From: Neptunomonas sp.
Lineage (GTDB): Bacteria; Pseudomonadota; Gammaproteobacteria; Pseudomonadales; Balneatricaceae
Direction: 5' to 3'
Assembly: GCF_016744175.1 (NCBI RefSeq)
Contig: NZ_JADGEV010000044.1
Coordinates: 1-35,150 of the forward strand
Length of the DNA stretch: 35,150 bases
This document shows positions 1 to 35,150 of this stretch, in pieces (positions within the stretch are counted from its first letter, which is position 1; each line of letters begins with the position of its first letter). The notes beneath the pieces were generated by a model. That model did not search any database. It was not told the DNA's origin and was given only the letters and a program-made list of their open reading frames with translations. The position numbers were made by a program, and so were the translations under genes.

Positions 1-57
1 GGGCTGGATGACTACCTTGAGACAAAATATATCTGTATCGGTGGTTTAAACCGTTAA
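1..57 (+). CDS. 3' end of an aldehyde dehydrogenase, probably HpaE (partial)
   Basis: The window opens inside a reading frame whose last 18 codons read GLDDYLETKYICIGGLNR followed by TAA. The pattern 'GLDxYxETKxxCI' is typical of the extreme C-terminus of NAD(P)-dependent aldehyde dehydrogenases. The next gene on the same strand is hpaF. The likely identity is therefore 5-carboxymethyl-2-hydroxymuconate semialdehyde dehydrogenase (HpaE), the enzyme between HpaD and HpaF in homoprotocatechuate meta-cleavage. Only 18 residues are visible, so both the family call and the specific call are inference. A terminator-like hairpin follows at once. Confidence 0.5.
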   Translation, partial: GLDDYLETKYICIGGLNR

Positions 58-76
58 GCGTATTGTTTCGTTATCT

Positions 77-115
77 AACGTGTTGTTGTCTCTATAGGTA
101 ACGACACGTTTTTTT
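77..115 (+). terminator. Terminator-like hairpin with U-tract between the dehydrogenase and hpaF
   Basis: A 12-bp stem (arms 77-88 and 99-110, with two G-U pairs) closes a 10-nt loop and runs straight into seven T's (109-115). This is the layout of a rho-independent terminator on the + strand. It lies 20 bp after the dehydrogenase stop and about 50 bp before the hpaF start. Either hpaF has its own short promoter, or the hairpin is a leaky attenuator inside the operon. Confidence 0.7.
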
Positions 116-166
116 GTTCTTATACGATGATAATTGGCACCTGATCTTAGGTGTGCAGGAGGTAAA

Positions 167-556
167 ATGCCGCATTTTATTATGGAATACTCAGCTAATC
201 TTGATGATGACTTAGACATCCCAGGGTTATTTGAAAAGCTGAACGAAACAGCCATAGGTACCGGTGTATTTCCTATTGGAGGCATTCGCACACGCGCTAT
301 TCGTTGTGAGCATTTTCGTATTGGCGAAGGCGACCCAGAAAATACCTTTGTTCATCTAACGGCAAAAGTGGGTTCAGGGCGTGAGCCTGAAGTGCTTAAG
401 GCAGCATCCGATAAGGTGTTTGAAACCTTTACCGCGTACCTTAAACCTGCATTTGATAAACGCTGGATGAGCATCGGTTTTGAAATGATCGAGCTACACC
501 CAGAGCGTAATTATCGAATGAACAACATCCATAAAAAACTAGCAGATAAGAAGTAA
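167..556 (+). CDS. hpaF: 5-carboxymethyl-2-hydroxymuconate delta-isomerase HpaF
   Basis: 129 residues, close to the roughly 126 of known HpaF proteins. It isomerises 5-carboxymethyl-2-hydroxymuconate in the homoprotocatechuate meta-cleavage pathway, in the cytoplasm. The protein starts Met-Pro-His-Phe. In this tautomerase-fold family the N-terminal proline left after Met removal is the catalytic base, which supports the ATG at 167 over the upstream in-frame start at 134. A strong ribosome site AGGAGG sits at 157-162. Other family-like segments are IGGIRTRA near residue 40 and a C-terminal part rich in charged residues. It follows the probable hpaE 3' end and converges with the lipoprotein gene. 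Its pathway partners hpaD and hpaR lie more than 6 kb away on the other strand. Confidence 0.9.
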   Translation: MPHFIMEYSANLDDDLDIPGLFEKLNETAIGTGVFPIGGIRTRAIRCEHFRIGEGDPENTFVHLTAKVGSGREPEVLKAASDKVFETFTAYLKPAFDKRWMSIGFEMIELHPERNYRMNNIHKKLADKK

Positions 557-590
557 GTTTTTAGGTGTGAGTTATGTGTTTGTTTTATGC

Positions 591-938
591 TCACTCCCGC
601 ATGATCTTAGACAGCGTTAGCCGCCGTCCTTCGGTCTCTGAGAAGCGAAAGTGGCCTTCCACAAATACAGTTTCACCCAAAAATAAGGCCACTCTCTCTT
701 GAGGAAATACCTCGACCCGATTTAAATCTTCGTCTTCTATCCAGTAGTGTAAAGGAGCCTCGAAGCGGCGAACTATGCCTCGGGTGATGACTTGGCTGTT
801 ATCAAAACTAGCAGCACGCTCTGCTAGCATCGCCAAAGACACTTGCTTAGGCTTTGCCATATCGCTGCAGCCCACAAGAACGAGAGTGGCAAGAAGTACT
901 GCCACCAAAGATTGAAGAGCTCTCAAGTAATATCTCAT
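591..938 (-). CDS. Small putative lipoprotein, function unknown
   Basis: 115 residues. The N-terminus is a lipoprotein signal: positive start (MRYYLR), hydrophobic stretch, then a lipobox LVGC with the acylated Cys at residue 24. The residue after Cys is Ser followed by Asp. The mature part is short and beta-rich (VITRGIVRRFEA, LHYWIEDEDLNRVEVFP, ETVFVEGHF), suggesting a small OB-fold-like domain, but I do not recognise a named family. An AGGAC ribosome site lies about 7 nt before the ATG. It converges with hpaF, whose stop is only 34 bp away. Confidence 0.75.
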   Translation of the reverse strand: MRYYLRALQSLVAVLLATLVLVGCSDMAKPKQVSLAMLAERAASFDNSQVITRGIVRRFEAPLHYWIEDEDLNRVEVFPQERVALFLGETVFVEGHFRFSETEGRRLTLSKIMRE

Positions 939-1488
939 TGAGCGGTCCTGTGATGGGTTTTAATAAGAGAAGTGATACACCATTTAAAAGAGGTATATTT
1001 TGCTTGGAAATCTGTAATTGAGTTCACTGTTGGTTACTTTACACCTGTGTTCGATGAAAAGTTACTTAAAACCCCTAAGAGAAAATCAATTGACTGTATT
1101 GGAGCTCTAACGTGGGATTCATTTATAATTCGTTTCATCGTGGTTGCTCAAGCAGGGTGATGATGCCTCCAGCCTACGCCTCATATGATGTTTTTGTTCA
1201 TCAGCTCGCAGTTTTTCGTCCGGCTTCCTCCAAACCCTGCCTCACGGTTAAGCTCTTGCCATTCGCTAGTAGTTAACATCTAATGGCGATATAAATCGCT
1301 ATGGATGGTGACCTTCCTACAGAGGACTTTCACCTCATTGGTTCATGCCCATACTGGGCGTACACAAGGCCACGAAAAATCGCCACAAAAAGACGTGGGC
1401 TAGACGCTCGTAAACTCGCGCCTTTTATGGGTAAGACCACTTTCTCTCTTAGATACGTTGCTCAACCATTTACATTTAAGGAAGTACG
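939..1488. other. 550-bp region without an intact gene; holds a group II intron remnant
   Basis: Between the lipoprotein and VOC genes no convincing gene is seen on either strand. Short plus-strand frames at 972-1160 and 1301-1534 are open, but the second runs antisense to the intron remnant described separately and neither resembles a protein family. About 120 bp upstream of the VOC gene (1366-1488) correspond to the side that would be the 5' exon of the intron; no promoter stands out there. Confidence 0.6.
1165..1365 (-). mobile_element. Group II intron remnant (5' end, domain I part only)
   Basis: Read on the minus strand from 1365, the sequence begins GTGTACGCCC, matching the GUGYG-type 5' end of bacterial group II introns. 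It continues with family hallmarks: AGGTGAAAGTCCTC (about 1322-1335), then GGCAAGAG, CCGTGAGG, GGAGGAAGCCGG (about 1222-1233) and, after ACTGCGAGCTGATGAACAA, CATCATATGAGGC near 1175-1190. These elements occur in the usual order and spacing for the start of domain I. No reverse-transcriptase/maturase gene and no domain V hairpin are present, so this is a dead 5' fragment. The inner boundary, somewhere below 1170, is not clear. Identification is from remembered consensus features, not a search. Confidence 0.65.
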
Positions 1489-1857
1489 ATGCCAACTCAA
1501 AATATTAATAGTGTTGTCTCAGTTATCCCCGTAAAGAACTTTGAGCTTACCCTTGAGTGGTATAGAAAGTTGTTTGGGCGCGATCCAGATGTTGTGCCTA
1601 TGGAGGGTATTGCAGAATGGCAGCTTGTAGAAAACGCATGGATTCAAGTATCAATTGACCCGGAACGCGCTGGCAGTACAACAGTAGTAATTGGTGTAAA
1701 TGACATAGAAGAACAGAGTAAAGCTTTTTCAGACGCTAATTTGCCCATTGGAGAGATTGTAGAGTATCCAGAAATTATCAAAATGGCGGAAATAATCGAT
1801 CCGGAAGGAAATAAAATTTCTTTTGTTCAGGACATTTCCAATAATTCTGGTAATTGA
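1489..1857 (+). CDS. VOC superfamily (glyoxalase/bleomycin-resistance fold) protein
   Basis: 122 residues, the usual size of a single VOC-domain unit with two beta-alpha-beta-beta-beta repeats. Family-like segments are the first strand and helix VIPVKNFELTLEWYRKLFG and the closing strand MAEIIDPEGNKISFVQ, the standard 'DPxGNxxxF' ending. Members bind a metal and act as lyases, dioxygenases or antibiotic-binding proteins; the substrate cannot be told here. The usual His/Glu metal ligands are not obvious, so it may be a binding protein rather than an enzyme. An AAGGAAG ribosome site precedes the ATG. It stands alone next to the intron remnant. Confidence 0.8.
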   Translation: MPTQNINSVVSVIPVKNFELTLEWYRKLFGRDPDVVPMEGIAEWQLVENAWIQVSIDPERAGSTTVVIGVNDIEEQSKAFSDANLPIGEIVEYPEIIKMAEIIDPEGNKISFVQDISNNSGN

Positions 1858-1890
1858 CAAGCGCTAAATATTTTATTGTTTAAATAAAAG

Positions 1891-2103
1891 CTAACAAATT
1901 TCTTCAGTTAACGCCCAAACCTTGCACTCAATTTGTACCTGCGTTTCGCGAATATTTTCACAAATTTTACAGGAAGAGTGCTGTGCTGATGAATGAATTA
2001 AATCATACTTAAGAAAAGCGACTCTATATTTCCTTGGGGTCGCTTTGCGACTGAAGTGGTTATGAGCAGAACCAGATTGAGCATTTAGGCAGGCAGATGC
2101 CAC
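1891..2103 (-). CDS. Possible small Cys/His-containing exported protein after znuB
   Basis: 70 codons from a GTG, 46 bp downstream of the znuB-like gene on the same strand. The frame is open back to 2145 and, upstream of the GTG, would read IWCLLVASACLNAQSGSAHN, which looks like a signal peptide. No ATG is available there, so the real start is unknown or the gene is damaged. The mature part contains H-S-S-A-Q-H-S-S-C-K-I-C, a His/Cys cluster of the kind seen in small periplasmic proteins of metal loci, plus two more Cys. Position after a zinc operon fits a metal role, but this is inference. Confidence 0.35.
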   Translation of the reverse strand: MASACLNAQSGSAHNHFSRKATPRKYRVAFLKYDLIHSSAQHSSCKICENIRETQVQIECKVWALTEEIC

Positions 2104-2149
2104 AAGCAGGCACCAGATATGGTGATCATTTTGAAACGAGCTGCGTTAG

Positions 2150-2920
2150 TCAGGGGTGTGCCTGGGTAGCTGCATCTGCGCGGCCAATCAGTTGTTGTAT
2201 ACCCAGCGCGACTACAAGAGACAAAATGATGCTAACGACAACGCAAGCCGCTGCTGGAAGATCATAGAGCCAAGCCGCTGTTAATCCAGCAACAAAACCC
2301 ATACAGCCGACTAAGTATGACCAAAATTTGGACTTGTTATGCACAATAGAAGCCAGCGCTGGAGCTATCAGGCAAACAAACACCAGATAGATACCTGCTT
2401 TAACAACAGAAAGGGTGATTGTGACTGCAAAAACCAGATAAAAAAAGCGCTCTAGTTTTTCCGGCCAAACATGGGCAAGTAACTGCACAAATACAGCAGC
2501 CAGAACGAGCAGAGTAAGGTCTTGCCAAGTCAGCCAGAGAATATCTCCACTTAATGTACTGGTTAACAGCTGGCCGCCCTTGGGCTGCCCGGACACCAGT
2601 AGTACTAATGCTGAAGCAGCAGTTACGTATATTAAGCCGATAAACGCTTCACGCCACTCTGGAAAGTTTCTATTAACCCAGGCGACTAATCCGACACCTA
2701 ACAAGGCAAACAATATTGCCATACCTTGTAAAAGCCACTGGTTATTATCGTGCCTATGCATCTGGCTTGCTAATACTGTCCCTAGTGCAGCAACTTGCGC
2801 AATCGCAAGATCTATAAAAACAATTCCTCGCTTGAGTACTTGATAACCTAACGGAATATGGCTTGCCATAATCAATAAACCTGCAACTAATACAGGTAAT
2901 CCTATTTCGAGTATCTGCAC
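2150..2920 (-). CDS. ZnuB-like metal ABC transporter permease
   Basis: 256 residues, typical for the ABC-3 metal permease family (ZnuB/MntB). It is almost entirely hydrophobic, with about 7-8 membrane helices, and carries family segments such as LGYQVLKRGIVFIDLAIAQVAALG near the N-terminus and VFVCLIAPALAS near residue 180. It would move zinc (possibly manganese) across the inner membrane. Translation starts at GTG, whose G is the last base of the znuA-like stop codon (TAGTG), so the two are translationally coupled. No ATPase gene is present in the window; ZnuC must come from elsewhere, or the permease works differently. Confidence 0.85.
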   Translation of the reverse strand: MQILEIGLPVLVAGLLIMASHIPLGYQVLKRGIVFIDLAIAQVAALGTVLASQMHRHDNNQWLLQGMAILFALLGVGLVAWVNRNFPEWREAFIGLIYVTAASALVLLVSGQPKGGQLLTSTLSGDILWLTWQDLTLLVLAAVFVQLLAHVWPEKLERFFYLVFAVTITLSVVKAGIYLVFVCLIAPALASIVHNKSKFWSYLVGCMGFVAGLTAAWLYDLPAAACVVVSIILSLVVALGIQQLIGRADAATQAHP

Positions 2921-3816
2921 TACTGAGCTTCCTGTAGTTGAGTAAGAAGGTGATCAAATAAACGTTGGAGGTTATTGATATCCCCTTTAAGATCAACTGT
3001 TGCAGGTAGGTTCAGGTGTTTAATCTCTGTCTTATCGGACAACCAGCGAGCGGCTCGATCGTTTTGATACCAGTTTGTAAGGATAGCAACCGGCTGCTTT
3101 TGGCGGGCTTCCTCAATCAGAGATTGTGCATGCGCCATCGTTGGTGGCACACCTGGCTTTGGCTCCAAATCAGCAATAGCATCCATACCTATCCAGTTAA
3201 TCAGATAACTAAAGCTTGTATGTTGCACAACAACAGGCTGGCCTTTTAACTTCGCTGCTTGCTGTTTCCACTGTTGCAGCGACTGCTGCCATTTGATTTG
3301 CCATTTTGCCAGCGCCTGCTGATAGATCAGGCGAGAGCCAGAATCAATGATCTGTAAACGTTGGCTAATCACCACCGCCAGTTTTGATAAACGATCAGGA
3401 TCTAAATGGAAGTGTGGATTGCCTTTCGGGTGCACATGTTTGGTACTAAAGAATTCAGTTTCATGTTTCTCTATTGTCTCAATAAATTGAGACAAGTAGA
3501 GCATGCCATCGGCACCATTCACGATCTTTCGGTTAGCCGCGCGCTTTTGTAATGCGGGAAGCCAGCCGGATTCCAGGCCGGCTCCACTACAGATTACTAA
3601 ATCAGCTTTTGCTATCTTCGAGATCAAGCTGGGACGCGCTTCAATATAGTGCGGGTCCTGGTAGGCATGAGTAGCGCTAAATACTTTAGCGCCAGGCGCT
3701 AATTCCTTACTGAGAGCAGCCCATTCCGGCTCGCAGGTGAAGATGGTTAATGCTTGCGCGGTATTAACCAGCGCAAACAAGCTGAGAGCAAATATCTTAG
3801 AAGCTATGCGCAGCAT
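2920..3816 (-). CDS. ZnuA-like zinc ABC transporter substrate-binding protein
   Basis: 298 residues with a signal peptide (MLRIASKIFALSLFALVNTAQA). It belongs to the cluster 9 (ZnuA/TroA) binding proteins that capture Zn2+ in the periplasm. Likely metal ligands are the His residues in HAYQDPHYIEARPS, the 'GNPHFHLDP' segment and the VQHTSFSYL segment, all at the usual places for the family. I chose the ATG at 3816 because it starts a proper signal peptide; an upstream in-frame start at 3900 would lie deep in the preceding gene. It overlaps the end of the outer-membrane barrel gene by 20 bp, indicating one operon under the Zur box upstream. Confidence 0.88.
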   Translation of the reverse strand: MLRIASKIFALSLFALVNTAQALTIFTCEPEWAALSKELAPGAKVFSATHAYQDPHYIEARPSLISKIAKADLVICSGAGLESGWLPALQKRAANRKIVNGADGMLYLSQFIETIEKHETEFFSTKHVHPKGNPHFHLDPDRLSKLAVVISQRLQIIDSGSRLIYQQALAKWQIKWQQSLQQWKQQAAKLKGQPVVVQHTSFSYLINWIGMDAIADLEPKPGVPPTMAHAQSLIEEARQKQPVAILTNWYQNDRAARWLSDKTEIKHLNLPATVDLKGDINNLQRLFDHLLTQLQEAQ

Positions 3817-4936
3817 GTGCACCGAATCCAACTTGGTAATGAAATGTAATGGCGTTATCTGTCCCTTCCATATGGTCAGCATCTTGATGTTTATATTCAA
3901 GACGCAGTCGCTGTGTATGAGTAGGCATCCAACTCAGCATCACACTTGTTTCAGTTAAACGGCTCGCTTCCCATTCATGCTCACCATCGTGCTCGTGCTC
4001 TTCTGCCAGGTTTACACGACCGTGGCGAATGCCAGTCGCCCAGTTTTCATCAAACTGATAAACTCCAGATAAATACCAACCATCATAATGATCAAATTCT
4101 GCACCATAAATGTCATCAACATAGGCATACTCAGCCGCTAGCTTAACTTGCTGTTGCCGATTATTTCCCTGTGGTGCCCATTTCCATACCAGGTCTGTTA
4201 AGTAGAGCTTTTCCCCTTGAAACTCAGCTCCATGAGCATGGCCTGCATGGTCGTGCTCTTCGTGATCATGCTCTTCATGTTCATCGTCGTGATCCTCTTC
4301 ATCCTCGTGATGACCTGACGTTTGAGTTTTATTACTCAGGTAGCTTACTCCCATCTGCCAGCTTGCGTTATTGCCGATATCATCACCAAACTCAGTAGAT
4401 AGCGTCCAGGTACCAATACTAGATTCTGAGCCTTCCTCGCCAAATTCATCACCCGTAAAAGCTCCTGCGCTCAAGCGCCAGTACCGATCTGTAGGTGCCA
4501 GCCAACTAACACCGATACCATCATCAAAGTAATGGCCACCTAAAAAGGCTCTGTACAGCAAAGGCCTTTCGCTGAAATTGTCAGAATGGCTGTGAGTCGC
4601 ATTAAGATAACCGATGTCTGCTAAAAAGCGTCCGGCTGTAACATTTAGCCCCCCTGGTAGCGCAGAAGACTGAAGATAAGCTTCTTCAAGTTGAAGATCA
4701 CTTTCTTGCTCATTCCACTCACCGACCAGGGCCATGTGTGCTGTCGCAAAGTTAGCAACATCCTGTGATAGGCTTAATTCACTGTGACTCGAACCAAACC
4801 CTTCAGTTCGCCCTCCCAAAGCCGTAGTTTCTGATTTGTGATAGGCATCCAGAATTACCCCTACCTCAAGCGCATTAACAACATTTGCCTGCGAGCAAAG
4901 CACAGCCGTAGCCAATGCCAACGCTTTTCTTTTCAT
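3797..4936 (-). CDS. Zinc-regulated outer-membrane beta-barrel protein with His-rich loop
   Basis: 379 residues with a signal peptide (cleavage probably after VVNA, about residue 22). The rest alternates polar and hydrophobic residues in strands (for example WQMGVSYLSNK, QVKLAAEYAYV, RLRLEYKHQD) and ends in Phe, as outer-membrane barrels do. Two insertions are rich in His, Asp and Glu: about residues 208-236 and about 312-322. They look like surface or periplasmic metal-binding loops. It is first in an operon with znuA- and znuB-like genes, 26 bp downstream of a perfect Zur-box palindrome. The inferred role is zinc entry across the outer membrane. It has no TonB box I can recognise, so it is not a standard TonB receptor. 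Confidence 0.75.
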   Translation of the reverse strand: MKRKALALATAVLCSQANVVNALEVGVILDAYHKSETTALGGRTEGFGSSHSELSLSQDVANFATAHMALVGEWNEQESDLQLEEAYLQSSALPGGLNVTAGRFLADIGYLNATHSHSDNFSERPLLYRAFLGGHYFDDGIGVSWLAPTDRYWRLSAGAFTGDEFGEEGSESSIGTWTLSTEFGDDIGNNASWQMGVSYLSNKTQTSGHHEDEEDHDDEHEEHDHEEHDHAGHAHGAEFQGEKLYLTDLVWKWAPQGNNRQQQVKLAAEYAYVDDIYGAEFDHYDGWYLSGVYQFDENWATGIRHGRVNLAEEHEHDGEHEWEASRLTETSVMLSWMPTHTQRLRLEYKHQDADHMEGTDNAITFHYQVGFGAHAAHSF

Positions 4937-4961
4937 TCCTGAACCTCTAAACTTTACTGTT

Positions 4962-4978
4962 ATGTTATACTATAACAT
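4962..4978. promoter_or_regulatory. Zur box in the divergent zinc-starvation promoter
   Basis: ATGTTATACTATAACAT is a perfect palindrome around its central base. It agrees with the gammaproteobacterial Zur consensus core (ATGTTATAnTATAACAT) at every fixed position. A -10-like TATACT (4966-4971, plus strand) and its mirror TATAGT lie inside it, so Zur bound with zinc would block both directions. It is 25 bp from the barrel gene start and about 40 bp from the DUF1826 gene start. Confidence 0.88.
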
Positions 4979-5017
4979 TGTAGATTGTTTTTGATTTCAT
5001 TGAAATAGGTGATTGTT

Positions 5018-5698
5018 GTGGGTGCTACGGAACGAGTAGAAAGTAATGTTTTTATAAAGCGTTACCAGAGTGAAGATAATCATAAAACAGGGGATTCCCC
5101 AGAGGTGATGACAACTATCTATGAAGAACAAATAAATCTAGTTGTATTACAGCGGTCGCTGCCTGATGAAGTCACGAGCTACTGCGAAAAACTAGTAGAT
5201 AACAACCCAAACTTTAATCTGCGCTCAGTTTTTAAGCATAAGACGACAACACAGTCGCTTATATCCTTAGTACCGGATTTGGCGGGACAATCCGCATTTA
5301 TAGAAGATCTGACTTTGTTATTGGACATGTACTCCTGCTTGTTCGACCTGGCTGAAGTTGGTCTGAGATTGCAAGTGTTAGACCGAGCGATGTGTCCCCG
5401 CTTCCATACAGATAAACTAGGTTGTCGTCTGGTCACCACGTATTATGGACAGGGAACGGAATGGCTCGGCGGTTACGGTGTGGATCGCACGAAACTCGGT
5501 GCAGGTAATATGGGATTAAGCGATAAGGAATCGGGTCTATACCATAATGCTGCTAGTATTCAGCAAGCTAGTCAGGGTGATATTCTACTGTTAAAAGGCG
5601 ATGGCTGGTTTGGCAATGACGGATTTGGTGCGGTTCATCGATCTCCAGCCGTTGCTCCAAATGAGAGGCGCGTTGTTGTAACGATGGATTTTGCTTGA
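5018..5698 (+). CDS. DUF1826 family protein, probable Zur-regulon member
   Basis: 226 residues. Family-like features are the central DRAMCPRFHTDKLGCRLVTTY segment with conserved Cys, His and Asp, then GxGTEWLGGYGV, and GDILLLKGDGW followed by HRSPA near the C-terminus. This H..D...H layout resembles a double-stranded beta-helix dioxygenase-like fold, which is inference. DUF1826 genes are known to sit in Zur regulons, often near COG0523 metallochaperones. The Zur box just upstream agrees. I chose GTG at 5018 because AGGTGA at 5007-5012 is well spaced; GTG at 5009 and ATG at 5108 are alternatives. The function is unknown. Confidence 0.82.
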   Translation: MGATERVESNVFIKRYQSEDNHKTGDSPEVMTTIYEEQINLVVLQRSLPDEVTSYCEKLVDNNPNFNLRSVFKHKTTTQSLISLVPDLAGQSAFIEDLTLLLDMYSCLFDLAEVGLRLQVLDRAMCPRFHTDKLGCRLVTTYYGQGTEWLGGYGVDRTKLGAGNMGLSDKESGLYHNAASIQQASQGDILLLKGDGWFGNDGFGAVHRSPAVAPNERRVVVTMDFA

Positions 5699-5710
5699 GA
5701 AGAGATAGAT

Positions 5711-6964
5711 CTAAACGTCAATCCAATCGGCCGTGCTGGCCTTAATGCCTCGGTAATAGCAATAGGCTGCGAGTATCACCATGCACAACAGAACGATAGG
5801 AAGTACAACAAGCCCCATTAGCATGAGTACCGGTGTTAATTGAGCCATGAGTGAGCCTATCAAAAGCTGAAGAAAGCCGAGCATTCCTGTAGCAGTAGCC
5901 TTGGCACCGCGGGTAGCGGATATAGCACTGGCTTGGGCATTAGGCTGGCTTAAACCTCTGCCATACGTGAACAAAGCCATCGGTAGAAATAAGCTCAAGT
6001 AGCTGGGTGTTTCTACTATGAACAAGCCAAGCATTAGTAGGCTTCCTATACCAGAAATATAGTTTCCTAGTCTTATCATTCGGTCGGTGCCCGCTTTTGC
6101 GGATACTCTTCCAGCCGTCAGGCTGCCTAACCAGAAGCCACCGGCCACCAGTATGAACCAATTACCATAATCCACTGCGCTGCCTTGCATATACTTAGCT
6201 ACAACAAAGGGAGCGCTAGTAATAAAGATAAAGAAACCACACGCTATCATGGTGCACGATAGGGCGTACCAGAGGTAACCGGGTGAAGACAAAACGCTGT
6301 TGTAGCGCTTAAAGCTATCAAGGAGGCCTCTGTTTTGCTGATCAATCTGATTTGATTCTGGCAGGTACAGAAGTGCTCCTAGCCACACGATTGATCCCAG
6401 AATCATAGAAAGCCAGAATACGCTTTGCCAACCAGCGAGCAGATTAAGATAACCACCCATGGTAGGCGCTATTGCCTGTGCAGTAGCAATACCTAAAGTG
6501 ATATAGCCGAGCATGCCAGCGGCCTGATCTTTTCCGTGTTGATCTAAAATAATACTGCGCGCCAGTAGCATACCGGTACAACCTCCGGCGGCTTGTAGCA
6601 CGCGTGCTAACAATAGTTGCCAGACTTCAACAGCCATAACACCGAGTACACATCCCGCGATATGTAGGATAAAACCCCATAGTAGTACTGGCCTGCGACC
6701 ATAGCGATCGGCCAGAGGTCCGCTGATTAGCTGGCCAATAGCAAGTGTGAAAAGGTACAGGGTAAAGCCCAGCTGGATAGTGAAAGTACTGGTGTTAAAT
6801 GTAACAGCCAGCTCCGGCATGACCGGAGCAAAGATATTAAGCGCAACAGGGCTGGCTATCGCCATGCCAGCGAGCAATGAAACCGGTGTTGTAGGCGTCG
6901 ATTTATTTTTAAAGGCTGAAAACAACGTTGACTTGTCCTGTGCCAGAGCTAGGGAAATATTCAC
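5711..6964 (-). CDS. MFS drug-resistance-type exporter (Bcr/CflA-like)
   Basis: About 417 residues with 12 predicted membrane helices. The loop between helices 2 and 3 has the MFS motif A (GPLADRYGRRPVLL), and helices 4-5 carry LARVLQAAGGCTGM, close to the proton-antiporter motif of the DHA1 family. The best match is Bcr/CflA-type multidrug export. It overlaps the end of hpaD by about 56 bp and has AGGAG at 6974-6978, so it is coupled to hpaD. The start is GTG at 6964 or TTG at 6967. Because of the coupling it may export an aromatic compound or pathway by-product rather than a drug. It is not obviously the 4-hydroxyphenylacetate importer HpaX. Confidence 0.83.
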   Translation of the reverse strand: MNISLALAQDKSTLFSAFKNKSTPTTPVSLLAGMAIASPVALNIFAPVMPELAVTFNTSTFTIQLGFTLYLFTLAIGQLISGPLADRYGRRPVLLWGFILHIAGCVLGVMAVEVWQLLLARVLQAAGGCTGMLLARSIILDQHGKDQAAGMLGYITLGIATAQAIAPTMGGYLNLLAGWQSVFWLSMILGSIVWLGALLYLPESNQIDQQNRGLLDSFKRYNSVLSSPGYLWYALSCTMIACGFFIFITSAPFVVAKYMQGSAVDYGNWFILVAGGFWLGSLTAGRVSAKAGTDRMIRLGNYISGIGSLLMLGLFIVETPSYLSLFLPMALFTYGRGLSQPNAQASAISATRGAKATATGMLGFLQLLIGSLMAQLTPVLMLMGLVVLPIVLLCMVILAAYCYYRGIKASTADWIDV

Positions 6965-7760
6965 CAATTATTTCTCCTTTACCCTGATACTCATCCCATC
7001 CCAGTGCGCCAAACAGCATGGCTGTATCGTGCATACCGCCTTCGCCAGAACAAAGGTTTGCATAGTCAGGGAGCATTTTTAAGAAGGTAGCAGTATCGCC
7101 TTGTTGCCAAAGGTCTAAAACGCGAAGATCAACCTGGCGGTTAAATTCTTTGGAGATTGTAAACGTACCATTGTTTGCTTCGTAATCCTCATTAGCCCAA
7201 ATCCGGTGAGATAAAGACCCTGAAGCAAGTACCATTACTTTACTATCACTGGCTTCAATAGCTTCACGAATAGCTTCGCCAAGGATACGTGATGACTCAA
7301 GACTATGAACGCTACACCAACCAGAAATAGAGACGATTTTTAGGTCAGCTTCTTGGTTCATATAATACATAGGCACTAAGGTGCCATATTCAAGTGTAAG
7401 TGAGTCAACTTGATGGGAGAGTGTATAAACGCCTTTATCTGTTGCCTTCTTTGCTATTAAGTCGCCAAGTTCAGGGTTGCCTTGGTAATCGTATTCCATG
7501 TTCTGAATAAAGTGAGGAAACTCGTGGCTGGTGTAATTGCCTTTAAAACGGCTATTAGAATTTATATGGTAACCGTTGTTCACAAGCCAGTGGGTGTCTA
7601 TAACCACTACTGTATCGGCACCTGCTTCTCGGGCACGACGTGCAATCTCTTTATGCCCATCAATGGCTTGCTTGCGACAGCCTTCCAAACGTCCGGGTTG
7701 CTCCGATAACAGCATCGTTGGCACGTGAGTTATTTTAGCTGCCAGTACAATCTCGCCCAT
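6909..7760 (-). CDS. hpaD: 3,4-dihydroxyphenylacetate 2,3-dioxygenase HpaD
   Basis: 283 residues, the same length as the E. coli HpaD. It is a class III (LigB-type) extradiol dioxygenase that opens the homoprotocatechuate ring to 5-carboxymethyl-2-hydroxymuconate semialdehyde using non-haem Fe(II). Candidate metal ligands are His12 in KITHVP, His57 in IDTHW and Glu240 in SGEGGMHD. Another conserved motif is SGSLSHR at about 180-186, with His185 as possible acid/base. It lies downstream of hpaR on the same strand with a separate promoter region that holds candidate HpaR sites. The MFS exporter follows with overlap. The next pathway enzymes (hpaE end, hpaF) are at the opposite end of this window part. 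Confidence 0.93.
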   Translation of the reverse strand: MGEIVLAAKITHVPTMLLSEQPGRLEGCRKQAIDGHKEIARRAREAGADTVVVIDTHWLVNNGYHINSNSRFKGNYTSHEFPHFIQNMEYDYQGNPELGDLIAKKATDKGVYTLSHQVDSLTLEYGTLVPMYYMNQEADLKIVSISGWCSVHSLESSRILGEAIREAIEASDSKVMVLASGSLSHRIWANEDYEANNGTFTISKEFNRQVDLRVLDLWQQGDTATFLKMLPDYANLCSGEGGMHDTAMLFGALGWDEYQGKGEIIGEYFPSSGTGQVNVVFSL

Positions 7761-7847
7761 TGTGTTACCTCACTTAGTATTGATATCAGTATAAGCCATC
7801 TGGCTGTGTGCTTTGCACCTAACCGCAAATGGATGACTAACGGGATT

Positions 7848-7890
7848 ATTAGTTAATATATTAAGTACATGCGCAAATATTAGTTAACAT
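7848..7890. promoter_or_regulatory. Candidate HpaR operators upstream of hpaD
   Basis: Two near-identical 12-mers, ATTAGTTAATAT (7848-7859) and ATTAGTTAACAT (7879-7890), lie 31 bp apart, close to three helical turns, about 90-130 bp upstream of the hpaD start. Their ATTAGYTA core is also found in the palindrome in front of hpaR. HpaR in E. coli represses both its own and the catabolic promoter. The assignment is inferred from the shared core and position. Confidence 0.5.
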
Positions 7891-7976
7891 GTTATCTATT
7901 GTCAATAGGGGAGGTAAGAATCAAACGTGCTGATCATGGTATGAAAGACAATATAGGGTGGTTCTAAGACCGATGC

Positions 7977-8011
7977 TTTACAAACCCGATAGGGATATAC
8001 GGGTTTGTAAA
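7977..8011. repeat. Perfect 12-bp inverted repeat between hpaR and hpaD
   Basis: TTTACAAACCCG (7977-7988) and its exact reverse complement (8000-8011) enclose an 11-nt spacer. It lies 11 bp after the hpaR stop, where a terminator would be expected. A run of A's borders it on the plus strand at 8009-8015. In the minus-strand direction of hpaR the T-run therefore precedes the stem rather than following it, so it is not a standard intrinsic terminator. It may still end or stabilise the hpaR transcript. Confidence 0.6.
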
Positions 8012-8021
8012 AAAAGAATCA

Positions 8022-8444
8022 CTAAGGCTTGATTGAGGCTAATTCTTGCAACAGTTTTGAAAGCTGATCTAGTTTTTCTTTACCAAAACGCTCAGCAAAT
8101 AATTGATAGTGCGCGTCGACTTCTGGGCTGATTTGCTCGAACAGTTGTAAAGCTTGTTCTGTTAGTTTGATGAGAGTGCGGCGTTGGTCTTCAGATGATT
8201 TACGTCTCTCAATGTAACCTTGTTGTTCGAGCCGCTTAATGATGCCTGTTAAACTCGGGCTAAGAATGCAACAAAGATCTGCGAGTTGTTTTGATTCAAG
8301 TTCGTCGTAAGCCTTCAGTGCACGAAGAACACGCCATTGCTGCTCGGTTAGGTTGTTTTTCTGTAATAACGGGCGGAAAAACTGCATGGATGCTTCGCGA
8401 GCTTTGAGCAATTGTAACGGGATAGAGTCTTCAAACTTACGCAT
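8022..8444 (-). CDS. hpaR: MarR-family regulator HpaR of homoprotocatechuate degradation
   Basis: 140 residues, a single winged-helix MarR domain. Segments match HpaR closely: LLKAREASMQFFRPLLQ at the start, NLTEQQWRVLRAL, the recognition region ILSPSLTGIIKRLEQQGYIER and the wing SSEDQRRTLIKLTE. HpaR represses the hpa meta-cleavage genes until the aromatic substrate binds. I chose ATG at 8444, with GAGAAGA about 7 nt upstream; an upstream TTG at 8459 would enter the palindrome that probably serves as its own operator. hpaD follows on the same strand after 261 bp. Confidence 0.88.
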   Translation of the reverse strand: MRKFEDSIPLQLLKAREASMQFFRPLLQKNNLTEQQWRVLRALKAYDELESKQLADLCCILSPSLTGIIKRLEQQGYIERRKSSEDQRRTLIKLTEQALQLFEQISPEVDAHYQLFAERFGKEKLDQLSKLLQELASIKP

Positions 8445-8456
8445 TATTAGTCTTCT

Positions 8457-8476
8457 CAATTAAGAATAGCTAATTG
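8457..8476. promoter_or_regulatory. Palindrome in front of hpaR, candidate autoregulatory site
   Basis: CAATTA (8457-8462) and TAATTG (8471-8476) form a 20-bp interrupted palindrome ending 12 bp before the hpaR ATG. Read on the minus strand it contains ATTAGCTA, matching the ATTAGYTA core of the two repeats upstream of hpaD. MarR regulators commonly bind such palindromes over their own promoter. Confidence 0.5.
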
Positions 8477-8583
8477 TTACGGTTAAAGGGTTCTTCTGCA
8501 AGCGCTTCATGTCATTGCAGCAATCATCCTGTAATGGCTGTCAGCATACGCAATATTTTTGCGGGCTTATAAATAGATGCCGA

Positions 8584-8931
8584 TCACTTTCTTGTTTTAC
8601 GGATATCCGAATCTAAATCTTCAGGGTGTACCACTAAGCCTAGCTGATCTTCTTGAGGAGCAATCACCACAAGGAATTCATCTTCCACAAGGCCTGCTGT
8701 CCAACGATGTTGCCACGTTTTTAACGTAATGGCTTGTGCTTCACACGTTTGCCACTCGCCATTGGCCCAGTTGCTGGCGTCAGCTTCATTCGCCCAAACC
8801 GGTACGCAATCTTCATCATCTGTATTCAGCATGACGCAACCATGAGTGTCGGTAAGAATCCAAATCTCTTGTTGGCTGCAAATTTGTTGCAGAAATTTCT
8901 GATAATTTGCTTCGTTATCTTGCTCGCTCAT
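8584..8931 (-). CDS. DUF2750 family protein
   Basis: 115 residues, acidic, no signal or membrane segment. The layout fits DUF2750: QEIWILTDTHGCVML near the N-terminus, then PVWANEADASNWANGEW, then ITLKTWQHRWTAGLVEDEFLVVIAP. These match the family's 'IWxLxDxxG', 'PxWxxxxxA' and 'FxxRWLxGLxxD' blocks. The role of the family is unknown; such proteins are small cytoplasmic and often single. It is divergent from katG across a 265-bp gap. No operon partner is seen. Confidence 0.72.
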   Translation of the reverse strand: MSEQDNEANYQKFLQQICSQQEIWILTDTHGCVMLNTDDEDCVPVWANEADASNWANGEWQTCEAQAITLKTWQHRWTAGLVEDEFLVVIAPQEDQLGLVVHPEDLDSDIRKTRK

Positions 8932-9178
8932 AGGGCACCGTTAAGAAAATTGTTACGCGTGAAGGCGTAAGCTGTTATTAGGTGCGCATAGTGTCGGCTT
9001 GCACAGGTGGTGTCAATTACAAACAGATATTTTCCAGTTGAATTAGTGATTTGCTGAGTGTTTTAAATTTTAACTATTAAGGTTAAAGATTTAATCAATT
9101 ATAAGTGTGGAGAGCTCCTGTTTATAGTGTGCTCAAGTCTGAAATAAATACCGTAGGTAAGACTTCCTAGTAATTTGA

Positions 9179-11395
<2,217 letters not shown>

Positions 11396-11428
11396 ACCTA
11401 TGCTTTTTATTTAGCGCTTAAAATTATG

Positions 11429-11461
11429 AGTAACCTCAGTATTTACTGAGGTTACTTTTTT
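11429..11461 (+). terminator. Intrinsic terminator of katG
   Basis: A perfect 13-bp stem, arms AGTAACCTCAGTA (11429-11441) and TACTGAGGTTACT (11444-11456), is followed by a run of T's. It starts 34 bp after the katG stop. The minimal 2-nt spacer means the top of the stem opens to form the loop. Confidence 0.95.
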
Positions 11462-11502
11462 AATCGAATCTGAAAATATATATTTAACACATAAAAGGAC
11501 TT

Positions 11503-11652
11503 ATTCACTTCAACATATCTGATTTTTTAACAGCTGTCAGTGTTGGGGCTATTTTGGGATTCCTGATTATATTCCAGCATTACTATCAGACAATTTGTTT
11601 TGTGGTTGGAGATTTAATCTCCTTCTTATCAAATAGAGTTGTCGAGTTGTAA
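11503..11652 (+). CDS. Possible 49-codon membrane peptide without a standard start codon
   Basis: From 11488 a frame runs without stops to TAA at 11650. Its content is protein-like: polar N-terminus, a hydrophobic span AVSVGAILGFLIIF, then HYYQ, a second hydrophobic stretch and SNRVVEL at the end. AAAAGGA (11494-11499) would be a ribosome site, but the only nearby candidate start is ATT at 11503, only 3 nt away. It is either a real small gene with a rare start, a decayed gene, or chance. No family recognised. The rest of the gap up to 11820 is AT-rich and shows nothing. Confidence 0.25.
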   Translation: MHFNISDFLTAVSVGAILGFLIIFQHYYQTICFVVGDLISFLSNRVVEL

Positions 11653-11820
11653 GCGTCTAATAGTTAATGCTAGAGGCTAGAAATCAATAAATTCAATATG
11701 TTAGCTACAGATAATCAAGTAACTTCTATAGAGCGATAGTTGGGAATGGTTTTTATATTTTTAGATGAGCTATGTTGAATCGTTTAAAAATGTATCATCG
11801 CAATTCTAAAATTTTTGATA
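11653..11820. other. AT-rich gap, nothing recognisable
   Basis: The remainder of the 425-bp space between katG and the next gene holds many stop codons in all frames, no clear hairpin and no convincing promoter. It marks the start of the AT-rich accessory stretch. Confidence 0.5.
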
Positions 11821-12102
11821 CTAGCTATCTTCTGTGGAGTCATCAAAACGAAAGCTGGGTATATTCGCTTTAGCAATGATAATCAGGACGAGGCCGGCGG
11901 TAAAAAAGAAAAAGGCGGACGCCATATAGCTGGCAGAAATCACATCTTCCATACCTAACTCTCGTGATTTGATAATGAGCATTATAATGCACAACACGCA
12001 GAGAACTTGGCTGATAATACCCGATACGAGAGAGGTCTTTTGTAGAAAGCTTTTTTTCTTCATAGGAGTATCAGTGTTTTCGATTGGTAAAGGAATAATC
12101 AT
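11821..12102 (-). CDS. Small two-span membrane protein, unknown
   Basis: 93 residues. After a short N-terminus with a Lys-rich patch (MKKKSFLQK at residues 14-22) come two hydrophobic helices, about residues 26-46 (SGIISQVLCVLCIIMLII) and about 58-78 (SASYMASAFFFFTAGLVLII), and a short acidic tail. The helices suggest an inner-membrane hairpin with both ends in the cytoplasm. The start may be ATG 12102 or ATG 12063. It is divergent from the four-span membrane protein gene, with an inverted repeat in between. I do not recognise a family. Confidence 0.6.
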   Translation of the reverse strand: MIIPLPIENTDTPMKKKSFLQKTSLVSGIISQVLCVLCIIMLIIKSRELGMEDVISASYMASAFFFFTAGLVLIIIAKANIPSFRFDDSTEDS

Positions 12103-12117
12103 ACCACTTCATGACAA

Positions 12118-12145
12118 TGCATGCTCACAAATAGATGAGCATGCA
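12118..12145. promoter_or_regulatory. 10-bp perfect inverted repeat in a divergent promoter region
   Basis: TGCATGCTCA (12118-12127) and TGAGCATGCA (12136-12145) flank an 8-nt spacer. The repeat sits 15 bp upstream of the start of the two-span membrane protein gene and about 90 bp before the divergent gene. There is no T-run on either side, so an operator is more likely than a terminator. The binding protein is unknown. Confidence 0.45.
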
Positions 12146-12237
12146 ATCTCTTCTATATACATAAAATTGATATATATCGTTTTTTTGATAACGGTAGAAT
12201 GCGCTAATAGCGTTATACATTATATTGGATTTATCTT

Positions 12238-12648
12238 ATGTTTAATTTAAAAGCTTTTCTCGCAGGCCTTGTAACAGTTGTGATTGTCGGCCTAACACTA
12301 CAATTAGCATATGTGCTAATTGCCACTTATATAAGCTCTGCAGATACAGACGGTTTTTTCACGATATACCAAAGCGAACTTTGGTTTGTTTCTGCTCTAA
12401 CCGTTTATAGCCTAACAATGCTAGCGGGTGGGGCAGTAACCGCTTTCTTTAGTAGCACACCTGGTTTTTTGACACCCGCCGTGGTTGGTTTATCGACAAG
12501 CCTAGCGTCACTACTCGCTTCTAGTAAAGGAGATGACATTAGTTGGGTAAGTGCAGCAATGGTGTTGGGAAGTGTTTGCTTTTGTGTTCTTGGAAGTAAG
12601 TTCACATGGAGTAGAATCTCCAGAGAAGAATTTGAAGAGCCTGTCTGA
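12238..12648 (+). CDS. Four-span membrane protein, unknown
   Basis: 136 residues. Hydrophobic segments lie at about 7-31 (an N-terminal signal-anchor), 48-70, 76-94 and 101-120, with a charged C-terminus (SRISREEFEEPV). The helices contain many small residues (LAGGAVTAFFSS, GLSTSLASLLASS). I recognise no family or motif. It starts with ATG preceded by a weak ribosome site. The gene lies in the AT-rich stretch next to other small membrane proteins of unknown role, which suggests recently acquired or fast-evolving genes. Confidence 0.65.
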   Translation: MFNLKAFLAGLVTVVIVGLTLQLAYVLIATYISSADTDGFFTIYQSELWFVSALTVYSLTMLAGGAVTAFFSSTPGFLTPAVVGLSTSLASLLASSKGDDISWVSAAMVLGSVCFCVLGSKFTWSRISREEFEEPV

Positions 12649-12718
12649 TAAAATTATGTTTTGATAACTGAGTGTTGAACGTAAAGCGCTCAAATAAGTA
12701 AGCGATACGGAGCTGTAT

Positions 12719-12817
12719 ATGAAGTTAAAGGGGAAAATAAGACTTATTATTGTGGCAGCTATAGTGTTTGTAGCCTTGGATGCAGCAGTCATTGCTTACA
12801 TATTTTTTCAAAAATAA
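12719..12817 (+). CDS. 32-residue single-span membrane microprotein
   Basis: ATG at 12719 with ACGGAG seven nt upstream opens a frame of 32 codons ending in TAA. The peptide has a basic start (MKLKGKIR), one hydrophobic helix (LIIVAAIVFVALDAAVIAYIFF) interrupted by a single Asp, and a Gln-Lys end. This is the usual form of a bacterial single-span microprotein, N-terminus inside. It lies 70 bp after the four-span membrane protein on the same strand. Function unknown. Confidence 0.5.
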   Translation: MKLKGKIRLIIVAAIVFVALDAAVIAYIFFQK

Positions 12818-13007
12818 GGGGCTATATCTGCGTTTTATGCTGTTTAGAGAATAAACAAACCAATGTTTGAAATAATTTTAAACATGTGTTTATAGTCATT
12901 GTGTAGAGGGGGAGTTTGTTTAATATTTAGATTTCTGATGTCCCTGTATATTTTTAAAAATACATATTTACTGTATTCGATCTGATGAAAATATAAGGCG
13001 GTATATT

Positions 13008-13883
13008 ATGGCGCGTCGAAAGTTTAGACCAAACATAGTTACTTGGCATGAAGCACAGACTGATGTTTTAGTTCCTTCTGATGATCCTCTATTCAATGAT
13101 AATTTAATTCTCGCAGAAGGGGACTCATGGTTTACGTTGGCGGGAATACCAACTTCTAATTTATTGTTTTCTATGCGCTTTTCAGCTTCAACCCTTATTG
13201 TAAACTGCGCTAAACCAGGCGATACAATAATCAACATGTCTGATATTCTTAAAAACTCATCTTTTATAGATGCATTGCCTGACAAACGTTTTTCATGGGA
13301 TTTATTATTAATTAGCGGCGGGGGTAATGACCTTATAGACGAAGCTAAAAATATAATACTGTCTAAAAATGCAAGAGCCGGTAATGATACAAATGACATT
13401 GAAGGCTATTGTGATTCGATGATTCTGAAACAAGCAATACAGAATATTCAAGATAGCTTTCGAAAAATAGTACAGTTAAGAGACGCACCTCTGAGCTCTT
13501 CATGCGGAAAACCGATCCTAGTTCATACATATGACTATTTTGTACCGCGAAAGGCTCCTTCACGTTTCTTTCCTTTTTCAATATCCGGCCCTTGGTTATA
13601 TCCAGTATTTTTAAAAGCAGAGATCCCAAAAGGAATATGGATAAAGCTTGCTCAATTCCTTGTTGATAGACTAGCAGAGGGGATTATCGAGTTAAGCGAA
13701 GGCAGCAATAAGCTACCAAACTTTCATGTAGTTGACACGCGAGGCTCTCTCGTTAAAGCAAAGCTAGGAAGTGTTGGTGAGAGCAATGATTGGTTAAATG
13801 AAATTCACCCAGACAGTGATGGCTATAGGAAAATATCAAAGAAAATTGATGCGAGAATCACAGAATTAGGTTTCTTAAAATAA
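13008..13883 (+). CDS. SGNH/GDSL-family hydrolase
   Basis: 291 residues. Block I is EGDSWF with Ser40 as the expected nucleophile. Block III is SGGGNDL with the oxyanion-hole Asn107. Block V is NEIHPDSDGYRKI with catalytic His267; the position usually held by Asp (three before His) is Asn264, a variation seen in the 'GDSWF...NEIHP' subgroup as I recall it. No signal peptide is evident, so it seems cytoplasmic. Members hydrolyse esters of lipids, sugars or peptidoglycan; the substrate is unknown. A multi-span membrane protein follows after 55 bp on the same strand, and the two probably form an operon. Codon use is AT-rich like the surrounding island. Confidence 0.83.
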   Translation: MARRKFRPNIVTWHEAQTDVLVPSDDPLFNDNLILAEGDSWFTLAGIPTSNLLFSMRFSASTLIVNCAKPGDTIINMSDILKNSSFIDALPDKRFSWDLLLISGGGNDLIDEAKNIILSKNARAGNDTNDIEGYCDSMILKQAIQNIQDSFRKIVQLRDAPLSSSCGKPILVHTYDYFVPRKAPSRFFPFSISGPWLYPVFLKAEIPKGIWIKLAQFLVDRLAEGIIELSEGSNKLPNFHVVDTRGSLVKAKLGSVGESNDWLNEIHPDSDGYRKISKKIDARITELGFLK

Positions 13884-13938
13884 ACAAATTTTTCATTTAA
13901 TTCTTTGTTTCGTACTCACTAGAGTGGAGTCATTGATA

Positions 13939-14598
13939 ATGAAGAGCACTGGCGCATTACCTCCCACCATTGATCACCATACCAGCAGGCTAATTGTTGG
14001 CCTTATTGCAATATCGCTTGCTCCTCTTACCAATATATTATCTTTAGAGGTGCAGCTTGATTCTATCAGTGCCTCATATCATGAAGGAGGCTGGGCACGA
14101 GATATCTTTGTAGGTTTTTTATTCGCTATTAGTGCTTTCCTTTTATCATATAATGGCGAGTCGAAAACAGAAGCTATTCTAAGCAAGGTTGCAGCAGTAT
14201 CAGCTTTAGGCGTGGCATTATTTCCGTGTACATGTGGAGGCGACCATGATCTGCTGCTACCGTCGGTCCATTATATTTCTGCAGCCATAATGTTTTTAAT
14301 TTTGGCATATTTTTGTTTGTGTTTTTACACTAAGGCACTTAGTAAAGGTCATAGCGAAGCAAAAATAAGAGCGTTTATTTATGGGGTCTGTGGAGCATTG
14401 ATTATATTATCCATAGCTGTTTTAGCCATTGATAGCATGTCTGATGGGTCTATCAGTAAACTAACACCGAGGCTTACATTCGTACTGGAGAATATAGGGC
14501 TTACTGCTTTCGGAATTGCTTGGCTCACTGCAAGCCGTATGTTTCCATTTATAACCTCAGAAGAAGAACGGCTAACAATAAAACTGACGAGTGGCTAG
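13939..14598 (+). CDS. Six-span membrane protein paired with the SGNH hydrolase
   Basis: 219 residues from ATG 13939 (GGAG at 13926-13929); a GTG at 13924 would add five residues. Hydrophobic segments are near 18-36, 55-75, 80-98, 108-128, 143-163 and 180-200. Between the first two is SISASYHEGGWARDIFVG, and after the third FPCTCGGDHD, a small Cys pair that could bind metal or form a disulfide. The layout resembles the DUF998-like group of six-span proteins, but I am not sure. It follows the SGNH hydrolase closely and may present or transport that enzyme's substrate; this is inference. Confidence 0.65.
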   Translation: MKSTGALPPTIDHHTSRLIVGLIAISLAPLTNILSLEVQLDSISASYHEGGWARDIFVGFLFAISAFLLSYNGESKTEAILSKVAAVSALGVALFPCTCGGDHDLLLPSVHYISAAIMFLILAYFCLCFYTKALSKGHSEAKIRAFIYGVCGALIILSIAVLAIDSMSDGSISKLTPRLTFVLENIGLTAFGIAWLTASRMFPFITSEEERLTIKLTSG

Positions 14599-15331
14599 GA
14601 GATTTATGTGTCAGCATTTATTAGAAGGGAGAATGAGAGGGTGTCTACCATATAAAAAACATCTGAACACGTGTTGCTTTCTGATTTCCTTAAGGCCGTT
14701 GCTTTCGTCATGATGGGTGCTACTTACTCGCATTAATTGAAGATGAAATCATAGTACTCAAATCTGTATGTAGTAGTGAGATAGAATATTTAGTTCGATA
14801 AAATGCAGGATCAAAACTGTATTAAAAATACAGATAAAACGATACATAATACATATTTTTATTCTCATCGGGTTTCCTCAATAGCAATGTTGATTGGAAA
14901 TAATACATTCTGGGAGTGTGCGTACATTGCACGCAGTGTCACTTTACCCACGAAAAAGAATTCTTCGACGCTCTCCGCACGAAAAAATCAACTCAACCAA
15001 GTCGGCTTAAAACGCTAATACTAAAATTGTTATTCCTGTGATTAGAGAGCAATGCATGAAATAGATATGGCTATTGGGGTTCCAGATAATGTCATAAATA
15101 GAATAATATACAATTTAACATAATATACATTATGCGAAGTTATATATAATAGAAGATATACCGTAATTTGAGCATTTGAAAAGCTGTTAGTACTTACTAA
15201 TCAAATATCAATTCGTAAAGAGCTGGCCTAAGCCTTACTAGAATTATTGGAGAAATTCTTTCGTACGGAGAGTAGCAATGATTTGTTTTGTGCAGGCCAA
15301 GTATCACTGAGCTGCACGTACGGCACTTCAA
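14599..15331. other. 730-bp AT-rich region without a recognisable gene
   Basis: All frames are broken by stops apart from a 71-codon plus-strand frame at 14803-15018, which has no ribosome site and no protein-like pattern. The part 15090-15165 is nearly pure A/T. A lox-like sequence is found inside it and is listed separately. The region separates the SGNH pair from the tyrosine recombinase, which reads towards it, and may contain a recombination site. Confidence 0.6.
15110..15143 (+). other. lox-like sequence near the tyrosine recombinase
   Basis: Aligned to one orientation of phage P1 loxP, 26 of 34 positions agree: right arm TATGCGAAGTTAT 12/13, spacer ATATACAT 6/8, left arm 8/13. It lies about 190 bp beyond the 3' end of the tyrosine recombinase gene. 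The AT-rich background raises the chance of a random match, and the recombinase here is not Cre-like. Confidence 0.2.
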
Positions 15332-16630
15332 TTAGTAAGAGTTTGCTAAATGATCGATCGGTTTTTTAGCTGCAGATTCGTGTCGCTCTACTCTTGTTGT
15401 GTGTAAGTATTGAGATGTGGTGTTGATGCTGTCATGGCCGGCATCTGCTTGAACATGTGACAGAGGTCGATTGTTAATATTTATATCGTGTGATATTCCG
15501 GTATGACGAATGCTATGTGGTGTCATTTGCCGCATTTCGACGGCGTCTTGCTCAAAGCCATCTTTGTTCGCTGCATTAGCTGCTAGATCAAAAACTAAGC
15601 TGATCTGTTCTCGTAGCTGGCGAATACCCAAGTTGGCATTTAATAAACCGACGTCACGGCCACGTCCTGCTGCGCGGTGTCGAATAAATAGTGGCGTGTT
15701 TTCATTAGGTGCTGGTAATGGACTTAAGCCAAGAAAACAGCGATATCTTTTTAACGCTTTAAGTAGTTGGCTTGACACAGCAACCGTTCTTTTTTTGCCG
15801 CCTTTACTGCGTGGAATATGAAATCCCCAGACTGATGTTTTAGTGTCTCGACGAAATTGTCCCATCATTGGTGAAAACCCAGGACGTGCAGCTGCTTCTG
15901 AAATACGTAAATAACAGCTGTACATTAAGCTCATTAAAAACAGGGTGCGTTCGTGTGTTTCTGGGTCAGATTCAGCCAGCTTAATGGATGTGGATATGAC
16001 GTAAGACCACTGTAGCTGTGTAAATGAGCGAACGTCTTCATCATCTTCATTCATTACTAAGTTTTGTGAACTCGACTTAAAGCGTCCACTTTTCATCAGC
16101 ATCATAGCGGGGTTTCTTTCTGTATATTCCTCATTTATAAGGTAACTAAAAAATGAAGATAGAATAGCTAATTTTGTTTTTATTGCTTTATCTGTGATTT
16201 TGTAAGGCTGTTCTATGCCCTCCTTTTTTTTACCTAAAAATGGGCGCCATTGTTCGTTCGGAATTCGTTCATCGATATCTTTATCTAATAAGAACTGGGC
16301 GACATTTCGGTAGGCAATCAGATGTTTTGGTGGTTTTATGCAATAGTCGATATAGCGTAATAGTACTCGCCGCGTAATATCTGAAACGCTAACGCCTTCT
16401 TCTATAAAGCTCCAATAAAGAAATGTGGTTAATTCACTTCTATAAGTTTTATAGTTATTCTCACTATGTCTTTGTTCTAGTAGCCAATCTACTGCATGTT
16501 CGTATATTAATGCTGCATCGTTAACCTGATACATTGTAATGTTTGCAATGAACTGGTTAATGCTAGGGTTCCCATCTTCAAGATGGATAATAGAGTCAAA
16601 CAAAGGTAAAGCAGGTGGTTGATTTGGCAT
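15332..16630 (-). CDS. Tyrosine recombinase / site-specific integrase
   Basis: 432 residues from ATG 16630 (a GTG at 16639 would add three). An N-terminal SAM-like, DNA-arm-binding part spans about residues 35-180. The catalytic domain has all expected residues: Arg242 (SCYLRISEA), Lys275 (RSKGGKKR), His371 and Arg374 (TPHSIRHTG), His398 (AGHDS) and Tyr407 (TSQYLHTT). It should cut and rejoin DNA by a covalent phosphotyrosine. It is not next to a tRNA or excisionase gene, so it is not an obvious phage or island integrase. Chromosomal solitary recombinases of this size are common in gammaproteobacteria. It borders the AT-rich region 11.5-15.3 kb. Confidence 0.88.
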   Translation of the reverse strand: MPNQPPALPLFDSIIHLEDGNPSINQFIANITMYQVNDAALIYEHAVDWLLEQRHSENNYKTYRSELTTFLYWSFIEEGVSVSDITRRVLLRYIDYCIKPPKHLIAYRNVAQFLLDKDIDERIPNEQWRPFLGKKKEGIEQPYKITDKAIKTKLAILSSFFSYLINEEYTERNPAMMLMKSGRFKSSSQNLVMNEDDEDVRSFTQLQWSYVISTSIKLAESDPETHERTLFLMSLMYSCYLRISEAAARPGFSPMMGQFRRDTKTSVWGFHIPRSKGGKKRTVAVSSQLLKALKRYRCFLGLSPLPAPNENTPLFIRHRAAGRGRDVGLLNANLGIRQLREQISLVFDLAANAANKDGFEQDAVEMRQMTPHSIRHTGISHDININNRPLSHVQADAGHDSINTTSQYLHTTRVERHESAAKKPIDHLANSY

Positions 16631-16687
16631 TGATTTCACGTTGATATTATTTCAACTAGTATAGCAATAACAATGCCTTATATGCGA

Positions 16688-16713
16688 ATGCCGATAAATA
16701 GCATTATCGGCAT
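16688..16713 (-). terminator. Hairpin downstream of bfd
   Basis: A perfect 10-bp stem ATGCCGATAA / TTATCGGCAT with a 6-nt loop lies 22 bp after the bfd stop and 58 bp before the recombinase start. There is no T-run after it in the minus direction, so termination would be weak or rho-assisted. Confidence 0.45.
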
Positions 16714-16734
16714 CATCTAACAGTATTTGTTCTT

Positions 16735-16923
16735 TTAATTACCATTTACTATTTCGTCGACGTGATCAACACATTCACCACAACGCGGTTGCAAACCATG
16801 AACAGCAAAAATCTCACGATACTCTGTTTCTCCGTAATCGATAGACTCTTGTATGTCATTTATATATAAGTCATTACAAGTACATACCAATGTTGGATCT
16901 GCCTCTTTGCGATCGCTGTTCAT
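16735..16923 (-). CDS. bfd: Bacterioferritin-associated ferredoxin (Bfd-like)
   Basis: 62 residues, the standard size for Bfd. Four Cys form the [2Fe-2S] site in the BFD pattern: Cys14 and Cys16 (VCTCND) and Cys48 and Cys51 (PRCGEC). Bfd reduces the haem of bacterioferritin to release stored iron, in the cytoplasm. No bacterioferritin gene is adjacent, which is common. I looked for a Fur box in the upstream 110 bp and found no clear match. Confidence 0.85.
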   Translation of the reverse strand: MNSDRKEADPTLVCTCNDLYINDIQESIDYGETEYREIFAVHGLQPRCGECVDHVDEIVNGN

Positions 16924-17039
16924 GATGATCCACGTATATCTTATTAAAAATGTATTTTATAAGTATTTTAATTTCCCTGCTGTGAATTCGATACACTCAA
17001 GGTTGCGGATTATTAATAGTGGAATTAATCATTAGCGAG

Positions 17040-17768
17040 TTATTCATTTTTTTGTATCGTAGGACCACAAAGGTATTTACAAACAAGCTCTTCCAAAACG
17101 CCCTGTTTATCTAGTCTATCTATACTTGCGTTCATATCGGCCAATTTATCTTTAATTTTACTGTTTACCCGAAACGATACAGGGTTGCTTGCATATGGCA
17201 GAGAGGTTTCATAATTTAGATTTTCTTCTCGTTGATAGTAAAGCGCAACAGCCTCTTTCATTAAACCAATGTTGTTCCATCCACGATGTACACGTTGTGC
17301 TATCTGCCACTGATTGGTGAAGTCTTCACGTATTAAGCTATCAGGTACTGTGTTTCCTCGAACTGTAGCAACTCGCTGCCCTGCTAGATCTTTAAGAATA
17401 AATACGGGAAAGGAGAGTTCTGGACGATAGATAATTACTTCATTAACAACACTAAATGAACGCGTAAATAACGATACTTTTTTAATTTGGGGTCTATCAT
17501 CAATGTTTGCAGATACTCCCATTTCAATATCAATCTCACCTATTTCAAAATATCGGCGTAGTCGCTCTTGAGATAAAGGTTCAAATGATAAGTTAAATTT
17601 CAAGTCATTCGCTATTAAACGTAATGTGTCAGGGTAAATCCCTTGATACTCCCCTGCTTTATCTTGCCAGAAAAATGGTATCTGCCCTGGTGTTGGCACC
17701 CCTACGCGTAATACCTCCGCTATGCTTATGTTGCTGAGCATCAATAAATATATACCTATTGTTTTCAT
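17040..17768 (-). CDS. Periplasmic solute-binding protein, amino-acid family 3
   Basis: 242 residues with an N-terminal signal peptide (MKTIGIYLLMLSNISIA). The mature protein has the SBP_bac_3 layout: VLRVGVPTPGQIPFFW at the start, then EYQGIYPDTLRLIANDL, then a second lobe beginning LKDLAGQRVATVRGNT. Such proteins bind amino acids or similar small ligands in the periplasm. No ABC permease or ATPase is near, so it may be an orphan binding protein or a sensor. It is divergent from the AraC fusion gene over 158 bp, a setting typical for a regulator and its target, so it may be controlled by that regulator. Confidence 0.82.
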   Translation of the reverse strand: MKTIGIYLLMLSNISIAEVLRVGVPTPGQIPFFWQDKAGEYQGIYPDTLRLIANDLKFNLSFEPLSQERLRRYFEIGEIDIEMGVSANIDDRPQIKKVSLFTRSFSVVNEVIIYRPELSFPVFILKDLAGQRVATVRGNTVPDSLIREDFTNQWQIAQRVHRGWNNIGLMKEAVALYYQREENLNYETSLPYASNPVSFRVNSKIKDKLADMNASIDRLDKQGVLEELVCKYLCGPTIQKNE

Positions 17769-17926
17769 AAAGAATACTTTATAGCGCTAACCTTGCTAAG
17801 AATAATAAGAATTGGATATTCAAATGGCACATAAGGACAACTTTTAATGTGCTCTATGCTAATCTTTGTTCCATAATATCTTACTCTGTGTAAATAAAAG
17901 ACTCTTTTCATGCCAGTGATACGTAT

Positions 17927-20900
17927 ATGTCAGTTGTAACTGCTTCTGCAAAGCTATTAGAGCCAGTCTTGCAGATGGCTCAACATTATCGCATGGAGCC
18001 ATCCCAGGTACTCAATTGTGTACATCTAACTTATGATGAGTTCACAAAACCCGGTGCCCGCTTTCCTGCTTCGCGCTTTAATCTTGTTTTACAAGCGTTA
18101 GCCGAGATATCGAATAACCCACTTATTGCACTAAACCTTGGTGAAGCTACTCAGCCTCGTTTGCTCGGATCAATTGGTTTTCTTATATCAACAGCGCCGA
18201 CGTTAGATAAGGCTTACCAAACACTTGTTGACTACTTCCCTCTTCTTTTTGAGGGCGCTGTATTACACATGGAGCAAACAATAGAAGGCACGTTACTTAC
18301 AATTGAAATGAACTCACCGGAGCTACATCCCATTGAGTACTTTCTTGCTTGTTTGGTTAATTGGCCACGATCCTTAACAGGTCAGCAGGTCCCCGTTAAT
18401 TTTGTCCGTTTCACTTTTTCAGAACCTGAGAACCCACAATCTTATCAGAGATTTTTTGCTGCCGAAGTAGAGTTTGATGCCGCTTGTAATCAGATTTTAT
18501 TACCTAGCCAGTATCTTGCTCATAGTTGCTTAGATGCAAATGAAGAGATGCATCAATTACACCGTGAATTTGCTGACTCGCTTTTAAGCAAATCTAACCA
18601 ACAAAGTGCCCTAATTGCACAGACACGGCATCTAATACGACAGCAACTAAATGAAGGAGGAGGAACGGTTCGTCGTGAGCAAGTTGCCGCCTGTGTTGGC
18701 TTGAGTCTACGGACGCTTCAACGAAAATTAGGCGCATTAGGTACGAACTTCCAAGATGTATATGATCACACACGAAAAGAGATAAGTTTACAACATATAC
18801 AACGTGGGCAATTAAGCTTCGGTGAAATAGCATTTCAGCTTGGTTTTTCTAATCAATCGGCATTTCAAAAAGCATTTAAACGCTGGATGGGCCTTGCTCC
18901 AAGCTCGTATCGTCAACAAATTAATCCGGCCGTTTTACCTCAGAACATTATACTACCTCCCTCAAAACCAACTAATACGGCGTGGCTAGAATTCGATAAT
19001 ATTCAGGATGAAATAAAGCAGCGTATAATAGGGCTTAATGGTTTTAATTTGCAGCTTCTTGAGTATGCAGCCCTCTTTGGAGAACGGTTTACTCTCGCAG
19101 AATTAAGTAAAGCGACCGATAACCCCGTAGCACGTATAGCAATACACCTTTGGCCTGCAGAACAGCTAGGGCTTATCACTTCCATATCATTGCTACAAAA
19201 TGAAAGTAACTCTGACCAAGATGAAAAGACAGCTTATGTTTTTTCTCATATTGACATTCGTCACACCTTAAATGAGTGCATGACAGATACAGATAAAGCT
19301 CAACGCCACTTGAGCATTGGTGAAGTGATGTTTGATGCGCTTCCTTCCCCATTTTCACTTGATCAAATAAAGCCTGTTCTTGCACATCTTAATGACGGAG
19401 CAAAGTTATTAAAAAATGTGCTTTCATCAAATATAGACATACCTAGAAAGCTCAAAGCATTAAACATTCAAGCAGCTTTACTTGCAGAATCACAGCAGGA
19501 GTATTTGTATGCACAAGACTGCTTTAAACAGGCATATTACCTCCTCCCTGATGAGCAACATGATGAGAAATCAAAACTCTTATTGGAAAGTGTTCGGTTG
19601 CTGTTGTTAGGAGGCAGAATAGATCGTGCTCAAGAATATTTAACTAGAATCCCTACATCTACTAATCTTGAACAAGTGATTGTTGCGGGGTTGATGCAAG
19701 CAAAAATCTATCAACATAAAGGGTTACATACTGAGTCATTAACACATTTGCAGCATAGCCTAGCAGCCTTAGATCCAGCATTTCCAGATAATGAAACGGA
19801 GCAGTTATCTTTACTACTGACTCAGCTGCATGAGATAAGTGATCTTTTTGATGCCTCATTGATCACGAGCATCCCACAAATGCATGATCAAAAGAACCTA
19901 TTACGTTTGCAGCTATTAGAACAAATTAGTTTGTTAGCACGTCAACAACGCCAGCCTTTACTTGCCGCCTGTGCTATCAGTCAAATGGCTTTGCTTACTA
20001 TTAAATATGGTCATAGTTCACTAACCGCTTTTTCTTTTGTTAGCTACGCATGGGTTGCTAGTTGGTTTTGTGCTGATTTTGCTTTGGCACAGGATTTTTC
20101 AGAACAAGGTATGGAACTTGCCACTGGATTTAGAAAGCCGACTTTACTTGTAAATAACACAGAGCCAAATATTAAAGACAAGTCTTCACTAAGTGCTGTG
20201 CTTTTTCAAAGTAGCCAGGTGCTACATTGGTTTACTCCTTTGGAAGTAGCCATGTCACAATTACAGAGTGTTGATGATCTTGCAACTGCACATAGCCAAT
20301 GGTTAATACAGAGTGATTGTCGAGTATTACGTCACCAGTTGATGTTTTTTTCTGCTATGCCATTGACTGAGCAATCTATGCTTTGCCAAGAAAGTCACGC
20401 AAGTATGGTAAGTCAAAGGCAGACATATCAAGCGGCATGCTTAGCAGAATCTACTCAGCTATTGCTTCTGCAATTATGCTCAAGTACCGAACCCCATAGC
20501 ACGGTGACATATAGGCATGGCTGGCAAGCGGTTAGTACGATTATAGGAGCGTTATTATTAGACCAGCAATCAGTATGGCCTGACTTGTTCGCATGGGAAG
20601 CTTCACTTGAAAATGAACTTGCTGGTTATTTCTGTGTGGCTGAAGCTTTATTTTGCACGGCAATGATGCGATTAATACAATCTCAGCAACAACATAATAT
20701 GGGTAGAAAACGCCGATTAGAAATTGAACAAATTGAATCACGACTAGAACTTTGGGCAAGACATTGTCCCGCAAATTTCAAAGGACAATTGTTGTTACTC
20801 CAAGCAGAAAAATCTAGGTTATTAACCCGGCAATCCCCCAATAACAGCAATAGTACCGATCCAGCAGTGTTATTTGAGCAAGCAATTAAAGAAACAGAAA

Positions 20901-21082
20901 TACATGAATTTGGATACCACAAAGCGCTTTGTTATGAGCGATATGCAGATTATTTGCACGCTCAAGGCCATGTTATACTTGCTCGGTTTTGTTTAAACGA
21001 ATCCAGCTATCTATATCAACGCTGGGGGGCATCAGCTAAAGTGGAACAGCTAAGACAAGCGTATGCTTTACTGGCAATATAA
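17927..21082 (+). CDS. AraC-family regulator fused to a large ATPase-associated-type helical module
   Basis: 1051 residues, three times the usual AraC length. Residues 1-235 match the arabinose-binding-like domain of the OruR/ArgR type (FPASRFNLVLQALAEISNNPLIALNLG, LLGSIGFLISTAPTLDKAYQ). Residues about 240-330 are the AraC HTH pair (VGLSLRTLQRKL and FGEIAFQLGFSNQSAFQKAFKRW). From about 360 a winged-helix-like part follows (LLEYAALFGERFTLAELSKA), then FSHIDIRHTL and HLSIGEVMFDAL, then a long TPR-like helical array. This order is that of the region after the NTPase in PknB/AAA_16 sensor kinases, but no P-loop is present. Inferred: a transcription factor with a protein-interaction arm. No signal peptide or membrane helix. 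A response regulator follows after 51 bp. Confidence 0.8.
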   Translation: MSVVTASAKLLEPVLQMAQHYRMEPSQVLNCVHLTYDEFTKPGARFPASRFNLVLQALAEISNNPLIALNLGEATQPRLLGSIGFLISTAPTLDKAYQTLVDYFPLLFEGAVLHMEQTIEGTLLTIEMNSPELHPIEYFLACLVNWPRSLTGQQVPVNFVRFTFSEPENPQSYQRFFAAEVEFDAACNQILLPSQYLAHSCLDANEEMHQLHREFADSLLSKSNQQSALIAQTRHLIRQQLNEGGGTVRREQVAACVGLSLRTLQRKLGALGTNFQDVYDHTRKEISLQHIQRGQLSFGEIAFQLGFSNQSAFQKAFKRWMGLAPSSYRQQINPAVLPQNIILPPSKPTNTAWLEFDNIQDEIKQRIIGLNGFNLQLLEYAALFGERFTLAELSKATDNPVARIAIHLWPAEQLGLITSISLLQNESNSDQDEKTAYVFSHIDIRHTLNECMTDTDKAQRHLSIGEVMFDALPSPFSLDQIKPVLAHLNDGAKLLKNVLSSNIDIPRKLKALNIQAALLAESQQEYLYAQDCFKQAYYLLPDEQHDEKSKLLLESVRLLLLGGRIDRAQEYLTRIPTSTNLEQVIVAGLMQAKIYQHKGLHTESLTHLQHSLAALDPAFPDNETEQLSLLLTQLHEISDLFDASLITSIPQMHDQKNLLRLQLLEQISLLARQQRQPLLAACAISQMALLTIKYGHSSLTAFSFVSYAWVASWFCADFALAQDFSEQGMELATGFRKPTLLVNNTEPNIKDKSSLSAVLFQSSQVLHWFTPLEVAMSQLQSVDDLATAHSQWLIQSDCRVLRHQLMFFSAMPLTEQSMLCQESHASMVSQRQTYQAACLAESTQLLLLQLCSSTEPHSTVTYRHGWQAVSTIIGALLLDQQSVWPDLFAWEASLENELAGYFCVAEALFCTAMMRLIQSQQQHNMGRKRRLEIEQIESRLELWARHCPANFKGQLLLLQAEKSRLLTRQSPNNSNSTDPAVLFEQAIKETEIHEFGYHKALCYERYADYLHAQGHVILARFCLNESSYLYQRWGASAKVEQLRQAYALLAI

Positions 21083-21133
21083 CGCTTATAATTAATAGCT
21101 CTCAATCTAATAATAAACAGTGATTAATCAATT

Positions 21134-22180
21134 ATGGTTCCATGGAAAGTGCTAGTTGTCGATGATGAAGAAGGCATTCACGGTATAACCCGGATGGTAT
21201 TTCGTGGCTATGAGTTTGAGCAGCGGCCAATTGAACTGATTAGTGCGATGAGCGGCAATGAAGCACGTGAACTTTTAATTCAACATCCTGATATAGCATT
21301 GGCATTACTCGATGTTGTTATGGAGACAGATAGCGAGGGTTTGCAACTAGTTGAACATATTCGAGACGGGATGAATAATCGCGATATACGGATTATCTTA
21401 CGTACAGGCCATCCTGGATATGCTCCTGAAGCTCAGGTAATTGTTAACTATGATATCAACGATTATTTAAGCAAAGCAGAGCTGTCGGCTTCGCGATTGT
21501 TAACCTCTGTGGTTGTTGGGCTACGGTCGTATAGAGACATAAAAAGCGCTCGAAAAAGTCCTGTAAGCATGAACGACTCTACGCCTGCCAATCAAATAAC
21601 AGCAGAACAGCTGCATCAACAAATGCTGCCTTTGTTAAAACAAAGCTCACGTTTGCAGCAATTTGATCTGAACCCTGTAGCTCATGATATTACGGTTAAT
21701 TTACATGCACAGCACCAGCGACTCAGCAATAGTGTCAGCTTACTGAATCTTAGTGAGCAGTCTTTTAAACCAGAACTGATTGATCTTGCTGATTTACTTA
21801 ATGAAGTACTTCACATTTTTTTACCTCAAAGCCGACGTGAGGGTTGGATACTGGACTATCGATTGAATAATGATTCAGTAAATACTTTACCCGCGCAAAT
21901 TAAGTCCGATGCTATATACCTCAAACAACTGCTAATAAGTGCTGTTGAAGTGATGATTCTTTCATCAGATGGCAATGATTTAAAAATCACCGTCCAGCAA
22001 GCAAAGCAAACAGGTCATCTTATTTTAACGTTTGAGCAGAGTAGCGGCCTACCTGTTTTCACTGCTACTGATTGGTCAAATCTACTATTGGAATACCTTC
22101 AGCGCTTAAGTATTACTTTGCAAGCTGATCTTCTAGAAAGAGACGAAAACGGCACTATTCAATGCATAATGCCTTATTAA
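21134..22180 (+). CDS. Response regulator with a decayed histidine-kinase domain
   Basis: 348 residues. The receiver domain (about 1-140) has the acidic pair Asp10/Asp11, phosphoacceptor Asp60 in LLDVVMET, Thr91 and Lys114, so it should accept phosphate. The sequence is of the DUF3369-associated REC type (VVMETDSEGLQLV, IILRTGHPGYAPE, YDINDYLSKAEL), but the DUF3369 and HD-GYP domains are absent. The C-terminal half (about 215-348) resembles a kinase ATPase domain: DLADLLNEVLHIFLP, then SDAIYLKQLLISAVEVM. The N-box Asn is gone, no DxGxG motif is seen and no HExxT/P-type His is clear, so it is probably a pseudokinase. Likely co-transcribed with the AraC fusion upstream. Confidence 0.8.
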   Translation: MVPWKVLVVDDEEGIHGITRMVFRGYEFEQRPIELISAMSGNEARELLIQHPDIALALLDVVMETDSEGLQLVEHIRDGMNNRDIRIILRTGHPGYAPEAQVIVNYDINDYLSKAELSASRLLTSVVVGLRSYRDIKSARKSPVSMNDSTPANQITAEQLHQQMLPLLKQSSRLQQFDLNPVAHDITVNLHAQHQRLSNSVSLLNLSEQSFKPELIDLADLLNEVLHIFLPQSRREGWILDYRLNNDSVNTLPAQIKSDAIYLKQLLISAVEVMILSSDGNDLKITVQQAKQTGHLILTFEQSSGLPVFTATDWSNLLLEYLQRLSITLQADLLERDENGTIQCIMPY

Positions 22181-22201
22181 TTTTAGAAGGTGTTAACGCA
22201 A

Positions 22202-22660
22202 TTAATGTAATGCATGTGTTTGATAAGACCGCTGATGCAGCTTCATATTGAGCTGGCTATGCAATACATGCCCATGTGATGGTTCATCCATAAGTTGCTC
22301 TGCATAATCTAATGCTTGATTGGTTTTAATCTGTTCAGTTAGTTTGTTTTTAACCAAACAATTATAGGCGAAAATTAACACCATATCGGCATCCTCTTCT
22401 CTGCCCATATGGTGAAATACGTTAGATAAATACATAGCGGATAGCATCATTAATGAAAGCGACAAACGATTAAAGCCCCCCCTTTCTATTAACATATTGG
22501 CTATATCATAAGCACTTCCAACATAGGGCAAAACTTTTTCCCATTCTCTATCTTTGTAATGTTTTTCTGACTCTTGCATCCAGTGGAAACAGTAATTGAT
22601 GAGTTCATTCTCAGTAGCACTTGCATACTGGCTTCGATGTTTTGGGCAAATAAACTGCAT
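22202..22660 (-). CDS. Small helical TPR-like protein, unknown
   Basis: 152 residues, no signal or membrane helix. The start MQFICPKH is followed by alpha-helical, TPR-like pairs (NYCFHWMQESEKHYKDREW, LPYVGSAYDIANMLIERGG, MLSAMYLSNVFHHMGREEDA). Cys5 and His8 in the CPKH motif, with later Cys and His residues, could bind a metal. I recall similar orphan proteins in marine gammaproteobacteria but know no function. AAGAGG precedes the ATG. It converges with the response-regulator gene, 21 bp apart. It may belong to the same signalling unit as a partner, but nothing shows this directly. Confidence 0.65.
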   Translation of the reverse strand: MQFICPKHRSQYASATENELINYCFHWMQESEKHYKDREWEKVLPYVGSAYDIANMLIERGGFNRLSLSLMMLSAMYLSNVFHHMGREEDADMVLIFAYNCLVKNKLTEQIKTNQALDYAEQLMDEPSHGHVLHSQLNMKLHQRSYQTHALH

Positions 22661-22813
22661 GAAAGCCTCTTTTCAATGTTATTAACGGTGTAGTTCTTAT
22701 GAATATATCGCATACAAATGATAATCATACTCATTAGCGTTAATATTACAATATCAAGAATGAAAATACTAATTGTGTTTTACGAAGACGATATGAGGAT
22801 TAAGCTCTAGATA

Positions 22814-22842
22814 AACGACAGTAGCATTGCGCTACTGTCGTT
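22814..22842 (-). terminator. Terminator hairpin of gdhB
   Basis: A perfect 12-bp stem (arms 22814-22825 and 22831-22842, AACGACAGTAGC and complement) with a 5-nt loop lies 18 bp after the gdhB stop. In the minus direction it is followed by TTTAT, a short U-tract. Confidence 0.75.
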
Positions 22843-22859
22843 AAGGATATAAGTAAATC

Positions 22860-25800
22860 TTAACGGGCTTGAGCGAGTTCCTGTAACTCACGAATAGCTA
22901 CAGCAAAGATAGCTGAGTTATTTTGCGCAGAGCCACGGATTTCACTTAACAAGTGCTGCCAGCGTTGCATTAGTTGATGACGATTATGCAACCATTCTTT
23001 GACCAGAGCATCTCCCTCTTCATCATCAGTACCACTTTGCAATACATTAACAGTAATGGCTTGTTGGTGATTTGTTAGGTCTTCACGGAAGCCATCGCGA
23101 GACATCGACTCCCAATGACTATTTGTTTCAATCTCTTTAATCTGATGATCGAACCAATGAAGTTCTAAGTTATCACCTAAAGCAAAGTGTATTTGGGCAA
23201 CACGCTCTAGCGACTGGCCTGTTTGCTCAGCAGCCTGGATAATGCTTAATAATGCATACAAATTATCAGCTCCCGCTACAACGGCAGCTAAGGAGGATGG
23301 TACGCCTGCAGTTACCAGATCATCATGTTTTTGCTGCCAGCGTGCCCGTGGCTCTCCTTTTAGAAGGTCGGATAATTGTTTGCTGATTTGCAAACTACCA
23401 GGGCGGAATTGTGATACCGCCGCAGCAACATCAATCTTTGGTCGTTGATGGCGCAAGAACCAATAAGTCGCACGACGAATTAAGCGGATAAGATCAGCCA
23501 TCATTTGCTGTTGCAAAGCCGAAGTAACTTGGTTATCCAAAGACTCAATCTCTGTCCACAATTGATCAATACCAAACACATCACGAGCAATAACAAAGGC
23601 TGCGGCAACATCTGCCAAGCTTGCACCGCTAATTTGGCAAAGACGTTCAGTAAAGGTTATGCCCATACTATTAACCATGTCATTTGCAACTTGAGTTGCA
23701 ATAATCTCTCCGCGTAAGCGATGGTTTTCAATTTCAGGGCTAAAGTCATCCACCAACCGTTGTGGGAAAGCGGTAAAGATCGCGCGGCTTAGATACTCAT
23801 CTTTCGTGATGGAATCAACATTAAGCTTCTCTTTAAGCTCACCTTTAGTATATGAAATAAGGACACTAAGCTCAGGGCGAGTTAATCCTTCTCCTGATGC
23901 TTTTCTTGCCTGAAGTACTTCATCTGGCGGGATGAACTCAAGATCACGATCTAGTTTACCTTCCGCCTCTAAGCGATTGATAAGTAATATATATTCATCC
24001 ATTGCACGACGGGCATGAGTATGGCCAACACTAATGGCTTGTGCTTGCTTGTAGTTATTCTTTAATACCAAAGTTCCTACTTCGTCAGTCATTTCTCGTA
24101 ATAATGCGTTACGCTGTTTTACAGTCATATCGCCATTAGCAACAACTTCATTAAGCAATATCTTGATATTAACTTCATGGTCAGAGCAATCTACGCCACC
24201 GGCATTATCGATAAAGTCTGTGTTGGATTTACCTCCATGCAAGCAGAACTCCATTCGCCCTTGTTGTGTGAATCCAAGGTTTCCACCTTCTCCTAGTACT
24301 CTGCAGCGTAACTGATTACCATTTATACGTAAGCTATCATTGGCTTTGTCACCCACTTCGGCATGTGTTTCATGGGTCGCTTTAACATATGTCCCTATAC
24401 CACCGTTCCAAATTAGGTCTACGGGTGCTTTCAACAAAGCAGTTAACAAGTCATTGGGAGATAAGCGATCTTCACTTATATCAAAACGTGTTTTCATTTG
24501 TGGCGAGATATCAATCCATTTTGATGCACGAGAAAACAAGCCTCCTCCCTTAGATATCAGCTCTGCGTTGTAATCTTCCCAACTTGAGCGTGGTAATACA
24601 AAGAGTCGTTGGCGTTCAACAAAACTACTCGCTGCATCCGGTGTAGGATCTATAAAGATATGCAGGTGGTTGAACGCAGCGCATAGTTGAATTGTCTCAG
24701 ACAACAACATCCCGTTTCCAAAAACGTCACCAGCCATATCACCAACAGCAACAACACTAAACTCTTCGGTTTGTGTATCTAAACCTAACTCGCGGAAATG
24801 GAGCTTCACTGATTCCCACGCACCACGTGCAGTAATACCCATCCCTTTATGGTCATAGCCCTGAGAACCACCTGAGGCAAAGGCATCCCCTAACCAGAAC
24901 CCGCGCTCTTCTGCGATCTCATTGGCGATATCGGAGAATGTAGCCGTACCTTTATCGGCGGCTACTACAAAGTAAGGGTCATCTTCATCGTGGCGAACTA
25001 CATCAATCGGCGGTACTAGTGCACCACTTACAAGGTTATCTGTAATATCCAGCAGTGCTCGGATAAAGATTTGATAACTGGCGATTCCTTCTGCCATCCA
25101 CGCTTCACGATCACCATTGCTAGGTAGTTTTTTGGCAACAAAACCACCCTTTGCACCAACAGGAACGATAACTGAGTTTTTAACTTGCTGCGCTTTAACA
25201 AGCCCTAGCACTTCGGTGCGATAATCCTCTAAACGGTCAGACCAGCGTAACCCTCCGCGGGCAACTTTGCCTCCGCGTAAGTGGACACCTTCAACACGAG
25301 CCGAGTAGACAAATACCTCAAACATCGGGCGCGGTAATGGCATGTCATTAATGGCATGCGGGTTTAGTTTAAATGCAAAGTAGTCTTTAAATTCACCGTT
25401 CTCATCTTGCTTAAAGTAACTGGTACGCAATGTTGCTTTAATCAGTTCAAGGAATCGACGCAGAATCTGATCTTCGTTGATATTAGCTACTTTATCTAAT
25501 GCATCAATAATGCTGCTTTCGATACGGTCAGCCAATGCGCTGACTTTAGCACTGCCTTGACGGCTTGGTTCTAACCTTGCCCTAAATAAAGCAACTAGCA
25601 GCTTAGTGACCTGAATATGACGTGCTAATGTTCCTGCTATATAAGGCTGCGAAAAAGCAAAACGTATTTGTTTGCTGTAGCGTGCATAAGCACGCAGCAT
25701 AGAGACTTCACGCCAGCTAAGGTTGGCGCCAATGACAAGGTGGTTAAACTCATCGTTTTCAGCATTGCCGCTCCAAATACTTGCAAAAGCGTTATGAAAG

Positions 25801-27668
25801 ACATCTTTCACTTCATCCAGAACAACCGTTTCGTTCCCTTGATAAATAAGGGTGAAGTCGTGAATCCAGAAGATTTTCCCGTCGCCTCTTTGTACCGCAT
25901 AGGGGTGCTCCCCCACCACTTGCATGCCAAGGTTTTCCAATACAGGAATGACATCAGAAAGTATTAAGGGCTGGTCTGCATTAAATAGTTTGAAGCGTAA
26001 TATATCTTGGCTCTGTTCCAGAACACGGTAAAAGCTCATAGTGACTGGCGTGGTATCGTTGAGCTCCTCGATGCGCTGAATATCAAATACAGCACTGGTA
26101 ACTTTAAAATGTTCACGATAAGCACTGTTAAAAGCATTTCGATAACTATGTTGTAAATAATTACCTTTCTCTTCGCCACAGGCGTCCATCAATGCAGCAT
26201 GTAGCTCATCACCCCAATCACGAGAAATACTAATAATTTCTGTTTCGAGATCTGCCAAGTCAATTTCAATAGGGTTATCTGGATCTAAACGCAGAACAAA
26301 TTGAACTCGAGCAAGAATAGATTCACTAAACGTTGTTGTGAACTCTACATCACCAGAAGCGCACGCTTTGGCTAGAATTCCTTGAACTTGCACACGCAGT
26401 GCAGTATTGAAAATATCGCGTGGTACGTAGTACAAAAAAGTAGCAAATTGGTTGCAACGGTCCTGCCTATAGAGCAAACGAATACGGCGTCTGTCATGCA
26501 AACTGAAGACGCCCATCGATAACTCAAGAAGCTCCTCTTCGGTAGAAAGCATTAACTCATCACGAGGCAGATCGTTCATGATCTGCATTAGCTCTTTACC
26601 ATTGTGACTGCGTCGGTCAAATCCAGAGTGTTTAAGTACGTTTGCAGCTTTTCGCTCCATCACTGGAATAGTATCAATGGATTCAGAATAAACAGGTGAT
26701 GTATAAAGCCCAAAGAAACGGCATTTCCCTGTTACGTTACCATTCTCATCAAAACGCTTAATAATGACGCGATCCATATAAGCGGGGCGATGTACGCGGG
26801 AATAGTGCGCATCTTTTGCAAACATAATAATGCTTGGTTCTAGCAAAAAAGCTTGCTCTGCTGTACGTAGATCATCAAAGGCTCGCTCGTTACGCTCACC
26901 CGACTGTTTAATTTTTAATGTGCCTAACTCGCTTTCTGGGATACGGCTTACCGTACCCTCTTTAATACTAATTTCGTCATAGCCTAAAAATGTGAAACGA
27001 TCATTTAGCATCCATTTTAGGAATGCTTGGGCACCTTCAGCCTGATCTCCCTTTTGCTGCCCTAACTCATCTAATAAAGCATGAGCACGTGCCTGCATTT
27101 GAGGAAAGTCATCTACAACGATATGAATCTGATTCAGTACTTGTTGTAAGGAGGCAAGAATTGCTTTTAGTTCGGATACGTCACTGGTGCGGTCAATCTC
27201 AAGATAAATAAGTGCTTCAGCTTGAGCCGTACTATCTGCGGAATTGGTTAATTTTAGTAATTTGTCACCATCACGCTGGGTGAAAAGAATCTGGTTATGA
27301 ATCGTATGAATCACCAATCCACGACGATTCAGTTCTATACGAACTGAATCGACAAGAAACGGCATGTCTGATTGTAGAATCTCAATAACAGTATGCTGGG
27401 CACGCCAACCATGTTGCTCTAAATCCGGGTTATATACATGTACTTTAGGTTGAGCAGCATTGAAGCTTTGCAAAAATTGCCAGCAAGACAAAGTGGCGCC
27501 ATACAAGTTATCGAGTGATCGCTCGTTTAGCTCTTCTTTGGTCGTCGCTTGGTAATAATGTTGCGCGAAACCTCTAACAGCATCAAGGCGATCTGTTGGT
27601 AGTTTCGTACTTAAAAGGTCGGTCAGTGGAGCCAGCAAAGGATTGTTGTTGGATGCTAGTTCAGGCAT
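22860..27668 (-). CDS. gdhB: NAD-specific glutamate dehydrogenase, large (about 180-kDa) type
   Basis: 1602 residues, the standard length of the Bac_GDH (L-GDH180) family. It oxidises L-glutamate to 2-oxoglutarate and ammonia with NAD+, mainly for catabolism. N-terminal ACT-like regulatory regions cover roughly residues 1-700. The catalytic part contains RGGLRWSDRLEDYRTEVLG and VKNSVIVPVGAKGGFV (about 808-850), with the catalytic Lys expected there, and later the NAD-binding region (FSVVAVGDMAGDVFGNGMLL) and GGVDCSDHEVNIKILLN. Start MPELASNN at 27668 has only a weak ribosome site. It is last in a same-strand series TAXI receptor, TRAP permease, UspA, gdhB, which suggests uptake and breakdown of an amino-acid substrate. 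Confidence 0.96.
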   Translation of the reverse strand: MPELASNNNPLLAPLTDLLSTKLPTDRLDAVRGFAQHYYQATTKEELNERSLDNLYGATLSCWQFLQSFNAAQPKVHVYNPDLEQHGWRAQHTVIEILQSDMPFLVDSVRIELNRRGLVIHTIHNQILFTQRDGDKLLKLTNSADSTAQAEALIYLEIDRTSDVSELKAILASLQQVLNQIHIVVDDFPQMQARAHALLDELGQQKGDQAEGAQAFLKWMLNDRFTFLGYDEISIKEGTVSRIPESELGTLKIKQSGERNERAFDDLRTAEQAFLLEPSIIMFAKDAHYSRVHRPAYMDRVIIKRFDENGNVTGKCRFFGLYTSPVYSESIDTIPVMERKAANVLKHSGFDRRSHNGKELMQIMNDLPRDELMLSTEEELLELSMGVFSLHDRRRIRLLYRQDRCNQFATFLYYVPRDIFNTALRVQVQGILAKACASGDVEFTTTFSESILARVQFVLRLDPDNPIEIDLADLETEIISISRDWGDELHAALMDACGEEKGNYLQHSYRNAFNSAYREHFKVTSAVFDIQRIEELNDTTPVTMSFYRVLEQSQDILRFKLFNADQPLILSDVIPVLENLGMQVVGEHPYAVQRGDGKIFWIHDFTLIYQGNETVVLDEVKDVFHNAFASIWSGNAENDEFNHLVIGANLSWREVSMLRAYARYSKQIRFAFSQPYIAGTLARHIQVTKLLVALFRARLEPSRQGSAKVSALADRIESSIIDALDKVANINEDQILRRFLELIKATLRTSYFKQDENGEFKDYFAFKLNPHAINDMPLPRPMFEVFVYSARVEGVHLRGGKVARGGLRWSDRLEDYRTEVLGLVKAQQVKNSVIVPVGAKGGFVAKKLPSNGDREAWMAEGIASYQIFIRALLDITDNLVSGALVPPIDVVRHDEDDPYFVVAADKGTATFSDIANEIAEERGFWLGDAFASGGSQGYDHKGMGITARGAWESVKLHFRELGLDTQTEEFSVVAVGDMAGDVFGNGMLLSETIQLCAAFNHLHIFIDPTPDAASSFVERQRLFVLPRSSWEDYNAELISKGGGLFSRASKWIDISPQMKTRFDISEDRLSPNDLLTALLKAPVDLIWNGGIGTYVKATHETHAEVGDKANDSLRINGNQLRCRVLGEGGNLGFTQQGRMEFCLHGGKSNTDFIDNAGGVDCSDHEVNIKILLNEVVANGDMTVKQRNALLREMTDEVGTLVLKNNYKQAQAISVGHTHARRAMDEYILLINRLEAEGKLDRDLEFIPPDEVLQARKASGEGLTRPELSVLISYTKGELKEKLNVDSITKDEYLSRAIFTAFPQRLVDDFSPEIENHRLRGEIIATQVANDMVNSMGITFTERLCQISGASLADVAAAFVIARDVFGIDQLWTEIESLDNQVTSALQQQMMADLIRLIRRATYWFLRHQRPKIDVAAAVSQFRPGSLQISKQLSDLLKGEPRARWQQKHDDLVTAGVPSSLAAVVAGADNLYALLSIIQAAEQTGQSLERVAQIHFALGDNLELHWFDHQIKEIETNSHWESMSRDGFREDLTNHQQAITVNVLQSGTDDEEGDALVKEWLHNRHQLMQRWQHLLSEIRGSAQNNSAIFAVAIRELQELAQAR

Positions 27669-27707
27669 GGTTATTTATTTTTTAACCCAGTTTGGATGAT
27701 TAATTTT

Positions 27708-27742
27708 GCTCTGTAACGCTAGCACTGCTGCGGTCACAGAGC
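27708..27742. repeat. Imperfect hairpin between uspA and gdhB
   Basis: GCTCTGTAACGC (27708-27719) and GCGGTCACAGAGC (27730-27742) can pair around a 10-nt loop with one bulge and a mismatch. In the direction of transcription it is followed by AAAATT rather than T's, so it is not a standard terminator. It may be an RNA-processing or stability element between the two genes. Confidence 0.4.
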
Positions 27743-27748
27743 GCATGA

Positions 27749-28183
27749 TTAGTTAGTCTTTAATAGAAGCACAGAACATTTAGCACGTTCGGCTACTCTT
27801 GCAGATACAGAACCCAGTAAAAACTCGTCAATTTTAGAGCGATGGTGTGCAGGCATAATAACTAAATTAATCTCTTTAGAGGAGATGTAATGAACAATAG
27901 TATCTGCCGGCGAACCTTCGTATACACGTAGTGTAGGCTGTATTTCAGAAGGCACCACTTTATGTGCATATTCCTGTAATTTTCTTGCCACCTCTTTTAC
28001 TGCTTTGTTGTGATCTTTTTCACTAAAATATGAAGCTACAAATGAGTTTGTGAATCCCGGCACAACGGTGATCATGTGTAACTCTGATCCGTTTTCCTGT
28101 ACTTCGCGTAATGCCAATTTTAGTGCCTGCTCGGCAAAAGCTGGTTCATTTAAGTCTATGGGGACGAGTACTTTATTAAACAT
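27749..28183 (-). CDS. Universal stress protein, UspA family, nucleotide motif altered
   Basis: 144 residues, single Usp domain starting MFNKVLVPIDLNEPAF. The C-terminal nucleotide-binding motif of ATP-binding Usps is G-x2-G-x9-G-S/T. Here the end of it is present (FLLGSVSARVAERAKCSVLLLK), but the first part reads PAHHRSK in place of GxHGRSG, so ATP binding is doubtful. It lies between the TRAP permease and gdhB on the same strand. Usp proteins are known partners of TRAP transporters (TeaD of the ectoine system), which regulate uptake. A similar role here is inferred. Confidence 0.88.
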   Translation of the reverse strand: MFNKVLVPIDLNEPAFAEQALKLALREVQENGSELHMITVVPGFTNSFVASYFSEKDHNKAVKEVARKLQEYAHKVVPSEIQPTLRVYEGSPADTIVHYISSKEINLVIMPAHHRSKIDEFLLGSVSARVAERAKCSVLLLKTN

Positions 28184-28251
28184 CGCTCATACCTCTTGGA
28201 TAGAACGTATCCATACCATAGCGGTAAGGATACATCTATATATCAAATAGT

Positions 28252-30888
28252 TTAGTTTGCATGCACTGGATTAGTGAGTACGGCTGAAGGCTTTTTACGG
28301 CGTCGTTGCAATAAAACAATGAGTGCCAGTAAAACAAGAGCAGGAATATAGACCCACTGTTTAGCAGGCTGTGCTTGTGGCACTTCTACGCCAGTAATTA
28401 CTTGATCAAAAGCCAACCCTGCTTTTTCGGCTGGGCTGTCGTAGCCCACATAGTCTATTATTGTTTTTCCTTTACTGCTGATTAAAGCTAAACCGGCTGA
28501 GTCTAGTCGTGATACGCCATCCTCGCCCTCACCTAATGAAATTCGTGCCATAAATGAGCGCTGATTGCCTACGTCATCTTCACCATCGATCCAGAGACGC
28601 AAAGGCGTACCTGATGCAATGGAGTCAGCAGATTGTACTAATTCTGTCGGTGAAACTTGTTGATGGGGAGGCACCATCTGATCCATCCAAAAACCCGGTC
28701 GGAACAGAGAAAATGCTACCAAGATAAGCAGTACAGATTCATACCAACGGTTACGGACGATAAAGAACCCTTGTGTAGCAGCGGTAAAGATCAGTATGGC
28801 AATGGTGGCAACAATGAAGGTTTGAATACCCTGCAACCAAGTCACATTGATCAATAACAAATCAGTATTGAAAATAAACAAGAATGGTAAGACTGCGGTA
28901 CGTAAGCTGTAGTTAAATGCGACAAAGCCTGTCTTTATGGGATCACCACCTGATACGGCAGCTGCAGCAAAAGAAGCTAATCCAACAGGGGGGGTTACAT
29001 CAGCCATAATGCCAAAGTAAAACACAAACAAGTGAACAGCGATAAGTGGAACAATTAAGCCAGACTCTTGCCCAAGTGACACAACAACAGGCGCTAAAAG
29101 TGATGAAACTACAATGTAGTTAGCCGTCGTTGGTAACCCCATACCGAGTATTAAGCTCAGTACAGCAGTTAACATCAGCATGAGTAATAAATTCCCCATT
29201 GAGAGGATCTCAACTAAGTCAGCCAATACGGAACCAACACCTGTTTGCGACACGGCACCCACAATAATGCCGGCGGTTGCTGTTGCAATACCGATTCCGA
29301 TCATGTTTCGAGCACCGACTATCAGGCCGTCCACCAGCTCATTAGCGCCTTTACGTAGCTGATGAGACACATTTTCTTGCTGGCGAAAAAAAGCCATTAA
29401 TGGGCGTTGTGTTACCAGAATAACAATCATTAATACGGTTGCCCAAAAGGCAGACAGTCCTGGTGATAAGCGCTCAATCATTAAGCACCATACCAAAACA
29501 ACAACAGGGAGTAAGAAATGCAGCCCTGATTTTACGGTTGGACCTACTTCAGGTAACTGAATCATAGGAGATTGAGGGTCATCTAACGTAAGGTCAGGTA
29601 CTGATGAGGCAAAGCGCACAAGGTATAAGTAAACGACTACTAATAATGCTGCAATTACCAACCCGGATGATGCACCAAAGGTTGGTTTTATCCAACCAAT
29701 CCCATAGTAAACAACCGCAGCAATAACAGCCGTCACAACAAAGCCAGTAAGCAAGCCTAAAATACGTAGATGCCAAGGTTTAATAGCCCCACGACGTGGT
29801 AAACCTTGCATTTCAAGCTTCAAAGCTTCTAAGTGCACAATGTAAACAAGCGCAATATAGGAGATGAGAGCAGGCAAAAATGCATGAGTTATTACCTCAA
29901 CATAAGAGATCCCAACATACTCCACCATTAAGAACGCCGCAGCGCCCATAACGGGAGGCATAATTTGCCCGTTTACAGAAGAAGCGACTTCTACAGCCCC
30001 TGCTTTCTCAGATGAAAAGCCAACTCGTTTCATCATAGGAATAGTAAACGTACCGGTCGTCACTACGTTTGCAATCGAAGAACCTGAAATAAGTCCTGTT
30101 AGTCCAGACGCAACAACGGCTGCTTTTGCTGGGCCGCCACGCATATGTCCTAGTAAAGAGAATGCAACTTGGATGAAGTAGTTCCCTGCCCCCGCTTTAT
30201 CTAGCAATGCACCAAATAAAACAAACAGGAATACAAAACCAGATGACACCCCAAGTGCAATACCAAAAACGCCTTCGGTCGTTAACCATTGGTGATTAAC
30301 AAGCTCTTTTAGTGTAACGCCTTTGTGAGCGATGATGTCCGGCATATAAGGGCCGGCCAGTGAATAGGTTAAAAACACAATAGCCACAATCATCAAGGGT
30401 GGGCCAAGCGTTCGGCGAGCCGCTTCTAGCAGTAAAAGTAAACCCGCAATAGAAACAACCAAATCTTGTGTATTAGGAAGGCCTGGACGGCTTACAAGCT
30501 GCTCATAAAACAAGAAAATATATGACGCACAAAAAGCAGCAATGAGACTCAGTATTATATCGTTAATCGGTACACGGTGGTGTGGTGAATTGGCCAAGGC
30601 AGGGTAAGCCGTAAACGCCAAGAACATTGCAAAGCCCAAATGAATAGCGCGGACTTCGGTGTCATTAAAAATGCCAAAACTGCCAATGACAGGCCAGTCA
30701 TAAAAAGGTAAAGGGGATGCTATCCATAGCTGAAAAAGAGACCAAAATAATGCAGTACCTAAAAGAAGTTTGCCTTGCCAGCCATGAGGGATTCTGGCAC
30801 CAGTATCACTGGCAGCAACCATTTCCTGTAGTTCTTTTTCATCGAGTTCAGTTTGCGAGTTTTTGTTTTGATTGCGCAAATTCGTCAT
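28252..30888 (-). CDS. TRAP transporter fused permease (4TM/12TM type, DUF3394)
   Basis: 878 residues. It is the fused small-plus-large membrane subunit typical of TAXI-TRAP systems. After a charged cytoplasmic N-terminus come about four helices of the small (DctQ-like) unit, then the large (DctM-like) unit with VASGLTGLISGSSIANVVTTG and GQIMPPVMGAAAFLM in its first half and LGMGLPTTANYIVVSS and ADVTPPVGLASFAAAA in its second, the inverted-repeat signature loops. The C-terminus (about 700-878) is DUF3394, with a PDZ-like segment YVGYDSPAEKAGL and a last membrane helix ending in RRRKK. It moves an organic acid into the cell with Na+ or H+. GGGAG lies 7 nt before the ATG. Confidence 0.95.
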   Translation of the reverse strand: MTNLRNQNKNSQTELDEKELQEMVAASDTGARIPHGWQGKLLLGTALFWSLFQLWIASPLPFYDWPVIGSFGIFNDTEVRAIHLGFAMFLAFTAYPALANSPHHRVPINDIILSLIAAFCASYIFLFYEQLVSRPGLPNTQDLVVSIAGLLLLLEAARRTLGPPLMIVAIVFLTYSLAGPYMPDIIAHKGVTLKELVNHQWLTTEGVFGIALGVSSGFVFLFVLFGALLDKAGAGNYFIQVAFSLLGHMRGGPAKAAVVASGLTGLISGSSIANVVTTGTFTIPMMKRVGFSSEKAGAVEVASSVNGQIMPPVMGAAAFLMVEYVGISYVEVITHAFLPALISYIALVYIVHLEALKLEMQGLPRRGAIKPWHLRILGLLTGFVVTAVIAAVVYYGIGWIKPTFGASSGLVIAALLVVVYLYLVRFASSVPDLTLDDPQSPMIQLPEVGPTVKSGLHFLLPVVVLVWCLMIERLSPGLSAFWATVLMIVILVTQRPLMAFFRQQENVSHQLRKGANELVDGLIVGARNMIGIGIATATAGIIVGAVSQTGVGSVLADLVEILSMGNLLLMLMLTAVLSLILGMGLPTTANYIVVSSLLAPVVVSLGQESGLIVPLIAVHLFVFYFGIMADVTPPVGLASFAAAAVSGGDPIKTGFVAFNYSLRTAVLPFLFIFNTDLLLINVTWLQGIQTFIVATIAILIFTAATQGFFIVRNRWYESVLLILVAFSLFRPGFWMDQMVPPHQQVSPTELVQSADSIASGTPLRLWIDGEDDVGNQRSFMARISLGEGEDGVSRLDSAGLALISSKGKTIIDYVGYDSPAEKAGLAFDQVITGVEVPQAQPAKQWVYIPALVLLALIVLLQRRRKKPSAVLTNPVHAN

Positions 30889-30920
30889 ATTCAGCTCCCA
30901 GAAGTGGAATCAGGAATAAG

Positions 30921-30949
30921 AAAGAAGGAGTGCAAAGCACTCCTTCTTT
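30921..30949 (-). terminator. Attenuator-type hairpin between TAXI receptor and TRAP permease
   Basis: A perfect 13-bp stem (AAAGAAGGAGTGC 30921-30933 and its complement 30937-30949) with a 3-nt loop lies 13 bp after the receptor stop. In the minus direction it ends in TTCTTT followed by CTTATT, a moderate U-rich tail. Its place after the binding-protein gene fits partial termination or mRNA protection, which keeps receptor level above permease level. Confidence 0.75.
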
Positions 30950-30962
30950 GGCTAGTTGTAAA

Positions 30963-31946
30963 TTACATCCAGCCTTTTTCTTTGTAGTAACGAACCGCAC
31001 CTTCATGTAAAGGAGCCGATAGGCCGTTTGCGATCATATCTTTAGGGTTAAGATTTGCAAAAGCTGGGTGCAGCTTTTTGAAACGGCTAAAGTTATCAAA
31101 TACAGATTTAACAACGAGGTAAACGGTATCAGCATCAACCTTAGCAGATGTCACCATAGTGGCAGCATTACCGAACGTCAGTACATCTGTATCAGAACCT
31201 TTATACATGCCGCCTTTGATGGTTGCAGGTGCATAGTAAGCGTTTTCTGAAATAAGCTTGTCGATGATAGCGCCAGTTACAGGGATCACTTTCGCATTAC
31301 AAGAAGTTGTTGCTTCTTTAATTGCGCCTGATGGATGTCCAACAGAGTAAATCATGACATCAATTTTGTTATCACACAGCGCTTGAGCTTGCTCTGACGC
31401 TTTTAGTTCTGCTGCTAGCTTGAACGACTCACGCGTCCAGCCCTTTTTATCCATCAGAACTTCCATTGTACCGCGAGTACCAGAGCCTGGGTTTTGCAGG
31501 TTAACACGCTTACCAACGAGGTCATCGAAAGATTTAACACCTGAATCGGCACGTGCAACAACAGTAAATGGTTCATTGTGGACTGCAAAAAGTGCACGCA
31601 AATCAGTGAATGCGCCTTGCTTCTCAAATGACTTATGCGTTGTTCCTTCCAGTGCATAGTTCTGCCAATCAGATTGCGCCATACCCATATCCTGCTGCCC
31701 TTGACGGATAGCATTAATATTAGCAACAGAACCGCCCGTAGATGGAGCTGTACATTTAACGCCGTGATCATCAGTTCCACGGTTAACCAGACGACAGATA
31801 GACTGACCAACAACGTAATAAACCCCAGTCTGACCACCGGTTCCGATAGTTACGTAGGTTTGTTCTGCAGCGACTGCTCCAAAAGAAGCGGATAAGCCCA
31901 CAGCGGAGGATAGAAGCGTAGTAGCAAGTTTACTTTTAAGAGACAT
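30963..31946 (-). CDS. TAXI-family TRAP solute receptor
   Basis: 327 residues with a signal peptide (cleavage after GAVAA, about residue 27). The mature start TYVTIGTGGQTGVYYVVGQSICRLVN is the TAXI signature. Further family segments are GGSVANINAIRQGQQDMGMAQSD and NPGSGTRGTME. It captures the substrate in the periplasm for the fused permease downstream. Some TAXI receptors bind glutamate or other organic acids; the presence of gdhB further down makes glutamate a reasonable guess here. A good ribosome site (AAGGAT) precedes the ATG. There are no genes upstream on this strand for 330 bp, so the operon promoter is likely in 31950-32200. Confidence 0.95.
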   Translation of the reverse strand: MSLKSKLATTLLSSAVGLSASFGAVAAEQTYVTIGTGGQTGVYYVVGQSICRLVNRGTDDHGVKCTAPSTGGSVANINAIRQGQQDMGMAQSDWQNYALEGTTHKSFEKQGAFTDLRALFAVHNEPFTVVARADSGVKSFDDLVGKRVNLQNPGSGTRGTMEVLMDKKGWTRESFKLAAELKASEQAQALCDNKIDVMIYSVGHPSGAIKEATTSCNAKVIPVTGAIIDKLISENAYYAPATIKGGMYKGSDTDVLTFGNAATMVTSAKVDADTVYLVVKSVFDNFSRFKKLHPAFANLNPKDMIANGLSAPLHEGAVRYYKEKGWM

Positions 31947-32280
31947 GGTAATCCTTCTTATCGTTATGTTCCCGTAAGGGAGTTGCGTGAAGTCATTTCA
32001 GCCGTACGAAATACGGATTAAAAGCTGTAAAGCAAATACCTAACAGCATGACCCCTGCTTCCTACGTCGAGGAAGTAGGTACAACATACGAGAAACAGCA
32101 CGACGAGAAGACCGCCTTCCATGCCAATTACACCTCCTAACGTGCCAATACTAAGAATAAGTACATCAAGAGCCAATAATCAGGCTATTTATTGTCCCCT
32201 TTAATGATCCTTGGGTTCTTCGTCGAAGCTTCGAGTACCTAACGTGCCGTATGGAGACTAAGCTATATTTGATAGAAAAT
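31947..32280. other. 334-bp gene-free region upstream of the TRAP operon
   Basis: No frame is convincingly coding. It contains a 12-bp palindrome TCGAAGCTTCGA (32223-32234) and a small hairpin around 32059-32076 (TTCCT / AGGAA). It should hold the promoter of the TAXI-TRAP operon, but no -35/-10 pair is clear enough to mark. Confidence 0.5.
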
Positions 32281-32500
32281 TCACTTGGACGTTTTATTTA
32301 GTTTCAATTGCTGTTCTAAACTTTTCAAGTCTCCTCGCCCCCAAACATTGGACACCTTCTCGCCAAAAAGCGTGAATAGTGCCCACGCTTTTCCTGACCT
32401 AAAGAACCACGAAATGTAAAATCGTCATGCAATACATCCGGGCATCCCATAGCAATTGGTAAAATTTTTCAACTTGATCGCGAAGTCTATTCAAACTCAT
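32281..32500 (-). pseudogene. Decayed SnoaL-like (NTF2-fold) ester cyclase pseudogene
   Basis: The minus strand holds three pieces of one protein in different frames. Piece 1, from ATG 32500: MSLNRLRDQVEKFYQLLWD. Piece 2: PDVLHDDFTFRGSLGQEKRG. Piece 3: FTLFGEKVSNVWGRGDLKSL followed by a stop at 32281. In that order they match the start, middle and end of SnoaL-like ester cyclase proteins. About 8-10 codons are missing between pieces 1 and 2 and roughly 55 between pieces 2 and 3, with frame changes. It starts 18 bp after the TehB-like gene and may once have been co-transcribed with it. Confidence 0.7.
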
Positions 32501-32518
32501 AACCTAGTACGGACGGAA

Positions 32519-33085
32519 TTAGCTAGGTTTTCGCGCCAGTATGGTAGCAAACTGCAATTTTGCTCCATTGTGCATAGTACCTACATCTTCATTGTACTTA
32601 ACCTGCTCCCACCCTCGATAAGCCTCACTCAATTGCCCTGCTTTTAGGGTAAAAGGAAAAGGTACTGGGCATGGTGTTTCTTCAGTGTTCATGGCGCAAA
32701 CAATTAGATTATAACCACCAGCTATAGTGCGGTCCTGCATATCAGAAATAACAGCATCAACACGAGCAGGATCGAGAAACATTAAGGTTACGGTGCAGGC
32801 AATAAAACCATAGTCCTCTCCAAGGCTTGCATTGTTAATGTCGTACACGTGGGCTTTAATATTGCTCATCTTCTCTTCAAGAATAATGCTTTTCAGCATA
32901 TCAATGGCACCGGGATTCGTATCTATGGCTGTAACGTTAAACCCGAGTTGGCCGAGATACACCGCATTACGTCCATTAGAACAACCCATATCTAACGCAT
33001 CGGTCGGTTCAATAACTTTGCACGCCTCTACCACTTCACTATGCGCAGGATTTAAGCCATAACGGCTATTTAGATCAATTGTCAT
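32519..33085 (-). CDS. TehB-like SAM-dependent methyltransferase
   Basis: 188 residues from ATG 33085; a GTG at 33094 would add three. The SAM-binding motif I is ALDMGCSNGRNAVYLGQLGF, close to TehB's 'DLGCGxGRNxxYL', followed by the acidic motif VTAIDTNPGAI. The C-terminal half has FPFTLKAGQLSEAYRGWEQV and LQFATILARK, also TehB-like. TehB methylates tellurite and related chalcogen compounds; whether this protein does so is not shown. No TehA is adjacent. It lies between the LysE exporter and the SnoaL-like pseudogene, all on the minus strand. Confidence 0.82.
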   Translation of the reverse strand: MTIDLNSRYGLNPAHSEVVEACKVIEPTDALDMGCSNGRNAVYLGQLGFNVTAIDTNPGAIDMLKSIILEEKMSNIKAHVYDINNASLGEDYGFIACTVTLMFLDPARVDAVISDMQDRTIAGGYNLIVCAMNTEETPCPVPFPFTLKAGQLSEAYRGWEQVKYNEDVGTMHNGAKLQFATILARKPS

Positions 33086-33191
33086 GGGAACCACTTAGTT
33101 TTTAAAAATGAGGGCTATTATCTTACGCCTTATATCGCCTGATTAAATAAAGTGCGAGTCATTCTTCCTGTTATTCCTTTTAAAAAATGAC

Positions 33192-33803
33192 TCAGGACAG
33201 GGTGACAACTCTTAGAGCCAGTCCTACTAATACGATGCCACTTATCTTATCTATCATGGCAGATTGTTGCTGCAGCTTATCAATGATACGAGAATGAGAT
33301 AATACGATAGCTACGGTGATGTACCAAAAGCTATCAATGGATACTACTGTGCCAAGCATGATTAACTGGTCAGCTAAGGTTAAATCGACAGTGACAAACT
33401 GAGAAAAAAGCGCAATGAAGAAAATAGCTAGTTTCGGGTTTAGAAGGGAAACCATTATTCCATCCCTCGCCACTTCGATAAGAGGTGCTGATGTATTATC
33501 AATACGAAAGTGGTTACCTCCCTTTGATCGTATTGCCTTCACCCCCATCCAAGCCAGATAAACAGCACCAATGTAAGTGATAAGTTTATATAGCACGGGA
33601 ATTTCTGTTACCAGTACCGCTAGCCCCCATATGGTTAGCACTGCCCATACGGCGAGTCCCAAAGCATGTGTAATTGAAACAAGAATGCCATGAATACGTC
33701 CATTACATAGCGTATGGCGTAATACAACGGCTAGACTTGGGCCTGGTGAAACCGCGCCAAGACAACATATAGCAACGAGAGAGAGCCATGTGGCTAGGGT
33801 CAT
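33192..33803 (-). CDS. LysE/RhtB-family amino-acid exporter
   Basis: 203 residues with six predicted membrane helices. The family start is ATWLSLVAICCLGAVSPGPSLAVVLRHTL, including the conserved GxxPGP. A second conserved block is GIMVSLLNPKLAIFFIALFSQF. It would export amino acids or derivatives such as homoserine or threonine. ATG at 33803 is chosen because AAGGTAA lies about 7 nt upstream; TTG at 33821 is less likely. The LysR regulator gene lies upstream on the same strand, 79 bp away, and may control it. Confidence 0.88.
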   Translation of the reverse strand: MTLATWLSLVAICCLGAVSPGPSLAVVLRHTLCNGRIHGILVSITHALGLAVWAVLTIWGLAVLVTEIPVLYKLITYIGAVYLAWMGVKAIRSKGGNHFRIDNTSAPLIEVARDGIMVSLLNPKLAIFFIALFSQFVTVDLTLADQLIMLGTVVSIDSFWYITVAIVLSHSRIIDKLQQQSAMIDKISGIVLVGLALRVVTLS

Positions 33804-33882
33804 GGTGTTTACCTTGATCAATTTAGTTGCACTAGTTTATGCAAAATCAAGGTATGCGAGAAATGCAAATATAGAATGACTG

Positions 33883-34812
33883 CTATGAAATAAAATCATG
33901 CTCTTGAGGTGAGTACATCGACGTAATTAATTGATCCGCAATACAATTTCTAACCCATGTATGTGCCTGGTCTAGATCGTTCATCGCGTGCCAGCATAAA
34001 TGGTAATGGTTCTGGGGTACTTTTATCGATAAGAGTCGGTAAGTCAGTGGAAAGTGATCTGCTGCATTACGGGCAATATGTGCTGGCAGAACCATTAAGG
34101 ACTGATTACTGCCAATCACTTGAAATGCAGCAGAGAAAAAAGGAACTTCAAATAAAATACGACGCCTGATTCCTTTCGCTTCCAAGGCTTGGTCTAGGAA
34201 AGAATCTTTATCACCACCGCTATTCAAGTGCACAAAAGAATACTCTAGCATTGCGTCTAATGTCAGGGAGCGACTATCGGCCAAAGGGTGGTCGATAGCC
34301 ATTAAACAAACCGGGCTGTCGCAGCCTAAGTGGACGCTGTGTATATTTTCAGGCACGGCGGATGTAGTTGTTGACACGAAATCTAATGGGAGCTGTCCAA
34401 GCCTACTCAGCCACTCTGGTTTCCACATTTCGTAGACGATATCAATTCCCGGCGCTTCTTTTTGCAACCGCTGCAAAATGTCAGGAAATATAAACTGGGC
34501 AACATAATCTGTACATGCAAACGAGAATCGACGTTGACATGACGCAGGGTCGAAGCGCTCCTCTCCTCGTAAACTATCGACATCGCAAATAATCGCCTGA
34601 ATTCTGGGTTGTAGCTTTATTGCTTTGGCACTTAGTAAATAACCGTTACCCTCACGAATCAAAAGCGGGTCAACAAAATAATCTCTAAGCTGACTCAGCT
34701 GCCGGCTCATCGCAGACTGCGTTAGGCTGAGCCTAATCGAAGCTCTGGTTACATTTTTTTCTTCGAGCAGTACGGCTAGTGCCCTGAGTAGGTTAAGGTT
34801 AAGTCGCTCCAC
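33883..34812 (-). CDS. LysR-family transcriptional regulator
   Basis: 309 residues, the usual LysR length. The N-terminal winged helix is NLNLLRALAVLLEEKNVTRAS with SLTQSAMSRQLSQLRDYFVDPLLIREG, the standard recognition helix. The C-terminal part is the two-lobed effector domain (FSFACTDYVAQFIFPDILQRL, SVHLGCDSPVCLMAIDHPLA). The wing 'DPLLIREGNGYLLSAKA' is like the LeuO/NodD-type subgroup. It starts at GTG 34812 with no strong ribosome site. Same strand and close to the LysE exporter, so it may control that gene or itself. The ligand is unknown. Confidence 0.9.
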   Translation of the reverse strand: MERLNLNLLRALAVLLEEKNVTRASIRLSLTQSAMSRQLSQLRDYFVDPLLIREGNGYLLSAKAIKLQPRIQAIICDVDSLRGEERFDPASCQRRFSFACTDYVAQFIFPDILQRLQKEAPGIDIVYEMWKPEWLSRLGQLPLDFVSTTTSAVPENIHSVHLGCDSPVCLMAIDHPLADSRSLTLDAMLEYSFVHLNSGGDKDSFLDQALEAKGIRRRILFEVPFFSAAFQVIGSNQSLMVLPAHIARNAADHFPLTYRLLSIKVPQNHYHLCWHAMNDLDQAHTWVRNCIADQLITSMYSPQEHDFIS

Positions 34813-34974
34813 ATTGATACCATATTGTAAGTTGAGTTTATTATTGGATAATCATGCATCATTTTTATACCACAATGTGCTCGTCCATTTAATTGATACA
34901 ACTGTGAATCCGTTACTGGGACAAAAGGCTAGCGGTAGCCAGCCAGCTTACCTGTGGAGATCTTATTACCTTTA

Positions 34975-35150
34975 TTAGAAGTGGTACTGCGCTCCAACAC
35001 TCAATGAATAAGGCGTACCTGAGCTAAACGAGAAATTATTTAGCACACTTCTCCCCATCACCCGCATTGAGATACTTTCATTAAATTGGTATTGAGCGCC
35101 CACTCCATATTGCATTCGTATACTGCTGCTATTGTCATTCTTATGTGTTA
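34975..35150 (-). CDS. Outer-membrane beta-barrel protein, C-terminal part (partial)
   Basis: The window edge cuts this gene; 58 codons to the stop at 34975 are visible. They show strands with alternating residues (RMQYGVGAQYQFNESISMRV, then SLSVGAQYHF) and end in Phe, the outer-membrane insertion signal. The pattern 'YGVGAQYQF...ISMRVMGR...GAQYHF' fits the small OmpA-like/OmpW-like barrel family. Nothing more can be said about its role. Confidence 0.7.
   Translation of the reverse strand, partial: THKNDNSSSIRMQYGVGAQYQFNESISMRVMGRSVLNNFSFSSGTPYSLSVGAQYHF

Follow-up and report, generated by a model that had tools for sequence, protein, structure and literature searches.

How might a transcription factor come to use the sensory arm of an ATPase that it no longer possesses? 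A nucleotide switch is the defining feature of STAND proteins, which include MalT, AfsR and, among eukaryotes, the NLR immune receptors. The question is raised by a locus of Neptunomonas sp. in the window analysed here (the whole stretch of DNA, 35,150 nucleotides), where a forward-strand gene at 17927-21082 encodes a 1051-aa fusion of an AraC regulator with such an arm, and a second forward-strand gene at 21134-22180 encodes a 348-aa protein in which a receiver precedes a kinase-like part. The coordinates of both ORFs were verified.

The AraC half and the arm of the fusion

The AraC part of the fusion (residues 1-331; 17927-18919, forward strand) contains the Pfam domains Arabinose_bd at residues 24-199 (E 6.5e-31) and HTH_18 at residues 254-331 (E 4.3e-17; 62.6 bits against a cut-off of 33.6), the latter being the DNA-binding domain that marks members of the AraC/XylS family. 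A complete AraC regulator had been proposed for roughly residues 1-330, and these two domains bear it out. For residues 1-331 the closest likenesses are to the AraC/XylS regulators QhpR, GliR and OruR. The fusion is three times as long as any of these, and its scores against the NCBIfam models for QhpR and GliR are below cut-off, with 197.7 bits against the 250 required for the QhpR equivalog. The Arabinose_bd-family domain at the N-terminus of this half could be the sole sensor, which would count against the docking mechanism considered below.

A linker (residues 332-356; 18920-18994, forward strand) follows and, by alignment, occupies the slot filled in longer relatives by a protein-kinase remnant and an AAA_16 domain. 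The rest is a winged-helix and TPR-like arm (residues 357-1051; 18995-21082, forward strand), in which the winged helix is so named by its position after the NTPase and not by a solved structure. Past residue 331, Pfam offered only TPR_CHK1 (E 0.0095), under its cut-off. Homology emerged from comparison with sensor kinases: the same genome encodes a 2118-aa kinase whose arm is matched by residues 364-718 (E 5.6e-10) and 938-1048 (E 0.2), and a Nostoc plasmid kinase matches residues 376-1046 (E 1e-27), with no plasmid record spanning 80% of the fusion protein in one place. When 20 short-form arms were compared with 36 kinase arms (hhalign), profile-profile alignment gave a probability of 100 and E 1.7e-66 over 660 columns (fusion residues 356-1045), while reversed kinase arms, used as a control, gave E 0.031 and a probability of 1.6. 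At the level of sequence, this confirms the proposal that the remainder of the protein, some 690 residues, follows the winged-helix/TPR arm of sensor kinases of the PknB-AAA_16 type in collinear order. Foldseek matches to the arm model were mostly TPR superhelices; the structure predictions, made from three sequences, were poor (mean pLDDT 52.5 for the arm and 44.0 for the receiver protein), and Foldseek serves as support only.

The 1051-aa fusion thus has the winged helix and TPR-type arm of a STAND protein and an effector domain at one end, here the AraC DNA-binding domain. A NOD with Walker A and B motifs is missing, the GxxxxGK[ST] P-loop being absent from this protein, as the sequence-only reading had held for the NTPase, and from every short form. 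Sensor kinases of the PknB/AAA_16/TPR/GAF/HisKA kind, such as the 2118-aa kinase and the Nostoc comparison kinase (annotated 'serine/threonine protein kinase with two-component sensor domain'), share the arm, collinear over about 660-690 residues, and share the AAA_16 domain and kinase remnant with the long fusions. Unlike these kinases, the fusions put an AraC regulator in place of the kinase N-lobe and carry neither GAF nor histidine kinase nor receiver beyond the arm, and the short forms are without any kinase or NTPase; in the 1051-aa protein Pfam finds no protein-kinase domain, and the chain stops at the arm's end with no C-terminal histidine kinase output. MalT, AfsR and PknK combine a DNA-binding or kinase module with an NTPase-winged helix-TPR arm, an order that the long fusions fit. 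The fusion differs from them in that its DNA-binding part is of AraC type and lies at the N-terminus, and the 1051-aa form is without the NOD that defines STAND proteins.

Long relatives and the loss of the ATPase

The AraC-arm fusion was found in 37 of 116 genomes of the family, and this identical architecture in 37 genomes rules out an assembly or gene-calling artefact. Complete short forms number 31 (1013-1122 aa), and only one of the 37 fusions fetched is visibly broken (L098), with another (L105) cut by a contig end. Outside the family, no fusion was seen among the matches listed for the sampled genomes: in a search with the window protein (293 genomes of the order, E 1e-10) the one listed full-length match apart from the own genome was in G177, and in searches with long forms (E 1e-60; 390, 369 and 398 genomes) the listed out-of-family matches begin at query residue 320 or beyond. 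The out-of-family searches are overlapping samples, with at most two candidates per genome scored in most rows. In the open-access papers surveyed we found no description of the AraC-arm architecture.

Four long forms (1458-1542 aa, including that of Marinobacterium jannaschii) carry AAA_16 and a protein-kinase remnant between the AraC part and the arm. The P-loop pattern occurs in three of them, the fourth reading APAGMGKS, and a Walker B-like strand in all four. One long form, L077, aligns unbroken to the own-genome kinase over residues 364-1503 (E 5e-129) and to a kinase of another genome over residues 339-1499 (E 6.6e-144). Its Pkinase match covers only profile positions 75-258 of 263, with the N-lobe missing; by Pfam the remnant is above cut-off in L077 alone, below it in L076, and without a match in L045 and L078.

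In a tree of the AraC part, the 31 short rows fall on one side of a branch with support 77/95.6, although that short-form branch is not starred and a single clade of long forms is allowed (p-AU 0.42). A quick tree of the arm, rooted on 36 kinase arms, groups 22 short rows (SH-aLRT 99), with long branches in L045 and L078, nine short arms omitted and two mis-cut. Three rows were left out of both trees (L093, on the same contig as L044; the broken L098; and the contig-end cut L105), and L087, L100, L101, L103, L104 and L106-L109 out of the arm tree as well. Since the long forms lie outside the tested short forms, the trees indicate that the 1051-aa fusion lost AAA_16 and the kinase remnant. An ancestral ATPase-sensor kinase had been proposed as the source of both genes. 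For the fusion this origin stands, and rests on intermediates, because the long relatives have kept both domains.

The receiver-pseudokinase gene and the divergent promoter region

The receiver gene, in a form reaching past residue 250, is present in the same 37 genomes as the fusion and in G343, where just an arm end is present on the contig. It lies directly downstream of the fusion in 34 of 36 loci, at a spacing of -4 to 220 bases, so that relatives keep the two genes side by side, as had been anticipated. It also adjoins all four long forms and was therefore probably present before the ATPase was lost.

Its receiver domain (residues 1-136; 21134-21541, forward strand) matches Response_reg at residues 6-123 (E 4.8e-9). 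The motifs around the phospho-acceptor D60, T91 and K114 (LLDVVM or ILDVVM, LRTGHPG, and DYLSK or DYLGK) are kept in 37 of 37 members, as in a response regulator. The DHp/HATPase-like pseudokinase part (residues 137-348; 21542-22180, forward strand) gave no HisKA or HATPase_c match among 34 members scanned; 12 unrelated families matched one member each (best E 0.0013), none of them the Neptunomonas protein. As a profile, this half matches histidine-kinase cores, namely 7n0e_B of the RetS-GacS co-complex (E 1.2e-6) and RetS 6dk7 (E 1.5e-6), and Foldseek, with a low-confidence model (mean pLDDT 44.0), also returned histidine kinases (E 9.5e-8). Active histidine kinases carry an H-box and the N and G boxes that bind ATP. 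By eye, none of these was seen in the alignment of 37, in keeping with the earlier view of a partner kinase domain without ATP motifs. The likeness to the RetS histidine kinase region is thus one of profile and fold; here, in contrast to RetS, the pseudokinase part sits after a receiver, with H-box and ATP motifs not seen.

Within its own genome the receiver is related, at 46-49% identity, to REC-DUF3369-GGDEF-EAL proteins; its four matches at E up to 10 do not include the receiver that belongs to the arm-bearing hybrid kinase of 2118 aa. Because these relatives differ, derivation of the two genes from a single hybrid kinase was rejected, and the proposed common kinase ancestor finds no support for the receiver. 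One REC-DUF3369-GGDEF-EAL gene of the genome (C71) lies beside SBP_bac_3 and CHASE5-like histidine kinase genes, and so also neighbours a solute-binding protein. There the output is of c-di-GMP type, with a membrane kinase alongside, whereas here there is a pseudokinase, and no membrane histidine kinase was seen in the cluster.

A gene for a periplasmic solute-binding protein (SBP_bac_3, Pfam E 1e-10; 17040-17768, reverse strand), which the sequence-only reading did not mention, is divergent from the fusion. Such a gene occurs in 37 of 37 loci, and in 29 of the 37 that are distinct (duplicate L093 not counted) the homologue is divergent. An NAD-glutamate dehydrogenase gene adjoins the fusion and receiver genes.

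Between the divergent genes lies an operator-like 17-mer, TGGCACRNAAGGACATA (17825-17841, forward strand; two mismatches at the Neptunomonas locus), which 27 of the 36 upstream regions contain with up to three mismatches, against 0.05 expected from mononucleotide shuffles, its consensus being derived from the very sequences on which it was scored. A putative extended -10 element, TATGCTAATCT (17855-17865, forward strand), follows it by 13 or 14 bases, within two mismatches, in 25 of the 27 loci having the 17-mer. Comparison of upstream regions revealed a second conserved element, TTTCATGCCA (17906-17915, forward strand), with an inverted TGGCATG half-site. In 10 loci the divergent reading frame is closed and the 17-mer nevertheless persists. 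In many genomes the promoter element overlaps the divergent gene's start codon; the four long forms lack it, and in the five g128 loci examined it was not seen at the corresponding position.

In the own genome, the 15-base core of the 17-mer is perfect only at 17825, and six more sites have one mismatch, against two for the backward pattern; of these six, four fall within ORFs, and the other two lie outside any ORF of 100 aa or more. With a single perfect site and few near ones, a wide regulon was rejected. Sigma-54 promoters have a -24/-12 consensus. By eye the -24 part fits, the GC at -12 is missing, and this assignment was likewise rejected.

Selection and a possible route from nucleotide switch to receiver

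The arm and pseudokinase, and both gene products, are under purifying selection. Estimates of dN/dS, for which most dS values are close to saturation, are 0.10-0.19 for the arm, 0.07-0.23 for the pseudokinase and 0.02-0.04 for the receiver, where constraint in the locus is strongest; within the fusion, the AraC half has a lower value than the arm half. The lack of a P-loop in short forms and of visible ATP motifs in the pseudokinase could suggest that arm and pseudokinase are functionless, decaying remnants. This is very improbable given their constraint relative to the linker (0.19-0.76, four pairs with finite dS), the narrow lengths of the 31 complete short forms, and the single broken fusion.

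The best explanation, to which we assign a probability of roughly 0.6, is a STAND-derived transcription factor without its ATPase, in which docking of the receiver on the arm would gate DNA binding. The sequences show that a regulator of the AraC kind, with Arabinose_bd and HTH_18, takes the place of the kinase N-lobe in front of part of a PknB-AAA_16-TPR kinase, the GAF/histidine-kinase output being absent; on the branch of the 1051-aa fusion, kinase remnant and AAA_16 have gone, leaving AraC, winged helix and TPR arm. The arm may now be a docking platform, no longer gating a nucleotide switch. The receiver would be phosphorylated by a membrane histidine kinase whose gene lies elsewhere and which the solute-binding protein perhaps informs; it would then bind or leave the arm, its pseudokinase half serving as adaptor, thereby freeing or blocking the AraC half at its own promoter and at the divergent solute-binding-protein gene. 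The receiver, which occurs in the same genomes, may be the functional partner of the fusion, and the MalT arm as a partner switch offers a precedent (PMC4381067).

Alternatively, the arm might bind a small molecule as in MalT, the AraC half reading it directly and the receiver gene being a separate, co-transcribed output. STAND TPR sensors do bind inducers (PMC4381067), and the solute-binding-protein and NAD-glutamate dehydrogenase genes beside the two genes hint at an amino-acid or amine signal; this reading is nonetheless unlikely, as an incidental receiver gene is hard to reconcile with same-genome occurrence and the strongest constraint in the locus. More doubtful still is an AraC half that senses and acts alone, merely oligomerised or restrained by the arm, with the receiver acting elsewhere. 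The completeness and lower dN/dS of the AraC part would fit, as would the parallel of AfsR, whose C-terminal NOD and TPR domains inhibit its DNA-binding SARP domain (PMC10936776), but this reading would not explain why the receiver gene co-occurs with the fusion and lies next to it.

Within the docking explanation, a bolder and more tentative step, which we put at somewhat below even odds, is that phosphorylation of a separate protein took over from a discarded ATP/ADP switch: the receiver-pseudokinase would dock on the former TPR arm, and a nucleotide-driven regulator would have become a two-component-driven one with living intermediates that have both. The fusions also illustrate how, through fusion and deletion, a sensor kinase can become a transcription factor. 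One bacterial family holds a natural series with the same neighbours, with an AAA domain in the long forms and none in the short, and this series permits asking what role the arm has once its ATPase is gone and whether phosphorylation of a receiver can serve as the switch instead.

Architecture and origin of the fusion protein

The fusion gene (17927-21082, + strand) is an ORF of 1051 residues, and residues 1-331 make up a full AraC regulator by Pfam (Arabinose_bd plus HTH_18), as the sequence-only reading had held. Top NCBIfam models for this part are QhpR and GliR, each under its cut-off. Beyond residue 331, nothing rises above the Pfam cut-off (best TPR_CHK1, E 0.0095), and a P-loop pattern search of the whole protein was negative, in keeping with the NTPase motif having been reported absent.

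In a search of the window's own 4.2-Mb genome, residues 364-718 match a 2118-aa hybrid sensor kinase (E 5.6e-10), in which Pfam recognizes Pkinase, AAA_16, GAF, PAS, HisKA, HATPase, receiver and Hpt domains, with TPR_12 under cut-off. Profile-profile comparison of the arms of 20 short forms (AraC fusions without kinase or NTPase) with those of 36 kinases gave probability 100 and E 1.7e-66 over 660 columns (window residues 356-1045), spanning the winged-helix position after the NTPase to the end of the arm, while reversed kinase arms as a control gave E 0.031 and probability 1.6. The proposal that the winged-helix/TPR arm of PknB/AAA_16 kinases follows residue 331 is thus borne out. First among the listed plasmid matches in tblastn is a Nostoc "serine/threonine protein kinase with two-component sensor domain" (residues 376-1046, E 1e-27), and most Foldseek matches of the arm, from a low-confidence model, are TPR superhelices.

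The 2118-aa kinase gene and a 241-aa regulator-like ORF adjoin genes for quinohemoprotein amine dehydrogenase (alpha, beta and a radical-SAM maturase) on another contig of this genome (L042:880-12842). QhpR, the best model for the window's AraC half, is named after that dehydrogenase system.

Long relatives and the direction of change

A scan of genome contigs yielded a Neptunomonas japonica homologue of 71% identity and equal length, and also Marinobacterium jannaschii, whose 1458-residue protein carries AAA_16 at 552-708 with GGSGSGKT. The family search found the fusion in 37 of 116 genomes, with four long forms among them (L045 of M. jannaschii, L076, L077 and L078; 1458-1542 residues). In L077, Pfam places Pkinase at 339-507, covering profile positions 75-258 of 263 with the N-lobe missing, and AAA_16 at 550-735. 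The kinase remnant of L076 matches Pfam under cut-off, and those of L045 and L078, unseen by Pfam, rest on alignments. Three of the four long forms show the strict Walker A pattern; L077 reads APAGMGKS. Residues 364-1503 of L077 align as a single block with the own-genome kinase (E 5e-129), and residues 339-1499 align with a kinase of another family genome (E 6.6e-144). It follows that the AraC gene became fused with that of a sensor kinase. In the alignment, whatever separates the HTH linker from the winged helix in long forms is missing from the short ones.

The long form is read as ancestral mainly on the strength of its collinearity with the kinases. When 10 free-standing AraC proteins serve as root, the tree of the AraC part puts 31 short forms on one side of a branch with support 77/95.6 (not starred) and the long forms near the base; a single clade of long forms is not rejected on this part (p-AU 0.42). 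The arm tree, built by a quick method and rooted on the 36 kinases, splits off L076/L077 first and then L045 and L078, both on long branches, and unites 22 short rows in one clade (SH-aLRT 99); it leaves out nine short rows missed by the cutting motif, including all five usable rows of one group of loci (g128), and two rows are cut short. As read from these trees, one loss of the kinase remnant and AAA_16 is the simplest reading, not a proven one.

The receiver-pseudokinase gene, its linkage and constraint

The downstream gene (21134-22180, + strand, 348 residues) encodes a strongly conserved receiver with acceptor and signalling residues kept in 37 of 37. Among 34 members scanned, the C-terminal half gave no HATPase_c match, and 12 unrelated families match one member each (best E 0.0013). 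As a profile this half matches RetS and other kinase cores (best E 1.2e-6), in agreement with Foldseek on a poor model, and its alignment shows neither H-box nor ATP boxes. This makes the protein a receiver fused to a pseudokinase, which upholds the earlier suggestion of a partner kinase domain without ATP motifs. That both genes are pieces of one ancestral kinase did not survive; within its own genome, the receiver is closest to those of two REC-DUF3369-GGDEF-EAL proteins, which makes derivation from the arm's parent kinase look unlikely. The gene for one of these two, whose receiver shares 46% identity with that of the window, clusters on another contig of this genome (L149:348-4945) with genes for SBP_bac_3 and a histidine kinase (weak CHASE5 match), an arrangement from which the window's solute-binding protein and receiver could plausibly have come.

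Family-wide, receiver-protein matches that extend beyond residue 250, at E values of 3.3e-73 or lower, occur in 38 genomes, namely the 37 fusion genomes and G343, where a 7.2 kb contig holds the arm end directly upstream of the receiver gene and the AraC half lies beyond the contig; remaining matches end by residue 205. The two genes are indeed neighbours in relatives, with the receiver gene downstream on the same strand at a spacing of -4 to 220 bases in 34 of 36 measured loci. The exceptions are L096, with a 1.8 kb gap and an opposite-strand ORF between, and L098, with a broken fusion gene; in L105 the contig ends before the receiver gene. In L098 (genome G309) the break in the fusion gene comes behind its AraC part, and arm sequence persists beyond the break; at an assembly completeness of 78%, it may be a sequencing error.

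All 37 distinct loci have a solute-binding protein gene, divergent in 29; seven have a different, co-directional SBP_bac_3 upstream (blastp; Pfam on two of the seven), and L078 carries an ABC_sub_bind gene that follows the one for the receiver. In those seven (L080, L082, L083, L090, L092, L094 and L096), where no divergent solute-binding gene was found, the co-directional gene is a replacement within the same module. A 152-aa ORF (22202-22660) is 82-85% identical in L044 and L099; the remaining retrieved loci, all of them short stretches, contain no ORF that matches it. The window also encodes a 435-aa Phage_integrase-type recombinase (15332-16639), and N. japonica has an ORF of equal length in the same position beside the solute-binding gene (L044:5386-6693; compared by position and length only).

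From eight chosen pairs, dN/dS (given where dS is finite) indicates that the arm (0.10-0.19, 7 pairs) and the pseudokinase part (0.07-0.23, 7 pairs) are constrained, less so than the AraC part (0.02-0.08, 7 pairs) and the receiver (0.016-0.041, 6 pairs), with the linker at 0.19-0.76 (4 pairs); because arm dS is below 1 in just three pairs, the other ratios are rough.

Promoter region and proposed working

The 17-mer TGGCACRNAAGGACATA, a consensus built from the same upstream sequences as were scored, occurs within 3 mismatches upstream of the fusion in 27 of 36 loci (0.05 expected from mononucleotide shuffles) and is absent upstream of the long forms. It is followed after 13-14 bases by TATGNTANTCT (up to 2 mismatches) in 25 of the 27 and, further downstream, by CATGCCA in most loci. 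The match in L107 lies elsewhere than in other loci and is probably due to chance. The divergent gene's start codon falls inside the 17-mer in many loci; in ten, the window included, the divergent frame is closed within 22 codons and the 17-mer is kept, which suggests a putative operator and makes autoregulation of the fusion gene likely. In L106 and L108 (g128), a palindrome-like TGGCRCATTATAATG, read by eye, stands in place of the 17-mer.

The AraC-arm architecture was not found in the open papers searched, including PMC1262709. In MalT the arm engages NOD and sensor in turn as a partner switch (PMC4381067), and in AfsR the corresponding region holds the DNA-binding domain in check (PMC10936776). 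Architecture, origin, linkage and constraint are established by the present data, and the loss insofar as the trees tell it; how the protein works is inferred. In the window protein, the arm may now restrain or free the AraC half depending on docking of the receiver protein. The receiver gene adjoins all four long forms and so probably predates loss of the ATPase. STAND-type transcription factors are already known; what is new, in our judgement, is an AraC-type STAND factor and the loss of the NTPase from such a factor while living intermediates persist.
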